From Thermosphaera aggregans DSM 11486 (lineage in GTDB: Archaea; Thermoproteota; Thermoprotei_A; Sulfolobales; Desulfurococcaceae): 64,000 nucleotides of DNA. The position numbers and the translations under genes are program-made. Each line of letters begins with the position of its first letter. The first letter of the stretch is position 1. The notes beneath the pieces were generated by a model. It made no database searches. It saw only the letters and a program-made list of their open reading frames with translations, and was not told where the DNA came from. Below, piece after piece: positions 1-64,000 of this stretch. The stretch covers positions 248,001 to 312,000 of the forward strand of contig NC_014160.1 of NCBI RefSeq assembly GCF_000092185.1, given 5' to 3'.

Positions 1-403
1 AGGTTTTAACGTGTATGTGATTGGTGAAACAATTCTTCCAAGAGCCTCCCCGGGCGATATCTTGTTAGCAATATCTGGTTCCGGTAGGACGAAACTTGTT
101 GTAGCAGCGGCTGAGGCCGCTAAAGGAGCTTTGATGAAAGTGGTAGCGATTACGACATACCCAGACTCTCCTCTCGGCAGAATGGCCGACATAGTTGTGA
201 GGATACCCGGGAGAACGAAGATGGCTGTCGAGGAAGACTACATTAGCAGGCAGATCCTGGGTATTCACGAACCTCTCGCACCCCTAGGAACACTATTTGA
301 GGATACTACGCTAATCTTTCTTGATGGAATAATTGTAGAGTTGATGAACAGGTTAGGGGTAACTGAAGAGGAGTTAATGAACCGTCATGCAAACATTGAA
401 TGA
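1..403 (+). CDS. hxlB: 6-phospho-3-hexuloisomerase, 5' end outside window
   Basis: This SIS-domain sugar-phosphate isomerase interconverts arabino-3-hexulose 6-phosphate and fructose 6-phosphate. In archaea lacking the oxidative pentose phosphate pathway it normally works with hexulose-6-phosphate synthase to supply ribulose 5-phosphate. The frame is open to the window edge, and about 133 C-terminal residues are visible of a family usually near 185-200. The SIS core is clear ([14 protein letters not shown], then [13 protein letters not shown]), and the protein ends in the family-typical RHANIE. The GTG at 11 is probably internal because GFN precedes VYVIGE in frame. Confidence 0.9.
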
Positions 404-465
404 ACAGTAAATTGCCCACCTGAGTATTGCTAAGATAGTTAAACCTGTTCAAACATAAATATTCA

Positions 466-855
466 ATGGCGGTGGAAATGGAAGAAGGGGGAGGAGCAGG
501 GGAAAAGCCCTTCAAAGAGATAAAAGTGGAAACAGGAAAAACAGATGCAGAAGAATTACGAGAAGTACTAGACGCAGTGACACCGTTTCTCGAGAAGCTG
601 AAGGACTGGGTAAAGGAGATCATTGGCTTGTTCACCAGCGGACTTGACGGTAAAAAACTAGGTGAAGACATCGGTAGATTCTACCAGGAGTTAAAGGCCC
701 AGGGCCTCCCAGAGGATTTAATCATTGAAATGGTAAAGGATTACTATAAGAAGAGAATGGAAGTAGTTCCATCAATTGAAAAACTCATTGGGAGTTTCGC
801 CAAGTTCGGAGAGTTTTGGAGAGGAGAAGAAGAGCACGAGGAAGATACGAAGTAA
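466..855 (+). CDS. Small acidic protein of unknown function
   Basis: I do not recognise this 129-residue protein. It is soluble and strongly charged, with a Gly/Glu-rich start, predicted helices through the middle (LREVLDAVTPFLEKLKDWVKEIIG) and an acidic tail (EEEHEED). It has no signal peptide or membrane span. An AT-rich TATA-like stretch lies just upstream of the ATG, which would fit a leaderless or short-leader transcript. It precedes another unknown gene by 30 bases, so the two may be co-transcribed. The regular helical charge pattern supports a real protein. Confidence 0.6.
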   Translation: MAVEMEEGGGAGEKPFKEIKVETGKTDAEELREVLDAVTPFLEKLKDWVKEIIGLFTSGLDGKKLGEDIGRFYQELKAQGLPEDLIIEMVKDYYKKRMEVVPSIEKLIGSFAKFGEFWRGEEEHEEDTK

Positions 856-885
856 TTCTTAACTGCTGATTCAATGAGGGATTGA

Positions 886-1332
886 ATGACCCTTGACGAG
901 AAGATAGAAGTAGTCATCGAGTTGTTGACGAGAGTGTTGATGAAGCTTGAAAAACTTGAGACTGAATTAGACAGAGCAGGTGGAGACCCATATGTATATC
1001 AAATATCTTTAGAATTAGCTACTTTTTTATCGAAGCCTATTGTTGAAACACTTGAGGCCGCCAGAAGAGTTTACTCTGTCATAGCAGGGTTTTCCGAGAT
1101 CGACTCTATAAGTAAGGCAATAATCTATGTTTTATCTGCGTGCGAGCCTTACAGTATTTCGGAAATCACTAGGAAGGTTAGAGAATTGAGGGGTTCTTCT
1201 TCAAGGAGGATAATAAGCGATAGGCTAAGAGGGCTTGAGGCTAGGGGAGTAGTGGTCAACGTTGGATCGCCCCAACGTCCCCGATTCACTCTTAAAGCTT
1301 GTGGAGATGGCAAATATGGGAGGGAGGCTTAG
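886..1332 (+). CDS. Putative winged-helix protein of unknown function
   Basis: The protein has 148 residues. The N-terminal part (residues 1-35) is an amphipathic, coiled-coil-like helix. The C-terminal part (about 75-140) resembles a winged helix: helix, turn and a candidate recognition helix rich in Arg and Ser (SSSRRIISDRLRGLEARGVV), then a wing-like strand ending in FTLKA. This suggests a DNA-binding or subunit-interacting regulator, but the family is not recognised. The ATG at 886 follows a GAGGG ribosome binding site at 876-880. The 3' end overlaps the next gene. Confidence 0.6.
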   Translation: MTLDEKIEVVIELLTRVLMKLEKLETELDRAGGDPYVYQISLELATFLSKPIVETLEAARRVYSVIAGFSEIDSISKAIIYVLSACEPYSISEITRKVRELRGSSSRRIISDRLRGLEARGVVVNVGSPQRPRFTLKACGDGKYGREA

Positions 1333-1591
1333 GTGGTTTTCAAAAACTGGAATGATCCTAGGGCTCGTAGCCGACGCTTTAGGAGTATTGATGTACCTAG
1401 CAATCTTGGTTTTCTACGTCTATATTCTTCTGTTTGGTAAATACCTTGTAAACAGATTATTGTTGACGATAAGTTTGTATAAATATAAGGTTCCGCGAGA
1501 TATTAGAGGAGATATCTTGAGAGTTTTTGATGAGAAATGGTTTAAGAACTTAGGCTTTGGTTCCATAATTTATAAGCTTGTCAGGGATTGA
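1307..1591 (+). CDS. Small membrane protein of unknown function
   Basis: The frame is open from 1262, but the ATG at 1307 (or 1316) is the likelier start because it limits overlap with the upstream gene to its last 26 bases. About 94 residues. It has one long or two short hydrophobic segments (GMILGLVADALGVLMYLAIL, then VFYVYILLFGKYLV), followed by a basic soluble tail. No family is recognised. It lies between the winged-helix gene and the ECF transporter genes and may share their transcript. Confidence 0.5.
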   Translation: MANMGGRLRWFSKTGMILGLVADALGVLMYLAILVFYVYILLFGKYLVNRLLLTISLYKYKVPRDIRGDILRVFDEKWFKNLGFGSIIYKLVRD

Positions 1592-1610
1592 CTATTATTT
1601 TGGTATCTTC

Positions 1611-2102
1611 ATGAAGAGCCAGATATTAGTTGTCAAATCTATGGTAATAGCAGCTATTTACACAGGGTTGACAATAATCCTGGGAGCCCTATCTTACGGG
1701 GAGCTCCAATTCAGAATAAGTGATGCTATGCTACTACTGCCACTTCTCTCGGGATTCGGCATAGAGACCGTGCTCGGGTTAACGCTAGGAGGTTTTCTCG
1801 GAAACATTACCAGCCCATTTCAGCCATGGGATTTAATCTTTGGACCATTAACAAATGCAATCGCATCAGCGCTCGTGTTCGCAATAAGTAGAAAGATTAA
1901 GGCAAGGACAATATTTAAACACTTACTGAGCACTCTAGCGGCCTCCCTTACAATAGCCTTGCTAGTAGGCTACGTGGAACTTCACTTGATCTACGAACTC
2001 CCCGTGATCACCGTGCTTTATGTTTTCATAAGCGAAGTAGTGGTAATTGGAGTGATCGGCTGGACCGTGATAAAGTCCTTGGAGAGGTATATGACGAGAT
2101 GA
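1611..2102 (+). CDS. queT: QueT-like ECF transporter substrate-binding (S) subunit
   Basis: This is an integral membrane S component of an energy-coupling-factor transporter. The QueT family is linked in bacteria to uptake of queuosine precursors. About 163 residues with 5-6 hydrophobic segments. The typical family pattern is visible: AAIYTGLTIIL, then ALSYGELQFRISDAMLLLP near the N terminus, followed by a conserved GxxLGxxxxNxxSP-type loop and WDLIFGP. The frame opens at a TTG at 1578, but the ATG at 1611 begins just before the first membrane segment. The stop overlaps the ATG of the ATPase gene by four bases (ATGA), indicating translational coupling. The substrate is inferred from family only. 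Confidence 0.75.
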   Translation: MKSQILVVKSMVIAAIYTGLTIILGALSYGELQFRISDAMLLLPLLSGFGIETVLGLTLGGFLGNITSPFQPWDLIFGPLTNAIASALVFAISRKIKARTIFKHLLSTLAASLTIALLVGYVELHLIYELPVITVLYVFISEVVVIGVIGWTVIKSLERYMTR

Positions 2103-2821
2103 ATGAGATTTTAGCGTCGGATTTAGCTATAGGATATGATGAGAACTCCCCTCTTTTAAAAAACCTAAATTTTAGATTAACCGATGGTGTATACGTTCTT
2201 CTAGGAGCCAACGGCTCTGGGAAATCAACTCTTTTAAAAACCATAGCGGGGCTCATCTCCCCTCTTCATGGGGAAGTTTACGTAAACGGTTTCAAACCCC
2301 ATTTTTTGAGAAGAAAAGATGTGGCGAGATTAATCGGCTATGTTTGGCAAAACCCTTTCCATGGCTTCGTGGAGCCAACCGTTGAAAGAGAAATACTATT
2401 TATTAGCAAGCAAACGGGTGTCGAAGTTAACTGGAAACTCGTTCACAAGCTTGTGCCCCTAGAGCTTTTCGAAAGAAGCCCTTTTACCTTGAGCGGTGGC
2501 GAAGCGAAACGTGTAAGTCTTGCCAGCGTCATTGGATTGGACCAACCTATTTGGCTTTTAGACGAGCCCTTTAACGAACTGGATTTCACAGGTGTGAAAG
2601 TTTTCACAGGCATAGTTAATTATGCTCGAACCAAGGGTAAGATAGTTGTTATTACAACGCACTATCCCGGTTTAGCGGATCTCGTCAAGCCGGATTATTA
2701 CCTCTTGATTAACAGGCAGAGCGGGCTACTTGTAATGGATAAATGGAGTAACTTGAGTGATGAAGACTTAGTTAAGAATGAAGTGATACCGAGGGTGCTT
2801 AGACCTGAGTTTACTGGTTGA
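2099..2821 (+). CDS. ecfA: ECF transporter ATP-binding (A) subunit
   Basis: This ABC ATPase powers the ECF transporter encoded with it. It shows a Walker A (GANGSGKST), a Q-loop (GYVWQNP), a signature (LSGGEAKRVSLA), a Walker B (IWLLDEPF) followed by NELDFTG, and a switch His (TTHYPG). It has 240 residues, a usual size. Many ECF systems use two different ATPases, but only one is encoded here, so it presumably works as a homodimer, as in CbiO-type single-ATPase systems. It overlaps the S-subunit gene by four bases and the presumed T-subunit start by 17 bases. Confidence 0.9.
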   Translation: MNEILASDLAIGYDENSPLLKNLNFRLTDGVYVLLGANGSGKSTLLKTIAGLISPLHGEVYVNGFKPHFLRRKDVARLIGYVWQNPFHGFVEPTVEREILFISKQTGVEVNWKLVHKLVPLELFERSPFTLSGGEAKRVSLASVIGLDQPIWLLDEPFNELDFTGVKVFTGIVNYARTKGKIVVITTHYPGLADLVKPDYYLLINRQSGLLVMDKWSNLSDEDLVKNEVIPRVLRPEFTG

Positions 2822-3386
2822 GGCTCTTAAACATCAGGAGGCTACAACTATAGTTCACCGTGAAGACTTACTGATTTTTAAGATCACTGTCCTACTGCTC
2901 TCCTATGTTTCAATAATTGTTAACTCGTTCGAGTTTTACCTGGCGTTGATTTTATCTTCAATCACAATAATGTTAGTAGGGAGAGCGTATAAGATATTTC
3001 TACACTCCATTGTGGTATACGGCCCAGTCGCCCTTCTAATTTACTTTGCGAACCTAGTCTTCAACACTATCTCATCGAGAACAGTTGTAATCTTACTCTA
3101 CGGATATACAGTGTTTATAGGAATATTGATGATTGTTTCAACGACTCCGAGGAAACAGTTTTTAAGAGTTCTCGAAAGGGTTAGATTGGATGTAGTGTTC
3201 TTCATGACTCTCAGCATCTTAGAGGAGTTTAATGAAATGTTGAACTCAAAGAAAGCGAGAGGATGGGAGCCTGGTTTAAACATCCTGAAGTACTATGTGG
3301 TCATAGTGGATGCTATTAAATTGTCGGTTGTTAGATTGAAGAATGTGGAGGAATCTCTTCTAGCTAGGGGGGTTGAGAGAGTTTAA
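2805..3386 (+). CDS. ecfT: ECF transporter transmembrane coupling (T) subunit, probable CTG start
   Basis: This is the membrane coupling subunit that joins the S subunit to the ATPase. Two EcfT-type Ala-Arg-Gly signature motifs are visible near the C terminus (KKARGWEPG and SLLARGVER). The first ATG/GTG/TTG is a TTG at 2946, which would remove the first membrane segment. The frame is open back to 2787 without any standard start codon. A CTG at 2805 preceded by GAGGGTG at 2791-2797 fits best, giving about 193 residues with a full N-terminal helix (LLIFKITVLLLSYVSIIVN). The gene ends four bases into the convergent peptidase gene. Confidence 0.75.
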   Translation: MSLLVEALKHQEATTIVHREDLLIFKITVLLLSYVSIIVNSFEFYLALILSSITIMLVGRAYKIFLHSIVVYGPVALLIYFANLVFNTISSRTVVILLYGYTVFIGILMIVSTTPRKQFLRVLERVRLDVVFFMTLSILEEFNEMLNSKKARGWEPGLNILKYYVVIVDAIKLSVVRLKNVEESLLARGVERV

Positions 3387-4489
3387 AAAATAATAAATCT
3401 ACCCTTCTCATATATTAGAACTCCATCAGCATATACTTTGCCTTTGCTCATATCTTTGATCAAATCCCAGTGAATTGAAGAAACGTTCTTGCCTCCTGTT
3501 TCAGGGTAGGACGCTCCGAGAGCCATGTGAATTGTTCCGCCAATCTTCTCGTCGAACAATATCTCCTTCGTGTGCCTGTTAATATTGTAGTTAAGCCCGA
3601 AGGCTATCTCTCCCAGTCTCGAAGCCCCTTCATCAGTGTTTAACATCTTCTTTAAGAATTCTTCGCCGCGTGTAGCGGAGGCTTCAACAACTCTACCGTT
3701 CTTAAAGACAAGCCTAACTTCTTCAACCTCTACACCCCTCCATATTGCGGGATAGTCAAACTCGACAGTTCCCTCTACAGATTCCTCAACCGGCCCTGTG
3801 AAAACCTCTCCACCAGGCATGTTGTTTTTCCCATCATCACTAATCCATTTTCTCCCCTCAACGCTCAGTGAGAGATTGATTCCAGGCCCTTCAAACCTGA
3901 GCTCCTTAACCTTGTTCAAGAATTCAGCTATTTTTGAAAGCTCCTGTCCAATTCTAGTCCACTCGGCCACCGGGTTTTCAGCATCCGCGTAGAGAGCGTG
4001 AAATACGAAGTCCTCGTATTCTGAGATGCTCATCCCCGCTTCCTGTGCAAGAGCCTTTGTGGGGTAGATCGTAACCACCCATTTAAGCTCTCCCTTGGCG
4101 CTTCTTTCAAGGAAAATTTTGTTTAACTCTCTTCTCGCCTGGGCACGAGTCTTTATTTTCTCCGGGTCTACATTAGCAAGAGGCTTCGTGTGGGAGGGTG
4201 AAATTATGCTGATGGATGCGCTGGCTTTTTCTACTATTTCCTTCTCAATAATGCTTACGTGTGTTAGCACGTTTTGAGGCGCATACTTGTAGAACGCCTC
4301 TGTTATTGATTCCTCGTCAAGCCTTATGAGAAGGGGATATGCTTCTTTCTCAACTATTTTCCGAACGAGCTCCCTTACTAATGGAACGGCTTCAACTGAA
4401 GCATTTATGACGACTTCTTCGCCGGGTTTAAGATTCAATGAGTAATCCACTATGATTTCAGCTTGCTTGCTTATTCTTGGATCCAGCAA
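3383..4489 (-). CDS. M29-family aminopeptidase
   Basis: This is a cytoplasmic metallo-aminopeptidase of the thermophilic M29 family (AmpS/AmpT/PepS), which removes N-terminal residues from short peptides. Length, 368 residues, is usual. Family hallmarks are an N-terminal domain with PGEEVVINAS and LIRLDEESI, then the C-terminal metal-site region with MPGGEVFTGPVEESVEG, LNYNINRHTKEILFDEK and GGTIHMALG...HWDLI. These supply the Glu and His ligands. The start is a TTG with GGGGATGG upstream. It follows the ferritin gene by 12 bases on the same strand, so the two are probably one transcript. The role fits the peptide importer at 8644-13977. Confidence 0.9.
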   Translation of the reverse strand: MLDPRISKQAEIIVDYSLNLKPGEEVVINASVEAVPLVRELVRKIVEKEAYPLLIRLDEESITEAFYKYAPQNVLTHVSIIEKEIVEKASASISIISPSHTKPLANVDPEKIKTRAQARRELNKIFLERSAKGELKWVVTIYPTKALAQEAGMSISEYEDFVFHALYADAENPVAEWTRIGQELSKIAEFLNKVKELRFEGPGINLSLSVEGRKWISDDGKNNMPGGEVFTGPVEESVEGTVEFDYPAIWRGVEVEEVRLVFKNGRVVEASATRGEEFLKKMLNTDEGASRLGEIAFGLNYNINRHTKEILFDEKIGGTIHMALGASYPETGGKNVSSIHWDLIKDMSKGKVYADGVLIYEKGRFIIF

Positions 4490-4501
4490 TAACCATCCCC
4501 G

Positions 4502-4987
4502 TTACTTCCTCTCCGCGAGCATTCTGTCTAGCGCGAGGATCCCGGCTATATTATCTCCTACCATTTTCACTTTTGCCAATAGCTCGCTAGCATTCTTCTC
4601 CTCTTCTACTTGCTCGTTAATGAACCATTGGAGGAAGACTTCTGTAGCCTTATCCTCATGCTTCCTAGCAATATTAACCAGTTCCCATATTCTACCAGTG
4701 TTTCTTACTTCGGCATCATAGAACTCTTGAACCGCTTCCAGTATGCTTTTCCACTTCTTGGATGGAGCTGGGACGTCGTAGAGCTCTACAACGCCTCCTC
4801 TATCAATAATGTGCTCGTAGAACTTCATAGCGTGCTCTAATTCCTCTTTTGCCTGAACCTTGAAGTAATGCGAGAATCCCGTTAGGGATTTCTCATCGAA
4901 GAATGCGGCCATCGAGAGATAGAGATATGCGTTCTGGAGCTCCTGGTTAAGTTGCTTGTTTAAAGCTTTAAGAACTTCCCCGTTCAT
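4502..4987 (-). CDS. ftn: Ferritin (non-heme iron storage protein)
   Basis: This is a four-helix-bundle ferritin that oxidises and stores iron in a 24-subunit shell. The 161-residue length is normal. Ferroxidase-type ligands are visible: Glu16 in NQELQNAYLYLSMA, and Glu49 and His52 in KEELEHAMKFYEH. Further acidic residues occur in helix C (FYDAEVRNTG) and helix D (NEQVEEEKNA). A GGTGAT ribosome binding site precedes the ATG. The downstream M29 peptidase gene is 12 bases away. Transcription diverges from the CitG-like gene. Confidence 0.95.
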   Translation of the reverse strand: MNGEVLKALNKQLNQELQNAYLYLSMAAFFDEKSLTGFSHYFKVQAKEELEHAMKFYEHIIDRGGVVELYDVPAPSKKWKSILEAVQEFYDAEVRNTGRIWELVNIARKHEDKATEVFLQWFINEQVEEEKNASELLAKVKMVGDNIAGILALDRMLAERK

Positions 4988-5076
4988 GATATCACCATGT
5001 TATAATGATTCGATGCGTTACTAATAAACTGTTTGCTTCGGATCCTCCTTTTTATTGTTAAATCAATTTATTTAAA
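4988..5076. promoter_or_regulatory. Divergent promoter region, ferritin and CitG-like gene
   Basis: This AT-rich spacer lies between divergent genes. For the minus strand, a TTTATTA-like element sits about 30-40 bases upstream of the ferritin ATG, with GGTGAT next to the start. For the plus strand, TTTATTGTTAAA and CAATTTATTTAAA lie within 30 bases of the ATG at 5077 and no Shine-Dalgarno is seen, suggesting a leaderless mRNA. No operator palindrome was recognised. Confidence 0.4.
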
Positions 5077-6042
5077 ATGGGTGTTAGTTTGCCGGAAACT
5101 GTGGAGTATGCTGAAGCACTGTCTCTAGCGTTCGCCCTGGAAGCATCCGGTTATCCTAAACCCGGGAACGTTGACAGGCTTCACGACCTTCCGGGGCTCA
5201 CATATGAGGCGTTCATAGTTACAAGCATTGTCGCTACAAAGTATTTGGAGAAGGGTGTACGGAGAGGAATTAAAGGCTGGGGTGACGTAGTATTCGGAGA
5301 CCTGGTGTATGGTATTGTATCAGATTCTATGAGGAAATCGGGTTCGTCGAACACGTGTCTAGGCTCGAGCCTGTTGATAGCGCCTCTAAGTGTTGCTGTA
5401 GGTTTATGCTTGAGAAAGGAGGAGGAAAACCTTAATTGTTTCATAAGAATGATACGCGAGGTTGTGTCAGCAACAACCGTCGAGGATTCTGTAGAATTTT
5501 ACAGGGCTGTAAGGGAAGCAAAACCAAGCTATATAAAACCCACTGATGAAACAGGAGATTTCGTGAATGTATGGGATTATGACTATAAGAAAAGGCTTAG
5601 GTTGAAAAAGCAAAGATTGAAGGATGTTTTAGAATTTAGTGGATCACATGATATAGTATCCCACGAGTTGGTTAACGGGTTGCCAAGAAGCGTTAACGAG
5701 TTAAGATTTCTGACCGAAAGGTTTAATGCTCATAAGAACTGGAACCGTGCAGTGGTTGAAACGTTTGTGCACTTGTTAAGCAGGGAACACGATACCGTGA
5801 TCGTTAGGGAGCATGGTTTCGAAGCGGCCTCTAGAGTTAGGGATTTGGCAAGCCGATACATAATAAAACTCCTCGTAGCACCTCAGACGGAATGGTTAAG
5901 CCTCATCACATCTTTAGATGCGGAGGTCAGGAGAATGAGGGTTAATCCAGCCTCGATAGCGGATATTGTTGCATCAACTATTGCGCTATACGCTATCGAC
6001 TCTTTAACCAGGAATGGGTATTACCTCAATCTAAATCCTTGA
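5077..6042 (+). CDS. CitG-like triphosphoribosyl-dephospho-CoA synthase family protein
   Basis: CitG/MdcB enzymes make the prosthetic-group precursor of citrate lyase and malonate decarboxylase from dephospho-CoA and ATP. Family motifs are present: PKPGNVDR near residue 28 and SNTCLGSSLLIAPLSVA near residue 90, followed by a helical C-terminal half. The length of 321 residues is in range. No citrate lyase or malonate decarboxylase gene is visible in the window, so the archaeal role is unknown. The first in-frame ATG was taken, and the transcript may be leaderless. Confidence 0.75.
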   Translation: MGVSLPETVEYAEALSLAFALEASGYPKPGNVDRLHDLPGLTYEAFIVTSIVATKYLEKGVRRGIKGWGDVVFGDLVYGIVSDSMRKSGSSNTCLGSSLLIAPLSVAVGLCLRKEEENLNCFIRMIREVVSATTVEDSVEFYRAVREAKPSYIKPTDETGDFVNVWDYDYKKRLRLKKQRLKDVLEFSGSHDIVSHELVNGLPRSVNELRFLTERFNAHKNWNRAVVETFVHLLSREHDTVIVREHGFEAASRVRDLASRYIIKLLVAPQTEWLSLITSLDAEVRRMRVNPASIADIVASTIALYAIDSLTRNGYYLNLNP

Positions 6043-6051
6043 CGAAAATTT

Positions 6052-6993
6052 TCAATAATCCTTAAATCTCTCCTCCTCGTAAACCCTCCCCCTCGGATGG
6101 TATCCAAAAGATTCCCAATACCCATTAACGTACTCGTCCATGAACACTATTCTTCTCAGCCACTTAGCGCTCTTCCACCCATAAAGGTGAGGTATTATGA
6201 GCCTTACTGGATATCCATGGAGAAATTCGAGAGGTCTACCGTTCATTTCTAAGGCTAGGAAAACATTTGGTTTCAAAACCTCTTCAAAGGGAAATATTGT
6301 GGTGTATCCATCCATACCCTCAGTGTAAACCCATTTAACCCCATGGATTGGTTTAACAAGATTGAGGATTCGCTCGAATGGAACGCCTCTCATCGCAACA
6401 CTTCTAACGCTCCAGCCAGTTACACAATGAAAGTCAATCAAATAATCAGTTAAACCTAAATCATACAACCCTTTTAGGTCAAGGATCACAGGGTTTTCAA
6501 CCAGACCCGTTATCTCTAACCGCCATTCTTCTATTGAGAATTTAGGTATTCCAAGAATATTGTAAATGACGAAGTTAGGAATAAATACCTGACCGGGCGG
6601 GTGACCCCCGTCGTTAAATCCAGTATTCTCTTTTAGAACGGGTTGATCCTTAACCAACTTAATATTGAAATTCGATCCATCATATCCCTCAGGAACTGTA
6701 AACAGCACTCTTTTAACCTCATTGTTTCTTGTAACAATCCTGACGCCGATATATCTCCCGTTGTCTATCATAATCCTAAATCTGTATAGTAAATGGTTAC
6801 TTCCAATAGGTTCGCTCGAGTCGAAGACTAATTCAAGGGGTTTTTCCGTTTTGAAAATTGCATGGAAAACCTCATTTATCATGCTTTGCAACTCCTCCAC
6901 ACTTCTCAACAACTTTTCACCAACAACGCAATCAACCACGTATTTGACTCCTTTTACTCTGGTACTTTTCTCCTCTACAAGGTAACACTTCAT
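6052..6993 (-). CDS. Sulfite-oxidase-fold molybdopterin oxidoreductase
   Basis: Residues from about 125 to 300 form an Oxidored_molyb domain like YedY/MsrP and sulfite oxidases: PNFVIYNILGIP, WRLEITGLVENPVILDL, the catalytic-Cys motif DFHCVTGWSV, MRGVPFERIL and LEFLHGYPVRLIIPHLYGWKSAKW. The Cys would ligate molybdenum or tungsten. The N-terminal 120 residues are an extra domain that I do not recognise. There is no Tat or Sec signal, so unlike YedY it should be cytoplasmic. The substrate is unknown. It ends 10 bases from the convergent CitG-like gene. A MoeA-type cofactor gene lies at 49773-51764. Confidence 0.85.
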   Translation of the reverse strand: MKCYLVEEKSTRVKGVKYVVDCVVGEKLLRSVEELQSMINEVFHAIFKTEKPLELVFDSSEPIGSNHLLYRFRIMIDNGRYIGVRIVTRNNEVKRVLFTVPEGYDGSNFNIKLVKDQPVLKENTGFNDGGHPPGQVFIPNFVIYNILGIPKFSIEEWRLEITGLVENPVILDLKGLYDLGLTDYLIDFHCVTGWSVRSVAMRGVPFERILNLVKPIHGVKWVYTEGMDGYTTIFPFEEVLKPNVFLALEMNGRPLEFLHGYPVRLIIPHLYGWKSAKWLRRIVFMDEYVNGYWESFGYHPRGRVYEEERFKDY

Positions 6994-7062
6994 TCAAAAC
7001 CCAGTAGGTAGTTATAAGGTGTCTCACATATATATTTATATAAAATTTGAAGGGTGAAGGCC

Positions 7063-7440
7063 GTGAGCGATGACCTACCGGTGGAGTTAAAAATGAAACT
7101 GTATAGGAAGTACTTGGCGAAGCTGGCGAATAAGGATGAAGTTTCCGCCTCAGCGAAGGAGGCAGTTAGAGAAGACCCTGAGAGTGTAGTGTGGAGCAAG
7201 CTTTCAGACGACAGGGCGCAGGAAATAATGGAGAAGATTAAAATAAGATATCCCGAGGTGTACGACTTAATAGTCAAGGAGCTGTACCGGGCTATCAAAC
7301 AGGGGATCGTGAACGAGCTGGATGGTTTAACCTTGCTAAGCATAGCGCGAAATATAGGACTAGACATCAGGCCAGACTTACGTATAAGGTTTGTTAAAAA
7401 TGGAAAGGAAGTAGATATGAAGGAGTATTTAGGGAAATAA
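7063..7440 (+). CDS. Conserved-looking protein of unknown function
   Basis: The protein has about 125 residues, is soluble and mainly helical, rich in Lys, Arg, Asp and Glu (LPVELKMKLYRKYLAKLANK; RAQEIMEKIKIRYPEVYDLIVKELYRAIKQG). The end includes a short strand-like part (RPDLRIRFVKNGKEVDMKEYL). The frame is open from a GTG at 7054, but the GTG at 7063 with GGGTGA at 7052-7057 is the better start. I do not recognise the family. The gene is flanked by a divergent oxidoreductase and a convergent carbamoyltransferase. Confidence 0.65.
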   Translation: MSDDLPVELKMKLYRKYLAKLANKDEVSASAKEAVREDPESVVWSKLSDDRAQEIMEKIKIRYPEVYDLIVKELYRAIKQGIVNELDGLTLLSIARNIGLDIRPDLRIRFVKNGKEVDMKEYLGK

Positions 7441-7458
7441 AAAGGAATGGGAGAAAAA

Positions 7459-8523
7459 TTACTTGACCCCGTACATCGTCAATGCTAACACTGCCATCTT
7501 TGTCCATAAACCATTCTCGGCTTGCTCGTAGATAACGGATTTCTTGGGATCGTCGATCACGTCGTCATCCGCTTCATAGCCCCTGAAGATAGGTAGGACG
7601 TGCATCAACACTCCTTTCTTATCCATTAAATCCATCAATTCCCTTGTAACCTTCCAGTTCCTATATTTCTCGTAAATCTTTAACTCCTCGTCCTTGAACT
7701 TGCTATAGCCGACTTGAACCAGGGTGGGTGAGGCCCAGTTTCTAGGGAAAACAGCGTGGGCCCCTCTAACAGCTTCCTGTAAGTTGTCAGTTATCTCTAA
7801 GCTTCCACCATGCTCCTTTGCGAGCTCCTTGGCTTTTTCAACAAGCTTGGGGTCTAGGTCGAACCCCGGCGGCCTAGCGATAACGACGTCTACACCGAAC
7901 CTTGGGAACAGAATCATGTCTTCCTGAACACTGCACCATCCCCTGATCTCCGGGCTGTAAGCCCACATTATCACGTATTTCTTGCCCTGCGGATTTACAA
8001 ATCTCTCTCTGAACGTGTAGATGTCAGCCAAACCCTGTGTAGGGTGAAACATGTCGTCAGCCATATTGATGACTGGAATGTTCGCAGCCTGAGCCATCTC
8101 CCTTATATAGGAGTTTCCAACACCGTAAAGATAGTCTATAGCTTTATCCAGAATCCTTATTCCTAACCCATGTCCATACACATCGTACATTGCAGCCACG
8201 TCTTTAATAGCCTCGCCAGCCTTCTCCTGCTTTCCAAACGCCATTCTCGTTGTTGTAGCATCAATGAATGCTGCGTGACCACCCAGGAAGACCATTCCAG
8301 ATTCGAAAGCCGCCCTAGTTCTTGTCGAGCCAGCGAAGAATAGCATGTAGAATACTTTTCCCGCAAGTATTTTCGGAATATGCTCTACTCCGTAGTAATG
8401 AGCTATCTCCTTGAATTCTTTCGCAAGGTTAAGGGCAATCTCTATTTGCTCATCGGTCCAGTCGAGGGTTGAGATAAGGTCTTTACCGCTTAGCTCTCTT
8501 ACAAGGTGTCGCAACGCAGGCAT
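7459..8523 (-). CDS. YgeW-like carbamoyltransferase (not ornithine-specific), copy 1
   Basis: This is a 354-residue aspartate/ornithine carbamoyltransferase-fold enzyme. The carbamoyl-phosphate site is present: AGSTRTRAAFESG, HPTQGLADIYTFRE and MHVLP in place of HCLP. The ornithine SMG loop is missing; that position reads NWASPTLVQVGY. From memory, segments such as GVGNSYIREM, DMFHPTQGLAD and VIMWAYSP closely resemble E. coli YgeW, a purine-catabolism carbamoyltransferase, rather than ArgF. A second such gene lies at 33838-34911 and carbamate kinase at 31023-31994. The ATG is preceded by GGTGAAG. The substrate is inferred, not shown. Confidence 0.85.
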   Translation of the reverse strand: MPALRHLVRELSGKDLISTLDWTDEQIEIALNLAKEFKEIAHYYGVEHIPKILAGKVFYMLFFAGSTRTRAAFESGMVFLGGHAAFIDATTTRMAFGKQEKAGEAIKDVAAMYDVYGHGLGIRILDKAIDYLYGVGNSYIREMAQAANIPVINMADDMFHPTQGLADIYTFRERFVNPQGKKYVIMWAYSPEIRGWCSVQEDMILFPRFGVDVVIARPPGFDLDPKLVEKAKELAKEHGGSLEITDNLQEAVRGAHAVFPRNWASPTLVQVGYSKFKDEELKIYEKYRNWKVTRELMDLMDKKGVLMHVLPIFRGYEADDDVIDDPKKSVIYEQAENGLWTKMAVLALTMYGVK

Positions 8524-8560
8524 TTACTTCACCAGCATTTGTAAATATCTACTGGGGATG

Positions 8561-8607
8561 TATTTAAAAACGTGGTTAAACGGTTGAAGCATGAAACAAT
8601 TTAAAAG
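8561..8607. promoter_or_regulatory. Divergent promoters for carbamoyltransferase and peptide ABC operon
   Basis: Two archaeal TATA-like elements are visible. On the minus strand, TTTAAATA at 8561-8568 sits about 40 bases before the carbamoyltransferase ATG, leaving room for its GGTGAAG ribosome binding site at 8527-8533. On the plus strand, ATTTAAAAG at 8599-8607, preceded by a purine-rich GAAAC like a BRE, sits about 25 bases ahead of the likely transcript start, with GAGGTGA at 8630-8636 before the TTG start at 8644. Confidence 0.45.
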
Positions 8608-8643
8608 CTAGTTGTTTCTAGTAAACCATGAGGTGAGATTGCT

Positions 8644-10256
8644 TTGAGTAGGAATTTATTAATAGTGGGCATCATTGTGGCTTTAATCGCGATTGGCTCC
8701 ATAGCACTCTTCTACCTTCAACGTCCAGAGACTACTAGAAAAGTTGTAGTATACGCATATAACGACAGGATTACGGGAATAGATCCCAGCGTCGAAGACG
8801 ACACCGGACTAGTGGTCTTGGGCTCAGTATACGAACCCCTCCTCTACTATGACCCTAGAAGCGATGAGTTTAAGCCCGCTTTAGCAATCAATTGGACAAG
8901 TAATGAAGATGGGACTGAATGGGTTTTTAAACTAAGAGAGGGGGTGGTTTTTCATGACGGCACCCCGTTCAACGCTACTGCGGTAAAAATCAGCATTGAA
9001 AGAGCGAGAGATATTTATAGATCAACGGGGCGTGGAATGGGGTATATCTGGGACATGGTTTCAACAATTGAAATATTAGACCCCTACACGGTTAAATTCG
9101 TCCTCGACTATCCAGTGAGGCTAGACCTGATAGCTGCCGCCTCCTATGCAGCATACATATTCTCGCCGTCAGTCATTGAGAGGGCCGGGGCCAGTGATAT
9201 TTTGGACGGTAAGATCGAGGAGTGGTTCAACCAGGGTAATTCAGCAGGCACAGGTCCATACTTTATTGAACATTACAGGCCCGATAAAGAAGTCAGGCTT
9301 AAAAATTCGAGGAATGGTGGGGTTGGAAAATAGTGAACAATCCTAACGCTCCTGATTATGTGATAATTAAAATCCTCACAGAGCCTCAGTCCCAGTATAA
9401 CGGTTTAACCTCGGGTGAGGTAGATATTGTTTCGAGCGTGCCAAGGGATTATGTTGGTCAATTATTAAACCGTGGATACAAGATCTACAACATCACAACC
9501 TATCACAACTACATCCTGTTCTTCAACACTAAAAGGTATCCAACCAACCTTAAAGAGTTCAGGCTCGCAGTGGCTCATGCAATAGATTTGGATGAACTCG
9601 TTCAGTTATGCATGAAGGGTTTTGCGCTCAAGGGTAGTGGAGTGGTTCCACACTACTTCCCGGGTCACGTAAATAATTTAACCCACCGTTACGACTTATC
9701 CTTAGCAAGAGAGTACTTAACCCTCTCCGGTGTCGAAACTCCTATTACCATCGAGTTCCTCTACCAGGTTGACTATGAGGAGAATAGGATTCTAGCCGAG
9801 ACTTTAAAATCAAGGCTTCACCAGCTGGGCATTGAAGTGGTGTTGAACCCTCAGCCATGGAGTGCTTTGAAGGACATTGCAAAGGGTATATGGGAGGATC
9901 CTGAAAACACTCCCCACTTAATAATCGCTGACTGGTGGCCCACTATCCCAAGCCCCTACGACTACTTGTACTCAATGTTTCACAGCGAGTCGAAAGAGTG
10001 GAATTATGCGGGATACGAGAACCCTTATTTCGAAGAATTAATTGATGAGGCATGGGAGCTTGAGGGGGTGGATTATCAGGCCGCTTTGGAAAAATACTAC
10101 CAAGCCCAGAAAATACTGTTCGACGAGGCAGTGGCTATCAACCTGTGGGATGAGGTGAAGCCCTTCATATATAATCCGAAAATAGAAATTCCTAGGGAAG
10201 CCATGAACCCGTTGTATATGTACGTGATATTTTTCCAATATGTGAGGGTGGGCTAG
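8644..10256 (+). CDS. Dipeptide/oligopeptide-binding protein of ABC importer, interrupted by one frameshift
   Basis: This is a family 5 extracellular solute-binding protein that captures peptides for the permease genes following it. An N-terminal hydrophobic segment (LLIVGIIVALIAIGSIALF) acts as signal or membrane anchor. Family features include VVLGSVYEPLLYYD, FKLREGVVFHDGTPFNATAV and, in the second part, LTSGEVDIVSSVPRD and AHAIDL. The reading frame breaks at the five-A run 9301-9305. One more A would give KKFEEWWGWKIVNNPNAPD and join 8644-9333 with 9333-10256 into about 537 residues, the normal family length. As written, the first half ends at TAG 9331-9333. A TTG start with GAGGTGA was chosen. 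Confidence 0.9.
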
Positions 10257-10262
10257 CCGGAA

Positions 10263-11291
10263 ATGCCGGTCAGCTTAAACTATATTGTGAAGAGGCTTTT
10301 TTGGAGCATACTAGTCCTTGTAGGCGTTATTATTTTCTCATATTTGGTTATCATCCTGTCGCCCGGAGACCCGGCGGTCAAGTGGGCTGGAAACCCGCGA
10401 GGAGTTAACGCTACCCTCGCTATTGAAGCGGCCAGAAGGGAGTTGGGTCTTGACAAGCCCTTGTACATGCAGGTTTTTGACTTCGTCGCCAAGGTTTTAA
10501 CAGGAGACTTGGGAATTAGCATAGCCTATAAGCAACCAGTTTTCACCATCCTCTACTCGAATCTCGCTGCAACGCTTGAGCTTCTTTTATGCTCGTACAT
10601 AATTGTTCTCCCTATAGGCATATTTCTTGGAGTATATTCCGCCCTCCACAGGGATGAATTGATTGATGACGTTTTGCAGAGTTTTGGCACAATAATGGCT
10701 AATACGCCTGCGTTCTGGCTTGCCGCGATAGTGTTTCTACTACTGGTGTCAACAGGTAGCCCCGTGTACGGAAGAATTGACACGAGGCTGGCTCTGGAAA
10801 CGGGTTTTCAACCGATTACAGGATTCTACTTGCTTGACAGTATTCTCCAAGGAAATATAGTCATCTTCATTGACGTTTTGGTAAAGCTAATCCCTCCAGC
10901 CCTAATTATCGGTGTATATCCTCTGGGACTTTCGATAAGGCTGTCCAGAACCCTTATGGCTGAGTCCCTTACTGAGGATTTTGTGAGAGCGGCTGTAGCG
11001 TGGGGTGTGAAGAGAAGGCGGATCATTTGGAAGTATGCTTTCAGAGCCAGTATCCCACCACTAGTTCAAGTATTCGGTCTGGCCTTCGCCTATAGTTTAA
11101 TAGATGCGATGGTTGTGGAGTATGCAGTATTCGGGAGAGAAGGGCTTGGCAGGCTTCTTGTCGACGCTTTAAACTACAGTGATTTCAAACTTGCAATAGG
11201 TTTGCTAATAGTTGTCACAGTCTTCTATCTTGTAATAAATACGGTGGCGGATGTTATTCAAGCATTAATTGATCCGAGGGTGAGATTGTAA
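10263..11291 (+). CDS. dppB: Peptide ABC importer permease, DppB/OppB type
   Basis: This is the first membrane subunit of the peptide importer. It begins with the typical YIVKRLFWSILVLVGVIIFSYLVI helix and the periplasmic start SPGDPAVKWAG, and shows five further hydrophobic segments. The EAA loop that contacts the ATPases reads AAVAWGVKRRRIIWKYAFRAS. The length of 342 residues is normal. It follows the binding-protein gene by six bases and abuts the next permease directly, so the operon is tightly packed. Confidence 0.93.
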   Translation: MPVSLNYIVKRLFWSILVLVGVIIFSYLVIILSPGDPAVKWAGNPRGVNATLAIEAARRELGLDKPLYMQVFDFVAKVLTGDLGISIAYKQPVFTILYSNLAATLELLLCSYIIVLPIGIFLGVYSALHRDELIDDVLQSFGTIMANTPAFWLAAIVFLLLVSTGSPVYGRIDTRLALETGFQPITGFYLLDSILQGNIVIFIDVLVKLIPPALIIGVYPLGLSIRLSRTLMAESLTEDFVRAAVAWGVKRRRIIWKYAFRASIPPLVQVFGLAFAYSLIDAMVVEYAVFGREGLGRLLVDALNYSDFKLAIGLLIVVTVFYLVINTVADVIQALIDPRVRL

Positions 11292-12242
11292 ATGGCAAAC
11301 ATCCGCAACAATAAACCAAGCATATCCGGTGCTGTGAAAAACGTTCAAAAAACGTTTCAAACCAAGACGGGTTTCGTAGCGATAATGGCTAGAGCGTGGA
11401 AGAGGAGTAGCAGGTTTAAAATAGGATTTGTCATCTCATCATTAATCATCATGGTTGGAGTTTTAGCTCCCTTATTAGCTCCATATCCTCGCGACGGGTT
11501 AGGCTACGTCCCGGAGGATGCTTTGCAGAAAATTAGGCTCCCACCCTCACGGGATCATTTATTCGGAACAGACACCCGGGGGAGAGATATTTTTTCAAGA
11601 GTCGTGTTCGGCGTCAGGTCAGCGTTAATCCAGATTTTCCTCGTAGTTTCCTCTAGCCTATTAATTGGGTTGTTCATGGGGGTGATCGCGGCTTATTACA
11701 AGGGGTTCATTGAAACTTTGATAAACTATTTAATCGAATTATTCATGAGTATACCTGCTATTGTAATGGCTCTCGCGTTAAGACTAATCATAGGTTCCGG
11801 ACTGCTCACTGTGGTACTAGCTTTAATCATAACTTGGTGGTCTTGGTATGGGCGGGTAACTTACATATATTCAAGAAGCATAGTTGAAATGGACTATGTT
11901 CTTCTTGCAAAGCTATCCGGGGTTTCAGGCTTGAAAATAATCTATAGGCATGTAATTAGGAATGCATCCCCACCAGTCCTGGTCCAAGCTGTAACTGACC
12001 TCGGTAGTGTTCTACTCGAAGCATCAGCGATAAACTTTCTAGGCCTAGGATTACCTCCAGACTCGCCCGAATGGGGCGTAATAATGCAGGAGGGCATTCA
12101 ATACTTATCGATCTCGCCTTGGATCAGTGTCTTCCCAGGGATCTTCATACTGGTGACAGCTCTGGGATTCAGCCTCATTGGAGATAGTTTGAGAGAAGAA
12201 GTAGATCCCAAGTTGAGGAGAAGGTGGAGGTTATGGTTTTAG
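11292..12242 (+). CDS. dppC: Peptide ABC importer permease, DppC/OppC type
   Basis: This is the second membrane subunit of the peptide importer. A soluble N-terminal tail of about 45 residues precedes the first helix (IGFVISSLIIMVGVLAPLLAPY). The conserved DppC pattern PPSRDHLFGTDTRGRDIFSRVVFG follows, and the EAA loop reads AKLSGVSGLKIIYRHVIRNA. The C-terminal end has the usual NFLGLGLPPDSPEWGVIMQEG and SLRDxxDPK-like ending (SLREEVDPKLRRR). It starts one base after the DppB stop and overlaps the next ATPase gene by about 10 bases. Confidence 0.93.
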   Translation: MANIRNNKPSISGAVKNVQKTFQTKTGFVAIMARAWKRSSRFKIGFVISSLIIMVGVLAPLLAPYPRDGLGYVPEDALQKIRLPPSRDHLFGTDTRGRDIFSRVVFGVRSALIQIFLVVSSSLLIGLFMGVIAAYYKGFIETLINYLIELFMSIPAIVMALALRLIIGSGLLTVVLALIITWWSWYGRVTYIYSRSIVEMDYVLLAKLSGVSGLKIIYRHVIRNASPPVLVQAVTDLGSVLLEASAINFLGLGLPPDSPEWGVIMQEGIQYLSISPWISVFPGIFILVTALGFSLIGDSLREEVDPKLRRRWRLWF

Positions 12243-13180
12243 CGGTTGAAGCAGAGAACTTGAAAATCGGGTATGAAGACGAAGAGGTGGTCTGGGCGGT
12301 TAAGGGTGTCTCCTTTAAAGTAAAGGTGGGGGAGATATTTTGCCTCGTAGGTGAAAGCGGGTGTGGGAAATCCACGACGGGCAATGCTATTGTGGGAATC
12401 CTACCACCCTACTCGGTGACTGATGGCGTTTTACGCATTTTTGGGAAAACAGTGATAGAGGGGAATAAAAGGGATTACACAGGTGTGAGGGGTCGTATTG
12501 TATCATACGTTCCACAAAACCCGGGGTCCAGTTTAAATCCATACCTAACCGTTGAAGAACAATTCTACTATGTCATGAACAGTGTATATGGATGGGGACG
12601 GAAGAAGGTGGTAGAGGAGGCTACGAGATATCTTAGAATGGTGGAGCTGGATCCTGATAAGGTTATGGATTATTATCCACACGAGCTAAGCGGGGGGATG
12701 CAGCAAAGGACGGCTATAGCGTTAGCCCTGTCCACGGGGGCTAAAATCATCGTTGCTGATGAACCCACATCCGCTTTAGACGCTCATTTGAGGCTTGGGT
12801 TGATAAGACTTCTCACCCGGCTGAGAGATACTGTTAACCTAACCCTTATCTTCATAACCCACGACCTATTGTCCGCTGGTAAGATCTGCGATAAAATAGC
12901 AATTATGTATTCAGGGAGAATACTAGAGCTTGGCCCATCTGGAAAAATATTGACAGAACCGCTTCACCCCTATACCGAGATGCTTGTTGATTCGGTTCCT
13001 ATTCTCGGCATAATGAAGCCTTTGAAGACGTATGGAGGAGAGCCCCTGACCCCTGGTGTTGAAGTTAAGGGTTGTTTATTCCTGGATAGATGTCCTAAAA
13101 AGTTTGATAAGTGTGCTGAAAACCACCCAGCTCCAAAAGAAGTTCATGAAAGAATTGTTGAGTGTTGGAGGTACGTTTGA
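12233..13180 (+). CDS. dppD: Peptide ABC importer ATPase, DppD/OppD type
   Basis: This is one of two ATPases of the importer. Walker A is GESGCGKST, Q-loop YVPQNPGSSLNPYLTV, signature LSGGMQQRTAIA, Walker B IIVADEPTSALD and switch TFITHDL-like (FITHDLLSAG). The C-terminal oligopeptide-transporter extension is clear, with cysteines in GCLFLDRCPKKFDKCAENHP and a final VECW that could bind an Fe-S cluster, as in other OppD/DppD proteins. The frame opens at a GTG at 12224. The ATG at 12233 with AGGTGG upstream is preferred. It overlaps both neighbours slightly. Confidence 0.93.
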   Translation: MVLAVEAENLKIGYEDEEVVWAVKGVSFKVKVGEIFCLVGESGCGKSTTGNAIVGILPPYSVTDGVLRIFGKTVIEGNKRDYTGVRGRIVSYVPQNPGSSLNPYLTVEEQFYYVMNSVYGWGRKKVVEEATRYLRMVELDPDKVMDYYPHELSGGMQQRTAIALALSTGAKIIVADEPTSALDAHLRLGLIRLLTRLRDTVNLTLIFITHDLLSAGKICDKIAIMYSGRILELGPSGKILTEPLHPYTEMLVDSVPILGIMKPLKTYGGEPLTPGVEVKGCLFLDRCPKKFDKCAENHPAPKEVHERIVECWRYV

Positions 13181-13977
13181 GATTGGCTGATTTAATAATT
13201 GTTAAACTCGAGAATGTTACATTAGGATACTACACTATTCCCAGAGGTTGGAAGTCACTATTCAAGGTTAAACAGCCAGTTGTTTTCAACGTCAACTTAA
13301 ATATTGTTGATGGTGAGAAGGTTGTAATAATAGGTGAGAGCGGTTCGGGTAAGACAACGCTTTTGAAAACCATTCTAGGCATTCTACCTCCATTTGAGGG
13401 AAGGGTTTATGTCCTAGGTAAAAGCATATATGATCTTCCAGCTAAGGAGCGTAGAAAAATTACTAGGCAGATAGGATATGTACCACAGGACCCGTATAAA
13501 TCGTTGAACCCTAGGGTGAAGATTGAAACAGTGATGAAGGAGCCTCTTGAGAAGGACAATTTAACGGATAGGGAGATAAAAGAGAGGATTAATGAAGCAC
13601 TCAGGCTTGTTCAATTGCATGAGAAAATCCTTGACTACTATCCAATGCAGCTTAGTGGAGGAATGATGCAAAGGGTTTTGATCGCTAGGGCCATAGTGCA
13701 TGAACCTGAGATACTTGTTTTGGATGAACCGACATCAGCACTCGACGTGTCTATACAGGCACAGGTTATAAATTTATTGAACCAAATTCAGAGAAAGCTT
13801 GAGTTAGCAATGCTAACGGTAACCCACGATCTTGCGGTAGCTCAATACTTGGGTGATAGAGTTGTTATTATTCACAAGGGGAGAATAGTAGAGGAGGGGG
13901 AAACCAGGATAGTCCTATCCCAGCCATCTCATGAGTACACCCGGTTGTTGATTTCAAGCTACAGGGCTTCAATATAG
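13177..13977 (+). CDS. dppF: Peptide ABC importer ATPase, DppF/OppF type
   Basis: This is the second ATPase of the importer. Walker A is GESGSGKTT, Q-loop YVPQDPYKSLNPR, signature LSGGMMQRVLIA, Walker B ILVLDEPTSALDVS and switch VTHDLAV. It lacks the long Cys-rich C-terminal extension of its partner. The frame opens upstream at 13162, but the TTG at 13177 overlaps the previous stop by four bases (TTGA) and has GGAGGT at 13166-13171. This gene closes the five-gene operon that begins at 8644. Confidence 0.93.
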   Translation: MRLADLIIVKLENVTLGYYTIPRGWKSLFKVKQPVVFNVNLNIVDGEKVVIIGESGSGKTTLLKTILGILPPFEGRVYVLGKSIYDLPAKERRKITRQIGYVPQDPYKSLNPRVKIETVMKEPLEKDNLTDREIKERINEALRLVQLHEKILDYYPMQLSGGMMQRVLIARAIVHEPEILVLDEPTSALDVSIQAQVINLLNQIQRKLELAMLTVTHDLAVAQYLGDRVVIIHKGRIVEEGETRIVLSQPSHEYTRLLISSYRASI

Positions 13978-14022
13978 GTTTTAAATCATTGAGTAAATAG
14001 AAGTATTAGCTGGCTGAGGGTA

Positions 14023-15567
14023 ATGACGGGCGAAGTATACTTAACCCCGAGGCAGAGCAAGATCGTCAGCTTAGTTCTCAGCGGAGTGAATGATCTAGAA
14101 AAAATTTCGCAACAGCTCGGCGTGAAACCCGAGGATATAATGAGAGATATTACTGAGTTAGCCAACAAGGGCTTGCTAACGGTTCACAGAGAGGTGGAGA
14201 AAAGACTAAAGGTCACGAGGATCGGAAGGCTATACATGGAGAAGGGGCTACCGGAGAAAAACGTTCTAAAATACTATGGAGAATGCGTTGATAAGACTGT
14301 AGAGGCGATAACTAATTGTTTATCCGAGAAAACAGGGTTAGACCGTGACGAAATTTCCATAGGGATACAGTATGTTTTGAAGGCGAAGTGCGGCAAAATA
14401 GTAGAGGGTTCCCTAGTTATAGAAGACCCGTTGATTTGTCAGCAACTCTTGACAACCGCAGATCGGGTTGAAGAATTATTGCGCAACATAGACAGAGAAA
14501 TCAAGATCCCTGTCGAGGAGGTGACGGAGTTAAAGAAGAGAAGGATGGTTGAGATTGTTGAGAAAAGGGTTTTGAGAATAAGTCCAACGCCCTTACTGCA
14601 AGAGTTGAACACTAAGGGTTTGATCAAGGAGAAGGAAATAATCACTGTCGTGAAACCCTCAATGGTGTTCGACCTGAATAAATATGTGATTAAAGAATTC
14701 GATCTTTCAATCCCTGTTCCAAGGCTTCCCAGTGTGAGAAAGCACCCCTTCATGGAGTTCATAGATGATTTAAGAGATATAATGGTCTCCCTAGGCTTTG
14801 AGGAGGTGAAAGGACCCCATGTTGAAGCAGAGTTTTGGAATTTCGACGTGCTTTACCAAGCTCAGGATCACCCAGCCAGGGAAATACACGACACATTCTT
14901 TGTTAAAAGCGATGCTAGAGCCTCAATCTCAAGCCAATTAATGGAGAGAGCTAGGAGTGTTCACGAGAAAGGATGGGGATATAAGTGGAGCCCTGAAAGA
15001 GCGATGAGGCTTGTCTTACGTAGCCAGACAACAGCAGTGTCTGCTAGAGCTATTTTCGAAAGAGGGGAAGGAGAATACAGGGTTTTCACAATAGACAGGG
15101 TGTTCCGCCCTGAGAACTTGGACGCTAAACACAGCATGGAGTTCCACCAGCTTGATGGAATTATTGTGGGGAAGAATGTTAATTTCAAACACCTGCTCTA
15201 CTTCTTCAAAGAACTCGCTGCGGCTTTAGGGATAAAGGAGGTATGGTTTAAGCCAGGCTACTTCCCATTTACTGAGCCGAGCGTCGAAGGATATATAAAA
15301 CATCCCAAGCTTGGATGGGTTGAGGTTTTCCCTGGTGGAGTATTTAGGCCGGAGGTTATGGAAATTCTCGGTGCACCAGGAGTTAAAGCGGTAGCATGGG
15401 GTATCGGTGTTGACAGGCTCGCCATGCAGGTGCTAGGGATCGATGATATAAGGATGCTTTTTGCAACGGACCTAGAGGTTTTAAAGAATATGAAGTACTT
15501 AGGGCTTCCCCACAAGTTTTCAAAAACCAGCGGGAGAGATGTGAAAGTTGCGGAATATCCTGAATAA
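14023..15567 (+). CDS. pheS: Phenylalanyl-tRNA synthetase alpha subunit
   Basis: This is the catalytic alpha subunit of the alpha2beta2 enzyme that charges tRNA-Phe. The 514-residue archaeal form has N-terminal winged-helix DNA-binding-fold modules (residues 1-90: LTPRQSKIVSLVLSG, LGVKPEDIMRDITELANKGLL). The class II catalytic core follows: PFMEFIDDLRDIMVSLGFEEVKGP (motif 1 region), RAMRLVLRSQTTAVSAR and VFTIDRVFRPENLDAKHSMEFHQLDG (motif 2), and AWGIGVDRLAM (motif 3). The beta subunit gene is 3.6 kb away on the other strand. Confidence 0.96.
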   Translation: MTGEVYLTPRQSKIVSLVLSGVNDLEKISQQLGVKPEDIMRDITELANKGLLTVHREVEKRLKVTRIGRLYMEKGLPEKNVLKYYGECVDKTVEAITNCLSEKTGLDRDEISIGIQYVLKAKCGKIVEGSLVIEDPLICQQLLTTADRVEELLRNIDREIKIPVEEVTELKKRRMVEIVEKRVLRISPTPLLQELNTKGLIKEKEIITVVKPSMVFDLNKYVIKEFDLSIPVPRLPSVRKHPFMEFIDDLRDIMVSLGFEEVKGPHVEAEFWNFDVLYQAQDHPAREIHDTFFVKSDARASISSQLMERARSVHEKGWGYKWSPERAMRLVLRSQTTAVSARAIFERGEGEYRVFTIDRVFRPENLDAKHSMEFHQLDGIIVGKNVNFKHLLYFFKELAAALGIKEVWFKPGYFPFTEPSVEGYIKHPKLGWVEVFPGGVFRPEVMEILGAPGVKAVAWGIGVDRLAMQVLGIDDIRMLFATDLEVLKNMKYLGLPHKFSKTSGRDVKVAEYPE

Positions 15568-15585
15568 GATGGTGAACCTGTATAA

Positions 15586-16809
15586 ATGATGGATTATCGA
15601 GACCCGTTTAAAGCTCGGGTTTTCTTAACCTCGTTGTTGGAAACATTGTTGCACCTGCCCATTGGTTTCGATGAAGCAGTAAGAACATCAATGCGCAAAG
15701 TTAAATTAAATCAGCGTGAGAAAAGGAGAATGTACGCTCTCGGTTATCAGACCGTTATAAACTATTATGGGTTAAAATACTTGGCTAGGAAAATGGGAAT
15801 AGGTGACGATGTAAAAGCAGTGGTCAATCTGCTGGAAAAGTTAGACTACGATTTCGAAAACTATATGGAAATGATCGATGAGGCCACTCAAGAGCTACCT
15901 GTTGAGGAAAAACTTGCAAAGAAATACAGCTATCCGACATGGATTGTGAAAGAGCTTCTAAAGCATCTCCCGGCCGGTGAGGCTGAGAGAACACTTCGAA
16001 ACTTGAACGAGAAAAAAAGATGGGTGCGCATAAACATTGTAAACTCTACAATAGAGGAGGCGTTGGAATGCTTGGAGAAGGAAGGCGTGAAATTTCAGCG
16101 ACATCATATGTTCGAGGATTTATTGAGGATTGCAAATCCTTTCTACCCGATTGGTAATTCCAAATGCTTTAAAAAAGGATATCTTACCCCCGAGGATTTA
16201 AGTTCTTACATTCTTGTTGAAAACGCGATGAAGTATATTGGTTCTCCCATCTTAGACGCCTGCTCTGCACCCGGTACGAAACTATTCCATGTATTATCTA
16301 GAAGATTGTTGAAAGCCATTGCAGTAGATTACTCAAGTAAAAGATTATTGGACGCTAAGAAAATCTTAGAGAAATATGTTAATCAAGGGAGCATTATACT
16401 TGTTAACGGAGACTCCAGGATTCTCGCATTTAATAACAGATTCTCAATCGTGATCGTAGATGCTCCTTGTACAGGCTCAGGCGCAGTATATGCTGATCCG
16501 AGCGTTAAGTTAAGACTAACAAGGCATCGTTTACGAAACTATTCTCTTATCCAGCAAGAATTAGTGAGAAATGTTTTAAAACTAGGTGGGAACATCCTAT
16601 ACGCAACCTGCAGTATTATCCCTTACGAAGGAGAAAAGATTATTGAGGAAATCTACAAGGAGGGGAGCATTGAACTCCAAGAGCTCAGGGGCGAATACAT
16701 TGATACAGCCTATCCAGGTTATGGAGTTTCTTATAAAACATACAGAATCTATCCCCACAAGGTAGAGGGTCAAGGGTTTTTCATTAGCATTTTCCGAGGT
16801 GTCGGTTAA
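15586..16809 (+). CDS. NOL1/NOP2/Sun-family RNA 5-methylcytosine methyltransferase
   Basis: This is an S-adenosylmethionine-dependent RNA m5C methyltransferase of the NSUN/RsmB family. The N-terminal 150 residues are helical, like the NusB-like or RNA-binding part of RsmB. The catalytic domain shows ILDACSAPGTKLFHVL (SAM site), DAPCTGSGAVY (motif IV Cys) and YATCSIIPYEGE (motif VI catalytic Cys). The final domain ends in QGFFISIFR, a common family ending. The RNA target (rRNA or tRNA) cannot be told from sequence. It starts 18 bases after pheS and abuts the next gene. Confidence 0.92.
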   Translation: MMDYRDPFKARVFLTSLLETLLHLPIGFDEAVRTSMRKVKLNQREKRRMYALGYQTVINYYGLKYLARKMGIGDDVKAVVNLLEKLDYDFENYMEMIDEATQELPVEEKLAKKYSYPTWIVKELLKHLPAGEAERTLRNLNEKKRWVRINIVNSTIEEALECLEKEGVKFQRHHMFEDLLRIANPFYPIGNSKCFKKGYLTPEDLSSYILVENAMKYIGSPILDACSAPGTKLFHVLSRRLLKAIAVDYSSKRLLDAKKILEKYVNQGSIILVNGDSRILAFNNRFSIVIVDAPCTGSGAVYADPSVKLRLTRHRLRNYSLIQQELVRNVLKLGGNILYATCSIIPYEGEKIIEEIYKEGSIELQELRGEYIDTAYPGYGVSYKTYRIYPHKVEGQGFFISIFRGVG

Positions 16810-17757
16810 TTGAAGCTAGGCATTGAATACGTTTATGGTGTTCACCCAAGTAAATGTTTCGGATTAACAATAGGGCTAGACGTGCTTCTACCGCCTAAAA
16901 AATGTCCCCTAGACTGTGCTTGGTGCCCCCTAGGCAAAACAGTAGAGAAAACTCGAACACCAATAGGCCAAGCGCCAAACCTCAGTAAGATTATTGAAGA
17001 GTTGAGAGAGTTATACGAGCAAAATCCTCTAATAGCAAAGAAGATATATGTGTGGGGCTTCGGAGACCCGCTGTTAATTGGTAAAATGCCCGAGGTTGTC
17101 GCCACATTAGAAGCGGAAAACTTAGCAGATAAGGTAATCATACACACCTCTGGGCTCCTCCTCCCCCTACACCTCTCCTCAAGGTTTTTTGATCAAGTTG
17201 ACGAGGTGGTAATCCCGTTTGAATGGACCTCAGAAACTAGGATAGGGTTTGGATGGGAGCAGACAGTGTCGGTATCGACCTTTCTCCAAATATTGGCAGA
17301 TTTTAACAAAAAATACCCAGGTAAGATCGGGTTAGAGATCACGGTTTTCAAGTTTGCAAGTTCTTTAACGCCTTCACTGGACTCTTTGAGGGAAATAGTG
17401 AACCAGGCAAGGAGGGTGGGTGTGGAAAAAGTTTACTTGAAAACCGTTAACCGTCATGTAAACGATAGAATACACTCAGTTAACCCTGGGCTGATAGCTG
17501 AATACGCTCAAATGTTTGAGGATAATGGGATTAAGCCGGTCGTATGCGCTGAGAGCGTTAATTTTGAAGTGGGCGTCAGGAAGCAAGGCCTGATTAGACT
17601 CGTTTACAACCATATTTTGAGAAAACCTCTAAGTTTCAGGGAGTTGAAAACCATTTACGGCGATAATGGAGTTATATCAGCTGAGAACCTTGTAAGCATG
17701 AAAAAGGCTGTAAAAACAACCTGGGAGAGAGAAGTATACTATCGGGGCGTGATCTAG
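16810..17757 (+). CDS. Radical SAM protein of unknown substrate
   Basis: This is a radical S-adenosylmethionine enzyme. The CxxxCxxC cluster motif is KCPLDCAWCPLG near residue 35, followed by the radical SAM core (IYVWGFGDPLL; VIIHTSGLLLP; GLEITVFKFASSLTPS). The last 60 residues (FRELKTIYGDNGVISAENLV) resemble a small winged helix. A TTG start with GAGGTG at 16796-16801 directly follows the methyltransferase stop, so the two are co-transcribed and may both act on RNA; this link is inferred. No substrate-defining motif is recognised. Confidence 0.85.
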   Translation: MKLGIEYVYGVHPSKCFGLTIGLDVLLPPKKCPLDCAWCPLGKTVEKTRTPIGQAPNLSKIIEELRELYEQNPLIAKKIYVWGFGDPLLIGKMPEVVATLEAENLADKVIIHTSGLLLPLHLSSRFFDQVDEVVIPFEWTSETRIGFGWEQTVSVSTFLQILADFNKKYPGKIGLEITVFKFASSLTPSLDSLREIVNQARRVGVEKVYLKTVNRHVNDRIHSVNPGLIAEYAQMFEDNGIKPVVCAESVNFEVGVRKQGLIRLVYNHILRKPLSFRELKTIYGDNGVISAENLVSMKKAVKTTWEREVYYRGVI

Positions 17758-17759
17758 TC

Positions 17760-17846
17760 TTGAAAGAATTGTTAGTGCTCGACGCGAAAAACTTCATGAT
17801 CAAGGCTATAAGTGAAATGCTCAATGATGCTAGCAAAATCACATAG
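17760..17846 (+). other. Possible short ORF or gene remnant
   Basis: The 151-base spacer 17758-17908 contains a short open frame of about 28 codons starting with TTG right after the radical SAM stop (LKELLVLDAKNFMIKAISEML then a stop). It could be a small protein, a truncated gene end or chance. No ribosome binding site is obvious and no family is recognised. Confidence 0.15.
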
Positions 17847-17926
17847 AGGTCTTCTAAGCGCATGATTAAATACCCATTCATGTTAATTCACGTTTGGGAA
17901 AATAAGGATTGGAGGTCAAATATTTA

Positions 17927-19090
17927 ATGACATCTGCAATTATCCTCTATGTTTTCACTGGATGGCTTTTCTCGAAGCTTCTAGGAGTGTACTTTAAGGT
18001 GAAAAATCTAGGGGAGTTGCCCGGATACTTACTAGGGTCTTTGATAACTGCAATACTTTTCCACGGTCTAGTTAATTATCAAGATTTAAGCCTGGTCGCG
18101 GAGATATCTTCAATACTAATAGTTTTCCATGCAGGCTTAACTAGCGATTTCATGGAGGTTTTAGAGAACTTTAAGAGGGCATTGGTAATGTCTGTTTTCG
18201 CAATTCTTACCACGTTCTTCGCTGTTACGTTAATACTTCTTTCCCTGGGCTTTCCCATGGAAACCGCCTTATTAATTGCTATATTGTTTTCTAATACCGC
18301 AACGGAGACCGCAGCTCTCACACTCGAGAAGCTTGGAACCCGGTTGAAGAACCTGTTGGTTTCAGCAAGCTTTATAGATGATATTATTGTACTGTTTATT
18401 GCAACGACCTACTTTAACCTTTTAAAAGGGTTGCAAGGATCGGATTTAATTCTTTCGCTAATTATCTCCATTACCTCGCTATTAGTGATCATGCAAGTGG
18501 GAAAATTTAGGGAGAGGTTTGCAAAATTCTTTATCAAAATGTCGAAATCGCATGAATCTTTTGTTGATACAACAATTACTGTTTTGGCCGGCGTTGTGGC
18601 AGTGTTCCTATTATTTAAGGGGAGCGGATTAATAGCTGGTTATTTGGCAGGGCTTCTTATATCGATTGGTGCTGCAATAAGGGATCCTCTTCTCAGATTT
18701 AAACCAAGGATCATAGATTTCACCGTAATGTTAGGAAGCCTTATAGACTCAGTTTTTATTCCATTATTTCTCTTATACGTTTCCCCGTTAATTATCCGCC
18801 CAGGAATAAACCTAGTCTTTGTATTCTCCGTATTCGCTGGAGCAGTTCTTGGTAAATTCCTGCCCTACTTCTTTTTCATAAGGCACAGCCAGCAATTCAA
18901 GGAAGATGCCATAATAGCCGGGCTATGTATGAGTGGTAGAGGGGTATTAGAAATGGTTCTAGTGGTCTATGGAATGAGTCTAGGATTATTGCCGGAAAAC
19001 ATTGTTAACTCAATACTTGTCGTCTCCGTATCTACAAGCTTGTTTGCAATGTCTTCTACTAGCCTATTGAGGAAAAGAAAAGTCAGCTAG
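17927..19090 (+). CDS. CPA2-family cation/proton antiporter
   Basis: This is an integral membrane Na+(K+)/H+ antiporter of the KefB/NapA type with 11-13 hydrophobic segments and no cytoplasmic TrkA-N domain. Two consecutive Asp in ASFIDDIIVLFIATTYF match the paired acidic ion site of electrogenic members. The region FSNTATETAALTLEKLGT and the late ...GLCMSGRGVLEMVLVVYG motif are typical of the family. The frame opens at a TTG at 17909. The ATG at 17927, with GGAGGT at 17911-17916, is the preferred start. The protein is about 387 residues. Confidence 0.88.
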   Translation: MTSAIILYVFTGWLFSKLLGVYFKVKNLGELPGYLLGSLITAILFHGLVNYQDLSLVAEISSILIVFHAGLTSDFMEVLENFKRALVMSVFAILTTFFAVTLILLSLGFPMETALLIAILFSNTATETAALTLEKLGTRLKNLLVSASFIDDIIVLFIATTYFNLLKGLQGSDLILSLIISITSLLVIMQVGKFRERFAKFFIKMSKSHESFVDTTITVLAGVVAVFLLFKGSGLIAGYLAGLLISIGAAIRDPLLRFKPRIIDFTVMLGSLIDSVFIPLFLLYVSPLIIRPGINLVFVFSVFAGAVLGKFLPYFFFIRHSQQFKEDAIIAGLCMSGRGVLEMVLVVYGMSLGLLPENIVNSILVVSVSTSLFAMSSTSLLRKRKVS

Positions 19091-19146
19091 GCCCGTCAAT
19101 TCATCCCTTTAAACAAGGTCATCCCTTCCAAGCCTCATCCTCAAGT

Positions 19147-20826
19147 TCAACAATGTTGAATAAACTTAATAAGTTTAGACAGACTTACCTCAGCTATAAT
19201 TACCGGGTTTCCAATGCCCAGCTCATAGAGTATTTTAGGATGTATTTCGCCTACGAAGCCAACCTTTTCCTCATCTACGTATATAGAGCTAAATCGTTCT
19301 TCAAGGAATCCTTCATACCTGTCCTTAACAAACTCATACTTAATATTAAGGAAGTCGAAAATGGAAGCTATTAACGATAAGCCGTCTGTAAGCGTGGCCT
19401 TGTCATGAGATATAGCTGCCCCAAGCCTTCTCTCTACAACAGGTTCTCCTTCGGTTCTTCCTGGAAGTATAACGTCACCTATTTCGAATATTTTGATAAC
19501 AGCTTGCTTGCTCGAGTTCTCGGCTACAGCGTCTAATAATCCAGGCGTTAGCCAGACTCTTAACCCGGTGAATCTTTCTGATTTAGGATTAGAAACCAAG
19601 TACATGTGTGATTTCAATCCAAATCTTTCCAACTGGGCAAGCTCATTGCTCATAATATAGTTTGAAACCTCGGTATAACCCATCCCGATCAAAACATCCC
19701 GCATTTTTCGTGAGAACGCTTCAATAGGGTGGACTCTACCGGGGTGGGTTGATGGAGGTAGCGAGTCAGCCTCGGTTCCTAGTACATGATATCCCAGAGA
19801 GATAGATACGTCCTCGGCAACATCTACCCATGATTTAACATCTAATCTGAACAAGGGTATTCTGACTTTCAGGCTTTTACCCGAATTCTCAATGATTTCA
19901 TAGTAATGATACTTCAAGAGTTCAGCGATCTCATCGGCTTTCAACTGTGTCCCTAACAATTCGTTAATCTCCTCCACGTTTAGCTCTATTACTTGGGCCT
20001 CGATGCTAGGGGAGATTATCTTCTCCCCGTTCGGGGCCACTACCTCTACTACTTCCACAATTCCGGATGACGACCGCTCCGCTATGTTTAAAGCCATGAT
20101 TGTTACTAAGCTAATTGCTGTTTCTTTGCTAATACTCGTGGAATCTATCAATATGTTTCTAGTTCTAACATCTACTTTCGAGGTTTCCCCGTTGACAATG
20201 GGGGCGAGGCTCAGTATTTGGCCGGTGGAGTCGACTAGAACAGGGTATTTCCTCATGCCTGCTATAATGTGCCCATATAATTGCCCTTGTTTGGTTTCTT
20301 CCAAAGCACTTCTCAGGCTCATTCTCCTGTCATGTTCTAAAGGTATGAAAAACGTGTAATCAGGGTCGGCTAGCTTATAATATATGGGAGGGGTTATCTT
20401 GTCAAGGTCGTACACTCCTATGCTTGCCTTTCTCCGTTCCCTACCATATGTTGAGGCCAATTTCTCCTGGAGTTGCATTATCTGCCTGACAGCCTCATCG
20501 TCTAGGGCAAGATCCTTTACAACTGCTAAAGCAACATAGGGTCTCTCGGGAATGCTTTCAGCGTATCCTTTCACAGTGGATGGTTTGAATTGCAACTTCT
20601 TTGGAGACAGCCCCATGAAGGGACGTAAGCCCCTTGCCAACCCCTCCGCGCTGAATATATCGGGTCTGTCGTGATTTGCCTCATATTCGAGCAAGTCGTT
20701 TTCCATTTTCTCAATCTCGCATTTCAAGAATGGCAAGTACTTCTTCACATCTTCGAGGGAGAGTTTTTTACCTAATAATCTTTCCAAATCATTAATGCTT
20801 ACTCTTATTGTCGGCATTTTTACCAC
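19147..20826 (-). CDS. pheT: Phenylalanyl-tRNA synthetase beta subunit
   Basis: This is the archaeal/eukaryotic-type beta subunit (559 residues) that pairs with PheS. It has an N-terminal B1-like start (MPTIRVSINDLERLLGKKLS), the LEYEANHDRPDIFSAEGLARGLR segment, a B3/B4 editing-type domain in the middle, B5 (LGTQLKADEIAELLKYHYYE; VRIPLFRLDVKSWVDVAEDVSISLGY) and a catalytic-like module at the C terminus (IHPKILYELGIGNPVIIAEVSL). The gene is downstream of the M28-like gene by about 10 bases on the same strand, and its 3' end faces the antiporter gene. Confidence 0.95.
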   Translation of the reverse strand: MVKMPTIRVSINDLERLLGKKLSLEDVKKYLPFLKCEIEKMENDLLEYEANHDRPDIFSAEGLARGLRPFMGLSPKKLQFKPSTVKGYAESIPERPYVALAVVKDLALDDEAVRQIMQLQEKLASTYGRERRKASIGVYDLDKITPPIYYKLADPDYTFFIPLEHDRRMSLRSALEETKQGQLYGHIIAGMRKYPVLVDSTGQILSLAPIVNGETSKVDVRTRNILIDSTSISKETAISLVTIMALNIAERSSSGIVEVVEVVAPNGEKIISPSIEAQVIELNVEEINELLGTQLKADEIAELLKYHYYEIIENSGKSLKVRIPLFRLDVKSWVDVAEDVSISLGYHVLGTEADSLPPSTHPGRVHPIEAFSRKMRDVLIGMGYTEVSNYIMSNELAQLERFGLKSHMYLVSNPKSERFTGLRVWLTPGLLDAVAENSSKQAVIKIFEIGDVILPGRTEGEPVVERRLGAAISHDKATLTDGLSLIASIFDFLNIKYEFVKDRYEGFLEERFSSIYVDEEKVGFVGEIHPKILYELGIGNPVIIAEVSLSKLIKFIQHC

Positions 20827-20836
20827 ATTAAGCCTA

Positions 20837-22471
20837 TTACTTCAAGATTTCATTCTTGATAATACTCCATGCATTATTAATAATGATTTCCTCGTTTTTA
20901 GTCCAAGCTATTAGGTTCTCCTGCCTGAAGAGCTCCATCAAGTTTTCAACACCATTGATATAGCCCAACGGAGCGTAAAGGGAAAGATACGTACTGGCCC
21001 CTCTTATTTCCCTGAGGCGGAGGAACATGTCCCTGTCCATTACCTTGTAAAGTAGCCTAAGTGATATCGGTGTTTCAAGTTCTTTCACCTTCTCCGGGAT
21101 TAGCGGCCTATCCGTCTCTATTAAACTACTTATTAGTGTAGGGCTTATGCCTGTCTTTAAGGATTCTATTCCATACCATGCTTTAAGGTATTCCTTAAAC
21201 CTCGCTCTCACCTGCTCGGCCTTAAACCTCTGATGATGTAAGCTCCCCGCAATCAGCGATGCTAATGAAATTTGAATAAGGCTTGTGATTGAGAGAGTTG
21301 ATAAAGCATCCATACTGGTATGGTAGTATTTGCTTGGCCACTCATTATACATCACACTGTCCCATCCCCACCCAATCGTCACGTCGTGATCGCTACCGGC
21401 CGTATACGGTGACACGCTGTAACGTGTTCCAGGGAGTTTGAACCCGCCGAACGATGAAGCCGTGTCCATAACATACTTAACCGATAGGTATGCGTAAGCA
21501 GCTATTGTTGAGTCCATGAAGAGAGGGGGTATCACTACGTTGAGTGTCGAGCCTGTAACACCTTGATTACTCCCCACCATGTCCAAGTTGATAACGGCTT
21601 TCGGGGGATTTTTCAGGGCGTTTTTAAGGAATATCGTTCCTGTATACTCGGGGATCCATGCGTGGCAAGAGGGTATGTAGTCCTGGTTCTTCGAGTTTGC
21701 TATCGCGAAAGCTATTAATGCGTTTGCAACGCTCCCGCTAGCGTTGTCGTGCGCGCCGGGCTTTGGATGGCAGATATGGCTCGTATACAGCACTGTGGGC
21801 TCGTCCGCGTTGCAAGCTAACAGCGCTAAAATTTCCTCCTCACTGTACTCGCTATCTACTTTCCAGCACACAGTTATTTTTCGAGTAGGGTTTTCAATAA
21901 GCATTGATTGAAGCCTGAGCGCTGTGATGAAAGGTATGTTCATCACGACTTTATCTAAAACCTCGTTCTTACTTATGAAGAGGCCCGTGTAGGGGACTGC
22001 ATCCATGAATCTTTTCGGATCATACACCAAGATGAGTTTGGCGTCTATCGTCTTGTAAAGGTCATACACATATCCCTTAGCCAGCACGACATCCCCTTCG
22101 CACTTCTCATTAGTGCAAATGGATAATTCCCCGCACCCTTCCCCGGGCGGTGAGTGGGCGGCAACAAGTGTAGGGTAGTCTTTGGAATCGAACTTTTCAA
22201 TAATAGTGCTTCCCACTTTAAACTCTAAGTACGCTTTTTTCAGATTCCAGCCTGCCGGGATCTCCATGTATCCTTTTACACCGCCCGGGGTTATCTTTAA
22301 AAGCTTTGTTGAAAGGCCCATACCGTTTAAAATCTCTCTCAACTCCTGTATCGCAATGTTCAATTCCCTGGAGCCCTGGATCCTATGATATCTTGTGATT
22401 ATGTTGAGGAGGTCTCTCGCCATCGACGCGTGTAAGTTCTCTCTGTATTTCGACACCAGTTCGTGAATCAA
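20837..22471 (-). CDS. M28-like zinc peptidase (DUF4910 type)
   Basis: This 544-residue protein has an M28-type aminopeptidase core embedded in a larger DUF4910-like architecture. Likely zinc ligands are in HICHPKPGAHDNASGS, with Glu in the IPEYTGT segment, Asp in INLDMVGSN and His in KYYHTSMD. A PA-like insert occupies about residues 80-190 and contains four cysteines (GCGELSICTNEKC plus a later Cys). A winged-helix-like segment ends the protein. No signal peptide is seen, so it is probably cytoplasmic. It lies 10 bases upstream of pheT. Confidence 0.82.
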   Translation of the reverse strand: MIHELVSKYRENLHASMARDLLNIITRYHRIQGSRELNIAIQELREILNGMGLSTKLLKITPGGVKGYMEIPAGWNLKKAYLEFKVGSTIIEKFDSKDYPTLVAAHSPPGEGCGELSICTNEKCEGDVVLAKGYVYDLYKTIDAKLILVYDPKRFMDAVPYTGLFISKNEVLDKVVMNIPFITALRLQSMLIENPTRKITVCWKVDSEYSEEEILALLACNADEPTVLYTSHICHPKPGAHDNASGSVANALIAFAIANSKNQDYIPSCHAWIPEYTGTIFLKNALKNPPKAVINLDMVGSNQGVTGSTLNVVIPPLFMDSTIAAYAYLSVKYVMDTASSFGGFKLPGTRYSVSPYTAGSDHDVTIGWGWDSVMYNEWPSKYYHTSMDALSTLSITSLIQISLASLIAGSLHHQRFKAEQVRARFKEYLKAWYGIESLKTGISPTLISSLIETDRPLIPEKVKELETPISLRLLYKVMDRDMFLRLREIRGASTYLSLYAPLGYINGVENLMELFRQENLIAWTKNEEIIINNAWSIIKNEILK

Positions 22472-22543
22472 GACCTATCCTCCATTATAAGTTAAATATT
22501 GTCGCCAATTATATTAAATTTGGCAACCAAGAGGTCGGGATTC

Positions 22544-24073
22544 ATGGTTATTGTCAGTATAACACCTGAAATAGCTATTGAAGGTGGAAGAATATATGCC
22601 GGCGGCCTTGGAGTTCTTGAAGGAGATAAACTGCTGGGAGCTGGCGACATGGGGCTTGACTACATGGTTCTTTCCCTTTTTTATCGCCAAGGATACACCA
22701 GTATAAACTTTAAGGGGATTGAGCCAATACTGCAGCCCGAGGAACAAAGCCACGAGTTCATATCCAAGCTCTCTCAAGAGAGGGAATTCAGTGTTCTATT
22801 ACGCGGAGAGGAAGTCATTGTTAGGCCATGGGTCTTCAAATATAAGACGGCTAAGGCAGTCTTGTTCGAAGCCGTGTGCCCGCTCTGGGCTAGGAGGCTA
22901 ACTGACAGGGTTTACTATGAAAACAGTATTGAAGAAACCTTCTACAAATACGCATTATTAGCGAAGGCGTCTGCGCACTATCTGAAAAACTATGTTGGAC
23001 TCGATAAGGTGAGCGTTATAGATTTGGAAGAGAGCTATGCGTCACTCATCCTAAACGTGTTGGATGTTTCAAAAATATCGCGCATCATAATTCACACTCC
23101 TGGACCATGGGGTCATCCAAGCTTTCCGGGCGAGTTTATAGCCAGAGAGTTTGGCGTGTTTCTAGGGGACTATATTAATTTAACCGAGTTCTCCCTCTCC
23201 AAGTTAGACAAGGGTATTGTTGTCTCCAAGAAGCAAGAAGCGGTTGCTGCCGCAATCTTTCCAAAATACAAGGACAAGATAGTTTCAATTACTAACGGGA
23301 TACATCTAGGGAGGTGGATGCATCCCAGACTTTATGAAGCGTTCACTAGCTCAACTATCAGTATTGATCTCTTGAAGAGAGTTAGGCAGGAGTCTAAAGA
23401 GAAAATGTTTTCGATGATTAAGAGCTTCAAACACAACGTTAACGTTGATGGAAGAATAGTGATCGCGTGGACTAGGAGGCTGGCGAGGTATAAGCGACCC
23501 TACTTTGTTACAAGATTTATTGAAGAATACCCAGATATTAACGCATTCTTCGTAATCGCCGGCAAACCTCATCCGAGGGATTCTGACGGAATAGCCTACT
23601 TGAAGAAGTTCAGGGAGCTGGATTTAAAACTCACTAATATCGCGTACATCCCAGATTACAATATTGAGACGGCGAAAACAATACTTCAAGGAACGGACTT
23701 GTTATTGTTTACGCCATTCCCTGGTTGGGAAGCATGCGGCACTAGCTACATGAAAGCCATGGTGAACGGAGTACCAGTCCTGTCCAGCAGAGATGGAGGC
23801 GTTCTCGAAGTGGTGGAGGACGGGGTTAATAGTTGGCTATTTGGTAGCGAACCTTCAGATTTCATAAACATATATACTGATCAGCGGGCCAGGGAGATCG
23901 ATGAGAAAGACTACTACGACTTTAGAAACAAGCTGTTATGGATAATTGAAATCTATCAGAAAGACCCTGAAAAATATTGGGAAGTCGCCTTCAACAGTTT
24001 GAAGACTGCTCCAGGTAAGGTTGACATTAGAGAGGCGCTGAAAAAATATTATATTAATACGCAGTCTACCTAA
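22544..24073 (+). CDS. glgP: Alpha-glucan phosphorylase family enzyme
   Basis: This is a short archaeal GT35-type phosphorylase, releasing glucose 1-phosphate from storage glucan. The family N terminus is clear (SITPEIAIEGGRIYAGGLGVLEGDKL), and the pyridoxal-phosphate lysine is conserved in GWEACGTSYMKAMVNGVP, about residue 404. IAWTRRLARYKRPY and VIAGKPHPRD are other family segments. At about 509 residues it is shorter than the 800-residue bacterial and animal enzymes. The frame is open from 22499, but the ATG at 22544 with GAGGT at 22531-22535 is better. Its end overlaps the convergent stress-protein gene by eight bases. Confidence 0.88.
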   Translation: MVIVSITPEIAIEGGRIYAGGLGVLEGDKLLGAGDMGLDYMVLSLFYRQGYTSINFKGIEPILQPEEQSHEFISKLSQEREFSVLLRGEEVIVRPWVFKYKTAKAVLFEAVCPLWARRLTDRVYYENSIEETFYKYALLAKASAHYLKNYVGLDKVSVIDLEESYASLILNVLDVSKISRIIIHTPGPWGHPSFPGEFIAREFGVFLGDYINLTEFSLSKLDKGIVVSKKQEAVAAAIFPKYKDKIVSITNGIHLGRWMHPRLYEAFTSSTISIDLLKRVRQESKEKMFSMIKSFKHNVNVDGRIVIAWTRRLARYKRPYFVTRFIEEYPDINAFFVIAGKPHPRDSDGIAYLKKFRELDLKLTNIAYIPDYNIETAKTILQGTDLLLFTPFPGWEACGTSYMKAMVNGVPVLSSRDGGVLEVVEDGVNSWLFGSEPSDFINIYTDQRAREIDEKDYYDFRNKLLWIIEIYQKDPEKYWEVAFNSLKTAPGKVDIREALKKYYINTQST

Positions 24074-24488
24074 CTATCAAGACTGAAATGGGAGCATTTA
24101 TTACGAGGGAAAGGGCGACACTGCCGATCGGGAGTTCACCATACAGTGTTTTACCCCTAGCTCCCAATATTACTAGGTCATACCCTTCTTCAATGATTTC
24201 TTTTACTAACCTGTAACTCACGCTCTCCATTGAGGGGTCGTATTCGATTAGCTTATACGAAACATTAATGGGTTCCTTAGCTATTCTCGACTTAGCCTTA
24301 GCCAACGGATCCTGGCCTACGGCTTCTCCTTTGCTTTTAACAGTCACTACTGTTATCTTAGAACCATAATGCTTGGCTAAATCAATGGCCAACTCTAATG
24401 CCTTAAGACTTGTCTCGCTTCCATCAACTGGAACCAGTATTTTCCTGTAGATGAAACTAATCTTATATGAGGGTTCTTCACCATTCAA
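24066..24488 (-). CDS. Universal stress protein, UspA family
   Basis: This is a 140-residue UspA-fold protein. It shows KILVPVDGSETSLKALELAIDLA at the N terminus and the ATP-binding glycine motif DLVILGARGKTLYGELPIGSVALSLVINAPISVLIVR at the end (G-x2-G-x9-GS type). It therefore probably binds ATP. A TTG start with GGTGTA upstream is used, and no ATG is available before the first strand. It lies downstream of the gap-pgk genes on the same strand, 41 bases away. Confidence 0.9.
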   Translation of the reverse strand: MNGEEPSYKISFIYRKILVPVDGSETSLKALELAIDLAKHYGSKITVVTVKSKGEAVGQDPLAKAKSRIAKEPINVSYKLIEYDPSMESVSYRLVKEIIEEGYDLVILGARGKTLYGELPIGSVALSLVINAPISVLIVR

Positions 24489-24529
24489 CTGCAGAATACA
24501 CCTCTATATAATTATGTAGCTCTTTCTTG

Positions 24530-25561
24530 TTAAAAAACATCTTTTAATCCCCCCACACCGAGCAGTCTGTCGGTTTCCTCGACTACTTTTTCGAAAGGCA
24601 ATCTGATATTAGCAATAGCGTATAAGGCATCCATGTTTTCTGGCACCACTATTGATTCCTGGTGAATAGCCTGTATGAGCGAGATATTGTTATCTGATAC
24701 TATTATAGTGTTTTCGAAGACAATGTTTTCGTAAATATCGTTCCTGCTTCTCAGGAAGTCCCGTGCGGCCTCGATTAATTTGCTGGTGGAGTCTATGCCG
24801 GTTTTCTTAGGGTTCACCAGAAGTATTCGAGCATGCTTGCTTAAAGCTTCGATGACTTGCGACCTAGTTACAGGTGAAGCCACGTCTATGTCCAGGTATT
24901 GTACATGCATCAGGGTTGTCGGAACAACCACAGCCTGGCTGATTATTTTCACGCTAGGTAAGACCAGCATTGCATCCTTCCCATGATGGCTAACATCCTC
25001 GAAAGATTCGAGTTTTATAGAGTTAATGGGTCCTCTGGCATCCTCCTTGGGGTCTGCCCCCCTTCTAATCACGAGGACTCTAGCGCGTTTAACGTTAAAT
25101 TCTCTGTGCAACGCGCAGAGAACTCGAAGTATTCCAGTCGTGTTACAGCTTACCACTCTAAGGTATTTTCTACCAAAGGCTTCATCATAATTGCAATAAG
25201 TGCTGTAACTTAGCTCCGCTACCTCAGGCTTTTCTCCCCCTTGAAAAATGGCTGGTTTTCCAGCACCCTTATAGAGTGAAAGATTAGCCGCACCCTTACC
25301 GTTCGGCGACGCGTCAATTATTATGGATGATTCTTCAAGGAATTCTTGAATGGTTCCTTTCGGCGTGATTCCGGTTGATTCGAAATCGCGCCATTTATCC
25401 TGTGGAACGTAAATGTTTATGCCTTTCTTGAACGCGATTTTTGAGGAGTAGTCAGGGTTATACTTAACTATTCCTACGAGCTGGAACCTCGGATTTTTCA
25501 GTATAGCGTCTGCCACTCTCTTCCCTATTGTGCCGTATCCGTTTACCCCTACTTTCACCAA
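24530..25561 (-). CDS. gap: Glyceraldehyde-3-phosphate dehydrogenase, archaeal phosphorylating type II
   Basis: This enzyme interconverts glyceraldehyde 3-phosphate and 1,3-bisphosphoglycerate. It has the Rossmann start KVGVNGYGTIGKRVADA and catalytic Cys139 in RVVSCNTTGI, the archaeal variant of SCTTN. The length of 343 residues fits the archaeal group. In hyperthermophiles this enzyme mainly serves gluconeogenesis, while glycolysis uses GAPOR or GAPN; this is family knowledge, not shown here. It lies three bases after pgk, making a gap-pgk operon that channels 1,3-bisphosphoglycerate between the two. Confidence 0.96.
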   Translation of the reverse strand: MVKVGVNGYGTIGKRVADAILKNPRFQLVGIVKYNPDYSSKIAFKKGINIYVPQDKWRDFESTGITPKGTIQEFLEESSIIIDASPNGKGAANLSLYKGAGKPAIFQGGEKPEVAELSYSTYCNYDEAFGRKYLRVVSCNTTGILRVLCALHREFNVKRARVLVIRRGADPKEDARGPINSIKLESFEDVSHHGKDAMLVLPSVKIISQAVVVPTTLMHVQYLDIDVASPVTRSQVIEALSKHARILLVNPKKTGIDSTSKLIEAARDFLRSRNDIYENIVFENTIIVSDNNISLIQAIHQESIVVPENMDALYAIANIRLPFEKVVEETDRLLGVGGLKDVF

Positions 25562-25563
25562 TC

Positions 25564-26799
25564 CTACCAGCCCAGGAACATTTTTGAGGACAATTCCATT
25601 GCTTTCAAAGCTGGCAATTCCTCGCCTGAGAGGAACAGTAGCAACGCGTTCCCGCCGGTGGAGACGTGGATCCTGTTATTCAACCTGTTCTCATCAACCA
25701 TTGAGCCCAAATGTCCCCCCGCTATCAGAGTGAAAGCGTTACTCTTGTAGACTGACTCCAGTAGGTTTAGCGTTCCAGTTCTGAATTCTTCCTCTTCAAT
25801 GACTCCGGCCGGCCCCCTCATCACAATTACCTTTGCATCCTTCAACAAATCTCCATATATCTTGACAGTGTTGTTTCCAATGTCTTTAATTACTCCACGT
25901 ATTTCCCCAACATACACGTTTCTTACTTCACCGTTTATCTTAGCCTTGAAATCTATCGGTGTTTCAATTGGTGCGCCTCTCATCAGTATGTAGCGTGCTC
26001 TCGGAATAAGTGGCAGTAACCCTTTTTCCTCAAGCACCTTCATATTTTCAACGCCGATATCGATTCCCTTCGCCACTAGGAATAGATGAGCCAGTAAACC
26101 TGTTGCGAGGATCCTGTCCGCCAACTTGTTCCTCATTAAGTTTTCAATAACGCGCAGTAGCTCGCGGACTTTCGAACCCCCTAGCACATATATTCGAGGG
26201 GATTCGAACGAGTTTAGTATTCTGGTGATCGCTTGGATTTCCTTCTCAAATACTGGGCCAATACAGCTTGGAAGGGATAATGGGAAACCAACTATACTGG
26301 GTTGGCTCCTGTGGGCTGTTGCAAAAGCATCATTTACGTACACATCTACGTTGCTCGAAAGTTTTTTCACGAGCATTGTTAAAGCTTGCTTCTCAGGTGA
26401 AGCCTCAATTATCTCTTCGGAAAGTAATCTTAGATTTTCTAAGAGAAGGATTTCACTGGGTTTAAGATTCCTGATCTCTTCCCTTGCCTTCGGGCCAATT
26501 ATATCGTCCACGAATTTAACAGTAACTCCAGTGTACTTGGAGAGCAGTTCAGCGTGTTTCTCAAGACTTGTGAAATCTCCCTCTCCAGGGCGCCCTTGAT
26601 GCGAGATTAGCACCAGTGCTGGGTTATAATCTTTCATCATTTCCTTAATATATTTCCCATGAACACTTATTCTCCTATCATCCAATATTTCCCCGGTTTC
26701 CGGGTCTATTGGTGAGTTGATATCGATTCTTACTAACACTTTTTTCTCCCTGATGTCTAGGTCTCTAATAGTGGGTAGTTTTGGTATATTTATCGACAC
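25564..26799 (-). CDS. pgk: Phosphoglycerate kinase
   Basis: Phosphoglycerate kinase transfers phosphate between 1,3-bisphosphoglycerate and ADP. Conserved parts are KVLVRIDINSPID with SDDRRI-like DDRRISVHG, LISHQGRPGEGDFTSL, LLLENLRLLSEE, VNDAFATAHRSQPSIVGFP and the C-terminal nucleotide loop TLIAGGHLGSMV...HVSTGGNALLLFLSGE-LPAL. It has 411 residues with a GTG start. The gene is transcribed ahead of gap with a three-base gap. The upstream 136-base spacer is very AT-rich and holds TATA-like sequence (TATAGTATATTT on the minus strand). Confidence 0.97.
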   Translation of the reverse strand: MSINIPKLPTIRDLDIREKKVLVRIDINSPIDPETGEILDDRRISVHGKYIKEMMKDYNPALVLISHQGRPGEGDFTSLEKHAELLSKYTGVTVKFVDDIIGPKAREEIRNLKPSEILLLENLRLLSEEIIEASPEKQALTMLVKKLSSNVDVYVNDAFATAHRSQPSIVGFPLSLPSCIGPVFEKEIQAITRILNSFESPRIYVLGGSKVRELLRVIENLMRNKLADRILATGLLAHLFLVAKGIDIGVENMKVLEEKGLLPLIPRARYILMRGAPIETPIDFKAKINGEVRNVYVGEIRGVIKDIGNNTVKIYGDLLKDAKVIVMRGPAGVIEEEEFRTGTLNLLESVYKSNAFTLIAGGHLGSMVDENRLNNRIHVSTGGNALLLFLSGEELPALKAMELSSKMFLGW

Positions 26800-26935
26800 A
26801 AATATACACCAAAATATACTATAAGTGGCCGGGGTTATAAGTTTCCATGGAAGTCTTTAATTAAACATTTTAATAAGTTCAATGACGATTTTTTCATCAA
26901 AATTTAAATAAGTATATAAAAATAAAAAAGGTAGA

Positions 26936-28156
26936 TTATTCTTCGAAATGAATAGCTCTGGTTGGACAAACTGAGGTGCACAGACCGCATCCATAACACT
27001 TCGTCCTATCCACCACGGCGAGTCTCTTACCGCCCCCGGATTCTTCAACATGGACTGCGTCGTAATCGCAGACTTGTTGACAGAACCCGCAACCAATGCA
27101 TTTTTTCTCGTCAACTAGTGGGGGCTTCGCCCAAACCCTTCTCGGCTCCGGTTTCAAATACTTCAGTGCTAACCCCTTGACATCTAAAATGCTTGAGTAC
27201 CCGTGTTTCTCCAGCCAGGTTACCGTTTCATTCAAGATTCTCTGGAAGACGCTGAATCCTTCAACCAATGCTGCCGTACATATTTGGACGGCTGAAGCCC
27301 CAGCCATGAAGTACTCTATTACATCAACCCCCCTAGTAATCCCTCCGACTCCTATAATTGGAAGCTTAGTACTCCTCGCCGCCTCCGCGACCACGGCCAG
27401 TGAAATCGGTTTCAGGGCTGGGCCGCTCATCCATCCATATCCATAAGGTCCTCCGACTATCGGCATACCGGTTTCAACATCTATGTTCAGCGCAGGGCCA
27501 ATGGTGTTAGTGGCTACGATACCGTCGACGCGGACTTTTTCAAGATCTTTCACCAGGTCTGGAATATTAGGAGTGAATGGGCTGAGTTTTGCGAAGATGG
27601 GGATTGACACTGATTCTCTAAGGGCCTTGGCAGCCTCTACTACGGGACGGTAGTCTTTTCCAATATAGTGAGTGGAAAATTCGATTGCGTCTGCGCCCGC
27701 CTTCTCTACCTTGGGACCCAGTAATGCTAGCTCTTCAGGCTTGTATCCAATGCTCACGAAGAAGGCTACTCCCCGCTCTCTGCAATAGTTTTTAACGTTT
27801 GGATACTCGCGCTCCAAGTAGTGTTCAGCAGGGATATCACTCCACAGCTCAGCGTTCAGGAAGGCATGTATAAACCTGTGGTTTCCAGCATCTACCGGGG
27901 TTATCCTGACATCTCCTGGTTTCAAGGTTTTCAAATAGTAAAACCTTCCCATCCCCCTGTCTACTACTGCCATGCTCGGCCTTGGGACGATGGCGGGTTT
28001 GACGCTAATAGTCTTTGCAACAACTCCTCCTACCCCGTTGTCAATCAACAGTTTCATTGTTTCAGCGTCACGGGATATTGGGCATGCAGCATTCATGATA
28101 GGGTTTTTCATTTTTATACCAGCTATTTCTATAGATAGATCTACCACACGTTTCAC
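26936..28156 (-). CDS. PreA-like dihydropyrimidine/dihydroorotate dehydrogenase-fold flavoprotein with two Fe-S motifs
   Basis: Residues 1-320 form an FMN TIM barrel of the dihydroorotate/dihydropyrimidine dehydrogenase type (MKNPIMNAACPISRD; GVVAKTISVKP; GVGGITRGVDVIEYFMAGASAVQICTA). The end carries two 4Fe-4S motifs, CIGCGFCQQVC and CYGCGLCTSVCP, as in PreA, the NAD-dependent dihydropyrimidine dehydrogenase subunit. The catalytic-loop position, Cys in DPD and class 1B DHODs, here reads EFSTHYIG with no Cys, so the substrate may differ. No PreT partner gene is visible. GTG at 28156 is taken as the start. The GTG at 28147 after GGGTGA is an alternative. Confidence 0.85.
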   Translation of the reverse strand: MKRVVDLSIEIAGIKMKNPIMNAACPISRDAETMKLLIDNGVGGVVAKTISVKPAIVPRPSMAVVDRGMGRFYYLKTLKPGDVRITPVDAGNHRFIHAFLNAELWSDIPAEHYLEREYPNVKNYCRERGVAFFVSIGYKPEELALLGPKVEKAGADAIEFSTHYIGKDYRPVVEAAKALRESVSIPIFAKLSPFTPNIPDLVKDLEKVRVDGIVATNTIGPALNIDVETGMPIVGGPYGYGWMSGPALKPISLAVVAEAARSTKLPIIGVGGITRGVDVIEYFMAGASAVQICTAALVEGFSVFQRILNETVTWLEKHGYSSILDVKGLALKYLKPEPRRVWAKPPLVDEKKCIGCGFCQQVCDYDAVHVEESGGGKRLAVVDRTKCYGCGLCTSVCPTRAIHFEE

Positions 28157-28281
28157 CCACTGTACCGATTAATTGTTAATTACTCAAGTAAAAAAGTTTT
28201 ATCAACACTGATTAGCATTCAAGGGTGAGATAGCCTAATGAAAAACAATGCGGTAATTGTATAAGTATGGATTTAAAAAAC

Positions 28282-28467
28282 TTATCCACATAATGGGTAG
28301 TCTTCGGGAACCTTCGCTCTGAAAAACGTACCGGTTTCAGGGTCCTGGAATAAACCTACTTTAACACCTTTCTTACCGCGAGGATTTAACTGCCAAACCT
28401 TCTTCGGGATTAATTCCAGTTCTTTTCCAGTCGCTGTTTTCACCTTAACTGGCTTGTCGCAAGGCAT
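28282..28467 (-). CDS. creN7: Chromatin protein Cren7
   Basis: This is the small crenarchaeal chromatin protein that binds and bends double-stranded DNA. At 61 residues it matches the family nearly end to end: KPVKVKTATGKELELIPKKVW, then PRGKKGVKVGLFQDPETGTFFRAKVPEDYP. The SH3-like fold with a hydrophobic wedge on the DNA face is known for the family. Unusual for the family as I recall it are the Cys residues at position 3 and near the end (YPLCG), which could be redox-sensitive or structural. A strong GAGGTGG ribosome binding site precedes the ATG. Confidence 0.96.
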   Translation of the reverse strand: MPCDKPVKVKTATGKELELIPKKVWQLNPRGKKGVKVGLFQDPETGTFFRAKVPEDYPLCG

Positions 28468-28472
28468 ATTTC

Positions 28473-28510
28473 CACCTCACCAATTATTTAGACTGTTAAA
28501 GCTTTTATAA
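28473..28510 (-). promoter_or_regulatory. Cren7 promoter and ribosome binding site
   Basis: On the minus strand, TTATAAAAG at about 28502-28510 forms a TATA-like box. A strong GGTGAGGTGG ribosome binding site spans 28472-28481, just before the ATG at 28467. The box-to-leader distance of about 25 bases fits an archaeal promoter with a short leader, consistent with high expression of an abundant chromatin protein. Confidence 0.5.
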
Positions 28511-28559
28511 CTTTACGTTTTAGGATATGAAAAAATATCATAACTTTTAACAAACTCTT

Positions 28560-28619
28560 CAACAAAAATAATTTATTTAAAAAGGAGAGGGGATTTTCGT
28601 GATCCTTAACAGCGAAAAT
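28560..28619 (-). terminator. Hairpin plus T-rich tail after SsnA-like gene
   Basis: On the minus strand, past the SsnA-like stop, the arms CGAAAAT (28613-28619) and ATTTTCG (28593-28599) form a seven-base inverted repeat around a 13-base loop. It is followed by a T-rich run (about 28560-28586). T-rich tracts are the main archaeal termination signal; the hairpin may be incidental. Confidence 0.4.
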
Positions 28620-28633
28620 ATTTTGTATTAATA

Positions 28634-30070
28634 TCAAGGCTTTTCTAGAACATCTAACTGGTATTCTCCTTTATCGAGGAGCTTATCCCATAGTTTCTCA
28701 ACGACCTTGTGAACGTAATCGATTGATTTCTCCTCGTCGATGTTTAAGATAACCCTGTCCTTCATTACTAGCTTTCCATTAACAATAACGGTTTTCACAT
28801 CTCTACTATTCACAGTATTGATTAGGTGTCCATATACTGTTTTAGAGTTAACCGGCGTTGATGGAAGTTCAGGTTTTATCAAAATAATATCAGCTTTCTT
28901 ACCAGCCTCTATACTTCCCAGCTCCTTCCAAACCTTGAACATTCTGGCTACATTTACTGTGGACATTTCGAGTATTTGAAGAGGTGTCATGACCCTGGGA
29001 TCTCTTCTCCAAACTTTATGTATGAGATATGTTGCGCGCATATTTTCGAAGTGGTCGAAGATGTATCCATCATTGCCGATTCCAACGTTAATGCCATGCT
29101 CTATCATCTCCGGTATCTTGGCAACACCTACCGCGTTCAGCATATTGCTCATAGCGTTATGGGCAACATGTGCTCCTGTTTTTCTAATGATCTTGATTTC
29201 ATCATCGGTCGCATTGACTACGTGCACTAGTATGACATCGTCTCTTAGAAATCCGAGTTTCTCCATTCTCTCAATAGGGCGTACGCCATACCGCTCAATA
29301 TTATGGTAGACGTCTACTAAGCCTTCTTCAGCATGAATTGACAGCAAGGCATGGTATTTGTCAGCCAGCTCTCTCGCCCTTACGAATAGATCGTTTGAGA
29401 CCGTGAAGCTGGCGTGTAAATAAATCGCGCCCTTAACCAGTTTTGCCTCATCCATATTATTCTTCCGTATGAAGCGTTCATTCTCCTTAAGGCCCTCTAC
29501 ACCCTCTTGTAAGCTACGTCTCTGTGTTGCCTCAAAGCTTAAGTAACCCCTTAACCCTACCTCGTTAACGGCTTTTTCAATGTAATCGAGAACACCGTTT
29601 ATAGCATTTGGTGCGCTAATATTATCGAAAAAGAAGGTAACCCCGGATTTAACAAACTCTATTGAACCCATCAATGCTGAAGCATATGCTTCTTCATGAG
29701 ACAATAATACGTCGAGGGCCCACCAAATCCTTTGCAGGTTTTGCTGAAAATCTGTAGGGGGGTCTATTTTCATGAACCAAGGGCTACCTGTTAGTAGGAG
29801 ACCGTAGAAGTGGGTGTGAGCGCACATTAACCCGGGTAATACTATATGGTTTCTCGCATCAATCATTTCCTCGGCCACGTATTTCTCCTTTCCATCTCCA
29901 ATACCTACATCTATGATCCTATCTCCGGAAATGGCTACATACCCGTTTTCAACTACTCTTCGGTCCTCGCTCATTGTAACTATTAATCCATTGGATACTA
30001 GAATGTCAACCTTGTCCCTCAAGAAACCCACCTTCGCTTCTAATATTTCAATTCCACGGTATTTAAGCAT
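28634..30070 (-). CDS. SsnA-like amidohydrolase (putative aminohydrolase)
   Basis: This is a metal-dependent amidohydrolase of the cytosine/guanine deaminase-chlorohydrolase group. The HxH motif is LMCAHTHFYG, with further ligands expected in LSIHAEEG, AHNAMSNML and GIGNDGY. The segments LQRIWWALDVLLSHEEAYASALMGS and FFFDNISAPNAINGVLDYI strongly resemble SsnA as I remember it, a protein of the E. coli purine-catabolism locus. It has 478 residues with a short N-terminal extension. Its ATG overlaps the end of the EamA permease gene by eight bases, so the permease probably imports or exports its substrate or product. Confidence 0.85.
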   Translation of the reverse strand: MLKYRGIEILEAKVGFLRDKVDILVSNGLIVTMSEDRRVVENGYVAISGDRIIDVGIGDGKEKYVAEEMIDARNHIVLPGLMCAHTHFYGLLLTGSPWFMKIDPPTDFQQNLQRIWWALDVLLSHEEAYASALMGSIEFVKSGVTFFFDNISAPNAINGVLDYIEKAVNEVGLRGYLSFEATQRRSLQEGVEGLKENERFIRKNNMDEAKLVKGAIYLHASFTVSNDLFVRARELADKYHALLSIHAEEGLVDVYHNIERYGVRPIERMEKLGFLRDDVILVHVVNATDDEIKIIRKTGAHVAHNAMSNMLNAVGVAKIPEMIEHGINVGIGNDGYIFDHFENMRATYLIHKVWRRDPRVMTPLQILEMSTVNVARMFKVWKELGSIEAGKKADIILIKPELPSTPVNSKTVYGHLINTVNSRDVKTVIVNGKLVMKDRVILNIDEEKSIDYVHKVVEKLWDKLLDKGEYQLDVLEKP

Positions 30071-30947
30071 GTCGACTTTTATTGTACTCCTTCAACTCCC
30101 CGATCGTTGTAATGTATATGGCTAAGACTATTAAACCCCCTCCCACGAGCTTATATAGCACAAGGTCCTCAAGCCCCATGACTAATGAGAATATTAATGC
30201 GAAAACAGGCTCTAACAAGAAGATTATCGCAGCAGAGCTAGCGGTAACATATTTCTGCCCTTTAACTTGGAAGTACGTGGCTCCAAGCGAGCACGCCACG
30301 GCAAGGTAAGCTATGTATACAATGGCATTCAATGATAGTTCACCCCCATTCTCCACTATGAAAACATATGGAGCTAGAAATAACGTAGGAGTGAACATTC
30401 CGTAAAGATACTCCAACATACTGGAACCACTGTATTTGCTTACCAATATTATTTGAGCAGCCCATGAGATAGAACCCATGAAAACCAAGATCTCGCCCAA
30501 TCCCCCCGAGTTTTGGGGGCTTGTCAAAATATATAGTCCAGATATCGCTAAAACTAGTGAGACAGCGTGAGTTAAACCGTACTTCCTCGCTAGAAATCCT
30601 GCATATAAGTGCACGTGAACAGTGTTCAACCCGGTTATGAAAGCACTTGTTGAAGGCGTTACGTACTGCGTCCCCAACCCCTGTAGAAGAAGTCCAGTAG
30701 TGTATGCAACCCCAGTGTACAATCCTTTAATGAAGCTTTTAGCATCAATTCCTTGCCTAGCGTGTTTAGCCGCGAGCAGTATTGTTAGGATTAGAATAGA
30801 GATGAGACCCCTGTAGAACGTGTATGAAAACCCGGAGACCTCTTCAACGGATAACTTGATGAATGAGAATGAAGTGCCCCATAGTATCGTGGTTAAAACC
30901 AAAAAGAAAATGCCTTTTATTTTCCCCCTCTTGCTGGAATCGGCCAT
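30063..30947 (-). CDS. EamA/DMT-superfamily permease
   Basis: This 294-residue membrane protein has ten hydrophobic segments in two EamA repeats. The N-terminal repeat starts IFFLVLTTILWGTSFSFIKL, and the second begins near LGEILVFMGSISWAAQIILVSKY. Such proteins carry metabolites, often amino acids or nucleobases, in either direction. Its stop overlaps the SsnA-like start by eight bases, and carbamate kinase is 75 bases upstream, which suggests transport for the same pathway. The substrate cannot be read from sequence. Confidence 0.88.
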   Translation of the reverse strand: MADSSKRGKIKGIFFLVLTTILWGTSFSFIKLSVEEVSGFSYTFYRGLISILILTILLAAKHARQGIDAKSFIKGLYTGVAYTTGLLLQGLGTQYVTPSTSAFITGLNTVHVHLYAGFLARKYGLTHAVSLVLAISGLYILTSPQNSGGLGEILVFMGSISWAAQIILVSKYSGSSMLEYLYGMFTPTLFLAPYVFIVENGGELSLNAIVYIAYLAVACSLGATYFQVKGQKYVTASSAAIIFLLEPVFALIFSLVMGLEDLVLYKLVGGGLIVLAIYITTIGELKEYNKSRHA

Positions 30948-31022
30948 GGGCTCACGTCCTAGTTTTTACTTGAGATAGTATTATAGAAGGGAGGAAGATA
31001 TAAAAAGAATGAGATATAAAAA

Positions 31023-31994
31023 CTAACCTGGTACGATCCTGGTTCCGGCACTACCTTTAATGGCCTCGTAAGCTTGGCTCAAGTGCGCTATTATTGCTAA
31101 TTTCCCACCGTTCTGCACGAATCTTACTCCGGCCAGTACTTTCGGGCCCATACTTCCCGGCTTGAAGTGCCCCTCCTTATAATACTTTAATGCCTCGCTA
31201 GCTGTCATCTGGTCTATAGGCTTAGCGTCAGGCTTTCCGTGGTTTAGATATACTTTTTCCACATCTGTAAGAATTAACAGTATATCTGCTCCGACAGCGG
31301 CAGCCATCCTCTCTGCTCCTAGGTCTTTATCGATGACGGCTTCCACGCCGCGCAGTTTTCCATCGTCATCCATGTAGACCGGTATGCCTCCCCCGCCATC
31401 AGCTATTACGATAAACCCATCATTCACTAGTTTCCGTATAGCATCAATCTCTACTTGTTTAACCGGGTCTGGGGATGGCACCACTCTTCTATAACCTCCG
31501 CGTGGATCGGGCTTGAACACCCATCCAAACTCCTTAGCCAGCTTATCGGCTTCCTCTTTTTCATACCAGGGGCCAATGTACTTGGTCGGGTCTTTGAAGG
31601 CTGGGTCATTCTTGTCGACAAGGGTTTGCGTCACGATCGTCACTACGCCTTTAACCAATTTTCCCATGAGGTTCTTCTCTATCAACTTATTGTACAGTGC
31701 TTGTTGCAGGAGATATCCCAGCCATCCCTGGCTCATTGCCCCGGCGATGTCAAGGCTCATTGGTGGAAGGTTTTTCTCCTTTAACCCTGCCATCATCCAT
31801 TCGGCAATTATGCCGACTTGGGGGCCGTTTCCATGAGTCACTACAACGCCGTATCCTTCTCCAATCAATTTTGCGATGAATTCCGCAGAGGTGTACGCGT
31901 TTTTCCAATACTCTTCTACCGTTCCCTTATCGCCCTTACTCTGGAACGCGTTCCCACCTAGAGCTACGACTATAACCTCCTTCTTCGCGTTCAT
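31023..31994 (-). CDS. arcC: Carbamate kinase
   Basis: This enzyme makes ATP from carbamoyl phosphate and ADP (or the reverse). Family motifs are VVALGGNAFQ, VVVTHGNGPQVG, SLDIAGAMSQGWLGYLLQQAL, VIADGGGGIPV and EAVIDKDLGAERMAAAVGAD. The frame opens at 32033, but the ATG at 31994 with GGAAAGGTG six bases upstream removes a non-conserved 13-residue extension, giving 323 residues. Flanking genes encode an EamA permease/SsnA-like pair downstream and, further upstream, a YgeW-like carbamoyltransferase, suggesting ATP production from a carbamoylated compound. Confidence 0.96.
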   Translation of the reverse strand: MNAKKEVIVVALGGNAFQSKGDKGTVEEYWKNAYTSAEFIAKLIGEGYGVVVTHGNGPQVGIIAEWMMAGLKEKNLPPMSLDIAGAMSQGWLGYLLQQALYNKLIEKNLMGKLVKGVVTIVTQTLVDKNDPAFKDPTKYIGPWYEKEEADKLAKEFGWVFKPDPRGGYRRVVPSPDPVKQVEIDAIRKLVNDGFIVIADGGGGIPVYMDDDGKLRGVEAVIDKDLGAERMAAAVGADILLILTDVEKVYLNHGKPDAKPIDQMTASEALKYYKEGHFKPGSMGPKVLAGVRFVQNGGKLAIIAHLSQAYEAIKGSAGTRIVPG

Positions 31995-32040
31995 ATCATG
32001 CACCTTTCCATTTATCAATAAAGAATGAATCATTAAGCTT

Positions 32041-32865
32041 TTAAATCATGAAATCGGGAATCCCTTCAGGAGTGTAGGAAATTTTTGGTTTAAGCCCATG
32101 TTTTCTCAAGACCTCTTTCACATGTGGATATAGAATAACGTATTCCTCGTCGATACAGGATGGAAGAGCTGGATGTATTTTCGAAAACTCTTTCTTTAAT
32201 TGGTTGTAGGATTCGGGGGTTGAAAAACTCAGCATTACTGCAGGATAAACTTCAGTACACGGTTTAAGCCCTGATTCTACGAGGTTTTCAAGACCTTTCA
32301 ATTGAAGTTTAAAAAAGAATGGATCAGCCCCTGTCAAAACATAGAATTCCTCGCCTGAGGTTCCCTTGAAACTAATCCTCACCACTAGGTTTGAGAACTC
32401 GGCAAGGCTTTCAGCATAGCTTGGATCGTGCCCTATGAGTAGCCCGTTTGTTTCAAGAATGAATGTGAATGATGTCTCAGAGAAAAGCTGAATAATCTTT
32501 AAAAGATGATTCTTCGATAATGTCGGCTCCCCTCCGCTCAGCCTTACATACTCGTATTTATTTCTAGCCGCGATTGAGTATATTTTTTGGAAAGCAGACT
32601 CAGCGGACTCAAACCAGCCTCCAGTTGATACGTGACTAAATCTCCAGCTCCAGCAGAAACCACACCTCAAATTACATCCTACTACATCCCCTGTGGCTAT
32701 TCCACCGTACCATTTTCCGCCTCTGAACCTGTAGTATTTTCTCTCTTCTCCTGTAATAGTATATCTGCACACGGCGTTCCTAACGGCCTCTGACAAGGTT
32801 AATGGATTATACCCAGGCATTTTAACCAAGATATAATTATTGAAAACCCTTATTGAATCTTTCAA
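32041..32865 (-). CDS. Radical SAM protein paired with a DNA glycosylase
   Basis: The cluster motif is VGCNLRCGFCWSW near residue 65, followed by the typical GGEP (VRLSGGEPTLS) and a core strand FILETNGLLIG. The C-terminal half is variable. It resembles PflA-like activators in the core but no glycyl-radical partner is nearby. The gene overlaps the HhH-GPD glycosylase gene by 29 bases, so the two are translated together. Whether the enzyme acts on nucleic acid or on another substrate is unknown. The start used is a TTG, and a later ATG (residue 16, MPGYNP) is possible. Confidence 0.85.
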   Translation of the reverse strand: MKDSIRVFNNYILVKMPGYNPLTLSEAVRNAVCRYTITGEERKYYRFRGGKWYGGIATGDVVGCNLRCGFCWSWRFSHVSTGGWFESAESAFQKIYSIAARNKYEYVRLSGGEPTLSKNHLLKIIQLFSETSFTFILETNGLLIGHDPSYAESLAEFSNLVVRISFKGTSGEEFYVLTGADPFFFKLQLKGLENLVESGLKPCTEVYPAVMLSFSTPESYNQLKKEFSKIHPALPSCIDEEYVILYPHVKEVLRKHGLKPKISYTPEGIPDFMI

Positions 32866-33739
32866 TTATCGTGTTTACTAATTTTGGAAGAGCTCTGTAT
32901 TCTCCTATACTCTTTAAAAGAATGCTTTCTAATTTACTCAGCTTTCTCTCAAGCCTGGAAGCTGTGTAGTTTAAAGACTGCACAACCCCATTGTACTTAT
33001 CCAGCAATCTCATTGAAAAACCATACTTGCACTTCAAACAGCGTTCACATTTTAAGCAATTCATTACATTTTGTAGACAATATTTCTTCAAGGGTTCACC
33101 TACTCTAAATCTACTGGATAGTAGTTTGGAGAAATGCCTGTCAACGGGCGCGTATAAAGTATTACCATACCCGTGAAGCATTAGAGCGGAGATAGTTTTG
33201 GGACCTATGTTTGCAACTTTTAATAGGTTTAAAATAGTATTGTCTGACATGTATAGAGATAAATCTATTCCTTTGAGAGAATTTCTAAGTCTTTCCAGCG
33301 AATGAGGAATGTATGAGGAATAAACGTTGGAGATGTTAACCCCCCGCAGTAGATCCCGAGACCATTTAATCGTGTTTCGAAGATAATCCGTGTTTCTCGA
33401 GAGAATGATTACTTCTAAAATATCTCTGGCGTCAAGAGGGCTATACATCAGTGTAACTCTTCCCACAATTTCTTCTCCTAATTCATTAGATAGTCGTTTA
33501 AACAATGCTTTCTTGTTCAATCCTAGGAGAGCGGGAATATGAATTCTTTCCGAGGGGGGAACTAATGATGTATTGCAAATGGTGGAAAGAGAATCCTCGG
33601 TGAAAATACATTTCAAACCTTTTGAAACACCATGTTTCTTAGTGAATATGAATCCGTTAGCTGTTTCCTCTATTTCGAAAAATGGGAGAAGATATGAATA
33701 CATAAGTGTTAAACCATAATGAATTCCATTTATCCTCAT
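32837..33739 (-). CDS. HhH-GPD DNA glycosylase/lyase-like protein with Cys cluster
   Basis: Residues 140-215 hold the helix-hairpin-helix and catalytic Asp pattern of the endonuclease III/OGG superfamily (LLKVANIGPKTISALMLHGYG, then APVDRHFSKLL, Asp in VDRH). It is followed by a Cys run C-x6-C-x2-C-x2-C-x2-C (residues about 226-241), which probably holds a 4Fe-4S cluster but with tighter spacing than Nth's C-x6-C-x2-C-x5-C. The N-terminal 100 residues could be an OGG/AlkA-like domain. The base removed is not predictable. The gene is co-translated with the downstream radical SAM gene. Confidence 0.78.
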   Translation of the reverse strand: MRINGIHYGLTLMYSYLLPFFEIEETANGFIFTKKHGVSKGLKCIFTEDSLSTICNTSLVPPSERIHIPALLGLNKKALFKRLSNELGEEIVGRVTLMYSPLDARDILEVIILSRNTDYLRNTIKWSRDLLRGVNISNVYSSYIPHSLERLRNSLKGIDLSLYMSDNTILNLLKVANIGPKTISALMLHGYGNTLYAPVDRHFSKLLSSRFRVGEPLKKYCLQNVMNCLKCERCLKCKYGFSMRLLDKYNGVVQSLNYTASRLERKLSKLESILLKSIGEYRALPKLVNTIIERFNKGFQ

Positions 33740-33837
33740 TTTTCACCATTGGCTACTCTATTGGTTGATTTATTTTTAGGTGATGAAGGAAGGAATGAGA
33801 TGAATAGAGGAGGAAAAAGAAGGTAGTTATTAAAAGG

Positions 33838-34911
33838 TTATTCTCCAAGAGTCATAGCCATTACGGCTTTTTGAACATGTAGCCTGTTCTCTGCTTCCTC
33901 GAAGTATAGGCTCTTCTCATACGAGTCTAATACTTCATCTGTTACTTCTTGACCTCTGTCAGCAGGTCCGCAGTGCATGTAGTATGGTTTTCCAGCCTTC
34001 TCCAGCCTCTCCCTTGTCACGATCCAGTTCTTGAACTTGTCCTGATAAGCTTTCGCCCCCTCCTTGTCTACGACGCTGTTGTATGGTGGGAAGAAGCCCT
34101 TCGGGCTCCATGCTTTCGGATACACGATGGTTGCGCCTTCAAAGGCCTCGTCCATGTCGTACACTATCTTGAACTCGGAGCCCCAGTGCTTCGCGTACTC
34201 CTTTGCCTTGTTCATTGCCTCATCCATGAGTTCGAATCCTGGTGGGTGTGCAACATATACGTCGGCACCCATCATGGCGAACATTGTGGCAACATCCTGA
34301 GGGACTGCAAGAGGCTTTAAGCCTCCGCTGTACGCGTAGCTTACCACGACCTTCTTTCCTCTCAGGTCTTTAGGCCAGCCGAGAGCATCGAAGGCTGCTT
34401 GAGCGTCGGCTAGAGCCTGGAACGGGTGCCATACATCGTCTTCCATGTTTAAGACAGGGATGTCAGCCCATTTGGCAAACTCCCTAATGATCTTGTGACC
34501 TCTGCCAATGATCCATTTAGCAGCATCGCCGTAGATTCTGATCGCGATTCCATCACCATATCTGCTCAGCACTCTTGCAACATCGCTAATGGCCTCCGTC
34601 TGGTATGGGATCATGTCCTCTGGAAGGGTTGGGGCATATACCTGGTCTGGGCTTATATACGTTGCCTGACCTCCAAGCTGATATATTCCGGTCTGGAAGC
34701 TGTTTCTCGTTCTAAGGCTCTTATTGTAGAAGATGAGGTAGAGCATTTTCCCATCGAGCCACGTTACCTTTCTAATGCCGTTATGATACATTTCTCTAAG
34801 TTCTCGCGCAGCCTTCAATACTTTCAACACGGTATCGATGTCGTGATCATAGTTTGACAGCCAGTCTTGGCCGTGTAGAAGTCCTACGAACCAGGGTTTT
34901 CCTCTACCCAT
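33838..34911 (-). CDS. YgeW-like carbamoyltransferase, copy 2
   Basis: This is a carbamoyltransferase-fold protein of about 357 residues. Carbamoyl phosphate site: NKSLRTRNSFQTG (S-x-R-T-R), VWHPFQALADAQA and MHCGPADRGQE, where the usual HCLP Leu is Gly. The second-substrate loop lacks SMG. Instead VVVSYAYSGGLKPLAVPQDVA, VYVAHPPGFEL and IVYPKAWSPKG resemble E. coli YgeW closely from memory, including the VPQ loop of knotted carbamoyltransferases. The ATG at 34911 follows AGGTG at 34921-34925. Carbamate kinase is about 1.8 kb downstream. Copy 1 is at 7459. Confidence 0.87.
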   Translation of the reverse strand: MGRGKPWFVGLLHGQDWLSNYDHDIDTVLKVLKAARELREMYHNGIRKVTWLDGKMLYLIFYNKSLRTRNSFQTGIYQLGGQATYISPDQVYAPTLPEDMIPYQTEAISDVARVLSRYGDGIAIRIYGDAAKWIIGRGHKIIREFAKWADIPVLNMEDDVWHPFQALADAQAAFDALGWPKDLRGKKVVVSYAYSGGLKPLAVPQDVATMFAMMGADVYVAHPPGFELMDEAMNKAKEYAKHWGSEFKIVYDMDEAFEGATIVYPKAWSPKGFFPPYNSVVDKEGAKAYQDKFKNWIVTRERLEKAGKPYYMHCGPADRGQEVTDEVLDSYEKSLYFEEAENRLHVQKAVMAMTLGE

Positions 34912-35024
34912 GATTTGATCCACCTATTTGCTCCGTAAAATATTATCCACCTCTATCGTATATAAATGTTGAATCTTAATTATACCACAGTCTATACTTT
35001 ACAAATACATTTCTACATATTCCA

Positions 35025-36101
35025 TCAGTACTCCAGTATTACCGGCCTGCCGAACTTGCCTAATTCCACGGATTCGCCCGGGCTTCCGGGCACGGGTATT
35101 GCCCTAAACGCTAAAGGCTTCTTCTTAACTAGCCGTAAAGAGTAAGTATCTAGTATGAGTTTCTCAAGGTTTTGCTTCTCGTTAGGTATTACGACCATGT
35201 CCACTCCCGCAACACAGGTGGATGCGAAGCGGAGGAAATCCCTTGCTTTTAATAGTTTCTCAGAACCATATTTAATCAGCAATGAGTCCTCAGCATACGG
35301 TAACATAACCTCGTTGAAGCCCACGGCCTTCTCCTTATCCATGTACTTTCGAATTAGCTTATTGATTAGACCAATCCCGTAATTAGACCCTGGTTGCAAA
35401 AGACTGTAACCGAGTTTTTCGAATAATTCGGCAACGCTGTTCTCCATCCAGGGTGATAAGCTGTAATCAATCTTTACAGGGATACCAACATGTTTTTCAA
35501 CAAGATTTGTAACGTGATGAATCCTCGCAAACATTTTTTCAAAAGCCGCCTGGATATCTCCGAGTTTCACCATCTCATTAATGAGGGCTTTAGGATAGAG
35601 AAAAGCCAACGCTATCCTAACCCTACTCGTGCTGGAAGAATCGGGATAGTATGGTGTGGTGAAGTCTCTTGAGTGGAATCCTAAGGCAATCCTTGTCGCA
35701 TTCACAGGATTCTGCTCCGCGGCTTTTGAAATTATTTTGCACGCTTTTTCAGCAAACTCTAAAGGGTTCTCGCCACTATAGAGGATGGGAACGTATAAAC
35801 CATTTCCTGTTAAATACACCGCGGTCTCTGGGCTAAGCGCTCCTATTCTCTGGTAACCTACTGATACAATAAGGCTCGAGCTAGCTGAGTATTCAACGAT
35901 TTTCTCTGCTAATTGAGGATTGAGACCAGGGAATGAGAGCCTTTTAGTGAAAACACTGTAGCCCTGCTCACTCAAATATTTCTCCACAGAATTTAACAAC
36001 GCTTCAGCCTTAACCAGTTCATTATAAGCATCGTCAAGGCGCCTTGCTGAAGAGAAGTATGTTACGGCTCTGACAACTAAGTCCTCCATATTATCAACCA
36101 T
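35025..36101 (-). CDS. DUF711 (UPF0210-like) family protein
   Basis: This protein of about 358 residues has the DUF711 layout: an N-terminal helical region, LIVSVGYQRIGALSPETAVYL, VKIDYSLSPWMENSVAELFEKLGY and, near the end, VGFNEVMLPYAEDSLLIKYG followed by FASTCVAGVDMVVIPN. The family function is not established. The frame opens at 36137, but the ATG at 36101 lies about 25 bases past a TATA-like element, suggesting a leaderless transcript. It is divergent from argF and upstream of YgeW-like copy 2 by about 110 bases. Confidence 0.78.
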   Translation of the reverse strand: MVDNMEDLVVRAVTYFSSARRLDDAYNELVKAEALLNSVEKYLSEQGYSVFTKRLSFPGLNPQLAEKIVEYSASSSLIVSVGYQRIGALSPETAVYLTGNGLYVPILYSGENPLEFAEKACKIISKAAEQNPVNATRIALGFHSRDFTTPYYPDSSSTSRVRIALAFLYPKALINEMVKLGDIQAAFEKMFARIHHVTNLVEKHVGIPVKIDYSLSPWMENSVAELFEKLGYSLLQPGSNYGIGLINKLIRKYMDKEKAVGFNEVMLPYAEDSLLIKYGSEKLLKARDFLRFASTCVAGVDMVVIPNEKQNLEKLILDTYSLRLVKKKPLAFRAIPVPGSPGESVELGKFGRPVILEY

Positions 36102-36120
36102 CTTTTTAACAACCGACTTC

Positions 36121-36131
36121 ACATATATATT
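36121..36131 (-). promoter_or_regulatory. TATA-like box of the DUF711 gene
   Basis: The minus-strand sequence AATATATATGT centres about 25 bases upstream of the ATG at 36101. No Shine-Dalgarno precedes that ATG, so a leaderless mRNA is the simplest reading. Using the longer TTG start at 36137 would put this box inside the coding region. Confidence 0.4.
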
Positions 36132-36168
36132 TGGCAACCTAATAATTTAGTTAAAGTGGTGATAAACC

Positions 36169-37113
36169 ATGGTGTCGAGTCTGAAAGGCAGAGACTTTCT
36201 CACGTTAACCGAGTATACTAGAGAGGAACTATGGTTTATGCTTGAAACAGCCGCGCAGCTCAAGCAGAGGTACTTGTCTGGTGAGAGGATAATACCCGTT
36301 CTTCAAGGCAGGCACCTTGCAATGATCTTTGAGAAACCAAGCACTAGGACAAGGCTCAGTTTTGAAACCGCTATGAAGGAGTTAGGCGGGGACGCGATTT
36401 ATTTGAGCTCTAGCGAGTTGCAACTAGCCAGGGGCGAGACCATTGAGGATACTGCGAGAGTATTGTCAAGATATGTTGACGGGATAATGGCGCGTGTATA
36501 CGAGCACTACAAGATTGAAAAACTGGCTGAGTATGCTAGTGTGCCGGTTATAAACGGTTTAAGCGATCTACACCACCCCGCTCAAGCACTCAGTGATGTT
36601 TTAACGATTATTGAAAAGAAGGGTAAAGATATTTCAAAGCTGAAGATAGTGTTCGTTGGGGATGGGGGTGACAACGTCCTCCACAGCTTAATGCTTGCGG
36701 TAGGAATATTAGGGGGTAGAGTCATCATTGCCTCTCCCAAAGGATATGAGCCGCATCCGAGCGTTGTTAAATTGTTCAATGAACACGCGGTCCCGAATGG
36801 TGGTTCTTACGAAGTTTTAAGGGATCCATACCAGGCTGTTGAGAACGCGGACGTAGTGTACACGGATGTATGGGTTAGTATGGGGCAGGATAAGGAAAGA
36901 GAGAGAAGGATTAAAGACTTGGAGCCTTACAGGGTAACGGTGGAATTGATGAGTAAAGCTAAGAGTGATGCAATATTCATGCACTGTTTACCCGCCCACA
37001 GAGGCGAGGAAGTTGTTAACGAGGTAATCGATGGGAAATGGAGCGTTGTATGGGATCAAGCTGAAAATAGGAAGCACGCCCAAAAAGCAATTCTAGCTCT
37101 CCTCATACCATGA
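36169..37113 (+). CDS. argF: Ornithine carbamoyltransferase
   Basis: This is the canonical enzyme, making citrulline from ornithine and carbamoyl phosphate (or the reverse). All key motifs are present: KPSTRTRLSFE (residues 57-67), LHHPAQALSDVLT, the ornithine loop VWVSMGQDKERERR and MHCLPAHRGEEV. At 314 residues it is standard and clearly distinct from the two YgeW-like copies. ATG with GGTGAT at 36158-36163. It diverges from the DUF711 gene. It could serve arginine synthesis or, with carbamate kinase, catabolism. Confidence 0.96.
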   Translation: MVSSLKGRDFLTLTEYTREELWFMLETAAQLKQRYLSGERIIPVLQGRHLAMIFEKPSTRTRLSFETAMKELGGDAIYLSSSELQLARGETIEDTARVLSRYVDGIMARVYEHYKIEKLAEYASVPVINGLSDLHHPAQALSDVLTIIEKKGKDISKLKIVFVGDGGDNVLHSLMLAVGILGGRVIIASPKGYEPHPSVVKLFNEHAVPNGGSYEVLRDPYQAVENADVVYTDVWVSMGQDKERERRIKDLEPYRVTVELMSKAKSDAIFMHCLPAHRGEEVVNEVIDGKWSVVWDQAENRKHAQKAILALLIP

Positions 37114-37184
37114 GTTAGAAAACATTTTTTAAATTAAAAGAATGTATATTTCCTAAACCGAACAGTAAACTCTGGTGAAAAGTA

Positions 37185-39665
37185 TTGGCTATGAAGATTA
37201 ACAGGGTGATAATTCGACTTAATACAATTTTAACATCTAAGCCGATTCTCCCGAAAATCCTCGTGTTGGTTCTTATGAGCGCCATAATAGGGTATGGTTT
37301 ATTCGTCCGCTTTACCCCCTTCTACCTTAATGGGTTTGAATTCTTCGAATACGACTCCTACATTGAGTATTGGCAGGCTAAGTATGTTTTTGAAAAAGGC
37401 ATCCTATCATGGTACTCTCTTACAAGGGAGAACCCCGATACTCATATATTCTGGTATCCATGGGGCAGGGATATTATATACACTAGCTACCCGCTCCTCC
37501 CCATGTGGATTGGCGGGACGTATTTGCTAATCCAATATACGGGCCTCAGCTTAAAGGAATGGGCAGTATTACAACCATTGATATTCACCCTACTCGGCCT
37601 CATAGCAGCATACCTCGCGGCAACCCAACTCTCAGGGGGAAACAGGTTCGCGGGCTTACTGACCTCCTTCCTCCTGGCTTTTCTCCCGGCCGCTAACGAT
37701 AGAACCCTTATCGGGTTTGTTGAGAAAGAAGGTGTTTCAATATTCTTCATATTTATGTTCCTCTTCTTCTACGGTAAAACGGTTTCATCGCTTAAACAAT
37801 CCTTTGGGAAGAAAACAATACTCTACTCCGTGCTCACAGCTTTATTCCTAGGTTTCGTCGGATGGTTGTGGGGAGGCTATATCTTTCTACTCGGCTCTGT
37901 CACAGCATATTTCATAATTTCGCCCTTGTTCCTGGGGAAGGAGTTTGATGAAAAATTCATTAAAACGAATATATTGATCATTGGGCTTTCAATGGTTTTC
38001 ACAGCTCCATCGCCCTCAATATTCGGACAGCTAGGATTCTACCCTCTCAGGCTTTCAGGCATTGGCTGGCCTATCCTAGGCAGTTGTCTAATACCCATGC
38101 TATACTATTACCTAGGTGTTCAGCACAAACGGTTAGGACTTAGAAAACCCCTCCTCTCTAAAACCCGATACTTCATGTTGCTTGTCCTGCTAGTTGTTGG
38201 CGGCTCCATTGCGATCACCACGGGTGTTCTCGGGTTCGCTGGAAGATGGGCTTGGGCGCTGGGGTTGAGATTTATTCCCGCCGATCCTCTCGTCCAGAGC
38301 ATTGCTGAGCATCAATCCCCGCTCTCCAGTGCTGGCACCCTGTTTCAAATGCTAAGGAGCTGGGGAGTGGATCCAGCTTTCCCATGGTCTATTCTATTCC
38401 CTGTTGCACCATTGTTCCTCTCTATTATCGGAGGTTTATATATGATTTTGTATAAGCAAACCCCTGAAACACTGTTCGTCGCGATACTATTCTTTCTTTC
38501 ATTCTATTCATATCTCAACGCTGCTTACATGATCGCGATGGCCTCCTACATGGGCACGATTGTTGCAGGTATTTTCCTCGGCTACCTAGTTCAACGCTTA
38601 GTACCGACTCAACAAGAAATTCAAGACTATAAGAAGGGACGGGTAAGGGTAACTGGGAGATCTAATAGACTGGTCATACTGGCATTAATAGCCTTATTCC
38701 TGGTTAACTCTGCACATATAGCCTACCTCGACTATCAAACTAACTCTTCAATAATTTACACTTTCAAAGCAGGAAACTCCAACCTAGCTCTCTACAGTGA
38801 CTCATGGTACAAGATCGTGGAGACTTTGAGAAACGATCTTCCAGTAGACGCGGTGGTGATTTCTTGGTGGGACTATGGATACGGGATCAGCGTCGACGGG
38901 GGTAGAGCATCCGTTGCGGATGGTTCCACATTGAACTTCACTCAAATAGGCATACTAGGACTCCTCCTCACCTCCGTAAATACTTCAGAGGCTGCTAGTC
39001 TCGCAAAGCTCTTCAACACAACTCCCGGTAAAACATACGTTCTAGTTTTAGAACTATTCGCCATATACGAGGATAATGAAACAGTAATTATCTGGCCCGT
39101 TTTATTCCCGAACTCTAGCATGCCGGGAGGCATAGATATACCTAAGAGCATATGGATGATAAGGATCGGTAACGCCACTGTGGACGCTCTTAAATCCCAG
39201 GGAATCAATGTTTCTTATAGAGTTACTTCTGACTATCTTGTGTTAATCGGAAACCAGTTTATCAGCCCAATGTTCAATCAACCAGACAGGCTTCCTCTCA
39301 TCTATAGGATGATGGTTGATGGTATGTTGTATTGGGGCATGATGAAGAATAAGTCATCAATATTCGCGTGGTACGGTGGTTCAACATCACCGCTTAGCAC
39401 TGCAACCGTGAGCAGGATTAGGGAATTGGTAGGGATAGATGTCACTCTTGGAGTAAACAACCCGGTGATTGTTAAAATCCAGGAAAGACCGCTTGCCAAC
39501 GATACGTTTTTCAAACCGTACGCGATTATCGCTGAACCATTCTATGATCCGAAGACCGGCGAGCTGGTAAAGGTTGGTGTAAGAAACCCTGACAACCCGT
39601 ATGAAACCTTTGACGGTGTACTATACAGTGTGGGAATAATCTACGAGATTACAAGCATTCCTTAA
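37185..39665 (+). CDS. aglB: Oligosaccharyltransferase AglB/STT3
   Basis: This membrane enzyme transfers lipid-linked glycan to Asn of N-x-S/T sequons on the outer face. About 11-13 N-terminal hydrophobic segments are followed by an extracytoplasmic C-terminal domain. The acidic first-loop motif is EFFEYDSYIEYW (about residue 45-55), and the signature WWDYG is at residues 561-565 (ISWWDYGYGISVDGG). The length is 826 residues. A GlcNAc-1-P transferase gene at 58896-59903 probably starts the glycan, and the surface protein at 63306-63974 has several sequons. Confidence 0.95.
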   Translation: MAMKINRVIIRLNTILTSKPILPKILVLVLMSAIIGYGLFVRFTPFYLNGFEFFEYDSYIEYWQAKYVFEKGILSWYSLTRENPDTHIFWYPWGRDIIYTSYPLLPMWIGGTYLLIQYTGLSLKEWAVLQPLIFTLLGLIAAYLAATQLSGGNRFAGLLTSFLLAFLPAANDRTLIGFVEKEGVSIFFIFMFLFFYGKTVSSLKQSFGKKTILYSVLTALFLGFVGWLWGGYIFLLGSVTAYFIISPLFLGKEFDEKFIKTNILIIGLSMVFTAPSPSIFGQLGFYPLRLSGIGWPILGSCLIPMLYYYLGVQHKRLGLRKPLLSKTRYFMLLVLLVVGGSIAITTGVLGFAGRWAWALGLRFIPADPLVQSIAEHQSPLSSAGTLFQMLRSWGVDPAFPWSILFPVAPLFLSIIGGLYMILYKQTPETLFVAILFFLSFYSYLNAAYMIAMASYMGTIVAGIFLGYLVQRLVPTQQEIQDYKKGRVRVTGRSNRLVILALIALFLVNSAHIAYLDYQTNSSIIYTFKAGNSNLALYSDSWYKIVETLRNDLPVDAVVISWWDYGYGISVDGGRASVADGSTLNFTQIGILGLLLTSVNTSEAASLAKLFNTTPGKTYVLVLELFAIYEDNETVIIWPVLFPNSSMPGGIDIPKSIWMIRIGNATVDALKSQGINVSYRVTSDYLVLIGNQFISPMFNQPDRLPLIYRMMVDGMLYWGMMKNKSSIFAWYGGSTSPLSTATVSRIRELVGIDVTLGVNNPVIVKIQERPLANDTFFKPYAIIAEPFYDPKTGELVKVGVRNPDNPYETFDGVLYSVGIIYEITSIP

Positions 39666-39722
39666 ATAATATCCCATGGTTTTTAAAGAGTTTCCCTGCT
39701 ATAAGATTTCTGGTGTAGTGAA

Positions 39723-40262
39723 GTGTTTAGAGCAAAGCCAAGGGATCCTTTGAGGAACGCTATAGAAACGCTTTACAAAGTCAGACTCCTTGGCAACAGG
39801 CTTGAGAGCCTTATTGACCGAATTACTGAGCGTAGAAATGCCTTGTTTGAGAGAATGGTGGAGTTGCAATCTAGAAATGAGAAATACTTGTCGAAGAAAT
39901 ATGCTGAGGAGATAGCCCGTCTAGACAAGCTAGCATCTCGTTTAACGACTATCAGGCTAGTGGTTGAGAAGATCGATCTATCACTACAGTATGCGATTAA
40001 TATGCGAGAGTTTAACGATCTGTCTAAGGAGTTGACGGGTCTTGTTAACGAATTGAAGAGGCTTCCAGAGTCTAACCTGCCCGAGCTAAACATGATTATG
40101 ATGGGATTGGAAGAGTCTGTCCGTGAAATGGCTGAAGTTAGTCACGGTGGTGGAGGAGGCATAAGCTTCAACGTTGATGGGAGTTCTCAGGATGTGAGAA
40201 GGATTCTCGAGGAAGCACGCGAGGTTATGAAGAAGAAACTGGAGGTCGACTTAACAGTTTAG
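39723..40262 (+). CDS. cdvB: ESCRT-III-like CdvB paralogue
   Basis: This 179-residue Snf7/Vps24-like protein forms filaments in crenarchaeal cell division and membrane remodelling. It has a basic N terminus (FRAKPRDPLRNAIETLYKVRLLGNRLESL), then long alternating helices typical of the ESCRT-III core and a Gly-rich linker (GGGGGI) before an acidic final helix. It lacks the C-terminal winged helix of full-length CdvB, so it matches the short CdvB1/B2/B3 paralogues. CdvA and CdvC genes are not in the window. GTG start. It ends four bases into the convergent gene. Confidence 0.85.
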   Translation: MFRAKPRDPLRNAIETLYKVRLLGNRLESLIDRITERRNALFERMVELQSRNEKYLSKKYAEEIARLDKLASRLTTIRLVVEKIDLSLQYAINMREFNDLSKELTGLVNELKRLPESNLPELNMIMMGLEESVREMAEVSHGGGGGISFNVDGSSQDVRRILEEAREVMKKKLEVDLTV

Positions 40263-40930
40263 AGTTGAAGGGTATATTTTCTTTCCTCTCTGATCGGGAC
40301 AAACCTAACATTGTAAGGTTTAAGCGACTCGATAATGTCCTGTGTTATCCTTTTATAAAGGTCTTCAGGTAGAACTATAAGGTATTCGTTGAAACTCCTG
40401 TTAAGCATTGACGAGCCTATAGCGTATGCAAGGCTCTTATATTGGGAAGACATGTCGACCCCTGGGTCTATTACCCATACTCCGGTTTTACTCTCATCCC
40501 TCGTTGCAATAATGTCCGGCTGTAGTGCCTTAGCATACTTGTTTTCAGTTGCTTCGTATCCAAGCCTTTCCAACTCCTCCAAGACTTCGTTCAAAACCTG
40601 CTTTCTCGTCGCGGAAACTCTTTGGATACCGGTGAACTTATCCAACTCTCCGTGCTCCTCGGGGTTATACAATGTGTATCTTCCACGGTCCAGCCTGAAC
40701 AGGAACAGTTTATCAGGATCCTTGTATTTGTCCTTGCTACTGCTGTTAACTGTCACGAGATCTATTTCAAAGTCAAGACTCATTTCAGACCTGGTAGGGT
40801 CTTTTTCATGGGCTTTTGAAGCTAATTCTTTCCGGGTGAAGGTTATTTTGCCCATCCTGTACAGCTCTTCTGCAACTTCTTTCAACAAGGCCCAGTTAGG
40901 TTTCTTATTAAAGCTTTCCGTAGATTCCAA
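40259..40930 (-). CDS. Putative winged-helix plus nuclease-like protein, unknown function
   Basis: I do not recognise this 223-residue protein with certainty. Residues 10-95 look like a winged-helix or RE-like N-terminal module (WALLKEVAEELYRMGKITFTRKELASKAHEKDP, then LFLFRLDRGRYTLYNPEEHG). Residues 105-223 read like a PD-(D/E)xK-type fold (helix, YEATENKYAKALQPDIIAT, VWVIDPG, then SFNEYLIVLPEDLYKRI). However, the expected E/Q-x-K after PD is replaced by WVIDPG, so catalytic activity is doubtful. It is convergent with the CdvB gene and lies 34 bases upstream-side of the Mrp gene's stop. Confidence 0.55.
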   Translation of the reverse strand: MESTESFNKKPNWALLKEVAEELYRMGKITFTRKELASKAHEKDPTRSEMSLDFEIDLVTVNSSSKDKYKDPDKLFLFRLDRGRYTLYNPEEHGELDKFTGIQRVSATRKQVLNEVLEELERLGYEATENKYAKALQPDIIATRDESKTGVWVIDPGVDMSSQYKSLAYAIGSSMLNRSFNEYLIVLPEDLYKRITQDIIESLKPYNVRFVPIREERKYTLQL

Positions 40931-40964
40931 CTAGTCATCCCCTTACTGCTTATCTCGTTTTTAA

Positions 40965-41801
40965 TTATGACTCTACAATACTTATTAACTCATCCGCTAG
41001 GGATCTGATCGCTTTAGCGGCTTCCCCATCCTTGTAGGCAAGAATATACGGGACTCCCTGATCAATTGCATCGTTGATAGAAGGATCTATCGGTATTTTA
41101 GCCAGTAGCCTTGTGCCAAACTTGCCGGCTAACTGTTCACCCGTTGATTTTCCGAGGACCTGAGAGATTCTACCGCAGTGTGGACACTTGTAATAGCTCA
41201 GGTTTTCAACAATCCCGAGTAGCCTAATATTGTTCTTTGCGGCAAAATTGATTGCCTTGGAAACTATGGTTTCAGAGAGCATGTTGGGGGCTGTTACTAT
41301 GATAGCTCCAGTTATGGAAGGTATTGATTGCGTAATCGTTATAATTGCGTCTCCTGTTCCCGGGGGCAAGTCAACTATGAGATAGTCACCTGAGCCCCAT
41401 TTCACCTTGCTTAGAAGATCGAGGATTGCTCGCGATACCAGAGGCCCCCTCCACACGACCGGTAGGTCTGGGGAATCCAGCATTAGATTAACAGCCACGA
41501 CTTTTACTCCAAGAGGGCCTTCCACGGGTAAAATATTGCCTTCCTCATCAGCGTAGTGCCTTGTTCCATGCAACCCTAGGATGGATGGGATGGAGGATCC
41601 ATGAATGTCTGCGTCGAGAATTGCCACGGTTCTCGCTTTCTCTGCGAGAGCTAGGGAAAGCATTGATGAGATGAAAGTTTTTCCCACTCCTCCCTTACCG
41701 CTTAAAACAAGTATTTTATATTTGAAATTCCTAAGTTTCTTCTCCACATCCTGGGTGAGGTTGAATGTTGGTTTAAAAGGAATTTTCTTATCGTTACTCA
41801 T
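40965..41801 (-). CDS. Mrp/NBP35-family iron-sulfur cluster carrier ATPase
   Basis: This P-loop ATPase is thought to assemble or carry Fe-S clusters (ApbC/Nbp35 type). The deviant Walker A is SGKGGVGKT at residues 34-42, followed by ILDADIHGSSIPSILG and LIVDLPPGTGDA. A C-x2-C pair (YKCPHCGRI) late in the sequence is the bridging cluster site of the dimer. Its 278 residues are usual. It is divergent from the mevalonate kinase gene. Confidence 0.92.
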   Translation of the reverse strand: MSNDKKIPFKPTFNLTQDVEKKLRNFKYKILVLSGKGGVGKTFISSMLSLALAEKARTVAILDADIHGSSIPSILGLHGTRHYADEEGNILPVEGPLGVKVVAVNLMLDSPDLPVVWRGPLVSRAILDLLSKVKWGSGDYLIVDLPPGTGDAIITITQSIPSITGAIIVTAPNMLSETIVSKAINFAAKNNIRLLGIVENLSYYKCPHCGRISQVLGKSTGEQLAGKFGTRLLAKIPIDPSINDAIDQGVPYILAYKDGEAAKAIRSLADELISIVES

Positions 41802-41886
41802 CTTGACCGCCCACCTTTTCGTTGACGATTATCCTGATTATTCCTTATATATGTATATCAATGTTATAATGGATTGGGGTTTGAGA

Positions 41887-42810
41887 ATGACGTGTAGTAA
41901 AGCCCCTGGCAAAATCGTATTGTTTGGGGAACATTTCGTCGTGAAAGGGGCCCCTGCAATAGGTTTCGCGGTTTCAAAGTATGCCAAAGTTTGTGTTGAA
42001 GACGGCAGTCTCAACATTATCTCAAAGCAAACGGGCAGAGTAGAGCAGGATTCGCTGCTTTACAGGGCTGTTAAAAGACTGATTACAAAAGTGAATTCTA
42101 TTTTCGAGTGTAGCGAAGATGTCAAAATACTAATTGACTCCGAAATCCCTATAGGAAGCGGCATGGGTTCCTCAGCCGCTTTAAGTGTGGCACTTGCCCA
42201 CGCTTATTTGACTCATTGTAACGTGGATTTTGACAAGAAGCTTGTTAACGAGATAGCATACGAGGCTGAAAAAGAGGTTCATTCGAAACCCAGCGGAATA
42301 GACAACACGTTAGCGACATTCGGAGGCTTTCTCAAGTACAGGTCTGGGGTTTTCGAGAAACTTGAAGTTAGGCTTGGAGAAGAGGTTTACTTTTTAGTAG
42401 TGAATACAAATCTAAGAAGGCAAACCGGTAAAATTGTTGAAGAAGTATTGAAGCTTTATGAAAAATATCCCGAAATACTTGAGAATGTATACAATGCCGC
42501 GTCCGCCTTAGTCGAGAAGGCTTTGAAATCTCTAGAGGAAAGGGATTATGAAAGTATTGGTCGATTAATGTTATTGAATCATGGATTGCTTTGGACTATT
42601 GGAGTATCCCACGAAGTCAACGATCTCATAGTTCACAAGCTCGTTGCAAAGGGATGTCTTGGAGCTAAGCTAAGCGGGGCTGGGAAAGGAGGGATAGTGA
42701 TAGGCCTCGTAAAGGAGTCCCTAGTAGACAAGATCGAAGGGGAGCTGAGAAATGAGGGCTTCGAAGTATTTAGAGTAACCCCGGATTATGAAGGGGTAAG
42801 AAATGTTTAA
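41887..42810 (+). CDS. mvk: Mevalonate kinase
   Basis: This GHMP kinase phosphorylates mevalonate for isoprenoid lipid synthesis. Motifs are KAPGKIVLFGEHFVVKGAPAI (N terminus), the ATP loop IPIGSGMGSSAALSVA, HSKPSGIDNTLATFGG with catalytic Asp, and KLSGAGKGGIVIGLV. The open frame runs back to 41605, but the ATG at 41887 with GGGGT six bases upstream fits the family start, giving 307 residues. HMG-CoA reductase is at 55942-57222, so two steps of the pathway are in this window but unlinked. Confidence 0.95.
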   Translation: MTCSKAPGKIVLFGEHFVVKGAPAIGFAVSKYAKVCVEDGSLNIISKQTGRVEQDSLLYRAVKRLITKVNSIFECSEDVKILIDSEIPIGSGMGSSAALSVALAHAYLTHCNVDFDKKLVNEIAYEAEKEVHSKPSGIDNTLATFGGFLKYRSGVFEKLEVRLGEEVYFLVVNTNLRRQTGKIVEEVLKLYEKYPEILENVYNAASALVEKALKSLEERDYESIGRLMLLNHGLLWTIGVSHEVNDLIVHKLVAKGCLGAKLSGAGKGGIVIGLVKESLVDKIEGELRNEGFEVFRVTPDYEGVRNV

Positions 42811-42818
42811 TATAATTA

Positions 42819-42902
42819 AGGGTCAGCTACGAGTTAATTTAATAGGGATGAGGAATATAGTGGTCTATGATTTCAATGATTAGACTCCCATGGGCTGACC
42901 CT
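42819..42902. repeat. Nine-base inverted repeat bounding an intergenic segment
   Basis: AGGGTCAGC (42819-42827) and its exact complement GCTGACCCT (42894-42902) bound the spacer between mvk and the next gene, with 66 bases between. Inside are box-C-like GGGATGA (42845-42851) and a box-D-like CTGA (42895-42898), about 50 bases apart, the size of an archaeal C/D guide RNA. No tRNA T-loop motif is present. It could be a small RNA or a regulatory hairpin. Confidence 0.3.
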
Positions 42903-42903
42903 C

Positions 42904-43323
42904 ATGCTTATTGACCGAACCCGTAAAGGCGTGATCAAAGTCAGGGAGAAACCTGAGGTACTGAAGAAGATTAGCCTCTTGATCTCAGAATATCTGACAA
43001 AATTCTACTCTTACAACTCCCAAATCAAGGATAAGAATTACTATTTGAAGCCTGTCCACATGGTCGTTAGAAGAATGCCTGATGGCACCACCGTTAAATA
43101 TTATTATTATGGTCGATACTGGTATTCCGTTCAGAAGACAAGCGGTTCTAGCAAGATTAAATGGGTTTACAAGGGTAGAACAAAGCCTGACCCCAGCCTA
43201 CCAGACCCTCCGGTGAACCCGATCGAAGGGCTGGTAATAAAACAGTTAGACGACTACGTGGAACTAGTCTTCCCCAACGAGGAATTATTTAGGCAAATAT
43301 ATGATCAACTAGTCCGAGACTAG
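42904..43323 (+). CDS. Small basic/aromatic protein of unknown function
   Basis: I do not recognise this 139-residue protein. It is rich in Lys, Arg and Tyr, with a strand-like core (HMVVRRMPDGTTVKYYYYGRYWYSVQKT) that could form an RNA- or DNA-binding sheet, a Pro-rich linker (TKPDPSLPDPPVNP) and a C-terminal helix (NEELFRQIYDQLVRD). No signal or membrane span. It starts just after the inverted repeat at 42819-42902 and has no Shine-Dalgarno, so the start is uncertain. Confidence 0.6.
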   Translation: MLIDRTRKGVIKVREKPEVLKKISLLISEYLTKFYSYNSQIKDKNYYLKPVHMVVRRMPDGTTVKYYYYGRYWYSVQKTSGSSKIKWVYKGRTKPDPSLPDPPVNPIEGLVIKQLDDYVELVFPNEELFRQIYDQLVRD

Positions 43324-43383
43324 CTTCAACAATGATGCGATTTTACCCAGACCCTAGCAATGCTTGAGGATTTAACATTTAAA

Positions 43384-44214
43384 TTAGATAGACGGGTTGA
43401 ATTGTAACATCCATTTCTTCCGGGATTGTTCAACAACTGGCAGTCTCTCCCTAGCCAACCTTATGTTATCGTAATATAGCGTGTATTCCACGTATGCTTC
43501 CCTGAATCCCATGTCAAGCTCCCTATATCCCAGTGGGCTGAAAACCCCGCTTCTCCCCGCGAAGTAATCTCCTGTTTGATCGGCTAGAACAATGTACATC
43601 GTGTTCTCGTGGGCCCTGGCCGAGGCAAGCATTTCCAGGGACTCTTCCTTCAAAGGCCCCTTAAGCCAGCCTGCTTGAACAATAACCCCGTCCGCCCCAT
43701 TTAAAGCGTAAAACCTGAACAGCTCTGGGAAACGGAGATCATAGCATATGGCTACGGCAAGCCTGAACCCTCTAGCCTTGATAAACTTGCTTGGGGCTTC
43801 CCCGTGAAGGAAGTAATCGGACTCCTTGTATCCCAATGCATCGAATAAATGTATTTTACTGTATAAGGGTACGACCTCGCCATCGTTTTTTACTAAGACA
43901 CTCGTGTTTCTAGACCGCGGGGGTTTATCGGTTTTCTCAATAACGTTTACAATGACGTCAATACTTAAGAGCTCTGATAAACGCTTTATCCGGCTTACGA
44001 AAGAGCTCTCCTGAACATGCTCACTGTAAGCGTAGACCTCGTCCGGGCTTTTAAATCTTAAAGGATTTAGCATGCTGTATTCTGGAAATATGACGATATC
44101 TGCCTCCTTATGCTTCTCCATCACCATTTTAAACCCTTTCTCAGCATTTTCTATAGGAGTTCCGTTGAAATCTGCTTGAACTATTCCTATAGTTAGCTCC
44201 ATTTCCTCTCCCAT
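43384..44214 (-). CDS. Carbon-nitrogen hydrolase (nitrilase superfamily)
   Basis: This 276-residue hydrolase of the amidase/nitrilase fold has the complete catalytic triad: Glu45 (FPEYS), Lys120 (YSKIHLFD) and Cys157 (AICYDLRFPELFR). Members cleave C-N bonds of amides or ureido compounds, for example omega-amidase, N-carbamoylputrescine amidase or beta-ureidopropionase. The DLRFPELFR segment is common in omega-amidase/Nit-like proteins. The substrate is not determined, but a ureido substrate would fit the nearby carbamoyl-handling genes. ATG, with another Met at residue 5. Confidence 0.88.
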   Translation of the reverse strand: MGEEMELTIGIVQADFNGTPIENAEKGFKMVMEKHKEADIVIFPEYSMLNPLRFKSPDEVYAYSEHVQESSFVSRIKRLSELLSIDVIVNVIEKTDKPPRSRNTSVLVKNDGEVVPLYSKIHLFDALGYKESDYFLHGEAPSKFIKARGFRLAVAICYDLRFPELFRFYALNGADGVIVQAGWLKGPLKEESLEMLASARAHENTMYIVLADQTGDYFAGRSGVFSPLGYRELDMGFREAYVEYTLYYDNIRLARERLPVVEQSRKKWMLQFNPSI

Positions 44215-44319
44215 CTGGATTAAATCATCTAACCAGTTAATTAACCTTCATAACCCTTTGAATGAGCTGGAAACCATATTTTAACCCTGAGAAAGTGATA
44301 GATTCTATGGGTGATACCT

Positions 44320-44748
44320 ATGGCTTTTCTTAACCTGCTGGATTCTAACGCTAAAAACAAGTGTTTAAGGGAGAAGAGAAAAATGTTAATATTTAGCAGG
44401 TGCATTGAGAAGGAGCACCCAGAGGCTCTAAACAGGTTTATTGGAGAATACTGCCTTTTTTCAGCCTGTCCAGAGGCAGAGCACGTGAACATGCTTGGCT
44501 TCAAGCTCGCCGGGATATTGGCGCGTGGAAGCTATGATGAAGTCGCGGTTTTAACAATTGATGGTAGCATGCACTGTGCCCAGCTCCAATGGATGGTTGA
44601 AGAGGTTTTCAAAATATGTAAACCAACGTGTAGGCGAAAACACATGGTTTTAGTTGAAGGAGAGGTTAGAGAAGTAAGTCCTGAGGCTGTTAAGAAAAGC
44701 AGGTACATGTTTAAAATAGAAAAACTTATTGAGTTGGAGAGAAAATAG
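44320..44748 (+). CDS. Cysteine-rich protein of unknown function
   Basis: This protein of about 142 residues has eight cysteines (KNKCLRE, SRCIEK, EYCLFSACPEAEH, GSMHCAQLQW, FKICKPTCRRKH), suggesting a metal or Fe-S site. There is a compact alpha/beta part (VAVLTIDGSMHCAQLQWMVEEVF). It reminds me of domains found alongside ferredoxins or hydrogenase-like proteins, but I cannot name the family. The ATG at 44320 with GGGTGAT at 44309-44315 is preferred over the GTG at 44311. It precedes the ABC exporter genes by about 40 bases. Confidence 0.6.
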   Translation: MAFLNLLDSNAKNKCLREKRKMLIFSRCIEKEHPEALNRFIGEYCLFSACPEAEHVNMLGFKLAGILARGSYDEVAVLTIDGSMHCAQLQWMVEEVFKICKPTCRRKHMVLVEGEVREVSPEAVKKSRYMFKIEKLIELERK

Positions 44749-44786
44749 CAAGACGTGGAAGGCGGTTGAGTCTTACTTAAACAGTG

Positions 44787-45539
44787 ATGAGAATGAGCGG
44801 CAATCCCCTACTAAGAGTTACTGACTTAATAATTAGGTACGGCTCGTTCACAGCGGTTAACAAGGTGTCCTTTCAGCTCGGCCCGGGAGATGTATACTGC
44901 TTACTCGGCCCTAACGGAGCTGGGAAAACATCAACGATAAAAGCAATCGTAGGCCTTGTAAAACCCGTGGAAGGATCTATAAGTATTTGCGAGAAAAATC
45001 CTTTGACGGATATAGATGCGAAGAACTGTATCGGGTACGTGGCAGAGGATCCAATTCTCATCGAGAGCTTGACTACTCGCGAGCACATAGAGTTCGCGGC
45101 AACCGTTAGAGGGGTTGGAAAGGAGAGTGAAGAATGGGTTAATTACTTGATTAAAGCATTCGACTTCACATTTAACCTAGACAAGCCTGTTTACACCTTG
45201 TCAAGAGGAAACAAGCAGAAAGCTTCACTTATACTTGCTTTAATGCATAAGCCCAAGATTCTAATACTTGACGAGCCATTCACAGGCCTAGACTTTCAGT
45301 CTTCAAGCATTCTCAAAAACATCATAGAGGATTGGAAGAAAAGCCAGAATGGAGTATTGATGTCAACCCATATACTAGAAATAGCTGAGAAAATATGTAC
45401 AAGAGTAGGCGTCATTATCAGCGGTCGATTAATCTTTGAGGATAGTACCGAAAATGTTAAAGCTAGACTTCTCGGCGAAGACAAATTTGCGAAACTGTTG
45501 AACGAGTTAACAAGCAACACTATCCTGGGTAATAAATGA
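44787..45539 (+). CDS. ABC exporter ATPase
   Basis: This is an ABC-2 type ATPase. Walker A is GPNGAGKTS, Q-loop GYVAEDP, signature LSRGNKQKASLI (a GG-to-RG variant common in this group), Walker B ILILDEPFTGLD and switch STHILE. It has 250 residues. It is paired with the membrane protein gene that begins about 27 bases later. Substrate unknown; related systems export lipids, drugs or peptides, or act in membrane stress. The GTG at 44784 is an alternative start. Confidence 0.92.
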   Translation: MRMSGNPLLRVTDLIIRYGSFTAVNKVSFQLGPGDVYCLLGPNGAGKTSTIKAIVGLVKPVEGSISICEKNPLTDIDAKNCIGYVAEDPILIESLTTREHIEFAATVRGVGKESEEWVNYLIKAFDFTFNLDKPVYTLSRGNKQKASLILALMHKPKILILDEPFTGLDFQSSSILKNIIEDWKKSQNGVLMSTHILEIAEKICTRVGVIISGRLIFEDSTENVKARLLGEDKFAKLLNELTSNTILGNK

Positions 45540-45566
45540 ACTCTCGGTGATTGTGTGAGGGGAAAG

Positions 45567-47129
45567 ATGGTTAGAAGCCTTGCCAACATACTGTACAGGG
45601 AACTGGTTTTCCAGTCCACCACACTACTTAGGCTCGGAGGCTTCCTTAAAGATATGAGTGACACGAACAGCTCCGAGCTTCTCAGGAAGATAGACTCCGC
45701 CTTCATGTTTAATAAGATTTTCTCAACGATTCTTTTCGCCGCTATCCCGTGGTTTTATCTCCTAGTCTTCGCCGCGTATACATCAAGCATTGCGATTAGA
45801 GCAGTTGCCATGTCTAGTAGCATAGCTGTTATTTCTCTATTGGCTTTTCTCGAATCACTAAACAATATTGGCGTCTACATGATAAGGCTTCCGGAGGTTC
45901 TTAACCTTTATCCTCTTAGTGAGAAGGAAAAGCTGTTCTCGATTATAGTAATGTATTCAAAGCTTTACGGTGTTCAAGTAATCTCCTTTATTTTATCATC
46001 TACGCTGGTGTATGCTATTGTTACGAGGAACCCAGTGTTGGTTTCAATCAATGTAGTGATATCCATACTCTGCGCGGTTTATGGGCTCACCATTGCCTCA
46101 ATAATGTCTAAGGGATTCTATTATTTCCTCTTGAAAGGTGGGGGTAGGTCTCGATACTTTGTATCATCGGTTTTTAGCTTTCTAGCAGTGGTCATAATAA
46201 TGTGGCCAATAGTCTTAGGGAATATTTTAAAAACTGTACTCTCGCTGATTACTTTCATGGATAACATGGCGATCAGGCTTATTTTCCCCAACCCATTCTT
46301 CAATATCCTTGAAAGCCTAAACCTGGAGCTCAACTTATTCCTTATAGACTCCATGGGCATACTAGCATATGTCATGTTAGCGTATGGAGCATTAAAATTC
46401 ATGTATCGCGAACTCACCTCTTTGATCAACCCATGGACAGGTTTTAAAAACACAAGTGTGATACCTCGTTTTAAGCCAGTCACGATAAAACCAAAGTCGA
46501 TTACAAGGGCGATTATTAATCGTTATCTCAGGGTTGTTTTCAGGCATCCTAGTTATGCAACAGGTTTCTTCACCCCGTTAGCTCTCACAGTATTAAATCT
46601 TCTATCGGGCCCGCATTCTTTCATTGAAGCTACAATAGTTGCTACTGTAGCAATGATTATTTATCCAGTGCTTATGCTAAGCGTTGAGGCCCACGGACAC
46701 TTATTAACGGCTTCCCTGCCGGTTAATACAAGCGTGATAACTCGCTCAATCTTAATTATCGGAGTAGCCGAGTATTCAATAATTTACACTCTTACAATGC
46801 TTTATGCAGGACTTACCAATGGTTTAACGGTTTCAATAGTGCTGGAAACATTGTTCACAATACCCTTGGTAATAAGCCTGATTATGTTGGAAATATGGCT
46901 TTTATTTAAAATGGAAGGGGAGAACTTGTTCACAGGTACATTTTACATGAAGATTTCGAAGACAATAATTATCTACATAGTTTTGTCGGTAACCGTTATA
47001 GCACCAGTCTGGGGGTCGTATTTCTTCGCTTTACTCGTCCTGGGTGGATTGTACAAGACTTTAATTCCTCTGACCCTATCTCTCATAATCTTGATCGTCT
47101 CAACACGGTTATTTCTAAGACTAAAATAG
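45567..47129 (+). CDS. ABC exporter membrane subunit, ABC-2-like
   Basis: This large membrane protein (about 520 residues) has roughly 12 hydrophobic segments and no ATP-binding motifs; it is expected to be the permease of the ATPase encoded directly before it. Segments include MFNKIFSTILFAAIPWFYLLV and TIIIYIVLSVTVIAPVWGSYF. Residues EVLNLYPLSEKEKLFSII resemble ABC-2-type exporters with a long cytoplasmic loop. The ATG at 45567 after GAGGGG is preferred over the GTG at 45555. Confidence 0.75.
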   Translation: MVRSLANILYRELVFQSTTLLRLGGFLKDMSDTNSSELLRKIDSAFMFNKIFSTILFAAIPWFYLLVFAAYTSSIAIRAVAMSSSIAVISLLAFLESLNNIGVYMIRLPEVLNLYPLSEKEKLFSIIVMYSKLYGVQVISFILSSTLVYAIVTRNPVLVSINVVISILCAVYGLTIASIMSKGFYYFLLKGGGRSRYFVSSVFSFLAVVIIMWPIVLGNILKTVLSLITFMDNMAIRLIFPNPFFNILESLNLELNLFLIDSMGILAYVMLAYGALKFMYRELTSLINPWTGFKNTSVIPRFKPVTIKPKSITRAIINRYLRVVFRHPSYATGFFTPLALTVLNLLSGPHSFIEATIVATVAMIIYPVLMLSVEAHGHLLTASLPVNTSVITRSILIIGVAEYSIIYTLTMLYAGLTNGLTVSIVLETLFTIPLVISLIMLEIWLLFKMEGENLFTGTFYMKISKTIIIYIVLSVTVIAPVWGSYFFALLVLGGLYKTLIPLTLSLIILIVSTRLFLRLK

Positions 47130-47161
47130 GTTTCTATGGGTTTTTAACAAAATAAATTATT

Positions 47162-47244
47162 GATCGTGAAGACCCTAAAGCTCGAGGCTGTTCATGCTTA
47201 ATGTTTAAAAAACAAAGTATAGGGGATCTTGAAGACCGTAATGC
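47162..47244. repeat. Pair of 20-base direct repeats
   Basis: Two imperfect direct repeats lie in the spacer between the ABC permease and the ferredoxin gene: GATCGTGAAGACCCTAAAGC at 47162-47181 and GATCTTGAAGACCGTAATGC at 47225-47244. They match at 17 of 20 positions and start 63 bases apart. No function is evident. They could belong to a small RNA or a regulatory site, or result from a local duplication. Confidence 0.4.
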
Positions 47245-47253
47245 CTGGATGTT

Positions 47254-47499
47254 TCACTCTATCTTCTCAATTCTTATTGCGCCTACAGGGCAAACATCGG
47301 CCCCGCTTTTAGCACACTCATATAATTCCTCGGGGATCTCTCCGATTGATATGTCATTGGTTGTTTGAACACTGTATTTTGCAACTACCCGGTTCTTACC
47401 ATTATCATCCCCTAGCTCGAAAATCTCTGGACATGCTGCAGGGGCGGCCCCGCATCCTAGGCAGGTAACTCTGTCTACTATTACCCTGTATTTAGCCAT
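47254..47499 (-). CDS. Ferredoxin with altered cluster ligands
   Basis: This 81-residue ferredoxin aligns without gaps to the single-cluster Thermococcus type. The N-terminal ligand region reads CLGCGAAPAACPEIFEL where that type has C-x2-D/C-x2-C-x3-CP; the third position is Ala instead of Cys. The distal part ECAKSGADVCPVGAI keeps both Cys. The cluster would therefore use an unusual ligand set, perhaps the CP cysteine normally held in a disulfide. It probably carries electrons for ferredoxin-linked oxidoreductases. The DNA codon at the Ala position is unambiguous (GCC). Confidence 0.88.
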   Translation of the reverse strand: MAKYRVIVDRVTCLGCGAAPAACPEIFELGDDNGKNRVVAKYSVQTTNDISIGEIPEELYECAKSGADVCPVGAIRIEKIE

Positions 47500-47598
47500 T
47501 CTAACACCAAATTTATGTTATTGAATCATAAATTATAAATATTTGTCGACCCGGGTAATCTTTTAAAGATGACAGGGTTGTTAAAGAGTTGAACCCTA

Positions 47599-48459
47599 TC
47601 ATTCTCGTAGGATAAAATCTACTACTGGTTTAAGCATGTTGTGGCTTCCCGGCTTGAACATTAAAGGTGTATTTAGAATTTCCTTTGGCTTAAAGATTGA
47701 GAAGAACCTGGGGGTAACGAGATGAGAGGGATCTACAACTCTTTGGGTTAAGTACTGTAAAATACTTTTCGTGGTTGTCCTATCGTATATAAAAGCCCTG
47801 CCGGGGGCAACCGTTATTATTAGGTCAACATGCTCTGCTAAACCAATGCTAGGGATGACCGCGTCGTTGAAGCTTTCCAACAAGACTATATCGTATTTCT
47901 CCAACAGGGTGTTAAGAACCTGACTCGTGATTTCATCGATCCTTTGGCTTACCAGTAGCTCGCCGACTTCTCTTAAACTTTTTTCAACAGCTCCTAACTT
48001 TTTCTTCAAGATCTTTACTATTTCTTGAGCATCTCTGACAGTCCTCTCCACGTTCTCCTGGATCACGAAATGGATTGTTTCTCCGCGGGTATAGTGTGAG
48101 ATACGCCCTAGGACCAGCTGTGGAAGAAATGATGATGCATCATCCAAGTATTTTTCAATGTTGGAGACATAGTTAACAGGGTCTAATGGGGCAATGGCTA
48201 GCGCGATCGGGTTTAAAAGCTCTGGGGGCTCCGTTGTTTCCCTGAAATACATGTATGCATCGTTTCCCACAAGCTTTTTCATCTTAATCGAGTACTTGAT
48301 TGTTCTAGCACTAAACCAGATGTTATGGGCTGCTACAGGTTTATAGGGTACTGCTTTCACGCCATTCGCGGCAAGGGTTTTGAATAGGCTTATCGTAAAC
48401 CATGTCTTCCCAGAATCATAAGTGAGGAGGCCGTTAACCAGTATAGTTTTCTTCCTCAA
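47599..48459 (-). CDS. BioD/CobQ-like P-loop protein of unknown function
   Basis: This 286-residue protein starts with an atypical P-loop (VNGLLTYDSGKTWFTISLFKTLA) and continues AVPYKPVAAHNIWF, like dethiobiotin synthetase/CobQ-type amidoligase ATPases. A later DIVLLESFNDAVIPS segment fits a Walker B. The middle 100 residues are helical and charged. The glycine pattern of a normal Walker A is degraded to GLLTYDSGKT, yet Lys-Thr is kept. No catalytic partner was recognised. It is co-directional with the DUF84 gene, 15 bases away. Confidence 0.65.
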   Translation of the reverse strand: MRKKTILVNGLLTYDSGKTWFTISLFKTLAANGVKAVPYKPVAAHNIWFSARTIKYSIKMKKLVGNDAYMYFRETTEPPELLNPIALAIAPLDPVNYVSNIEKYLDDASSFLPQLVLGRISHYTRGETIHFVIQENVERTVRDAQEIVKILKKKLGAVEKSLREVGELLVSQRIDEITSQVLNTLLEKYDIVLLESFNDAVIPSIGLAEHVDLIITVAPGRAFIYDRTTTKSILQYLTQRVVDPSHLVTPRFFSIFKPKEILNTPLMFKPGSHNMLKPVVDFILRE

Positions 48460-48474
48460 GCTACCACCCTGTAA

Positions 48475-49011
48475 TCATATCAGCCCGTACAATTCCTTGT
48501 TTAATAATTTCACAAGAGCCATAATGGTTGCCGCATAGCTTAACACGTATCTTTCCAGCCTTCCCTTTGTCAAGAACCCTATAAATCCCTGTTTCTCACC
48601 AATTCTTTCAACACCGGTTAAGTATTCCACAGCCTCCTCCAGCTCCTTATACTTACCTGTTAAGATCCACTCGTAAAACCTTCTGGGGACAGGGAATGAG
48701 GGTGAGAAACCGTAGGAGTAGGAACCGTTCTTCTCTATCACATATGATATCTCCACATCAAAAGGTTCATCGTTTACAACATAGAATCCAGCTTCAACCC
48801 CAACCGCGTAGTCACACCCGGGCTCGAAGCAACCCTTAGCACGCTCGAGAGCACCTTTTAATATTTCATCCAGCCCTAAGGGTTGAGGGGGCACACTGGT
48901 TGGCACTTTCTTAGGAATTATCTTGGATACAGTGAAAAATTCTTCGAAGGCGGCTCTGACACCCTTTATCTTAACAGGGTTTAAAGACCCAATGCACAGC
49001 GTTATACTCAT
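48475..49011 (-). CDS. DUF84 inosine/xanthosine triphosphatase
   Basis: This 178-residue house-cleaning nucleotidase, YjjX/DUF84 type, hydrolyses ITP and XTP. Family motifs are IGSLNPVKIKGVRAAFEEFF at the N terminus, QPLGLDEILKGALERA and YAVGVEAGFYVV. It has an ATG start and is followed by the P-loop gene by 15 bases. It diverges from the DUF72 gene with only about 60 bases between the starts. The activity would fit removal of deaminated purine nucleotides at high temperature. Confidence 0.88.
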   Translation of the reverse strand: MSITLCIGSLNPVKIKGVRAAFEEFFTVSKIIPKKVPTSVPPQPLGLDEILKGALERAKGCFEPGCDYAVGVEAGFYVVNDEPFDVEISYVIEKNGSYSYGFSPSFPVPRRFYEWILTGKYKELEEAVEYLTGVERIGEKQGFIGFLTKGRLERYVLSYAATIMALVKLLNKELYGLI

Positions 49012-49072
49012 AGAATTAACCCTTGAAAAACCTAAATTAGTTTCACAGGAAATATATCTTTTTAGGGATCCT

Positions 49073-49768
49073 ATGAAGGTTTATGTCGGGACGAGTGGTT
49101 GGCTATACGATTGGAATGAAGAAGCTACTTTGGACTGGTATGTTGAATTCAGCGGGCTGAATGCTGTCGAATTAAATGCCAGCTTCTATAGGTTTCCATT
49201 CCCTAATCAGGTGAAAGCGTGGATTAGGAAGTCTAAGGATCTAAGATGGTCTGTGAAAACACATAGAAGCATTACGCACTTGAGGAAGCTCAAGCCTGAG
49301 GCTCTGAATACTTGGGAGAAATTCAGAGAACGTTTCAAACCCTTGGACGATAAAATAGATTTCTATCTTTTCCAACTCCCACCGAATTTCTCCTGTAAGG
49401 GGGAGAATTTATCAGGCATAGAGAGATTCTACGTGTCAACCGGATTGGGAAGAAGATTTGCTATCGAGTTTAGGCATTCAACGTGTTTTAACAGTGGTGT
49501 CGCGAAATGGGGAGAGAAGCTTGGTCTCACTATAGTTTCCATAGATGCACCAGTAGCCAGGTGGGTAGTAGCCACGAATAACGTGCTCTACATGCGGCTA
49601 CACGGATCAACAGACTGGTATGGCTATGAATACTCGAAAGAGGAGCTCGCCGAAATAGTCAAGCAAATCATAGATCTACAGCCTGAAATTGTTTACGTTT
49701 TCTTCAACAATGACCACTGGATGCTGGAAAACGCGAGGCTGATGAAAAACCTTCTTGAGCATCGGTAA
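49073..49768 (+). CDS. DUF72 (YecE-like) TIM-barrel protein
   Basis: This protein of 231 residues belongs to the DUF72 family: KVYVGTSGWLYDWNEE at the start, AVELNASFYRFPFPNQVKAWI, FLFQLPPNFSC-like (YLFQLPPNFS), FAIEFRHSTCFN and LYMRLHGSTDWYGYEYS near the end. The function is unknown; the fold resembles a TIM-barrel hydrolase or isomerase. The frame is open from 48923, but the ATG at 49073 matches the family start. Its 3' end is four bases from the convergent MoeA fusion gene. Confidence 0.88.
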   Translation: MKVYVGTSGWLYDWNEEATLDWYVEFSGLNAVELNASFYRFPFPNQVKAWIRKSKDLRWSVKTHRSITHLRKLKPEALNTWEKFRERFKPLDDKIDFYLFQLPPNFSCKGENLSGIERFYVSTGLGRRFAIEFRHSTCFNSGVAKWGEKLGLTIVSIDAPVARWVVATNNVLYMRLHGSTDWYGYEYSKEELAEIVKQIIDLQPEIVYVFFNNDHWMLENARLMKNLLEHR

Positions 49769-49772
49769 AGGA

Positions 49773-51764
49773 CTACGTCTTCTCAAAACATGTTACTTTC
49801 TCAAAGCCGGAGTTCTCGCTGGCTCTGAAATACTTTTTAAACAAAGGTCCAACCTCGTCGAGTACTTCATCGAGATGCTTAAGGGCATCTATGAGTTTGA
49901 TAACAGAGTCTTTAACCAGTCTCTTCCTCGGGATAAGGAAATCATACTCCTCCCATGTTAACGGAATGAAGTCGAGGCCGAGTAATTCCGCTACATAACC
50001 TACTGCTAAGCCCGCATCAGCCCTCCCCTGCTTAATCGCTGTTGCTACGGCCGTGTGTGTTTTAACCTCGTAAGTGTATCCGTTAACTATCTTGCTGATC
50101 TTGCTGGGGTCTAACCCCTTTAAACTAGCGATTCTTTTCAACGCCATGTCGAGATACACACGGATTCCGGATCCCTTACTCCTATTCACAATCCTGACAT
50201 CGGTTCTTAGAAAATCCTCTATGGAAGTGATGTTTTTGGGGTTGCCTTTCCCTACTATAATTCCTATGAGCCTGTCATAACCTCTGATCAAAACGGCTTT
50301 ATCCTCGAGCCCATACTTCTTGAGAAACGGAGTATTATAGCACCCGGTCTCTTCATCTAGCAAGTGAGTAGGAGCAACGTCGGCCTCACCTCTCGCCACA
50401 GCTTTCCAGCCACCGGTGCTACCCACGTTGAGAATTCTTGAAGTGCTAGCTAATCCTTTGAGCCTCAGTATCTCCGTTAACAAGGGATCATTACTGCCTA
50501 TCACGTTTAACCTGGTTTTCTCGGGTAGATCGCGGAAAAGGTAAACTCTTACTTGTTCACCCTCCATGACAACATCCACGCTTTCTTTCACTTCCACAAA
50601 CCCATCGCTGAGTATTAGGGGTGATATGGCACCGCTACTCATAGAAACAGGGTAGGCGGCATAATTGTTTTCAGACTCAGTCAACATGACAGGTATTAGC
50701 CACGTCTTACCAACCTGTTTCCTTATCTGAATAGGTATTACAGCATCAATAGTTTTGACGTTGTACAATGCCCCAGTGTAGAGTTTTACAATCTCACTAA
50801 CAACTCTCACGAGAATCATGTAACACGAGAGCGGGAAACCTGGCAGACCTATCAAGAGTTTCTTATTGCTCGTTGCTATAACCGTGGGCTTACCAGGCTT
50901 TGTTTTCAAACCGTGGACAAGTATTTCCCCTATATCGCTAAACACTCTATAAACCAGGTCTGAAAGACCCGCGCTTGTTCCACCGCTTGTGAACACCATG
51001 TCATACTTCTTTAAAGCATCTTGAACCCTATTCCTAATCACATCATAATCATCGGGGAGTAGCCCCCCGTAGTAAGCTTCGACACCATGCTCCATTAGGT
51101 AAGAAGTTATCAAGGTACCGTTGACATCGTATACTTTTCCAGCCTCTAGGATACTCCCTGGTTCAACAACTTCCTCGCCTGTTGAAAACACTATCGCCTT
51201 AGGCTTCTTGAAGACCTCGACTTCATTAATCCCTAAACCAGCAAGCAAGGCTAGGTGACCGTGGTTGAGCAGTGTTCCTTTGAAAAGCACAAGGTCTCCT
51301 GAAGATATATCGCTCCCGGCTGTTGAAATATTTTCTCCGGGAGGAGTCGCTCTATAAACCTTCAAAACACTCTCGTCTCTTTCAACATGTTCCTCCATAA
51401 CCACACTATCGTAGCCTCTCGGGATCATTGCTCCAGTCGCAACCTCTACGGCGTCTTTCACCCCGGCCTCTAAAACAGGTTTTTCACCCGGCTTTACACG
51501 CCCCTTTATCTTCAGGTAAACAGGTGATAGCTCGTCGCTCCATTCTACGTCAACGCTTCTAACAGCGTAGCCGTCTACCTCGCTTCTGTCGAAGGGAGGG
51601 TGGTCTATTGGCGAGTAAACATCCTTGGCTAAAACCCGGTGTAAGGCATTGGATAATGAGACTTTTTCAACCCCGGGCGGGCGTGGATTTATTTTTTCAA
51701 TAACCAACCTGATAGCCTCATCAGGATCGACCAGTGCGTGAAAAATCTTCCTGCTCATAGCCAA
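49773..51764 (-). CDS. moeA: MoeA molybdopterin molybdotransferase fused to a periplasmic-binding-like domain
   Basis: Residues 1-400 are MoeA, which inserts molybdenum or tungsten into adenylylated molybdopterin: HRVLAKDVYSPIDHPPFDRSEVDGYAV, ATGAMIPRGYDSVVMEEH, FTSGGTSAGLSDLVYRV and KPGKPTV. From about 418 to the end is a PBP-like domain (LNVIGSNDPLLTEILRLKG, STGGWKAVARGEADVAPTHLLD, VNRSKGSGIRVYLD, DAGLAVGYVAELLGLDFIPL), like the oxyanion-sensing domain of LysR-type or ModA-like proteins. This fusion is known in archaea and may bind molybdate or tungstate. The cofactor could serve the oxidoreductase at 6052-6993. Confidence 0.93.
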   Translation of the reverse strand: MAMSRKIFHALVDPDEAIRLVIEKINPRPPGVEKVSLSNALHRVLAKDVYSPIDHPPFDRSEVDGYAVRSVDVEWSDELSPVYLKIKGRVKPGEKPVLEAGVKDAVEVATGAMIPRGYDSVVMEEHVERDESVLKVYRATPPGENISTAGSDISSGDLVLFKGTLLNHGHLALLAGLGINEVEVFKKPKAIVFSTGEEVVEPGSILEAGKVYDVNGTLITSYLMEHGVEAYYGGLLPDDYDVIRNRVQDALKKYDMVFTSGGTSAGLSDLVYRVFSDIGEILVHGLKTKPGKPTVIATSNKKLLIGLPGFPLSCYMILVRVVSEIVKLYTGALYNVKTIDAVIPIQIRKQVGKTWLIPVMLTESENNYAAYPVSMSSGAISPLILSDGFVEVKESVDVVMEGEQVRVYLFRDLPEKTRLNVIGSNDPLLTEILRLKGLASTSRILNVGSTGGWKAVARGEADVAPTHLLDEETGCYNTPFLKKYGLEDKAVLIRGYDRLIGIIVGKGNPKNITSIEDFLRTDVRIVNRSKGSGIRVYLDMALKRIASLKGLDPSKISKIVNGYTYEVKTHTAVATAIKQGRADAGLAVGYVAELLGLDFIPLTWEEYDFLIPRKRLVKDSVIKLIDALKHLDEVLDEVGPLFKKYFRASENSGFEKVTCFEKT

Positions 51765-51828
51765 CTCCTTTTAAACAGTCATGTAATTAATGGATTTGGT
51801 AAGGTTAAATCTTTTAAAGAGGATTAAA

Positions 51829-53967
51829 ATGCGCGTCGAGGAACTAATGAGCAAGGGATTGCCTGAGAGTTATGTGAGACTTCTGGCGAGAGAAGGTATT
51901 GTAGCGTTGAACCCTGTTCAGGCGGATGCTGTTAATAAGGGTGTCTTGGAAGGCAGGAACCTGGTGGTTTCAACCCCAACTGCCAGCGGTAAGACATTGA
52001 TCGCGGAAATGCTCCTGGTTAAAACTGTTTTAAACGAGGGGATCGGGGTCTACCTTACACCGTTAAAAGCGCTCGCGAGCGAGAAGCATCGAGAGTTTAG
52101 CAGGCTCTCCCAGATCGGACTTAAAACAGGCATCACGACCGGTGATTACGATAATCCGGCCGAGGAACTAGGGGATTACGATATCATTGTAGCCACGTAC
52201 GAAAGGTTTGACAGTCTTCTAAGGCTGAAACCCAGTTGGATTAGCAGGGTAAAAGCCATAGTTATCGATGAAATGCACACCATAGGGGATCCTGACAGAG
52301 GCCCTATCATAGAAATGATTGTTGCCAGAGCTTTGAAAGCAGGCGTTCAAATTCTTGGGCTAAGCGCCACGATCGGGAATCCGCACCAGCTAGCCGAGTG
52401 GATTAAGGGAGGACTTGTGGATGCTCCCTGGAGGCCTGTGAGGCTGGTTGAAGGATACTACTCTAAGAGCTCCAAGAAAATAATCTTCGATAACGGAGTG
52501 GAGGAGAGCGTGGAGGTCATTACTGGTGATAGGATACTTGACATAGTGCTTCACAATTTAGGAATGGATTATCAAACAATTGTCTTCATTCACAACAGGA
52601 GAAAAGTCGAAGAATATGCTGAGAAAGTAAGCCATAGACTCCCACCTATTCCTGATGACGAGATAGAAGATTTCACTTCTCAACTTTCAGACGATCCCAG
52701 CACTATGGAGAGGGAGGCTCTAACGAGCTTGTTGAAAAAAGGAGTGGGTTATCACCACGCGGGTTTGTCGACCGTGGGGAGAAGAGTAGTCGAGGAAGCG
52801 TTCCGAAGTAGAGTGTTGAAGGTAGTTTTCGCAACCCCAACTCTTGCAGCTGGCGTGAACCTGCCGGCCCGCAGGGTGGTTGTATCCGTTAAACGCTACG
52901 ATGCGTCAAAGGGGAGAATGGTAAACATTACCGTGAGCGAGTACAAGCAAATGGCTGGAAGAGCGGGGAGGCCGAGGTATGACAGGGTAGGCGAGAGCAT
53001 AATAGTTGATGCTTCAAGCGATAAGGAGGCACTGGCCTTCCTGAAGGGGCGTCCGGAGGAAGTGAGAGGAAAGCTGGCTAGTTCTAGGAATCTGAGGATT
53101 CACGCCTTATCCTTGCTGGCTTCCGGAGAGGCGGCGAGTATTGAAGAATTAAGCGAAACATTCTGGTTAACATTTTCCGCTTATTACGCGGGTTCGAAAG
53201 AGTTTCTCAAGTCTTTTATGGAGGAGACAATCAATTATCTGCTAAACACGAACATGGTGGTTGAAAAGAATGGGTTCTTAGAGCCAACAAACCTGGGTAA
53301 AATCACTTCTTACACTTACTTGGATCCGGCAACCGTGGATACTTGGAGAAGGAATAAGCCACCGTTGCCCTCAGACGTATACATCTTGCACGTGGTAACA
53401 TTAACCCCTGATTTCTCGAGGAGTTCACCATACATACCGAGTAAAATTATCGAGGAGTTTGAAGAAGACGCTCTGGAAATGGGCAGGCATGGAACTATAC
53501 CATCTCCCGGTAAGGTGGAGGTTGAATATGATGAATGGTTAGCGAGCTATGTTTACGCAATGATATTAATGGACTGGATAAATGAAACCCCAGAAGATGA
53601 GATAATTAGAAAGTACTCGATAGGTCCCGGAGACTTGTTCAACATTAAGGAGACAGCCACATGGATAGTCTCATCCCTTGCTAAAATAGAGAGCGTATTA
53701 GGTAATAGGATGATGGCTAAGCATTTACAGAAGCTTTCCATGAGGATTGAAGAGGGAGTTAAAGAGGATGCATTGGAATTAACACGTGTTGAAAATATAG
53801 GGAGGATTAGGGCTAGAATACTGATCGAAAACGGAATTAAAAGTATTAACGACCTAGCCGAGACCCCGCTGGAAAAACTCTCTTCACTCCCCAGGTTTGG
53901 ACCTAGAGTTGCACGTTCTATTAAAGAATGGTTAAGGAGAAGGGGATACTCTGTTAAAGACTATTAA
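51829..53967 (+). CDS. hel308: Hel308-type Ski2-like DNA helicase
   Basis: This superfamily 2 3'-5' DNA helicase acts at stalled replication forks. Motifs are NPVQADAV (Q region), TPTASGKT (I), TPLKALASEK (Ia), DEMHTIGD (II; DEMH instead of the more usual DEIH/DExH), LSATIGNP (III) and QMAGRAGRP (VI). The C-terminal part has a ratchet helical domain and a helix-hairpin-helix (RIRARILIENGIKSINDLAE; PRFGPRVARSIKEWL). The frame opens at 51790, but the ATG at 51829 with GAGG at 51819-51822 matches the family start, giving 712 residues. Confidence 0.94.
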   Translation: MRVEELMSKGLPESYVRLLAREGIVALNPVQADAVNKGVLEGRNLVVSTPTASGKTLIAEMLLVKTVLNEGIGVYLTPLKALASEKHREFSRLSQIGLKTGITTGDYDNPAEELGDYDIIVATYERFDSLLRLKPSWISRVKAIVIDEMHTIGDPDRGPIIEMIVARALKAGVQILGLSATIGNPHQLAEWIKGGLVDAPWRPVRLVEGYYSKSSKKIIFDNGVEESVEVITGDRILDIVLHNLGMDYQTIVFIHNRRKVEEYAEKVSHRLPPIPDDEIEDFTSQLSDDPSTMEREALTSLLKKGVGYHHAGLSTVGRRVVEEAFRSRVLKVVFATPTLAAGVNLPARRVVVSVKRYDASKGRMVNITVSEYKQMAGRAGRPRYDRVGESIIVDASSDKEALAFLKGRPEEVRGKLASSRNLRIHALSLLASGEAASIEELSETFWLTFSAYYAGSKEFLKSFMEETINYLLNTNMVVEKNGFLEPTNLGKITSYTYLDPATVDTWRRNKPPLPSDVYILHVVTLTPDFSRSSPYIPSKIIEEFEEDALEMGRHGTIPSPGKVEVEYDEWLASYVYAMILMDWINETPEDEIIRKYSIGPGDLFNIKETATWIVSSLAKIESVLGNRMMAKHLQKLSMRIEEGVKEDALELTRVENIGRIRARILIENGIKSINDLAETPLEKLSSLPRFGPRVARSIKEWLRRRGYSVKDY

Positions 53968-54035
53968 GGGTTTGCTCAAAACAACAGTTTCAATACTCTA
54001 GAAAAAGCGCTGAAATCTCGTTAATCAGCTGTTAG

Positions 54036-54734
54036 ATGGCGAATAGTAATCCCTTTATATTCACTACTGTGAAATTATTTTTGGGTGAATTTTTGAACGA
54101 GAACCTGATCATCATAGATAATCCTTTGGCCAAGTACTATCTTACTATGCTACGTAGAAGAGACACCAAGCCAGCTGTTTACAGGGACTATGTTAAGAAA
54201 ATAGGCTACATAATAGGCTACGAAGTCTCAAGGCTTTTGAAGTGGAAACCCGTATTCGTAGAAACATCAGTCGCTAGAACAGAGGGAATCGTCCCGGGGA
54301 AACAGGTCTACATTATAGGGGTTTTAGGCGCGTCTATACCCTTAATGCATGGGATTTGGGAGGCACTCCCCTGGGCGGGTCTTGGAATAGTTGCTGCGAG
54401 GAGGTTTAAGGTTGAGAACAAGGTTCTTGTTCGACTATATTATGAACGAGTTCCCCAAGATCTCTCGGAGTATACAGCCATAGCAGTGGATCCTACCTTG
54501 GCGACAGGTAATACTATGATAAAAGTTCTAGAGAAGCTTGATGAACTGAAATGTAAGGATTACCTTGTAGCCACTATAATAGCGTCAAAACCCGGCCTCG
54601 AAAACTTGTGGAAGAGGTTTCCCGGGGTCAGAGTTATTGCTTTAAGCGTGGACCCGGTTCTCAACCAGGAATTTTTCATTGTCCCAGGTATAGGTGATGC
54701 GGGGGACAGGTCGTTGAGTTCTGACGAGTTTTAG
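54036..54734 (+). CDS. upp: Uracil phosphoribosyltransferase
   Basis: This salvage enzyme makes UMP from uracil and PRPP. The PRPP loop is VDPTLATGNTMIKVLE and the uracil-binding end is IVPGIGDAGDRSLSS. An N-terminal IDNPLAKYYLTMLRRRDT segment is also family-typical (HPxxxxxLxxLR-like). It has 232 residues, slightly longer than the usual 208-215 because of an N-terminal 15-20-residue extension, so a later start is possible. It faces the HypB-like gene with a 37-base gap. Confidence 0.93.
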   Translation: MANSNPFIFTTVKLFLGEFLNENLIIIDNPLAKYYLTMLRRRDTKPAVYRDYVKKIGYIIGYEVSRLLKWKPVFVETSVARTEGIVPGKQVYIIGVLGASIPLMHGIWEALPWAGLGIVAARRFKVENKVLVRLYYERVPQDLSEYTAIAVDPTLATGNTMIKVLEKLDELKCKDYLVATIIASKPGLENLWKRFPGVRVIALSVDPVLNQEFFIVPGIGDAGDRSLSSDEF

Positions 54735-54771
54735 CAATTCCTCTGAAAATTTCCTATATTCTCTGCGACAA

Positions 54772-55497
54772 TCATATTTTAGTTAGAATTGCCTCGAAAT
54801 ACTCTCGGATACGACAATTTTCTAGCTTTGAAATAGATCCAATACACTCCTCAATATTTTCTACGAATGGAATGTATCCTGCATATTTCAGACCTTCGCT
54901 ATCGGCGAATGTTTTAAGCTCACCGCTCCCCATGTTTTCAACAAGGATTATTTCGTCGACCCCGGCATCCCTGAGGATTCTCACTAGTCTCGAAACGCTT
55001 TGAATTGAGAGTTTATGGGGGGTTGACACGACTATAGGTTTCACCAAGCCTTTGAGATTGTAAATAGCTTCCAACTGTTCATCGCTTAGACCTGGTGGAG
55101 TGTCTATGAAAAGTTTTTGCACACCTACCCAGTTCACTATGCTTAAGACTTCTCTCATTACATTCCTAACCTCTTCACCCTTCAGAACCAAGGGGTTATC
55201 CTTCGTGAAAGAGATAATAGAGAAGTACGAGAGTTTCCCGATCTTAAATGGTTCCAGACCCTTCTCTTCCCTGTAAGATAACTCCTCGGGTCTGAAGCCA
55301 AGTATGATATGTGTGGAAGGGTTAGTGAAATCGAGATCGAGTAGCCCTGTTGGGGTGTTCTTGAGCGAGGAGTAGTATGATAACAGGGTCGATACGATCG
55401 ATTTTCCAACGCCCCCCTTACTGCTCAAAACCATGTAGACTTTTGGAATCTGCTTCAGCCTCTTAACTGCGCCGTGAAAACGGGGGTCCGAGCTCAA
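54772..55497 (-). CDS. hypB: Mrp/MinD-type ATPase, likely nickel-loading HypB counterpart
   Basis: This 241-residue P-loop ATPase has the deviant Walker A SSKGGVGKS and LLDLDFTNPSTHIILG, a Walker B-like KLFIDTPPGLSD and VENMGSGE, as in Mrp/MinD proteins. It is not a canonical SIMIBI HypB with a His-rich nickel site. Thermococcales use an Mrp/MinD-type HypB next to HypA for hydrogenase nickel insertion, and the same arrangement occurs here: its start overlaps hypA's stop by four bases. No hydrogenase structural gene is in the window. Confidence 0.75.
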   Translation of the reverse strand: MSSDPRFHGAVKRLKQIPKVYMVLSSKGGVGKSIVSTLLSYYSSLKNTPTGLLDLDFTNPSTHIILGFRPEELSYREEKGLEPFKIGKLSYFSIISFTKDNPLVLKGEEVRNVMREVLSIVNWVGVQKLFIDTPPGLSDEQLEAIYNLKGLVKPIVVSTPHKLSIQSVSRLVRILRDAGVDEIILVENMGSGELKTFADSEGLKYAGYIPFVENIEECIGSISKLENCRIREYFEAILTKI

Positions 55498-55883
55498 CCC
55501 GGTAACACCTCCACTATTCTAACGCCTCTTCCTTGAGTTATCGAGAAATCTCTGCTACCGCACCTGGGGCATTTGGTGAAGGCGTGAATGGACTCTGGTA
55601 CAAAGTGGATTGATTCTCTAATAGCCTCATCCATGGACTCCGGGCTTAAACTCCACCTGAAGCCGCAGGTGTGACATGCGAGCTCCGCGCCCTCATCGAC
55701 TATTTCCAGTTTCTCCACACTCAAGCCTTTTTCCCTTAATAATTCTTGGAGGCTGAAGGAAAATATCTCCTTGTCTATCGATTGAAGTATTCCCAGTCCT
55801 ATTTTAAGTGATTTTACTTTTCGAAAACCATTGTTTTCAAGAAACAACACTATCGACTCCGCTAGTGCCCATTCGTGAACCAC
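55494..55883 (-). CDS. hypA: HypA hydrogenase nickel-insertion protein
   Basis: This nickel metallochaperone for NiFe-hydrogenase maturation has a zinc site, C-x2-C (CHTCGFRW) and C-x2-C (CPRCGSRDF), and the N-terminal nickel motif HEWALAES. The frame opens at a GTG at 55892 (MDTVVHEW), but the GTG at 55883, with GGTGG at 55889-55893, gives MVHEW. Removal of Met before Val would place His second, as in the usual MHE nickel site. The stop overlaps the HypB-like gene's start by four bases. Confidence 0.9.
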   Translation of the reverse strand: MVHEWALAESIVLFLENNGFRKVKSLKIGLGILQSIDKEIFSFSLQELLREKGLSVEKLEIVDEGAELACHTCGFRWSLSPESMDEAIRESIHFVPESIHAFTKCPRCGSRDFSITQGRGVRIVEVLPG

Positions 55884-55941
55884 GGTATCCACCGTTAATA
55901 TTTAATACGTAGTCGCCAATATAAGAAGACTGGAGATTTAC

Positions 55942-57222
55942 ATGGCTGAGAGAACCAGCAGAATACAGGGTTTTTACAAACTACCTATGGGGGAGAGGCT
56001 GAGAACAATAGCTGAGATGACGGGTTTGAGCGAGGACGAGGTTAAAACCCTCAGCAACCTAGGGAACCTGCCTCCCGAGATTGCGGACAGCATGATCGAA
56101 AACGTGATAGGCGGGATGACGTATCCTTTCGCCATTGCTACTAATTTCAAAATCAATGGGCTTGACTATCTTGTGCCGATGGTTATAGAAGAGACAAGCG
56201 TTGTAGCGGCAGCGAGTAACGCGGCTAGGATGTTGAGGTATGGTGAGGGGATAAGGGCTGAGGCCGGCCCCCAGGAAATGATCAGCCAGATACATCTCGT
56301 AAACGTTACAGCACCACAGTATAAGGCTATGAAGATAATTGAGGCTAAGCAGGAAATCCTGGAGCACGCTAAGCAGCAGGATCCAACGCTCTTAAAATAC
56401 GGTGGCGGACCCAGAGACCTAGAGGTGAGGGTCATTGATTCACGAATGGGCCCTGTTATAATTGTACACTTGATCGTTGATGTAAGGGATGCGATGGGCG
56501 CTAACACTGTTAATACCATGGCGGAAGCCATTGCTCCAATGCTCGAAAAGGTTACTGGAGGGCAGGCAAGGCTTAAAATAGTCTCTAATTACGCTACCAG
56601 GAGGATTGTGAGAGCCTGGGCCAGGACTCCTGCTGACGAAGTGGGAGGGTTGGATGTCGCTAAGAAGATCGTGGAGGCAAGTATCCTAGCTGAGATCGAC
56701 CCCTACAGGGCTGTAACCCATAACAAGGGGATTATGAACGGGATAATAGCTGTTGCATTGGCGACTGCACAGGACCATAGGGCGATAGAGGCAGGAGCCC
56801 ACGCCTACGCGAGCCGAACAGGCCATTATAGACCATTATCCTACTGGGAGGTTGATGAACACGGTTTCCTGGTTGGTAGCATTGAGCTCCCACTTCAAGT
56901 CGGTATTGTGGGAGGGGCTACGAGGGTTCACCCTGTTGCCAAGATTGCTTTGAAAATATTGAACGTTAAAACCGCGAAAGAACTGTCTGAAGTCATGGCC
57001 GCTGTTGGTCTTGCACAGAATCTTGCCGCTTTAAGAGCACTAGTTACCGAGGGTATTCAGAAAGGACACATGAGGCTCCATGCTCGAAACCTTGCTATAA
57101 TGGCGGGAGCGACTGGTGATTTGATAGACAGGATTGCCGAGAAAATGATTAGCGACGGACGTATCCGCTACGATTATGCTAAGGAGTTGTTGGAGAAATA
57201 TTTAAGGGGAGAGCCTACTTAA
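55942..57222 (+). CDS. hmgA: HMG-CoA reductase, class II type
   Basis: This enzyme reduces HMG-CoA to mevalonate, or runs the reverse reaction in degraders. The sequence matches class II as I recall the Pseudomonas mevalonii enzyme: SRIQGFYKLPMGERL, NLPPEIADSMIENVIGGMTYPFAIATNF, MVIEETSVVAAASNAARM (catalytic Glu), DAMGANTVNTMAEA (Asp), THNKGIMNG (Lys) and KGHMRLHARNLA (His). At 426 residues it fits class II, with no membrane part. Most archaea use class I; with mevalonate kinase at 41887 this copy probably works biosynthetically. The start is an ATG 21 bases into the open spacer. Confidence 0.92.
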   Translation: MAERTSRIQGFYKLPMGERLRTIAEMTGLSEDEVKTLSNLGNLPPEIADSMIENVIGGMTYPFAIATNFKINGLDYLVPMVIEETSVVAAASNAARMLRYGEGIRAEAGPQEMISQIHLVNVTAPQYKAMKIIEAKQEILEHAKQQDPTLLKYGGGPRDLEVRVIDSRMGPVIIVHLIVDVRDAMGANTVNTMAEAIAPMLEKVTGGQARLKIVSNYATRRIVRAWARTPADEVGGLDVAKKIVEASILAEIDPYRAVTHNKGIMNGIIAVALATAQDHRAIEAGAHAYASRTGHYRPLSYWEVDEHGFLVGSIELPLQVGIVGGATRVHPVAKIALKILNVKTAKELSEVMAAVGLAQNLAALRALVTEGIQKGHMRLHARNLAIMAGATGDLIDRIAEKMISDGRIRYDYAKELLEKYLRGEPT

Positions 57223-57259
57223 GGATTCTTTCAAAATAGCTGATGATCAGGAACTCGTT

Positions 57260-58483
57260 ATGAGAAAACACAGATTCATCGAAGAATACGTTAGTGAGGC
57301 TCGTATTTTACTTTCCGGAAACGTTGGAATAATGGCTCTTTCATGGTTTTTATTCGCCTTAAGCGGGTCTTTGGTTCAACCCTTCTTCTCGATTTATGCT
57401 AAGGAGCTGGGTGCAAGCGACATAGAGCTTGCATGGATAAGAACCCTGGGAATGTTATCGCTTGGCCTGTCCCTCATTCCCGGCGGATTGATCACTGATT
57501 ATATTGGAAGGGTTAAAACAATAATTATCGGTACCACGGGGATTGCGTTAGTGCAATTCCTATACGCGTTGGCTAGGGATTGGAGAGAGTTTGCAATAAT
57601 TTGGGTCTTGGACTCTGCACTACATTTCTACCAGCCCGCTTTAAGCGCAATAGTAATGGATTCGATGCCCAGGGATAAGACGTTTAAAGGCTTCATCTTA
57701 TTGAACATTGTTCCAAGCATTCCATGGCTATTCATGCCTATTGTTGGAGGATTACTTTATCAAGAACTAGGCATTACTGGAGTAAGGATAGGCTTCATAC
57801 TATCGGGAGTGATAAGCGTGATAGTCCTAGTTCTGAGAATGAAAGGCTTCAAGGAAACTTATTCGAAAAAAGATAAAGACTTCAGCAAGCTGATCTTCGA
57901 GCTTTCAGGATACAGGCCAGTGCTGTTTAAAGCCTTTAAGGTATACTTGTTCACCGCCTTACTATGGCAATTAGCCTTCGGCGTGCTAAACACTTATGGG
58001 GCAATATATGCTATAGAAGTACTCGGGATAGAGAAGCCTCAATGGGGTCTAGTTAACAGTGTGTCTACCTTGGCGAGCATAGCATGGTCAATACTAGTCT
58101 TTAAGCTTACTCTAACGAATTTCACGAAAATCTCCACTATCTCCTCACTTCTCGCTTCGACAGCGGTCGCGGCAATTTCTCTCCCATATTTCTTCAGTGT
58201 CAACGCATTATTAGTAATAACAGTCTGCAACGTCGTAATATCCATATCTAACAATATAGTTTCAGCAGCCGTCTCAACCATACTAACACGTATACTCCCT
58301 CAGGAGGTAAGGGGGAGAGCGGTTAGTTTCCAGCGAGTTATGGAAAATGTGGGGGCAGCATTCTCTTCAATGATCGCTGGCATTCTATACGTGGGTTTAA
58401 ATCCAGGGCTCTCCCTTATACTTTCCTCCCTTATCGGCATCGTTTCAACCCTTTACCTTCTTTATGTTTTCAAAACCGGGTAG
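57260..58483 (+). CDS. Major facilitator superfamily transporter
   Basis: This is a 407-residue membrane carrier with 12 hydrophobic segments. MFS features are the early SGSLVQPFFSIYAKELGAS, the loop 2-3 motif-A-like GLITDYIGRVKTI and a matching region in the second half (LTRILPQEVRGRAVSFQRVMENVGAAF). The substrate is unknown; drug efflux and metabolite export are both possible. It follows hmgA by 37 bases on the same strand. Confidence 0.88.
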   Translation: MRKHRFIEEYVSEARILLSGNVGIMALSWFLFALSGSLVQPFFSIYAKELGASDIELAWIRTLGMLSLGLSLIPGGLITDYIGRVKTIIIGTTGIALVQFLYALARDWREFAIIWVLDSALHFYQPALSAIVMDSMPRDKTFKGFILLNIVPSIPWLFMPIVGGLLYQELGITGVRIGFILSGVISVIVLVLRMKGFKETYSKKDKDFSKLIFELSGYRPVLFKAFKVYLFTALLWQLAFGVLNTYGAIYAIEVLGIEKPQWGLVNSVSTLASIAWSILVFKLTLTNFTKISTISSLLASTAVAAISLPYFFSVNALLVITVCNVVISISNNIVSAAVSTILTRILPQEVRGRAVSFQRVMENVGAAFSSMIAGILYVGLNPGLSLILSSLIGIVSTLYLLYVFKTG

Positions 58484-58569
58484 GTTTCGCTGGAGAATAT
58501 TTTGCAATGTCGATCAGCTCATGTTGAATCTTCGAGAACTTCAGGGTAGAAGTAATACGTCCTGTAGAC

Positions 58570-58890
58570 ATGGAAAACGTTAATCCTGAGCGATTCGTGA
58601 GTAGCTGGGGCATATTCAAGATAAGAGCCAATGAAGCATGGTCTCTCGGCTACACAGGTGAGGGAGTGAGGATAGCAGTACTTGACACTGGCGTTGATAT
58701 AACACATCCACTTCAGATATCGGTAAATCCCATGTTTCAAAGACTTGAAGATTTATCATCCAGGCTGGACGAGATTGGTGTGAAAAACGAGGAAGGATTA
58801 GCGGGCTTATCAGGCTACGTATTAGCTACAATAGCGTTATCGATAATAATCCTAGCTCTCCTGGGATACATCGGGTTCATTAAAAAATAA
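58570..58890 (+). pseudogene. Remnant of a membrane-anchored subtilisin-like protease
   Basis: The first half (residues 1-48) is the start of a subtilase domain: WGIFKIRANEAWSLGYTGEGVRIAVLDTGVDITHP, with the catalytic Asp. It then passes without a break into a coiled segment (RLEDLSSRLDEIG) and a C-terminal membrane anchor (YVLATIALSIIILALLGYIGF). The His and Ser parts of the catalytic triad are absent, so an in-frame internal deletion has joined both ends. Upstream of the ATG the frame is open only to a TGA at 58525-58527, with no signal peptide. A decaying gene or assembly collapse are both possible. Confidence 0.65.
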
Positions 58891-58895
58891 TTTTT

Positions 58896-59903
58896 TTACA
58901 AAAACCATAATCCTACCAGTCCTATCAATATTTGAAGCATGAGTATGAAGTTCACAACATCTTTCTCTGTTGCCTTGCCCTTTACTCTTATCATAGTCTT
59001 CAATGCTAAGTGGGTTACACTGTAACATTTCTCATATGGGGGTTTTAACCCGCCGTCTTCCTGCGGTATTCCAAAATTCTCCTTGTACACACCGTTAGCG
59101 AGCCCCCTTAGGAAAAGGGCTAACTCTAAAAAGTACAGGGTAAACATGAGTATTCCAAATCTTTCAAAATTACCATATATTACTATTGATGCGTAGAAGG
59201 CACCTAACCCATACGTGAATGAATTTCCGGGCAATACTTTTGCTGGATACTTGTTGAAAAACAAGAAAACAAGAAGCGAGGTGATCACCGGGAGTATCAC
59301 GGGTATTAAATCCAGCAAGCCTTTCTTCAATAAGAACAAGCAGGTGAACGTTAGGATCGATATCCCCTGCAACGCTTCGAGACCGTTATACCCTGCGAGC
59401 ATATTGAAAGCATTGCTAGCTCCAACTACGCCTATGGGCACTGCTACCAACGGGTAGAGGAGTCCAAGGTCTAAAGGCCCTATAAAAGGTATTTCAACTA
59501 CCGAGTATCCCGCTTTGACAGCGACGAGAGGTAGAGCTATAGGTATTGTAAACAATACTCTTGCAATCGGAGAAACGCCTTTTTTCCAACCTAAGATGTC
59601 ATCAATAAAGCCTAGTAGCCCTGATAGAATCAACACTTGGGTAGTAGCTAGAAGATGTAAGATTCCGAAATCTCTTTCCGAGATGGTTTCTATCGCTATG
59701 TATGTAAGGATGCTTATCGAAGCGCTCAAGATTACCCATATCCCTCCTGCCTCGCTCACCTCTGGGTTACCATACTTGTTCATATCTTTCCCCTTAAAAC
59801 CGAGGAGTAGTGATTTTGGAATCCACCATTTCAGTAAAACGTATGTGGATATTATCGAGATGAGTGAGGGTATTATAATTTCCAAAGCGTTAATCAGCCC
59901 CAT
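58896..59903 (-). CDS. Polyprenyl-phosphate GlcNAc-1-phosphate transferase
   Basis: This Alg7/MraY/WecA-type membrane enzyme puts a sugar phosphate on dolichyl phosphate to start N-glycan synthesis. The conserved acidic loop is LLGFIDDILGWKKG, followed by NAFNMLAGYNGLEALQG. Hydrophobic segments number about 10. It has 335 residues. It is the last gene of a minus-strand operon and overlaps the XPF gene by 14 bases. It probably supplies the AglB pathway (37185-39665). Confidence 0.9.
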   Translation of the reverse strand: MGLINALEIIIPSLISIISTYVLLKWWIPKSLLLGFKGKDMNKYGNPEVSEAGGIWVILSASISILTYIAIETISERDFGILHLLATTQVLILSGLLGFIDDILGWKKGVSPIARVLFTIPIALPLVAVKAGYSVVEIPFIGPLDLGLLYPLVAVPIGVVGASNAFNMLAGYNGLEALQGISILTFTCLFLLKKGLLDLIPVILPVITSLLVFLFFNKYPAKVLPGNSFTYGLGAFYASIVIYGNFERFGILMFTLYFLELALFLRGLANGVYKENFGIPQEDGGLKPPYEKCYSVTHLALKTMIRVKGKATEKDVVNFILMLQILIGLVGLWFL

Positions 59904-60621
59904 CCTCCTCCCTCCACTCAGAATTAAATATTAGGAAAATCTCCTCAGCCCTTTTCTCCCCTATACTTTCCACTCTTAAAAGCTCCGATATCGAGGCGTT
60001 TGCGAGGTTTTTAAGCGTCTTAAAGGTTTTCAGAAGTTTCCTACCGATGACTGGCCCGGCTAAGCTTTCAGCAACGTACAGTATTCTCTCGTTAATGCTT
60101 AAAGGCTTTTTCTCAACCCTCATCCTGAATACTTTTTTACTACTTGTTTCACCCAAACTTTTAGCTTTGAGGATTATCCACTGCAATGTCTCCTCCAATC
60201 CAGGAGTATTTAAAACAGGTATTTCAAATTCCAGGATGAGAGTGTCAAGTATCCTGAGCAAACTCTGAGGCCTCCACCCCCTGTAATTGGCAAGCTCTTC
60301 TAAGCAACCTTCCAGGACGATTAAGGGTTTATGACCGTCTTTGACGGAGGCATTTTTCAACAGTTTAGCCTGCTCCCATATCCTGTTGTCTCTTATACTG
60401 TTCGCGAAATCATCAACAGTTTTCCTCTCCACCAAAATGCTTTGCCTCTCAGGGGGTGACAGTAAGAGGAAGTCCCCGGCAGGGAGGTTTTGAATAGCTA
60501 CTTTCAACCCAGCCGCCATCAGCTTCTTCTTCGCATCCGGATGTTTTGAATCCTCCTTCGAGTCTATGATAACGTCTACGGGAAAAAGTAGTGAAATGCT
60601 CATATAACCTAACCTTCCCAT
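59890..60621 (-). CDS. xpf: XPF/Mus81-type structure-specific nuclease
   Basis: This 243-residue crenarchaeal short XPF lacks the helicase domain of euryarchaeal Hef. It has the catalytic motif LVERKTVDDFANSI and upstream DVIIDSKEDSKHP, then two helix-hairpin-helix regions at the end (SLAGPVIGRKLLKTFKTLKNL; ISELLRVESIGEKRAEEIFLIF). Crenarchaeal XPF works with the PCNA clamp on branched DNA. Several Met occur near the start, and the ATG at 60603 (residue 7) is an alternative. It sits between lplA and the glycosyltransferase in a tight operon. Confidence 0.92.
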   Translation of the reverse strand: MGRLGYMSISLLFPVDVIIDSKEDSKHPDAKKKLMAAGLKVAIQNLPAGDFLLLSPPERQSILVERKTVDDFANSIRDNRIWEQAKLLKNASVKDGHKPLIVLEGCLEELANYRGWRPQSLLRILDTLILEFEIPVLNTPGLEETLQWIILKAKSLGETSSKKVFRMRVEKKPLSINERILYVAESLAGPVIGRKLLKTFKTLKNLANASISELLRVESIGEKRAEEIFLIFNSEWREEDGAD

Positions 60622-61397
60622 GTACTATTGTCCTTTTCTCTCAAGATTCCACTCGGGCGTACCATACTTGGAAGGGAGAATTTCTCAGCGACCTCTATTT
60701 CACAGGGCCTTGGAAGGTCGGAATACCTTGCCTTATTGTCTAATATTTCCATGAATGATTTTATTAAAGCTCTTACAATGTCTTCAACTCTCACACCGGG
60801 CTTTAAGGCACTAGTATTGGTAACCCTGTATTTAACGCTAGAAATCCCCTTATCGGACGGTTTTTTAAGCGGGATTTTTGAGAGGCTGGCCAGCACATCG
60901 AGGTTTACACTGTAGAGCACTGCTCCGTGAATAAATCCGCAGTTTTGCTCTCCCCTCAAGCTTGCAGCAACTCCGACAACCTTTCTATCTCCTATTATAA
61001 TGTCGTTCACGTTTTGAGCACTGGGGTTGAACCCTAGTTCTTCAAGTGCTCTTTCAATGCCCTTGACAATATCAATATATAGGTAGTCTGCGTCGCCTTT
61101 TCCATTAATGGGTTTAACCGATAAGGCAAAGTTTAAGTTATCAGGGTCTTGGTAGACGGCTCCACCGCCTGTGAACCTTTTTACGATACCTGCCTCTATT
61201 TGTTCGGCGTATTCAAGATTAACCTCTTCCGAAGCTTCCTGGAAAACCCCTATTTCCACAGCATTCTTATTCCGCCAAATTCTCAACACATCCACGGTTT
61301 TATCACTACACCTCCTATGGGGAAACGCCTCCTCCCATGCAAGATTCATCCACGAACTATCCGGCGTTTCCGTGAAAACCACCCTGAGCTCACTCAA
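60609..61397 (-). CDS. lplA: Lipoate-protein ligase A, catalytic subunit
   Basis: This enzyme activates lipoate with ATP and attaches it to carrier proteins such as GcvH or E2. LplA motifs are WMNLAWEEAF, VKRFTGGGAVYQDPDNLNFAL and VNDIIIGDRKVVGVAAS. The C-terminal accessory domain is a separate protein encoded just upstream (61390-61686), as in archaeal two-part ligases. The frame extends to 61436, but a TTG at 61397 preceded by GGAGAG gives a start close to the conserved RVVFTETPDS and reduces the overlap with lplB to eight bases. 262 residues. Confidence 0.88.
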   Translation of the reverse strand: MSELRVVFTETPDSSWMNLAWEEAFPHRRCSDKTVDVLRIWRNKNAVEIGVFQEASEEVNLEYAEQIEAGIVKRFTGGGAVYQDPDNLNFALSVKPINGKGDADYLYIDIVKGIERALEELGFNPSAQNVNDIIIGDRKVVGVAASLRGEQNCGFIHGAVLYSVNLDVLASLSKIPLKKPSDKGISSVKYRVTNTSALKPGVRVEDIVRALIKSFMEILDNKARYSDLPRPCEIEVAEKFSLPSMVRPSGILREKDNSTWEG

Positions 61398-61686
61398 CCG
61401 GTCTCTCCTCCACTGCTGTTTCAATGAGCTCATCAAGCGCGCGACCTACCAGTGTAGAGTTCTCTTTTTCAAACACACCACTGACAATGCTTGAAACCGT
61501 TTCATCCTCGAACCTCACGTCCTTCAAAGAATCCTCAATAATCCATATATCTTCTTTAGGGTATACGGAGAAGTCACCAATTATTATGACATCCCTGATT
61601 ATGTTTTGATTATCAGTTATGATTTTCACTTTGAATAATCCCTCTCTAGCCTCGTATTCATTGTAGTAAATCTTCAAGGCTATCAT
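61390..61686 (-). CDS. lplB: Lipoate-protein ligase accessory (C-terminal) domain protein LplB
   Basis: This 98-residue protein matches the C-terminal accessory domain of lipoate ligases, which in archaea such as Thermoplasma is a separate subunit needed for lipoate activation. The core is REGLFKVKIITDNQNIIRDVIIIGDFSVYP, resembling the KGKLVxVxV...GDFF pattern. It is the first gene of the operon lplB-lplA-xpf-GlcNAc-1-P transferase. The substrate carrier protein is not in this window. Confidence 0.82.
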   Translation of the reverse strand: MIALKIYYNEYEAREGLFKVKIITDNQNIIRDVIIIGDFSVYPKEDIWIIEDSLKDVRFEDETVSSIVSGVFEKENSTLVGRALDELIETAVEERPVE

Positions 61687-61823
61687 CCTTTAGATGTATA
61701 TAGTGGGCGAAACGTTAATATTTCTCCAATTAACCTATAGAATCAGTTATCCCAGTATCCATTAAAAACCTAAAAGGTAGCACGGTGAATGGAAAACTGG
61801 GCATAACCTCGCGCTTGAATGCT

Positions 61824-62459
61824 TCATGCGGGAGCACCATTACTTGACAATACCCTGGAAGCAAGCAGTATCCATATTTTTTCAATTCCTGAGAAAAGGG
61901 CTCTAAATTTTGATGCCTCCCTATTTTCAGCCAGGATTCTTGAAAGTTCTGAGAAGAAAGTGTTTAACTCAAGGTAAACCGTGTACAGTTTTTCCACAGG
62001 TTCTGACGCGGTTAAAGTTGCGATCAATAGTTCTTTGATAAAATTGAAAAGAGATTGAAGCAGTGTGTCATTCTCTAGGATGCTTCCTTGAGGAATACTA
62101 TACGTGATGGAGAGCGGTAAAACTGCTAATTGATCCACACAGGATGCTGGAAAACCGTTAATACTTAGGAGGTTTATCAGCATAAAGGTAGCCGTTTCTG
62201 ATTTTGAAAAAGGACCATAAACAAGATCTTTTAAGAAAGAGGAAACAGATTCAGGCTTACTCTCACACAGTGATTTTATAGCATGATAGGAAAGGTAAGA
62301 GGCCTCTTCGTACCTCCCTCTAAGTATTATCTCTTTCACATTCTCAAATATTTCTTCATTATTTAAAATGACACCATCTGTATCAAACGATTTTGAATCG
62401 TGTTTTTCAATAGTTCGGACACTACTGCCTTCGCCTCTACCGGTTTCCAGCGTGAACAA
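61824..62459 (-). CDS. Helical protein of unknown function
   Basis: I do not recognise this 211-residue protein. After a charged, low-complexity N terminus (about 35 residues) it is mainly amphipathic helices (EIFENVKEIILRGRYEEASYLSYHAIKSL) like a tetratricopeptide- or HEPN-like alpha-helical fold, and it ends in ...IWILLASRVLSSNGAPA. No signal peptide. The gene lies alone between the lipoate ligase operon and the acyl-CoA synthetase subunit gene, with about 80-140 bases of spacer each side. Confidence 0.5.
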   Translation of the reverse strand: MFTLETGRGEGSSVRTIEKHDSKSFDTDGVILNNEEIFENVKEIILRGRYEEASYLSYHAIKSLCESKPESVSSFLKDLVYGPFSKSETATFMLINLLSINGFPASCVDQLAVLPLSITYSIPQGSILENDTLLQSLFNFIKELLIATLTASEPVEKLYTVYLELNTFFSELSRILAENREASKFRALFSGIEKIWILLASRVLSSNGAPA

Positions 62460-62537
62460 CCCCCACCCGGGTTTTTCAAGTCAAAAATTATGGAAATTGG
62501 AATTTAAATCGAAATAGTTTAATTTGACAAGAACCTC

Positions 62538-63257
62538 CTAGTGTTTACGAAAGGTGGTTGGTTTTTTCAAAATAATTCTACCATCAATAACGTAAGCTTT
62601 ATCAGGGTATGCGAAGACTGGGTTTAAATCCATGGATTCTATCTCAGGATGTTCCTCCAGTATTTTTCCCACGGCAACTATTATCTCCGCTATTGAATAT
62701 TTGTTAACCGGTGGTTGCGCCCTATAGCCGTTTAGAATTGCTGAGGTTTTTACTTCATCAATCATTTCTAAAGCCTCCTTGACACTGAGTGGGGCAACCC
62801 TGAAGGACACGTCTCTGAAAACTTCGACGAATATCCCTCCCGCTCCGAACATAACAACACTTCCAAACACGGGGTCGTGAAGGCCTCCGATAATGATTTC
62901 GACGCCTTTAGGCATCATAGGCTGTAGGAGAAACCCGTTGATCCTGGCTTGAGGATTCCTGGCCCTAACTTTTTCCATAATCTCTTCTGCCGCTTTCAGC
63001 GCCTCGTGTTTCGACCAAATATCGAGCCTTACACCCCCCACATCGGTCTTGTGAATTATGTCGGGCGAGATAACCTTTATAACAAGAGGAAACCCTAGCT
63101 TCTCGGCCATCGATGAAACTTCATCAATACTTCTCGCAACCGCGTATGGAGCTACCGGGATATTATATGCTGTGAGAAGGTCGAACACCTCGTCCTCTAA
63201 AAGTTTCACACGTTCTTCGATATACACTTTGGTGATCAAGCCTGAAGCAGTACTCAT
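62538..63257 (-). CDS. acdB: ADP-forming acyl-CoA synthetase beta subunit
   Basis: This 239-residue ATP-grasp subunit of ADP-forming acetyl/acyl-CoA synthetase makes ATP from acyl-CoA at the end of peptide fermentation. Motifs are GFPLVIKVISPDIIHKTDVGGVRL (ATP-grasp N part), GFLLQPMMPKGVEIIIGGLHDPVFGSVVMFGAGGIFVEVF and ESMDLNPVFAYPDKAYVIDGRIIL. The alpha subunit, which binds CoA and carries the catalytic His, is not in this window. GTG or ATG start at 63257 region (MSTASG). The gene stands apart from its neighbours. Confidence 0.92.
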   Translation of the reverse strand: MSTASGLITKVYIEERVKLLEDEVFDLLTAYNIPVAPYAVARSIDEVSSMAEKLGFPLVIKVISPDIIHKTDVGGVRLDIWSKHEALKAAEEIMEKVRARNPQARINGFLLQPMMPKGVEIIIGGLHDPVFGSVVMFGAGGIFVEVFRDVSFRVAPLSVKEALEMIDEVKTSAILNGYRAQPPVNKYSIAEIIVAVGKILEEHPEIESMDLNPVFAYPDKAYVIDGRIILKKPTTFRKH

Positions 63258-63305
63258 ATCCCTGACTGAAGTATGATTTTGAAGGTTTTTAAATATTATT
63301 AAAAA

Positions 63306-63974
63306 CTACTTCTTTCTGCGTAGTACATAGATTAGAACAAGTAGAACTATTAACGCAGCACCTATACCTCCTAGAACCAGGATTTCGCCCTGAAGACCGC
63401 TGGGCTGTGCCGGGGTTGTTGTTTCAGGTGTTAGATAAAGCGTTATAGGGTAATATCCGGGTTGGGTTATTGTTATTAACGTGTTGCCATTGGAATACTT
63501 CGTGTTGATGGGTGGCTCAACATTGTACACCCCAACAAGGTTCACTGTTAAGTTGAGGGATATGTTATTGTATCTTGTTAAGTCAATATACGTCACATAG
63601 CTTCCCACACCAGCCTCTTCGAGGACGTTCTCGACAGTAAAGTATATGGTTATCTCTGAAGTATTAAATGCCAGGAATGATATTGTATTGTTTTCCAATT
63701 GATAATCGCTAACTAGTACGCCGTTACCGCTTGTAATGTTTAAAACAGAGACTTGTCCTTCAAAAGGAATGTATACACTAACTAGCGTGTAGTTAGTTAA
63801 GGTCTCAGCGTATTTTATCTTAATATACCCTGTGAAGGAGTTTTCAATGGGGCTTCCTACAACGTATATTTCAAGATTGGTTAACGTGTTGGAAATGCTG
63901 GTTTGAGCTATCATCAGCGACAGAATTATGAGGGCGAAGAATAGCATACTTTTTCTCTCCAAGCTTACCACCAT
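63306..63974 (-). CDS. Membrane-anchored, N-glycosylated surface protein
   Basis: This 222-residue protein has a signal-like N terminus (MLFFALIILSLMIAQTSIS), an extracytoplasmic beta-rich domain with six N-x-S/T sequons (NYT, NIT, NNT, NTS, NIS, NLT), a Thr/Pro linker (TPETTTPAQPSG) and a C-terminal anchor (GGIGAALIVLLVLIYVLRRKK). It is a plausible substrate of AglB. The family is not recognised; the overall layout resembles archaeal surface-layer-associated or pilin-type accessory proteins. The start may be the later ATG at residue 10. Confidence 0.75.
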   Translation of the reverse strand: MVVSLERKSMLFFALIILSLMIAQTSISNTLTNLEIYVVGSPIENSFTGYIKIKYAETLTNYTLVSVYIPFEGQVSVLNITSGNGVLVSDYQLENNTISFLAFNTSEITIYFTVENVLEEAGVGSYVTYIDLTRYNNISLNLTVNLVGVYNVEPPINTKYSNGNTLITITQPGYYPITLYLTPETTTPAQPSGLQGEILVLGGIGAALIVLLVLIYVLRRKK

Positions 63975-64000
63975 GAACCTATTGTCATGGCTTTGCCTTA

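Follow-up and report, generated by a model that had tools for sequence, protein, structure and literature searches.

The locus examined here raises the question of which molecule is served by a carbamoyltransferase whose HCLP motif carries a glycine in place of leucine, and whether that glycine has any part in the choice. The gene, which we call ctA, occupies 33838-34923 (minus strand) of the window, i.e. the whole stretch of 64,000 nucleotides analysed, which covers positions 248001-312000 of the single-contig, 1,316,595 bp genome of Thermosphaera aggregans. It is a full-length open reading frame of 361 residues with the Pfam domains OTCace_N and OTCace; the original prediction correctly identified a gene here, but ended it at 34911, an ATG at codon 5, while the GTG start lies at 34923. 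The sequence features on which that prediction was built are all found. The HCLP-loop position reads MHCGPADRGQE (residues 316-326), with HCGP itself, located by motif alignment, at residues 317-320 (33964-33975, minus strand), the carbamoyl-phosphate loop is SLRTR (residues 69-73; 34705-34719, minus strand), and the VPQ loop of the knotted group appears as the proline-rich KPLAVPQ (residues 203-209; 34297-34317, minus strand; PMC4581275), together with a 120's segment that is extended relative to ornithine carbamoyltransferase (OTC). A search of the ctA sequence for the ornithine loop DxxxSMG returned nothing. SLRT, HPFQ (residues 166-169; 34417-34428, minus strand), HCGP as a variant of HxLP and the two-domain fold place ctA in the transcarbamylase superfamily, and the proline-rich and extended 120's loops agree with the sequence definition of the knotted transcarbamylases. 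The AlphaFold2 model has a mean pLDDT of 94.3, and its closest solved folds by Foldseek are knotted N-acetylornithine carbamoyltransferases (AOTC; TM 0.92). ctA is thus a non-ornithine carbamoyltransferase of the knotted type that falls on the same side of the family as YgeW, and its substrate is probably unusual.

The glycine is neither a sequence error nor a chance event, as the relatives, aligned to see whether the residue is conserved, have HCGP in 42 of the 42 closest loci, from Desulfurococcales, Hadarchaea and their relatives, and HCLP in all 68 more distant ones, with some of these loci representing the same species twice. The HCGP proteins group together with support in the family tree. 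It had been suggested that the HCLP loop contacts carbamoyl phosphate and the second substrate, but this does not hold for the side chains, which make no direct substrate interaction, binding being provided by main-chain oxygens; the leucine is a Ramachandran outlier preceding a cis-proline (PMC4581275), a position where glycine is sterically natural. Barba et al. tabulate HP[LG]P for aspartate carbamoyltransferases (ATCases), so that HPGP is known there (PMC4016543, Table 1). The further idea, that the glycine reshapes the pocket and thereby gives a new acceptor specificity, draws on its fixation within one clade and strikes us as very improbable given the main-chain binding, the HPGP of ATCases, the HCLP-bearing ctA relatives with the same gene company, and an independent origin of HCGP in ctB of Thorarchaeota (L073, L083, L085; ctB is described below). 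We rejected the view that the glycine brings about a new acceptor because HxLP side chains do not touch the substrate and because of the unchanged gene company of the HCLP relatives. By itself it implies no new acceptor; it is a lineage marker and weak acceptor evidence, real yet probably unimportant. An unusual acceptor is supported all the same, not by the glycine but by the lost ornithine loop, the residue pair Glu161/Lys270, the separate clade and the gene company.

ctA stays under every curated NCBIfam cut-off, scoring 232 bits against 288 for AOTC, 197.5 against 306 for OTC, and 148.3 against 500 and 149.9 against 453 for the two YgeW models. In a tree of the family, assembled without SOTC, it belongs to a clade of 26 rows with a support of 99 that holds archaea and bacteria, with the E. 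coli and E. faecalis YgeW and a third, HALP-type class nearby at weak support (86). ctA is an old clade of its own, and is not YgeW, AOTC or OTC. The label YgeW-like hence describes the correct side of the family, but is loose in view of these scores. Both proteins have the knotted-type motifs KP(L)(A/S)VPQ, PKxW and HCxPAD, both are accompanied by carbamate kinase, SsnA, HyuA-like, xanthine dehydrogenase (XDH) and DHO_dh/YgfK-type reductase partners, and by analogy ctA may share the phosphorolysis of a ureido group of 2,3-diureidopropionate. However, ctA is shorter (361 versus 396 residues, YgeW being marked by additional N- and C-terminal helices), its 80's loop is extended whereas that of YgeW is short with a Gln, it lacks the insert that follows HCLPAD in YgeW, its 240's segment is reduced (29 versus 39), it has Glu161 where YgeW has Gln and SLRTR rather than STRTR, and it is nearly always accompanied by ctB, while YgeY is absent in these archaea.

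An anabolic arginine-pathway role, as ornithine, N-acetylornithine or N-succinylornithine carbamoyltransferase, would be suggested by AOTC being both the best curated match and the nearest solved fold (Xanthomonas enzyme, about 33% identity), and by the extended 80's loop and the Glu/Lys pair that ctA shares with it. We nevertheless regard this as extremely unlikely. Apart from the missed cut-off, Lys302 and Glu92 of AOTC are replaced by Glu326 and Thr109, a Lys stands at the Asp position of OTC, and the recurrent neighbours of ctA include no arginine genes. Moreover, a genuine OTC, which is context outside the pathway discussed below, is encoded only 1.2 kb away (36169-37113, plus strand; 431 bits against the cut-off of 306). 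Identification of ctA as AOTC or OTC was rejected on the missed cut-offs and this adjacent gene. Between ctA and the OTC gene lies a DUF711-family protein (PF05167; 35025-36137, minus strand).

The window encodes a second knotted-type carbamoyltransferase, ctB (7459-8523, minus strand; 354 residues, with HVLP and RGWCSVQ), a paralogue nearly always co-inherited with ctA. Its clade (22 rows, support 99) likewise contains archaea and bacteria. In AOTC the second substrate is bound by E144 and K252 (PMC4581275). In the alignment these positions are Glu and Lys in every ctA (Glu161, 34441-34443, and Lys270, 34114-34116, both minus strand, in T. aggregans). All ctB proteins have Ala and Arg there, YgeW has Gln and Lys, and OTC has Leu and Asp, while SxRTR, HPxQ and HxxP are kept in both ctA and ctB. 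As the residues at the second-substrate positions differ by class, ctA and ctB look like two enzymes with distinct second substrates. We note that the peptide-binding gene of the ABC operon adjoining ctB is split into two reading frames (8644-9333 and 9333-10256, plus strand); in two relatives (L049, L052) it is one frame of about 540 residues, pointing to a frameshift or sequencing error in T. aggregans.

Several genes near ctA are relevant to its role. On the minus strand lie a PydA/PreA/UacX-like reductase with DHO_dh and 4Fe-4S parts (26936-28156), an SsnA-like aminohydrolase (28634-30070), an EamA/DMT-type transporter (30063-30947), and arcC, the only carbamate kinase gene of the genome (31023-32033). 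Between arcC and ctA, a radical SAM gene overlaps one for a 300-residue protein that has no Pfam or NCBIfam match (32041-33739, minus strand); this gene pair is kept in the same place in two relatives (L048 and L050). Orthologues of XDH, the HyuA-like protein, both PALPs and the importer are found at other T. aggregans loci, with about 50-85% identity to proteins of two relatives (G306, G381). Family-level homologues of XDH, the UacX/YgfK-type reductase, SsnA, HyuA, the ureido-cleaving enzymes and the PLP lyase are all present in this genome. Three observations count against the pathway proposed below. ctB, XDH, HyuA and PALP are far from ctA in T. aggregans; there is only one XDH large subunit, which bears on the entry substrate; and the best matches of the HyuA-like protein and of PALP are dihydroorotase/allantoinase and threonine synthase models, PALP (527938-529206 in genome coordinates) being threonine-synthase-like, and one of its homologues being about 21% identical to YgeX. 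Neither an ATCase over the curated cut-off nor a CPS-II large subunit was found in T. aggregans and its congeners, which keep OTC and carbamate kinase, and classical carbamoyl-phosphate synthetase (CPS) is missing in 29 of the 31 genomes tested. arcC may be anabolic in archaea without CPS. It is also kept in ctA-less relatives, including three of the home family (G002, G349, G361), and given this and the missing CPS it is not pathway-specific evidence; its adjacency as proof of ATP production was rejected, arcC being universal in these genomes.

The set is compact in a relative of the same family. A 29.6 kb contig (contig 37 of G381) carries SsnA, an adenine deaminase (493.8 bits against a cut-off of 472.5), a second amidohydrolase, an ABC nucleoside importer with a PnrA-like binding protein, ctB, a PreA-like protein, a threonine-synthase-like PALP and ctA, followed by a CysK-like PALP, three xanthine dehydrogenase subunits and a hydantoinase-like (HyuA-like) amidohydrolase. 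The Hadarchaea loci include XDH, and there an F420/luciferase-type reductase adjoins SsnA and replaces PreA; in Hadarchaea and Bipolaricaulota, ctA and ctB stand with XDH, SsnA, HyuA, PALP or the luciferase-type reductase. In Bipolaricaulota, Caldisericota, Chloroflexota, Eisenbacteria, Cloacimonadota and Asgard archaea the two genes are often in tandem with carbamate kinase, and XDH, SsnA, HyuA, YgfK or PALP are often alongside. The HALP-type carbamoyltransferase, weakly sister to YgeW, adjoins a close YgeY at three loci (L111:8693-9676, L121:7010-7993, L128:9348-10334), and its hosts among Cloacimonadota and Bipolaricaulota also have ctA and ctB.

Co-inheritance was examined in 398 genomes from the phylum, of which 36 contain ctA, called at at least 50% identity. 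ctB is present in 34 of these and in none of the 362 others (Fisher 3e-47, uncorrected for phylogeny), in a tally assigned by eye from second-best matches in which doubtful proteins of two groups (f15, f42) belong to another class. SsnA shows the same distribution (34/36 and 0/362, likewise uncorrected for phylogeny), and PALP occurs in 35 of the 36 and in two other genomes (Fisher about 1e-46, also uncorrected). Within the home family, the three ctA-less genomes named above jointly lack ctA, ctB, SsnA, PreA and PALP.

Similar enzymes have been characterized in E. coli and C. difficile by Li et al. 2025, where uric acid is converted to yanthine by XdhD, dearomatised reductively by YgfK or UacX (a luciferase-family alternative being noted for Chloroflexota), and opened by SsnA and HyuA to 2,3-diureidopropionate; one ureido group is removed by YgeW through phosphorolysis or by UacY, the other is hydrolysed by YgeY, and the resulting 2,3-diaminopropionate is split by YgeX, the E. 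coli set being XdhD, YgfK/UacX, SsnA, HyuA, YgeW, YgeY and YgeX (PMC12507026). The choice of ureido group by YgeW is still a matter of dispute (PMC12990295). The archaeal set contains the same kinds of enzyme for the same order of chemistry, including the UacX-type and F420/luciferase-type alternatives to YgfK, but differs in its hosts, in having two carbamoyltransferase classes, in the absence of a YgeY orthologue and in a PLP enzyme that resembles threonine synthase rather than YgeX. On balance, we favour ctA as a catabolic carbamoyltransferase of an archaeal variant of reductive purine (uric acid) degradation, likely acting with ctB in a double phosphorolysis. Archaeal homologues exist for each step save that of YgeY; there is one carbamoyltransferase more, and another kind of PLP enzyme takes the position of YgeX. 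Double phosphorolysis by the pair would be the simplest reading. The sequences show which genes are present, that they cluster and are inherited together, and that there are two classes with different second-substrate residues; from this we infer every reaction, its direction and the assignment of one ureido group to each enzyme. Purine nucleosides or bases would be imported and deaminated, whereupon a molybdenum enzyme of the xanthine dehydrogenase type may adjust the oxidation of the ring. The PydA/UacX-like flavoprotein, or in Hadarchaea the F420-type oxidoreductase, would then reduce the ring, and SsnA and the hydantoinase-like hydrolase would cleave both rings, giving 2,3-diureidopropionate. 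In place of YgeW and YgeY, ctA and ctB would phosphorolyse one ureido group each, yielding two carbamoyl phosphates that could be used by carbamate kinase for ATP or handed to OTC, and the 2,3-diaminopropionate would be split by the threonine-synthase-like PLP enzyme standing in for YgeX.

Within the same pathway the ureido groups need not be divided between the two proteins. ctA and ctB could form one hetero-oligomer, or one of them could use a ureido intermediate that arises earlier or is otherwise different, the second group being left to a hydrolase, of the M20 family or another. Their nature as tandem paralogues is compatible with this, as are the YgeY-like M20 genes that a few bacteria (L075, L098, L111, L121, L128, L133) carry next to ctA/ctB, and which also mean that replacement of YgeY is not strict. 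In these archaea no close YgeY homologue was found, the best T. aggregans match being an M20 protein of 30% identity that could fill the role; however, it also occurs in ctA-less relatives and was rejected as YgeY for this reason, and two genomes with both ctA and ctB (G229, G368) have no YgeY match at E 1e-15. Since, in addition, both classes retain all carbamoyl-phosphate motifs and carry class-specific second-substrate residues, we judge such an arrangement unlikely.

A quite different use of the pair, in reductive pyrimidine breakdown, would convert N-carbamoyl-beta-alanine to beta-alanine and carbamoyl phosphate. PreA-like reductases and hydantoinase-like hydrolases are pyrimidine enzymes too, a catabolic beta-alanine carbamoyltransferase has been suggested, though not proven (PMC4581275), and a cytidine-deaminase-like reading frame was noticed by eye near PALP in T. 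aggregans. The co-occurring SsnA, XDH, adenine deaminase and PLP lyase-like protein nonetheless make this assignment quite improbable, as do the pyrimidine-type clusters of other archaea, in which a HyuA-type hydrolase accompanies a single carbamoyltransferase of another class (groups f15 and f42; L053:1556-2593, minus strand, L149:4481-5596, L150:9263-10390, L151:10003-11040). That class has HCLP, KPVAVPQ and a short 80's loop, and the f15 loci also encode PreA and PreT-like proteins, i.e. the set for reductive pyrimidine breakdown, which leads to a product with a single ureido group. The class is a candidate for the enzyme that phosphorolyses N-carbamoyl-beta-alanine, and one carbamoyltransferase in such clusters supports counting enzymes by ureido groups.

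Returning to double phosphorolysis in purine degradation, a precedent is the ureidoglycine carbamoyltransferase of Rubrobacter, another case of purine catabolism in which a carbamoyltransferase takes the place of a hydrolase and supplies carbamate kinase; that enzyme, however, is an unknotted relative of ATCase (pseudo-ATCase) and works on allantoate in the oxidative pathway (PMC4016543). The reductive urate pathway has been described as restricted to selected anaerobic bacteria (PMC12990295), and our literature search, of incomplete coverage, yielded nothing on it in Desulfurococcales or on a version with two carbamoyltransferases. Carbamoyl phosphate survives for less than 2 s near 95-100 °C (PMC6022934), hence its transfer to carbamate kinase or OTC would probably need channelling, although this is speculation.

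In conclusion, the likely misannotation of ctA-type genes as ornithine or N-acetylornithine carbamoyltransferase is corrected here, and a function is proposed for ctB, a carbamoyltransferase class so far without one assigned. If the proposal is true, the two enzymes, one per ureido group, would offer a means of settling the target of YgeW. Purines are suggested to be a nutrient for hyperthermophilic archaea, most of which have no classical carbamoyl-phosphate synthetase. More tentatively, and with some doubt, hyperthermophilic and other archaea may ferment purines with ctA and ctB each taking one ureido group, so that both carbamoyl phosphates of a purine ring are conserved and neither is wasted through hydrolysis. 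Judging by its gene company, the ctA/ctB pair would let heat-loving archaea degrade purines anaerobically with energy recovery.
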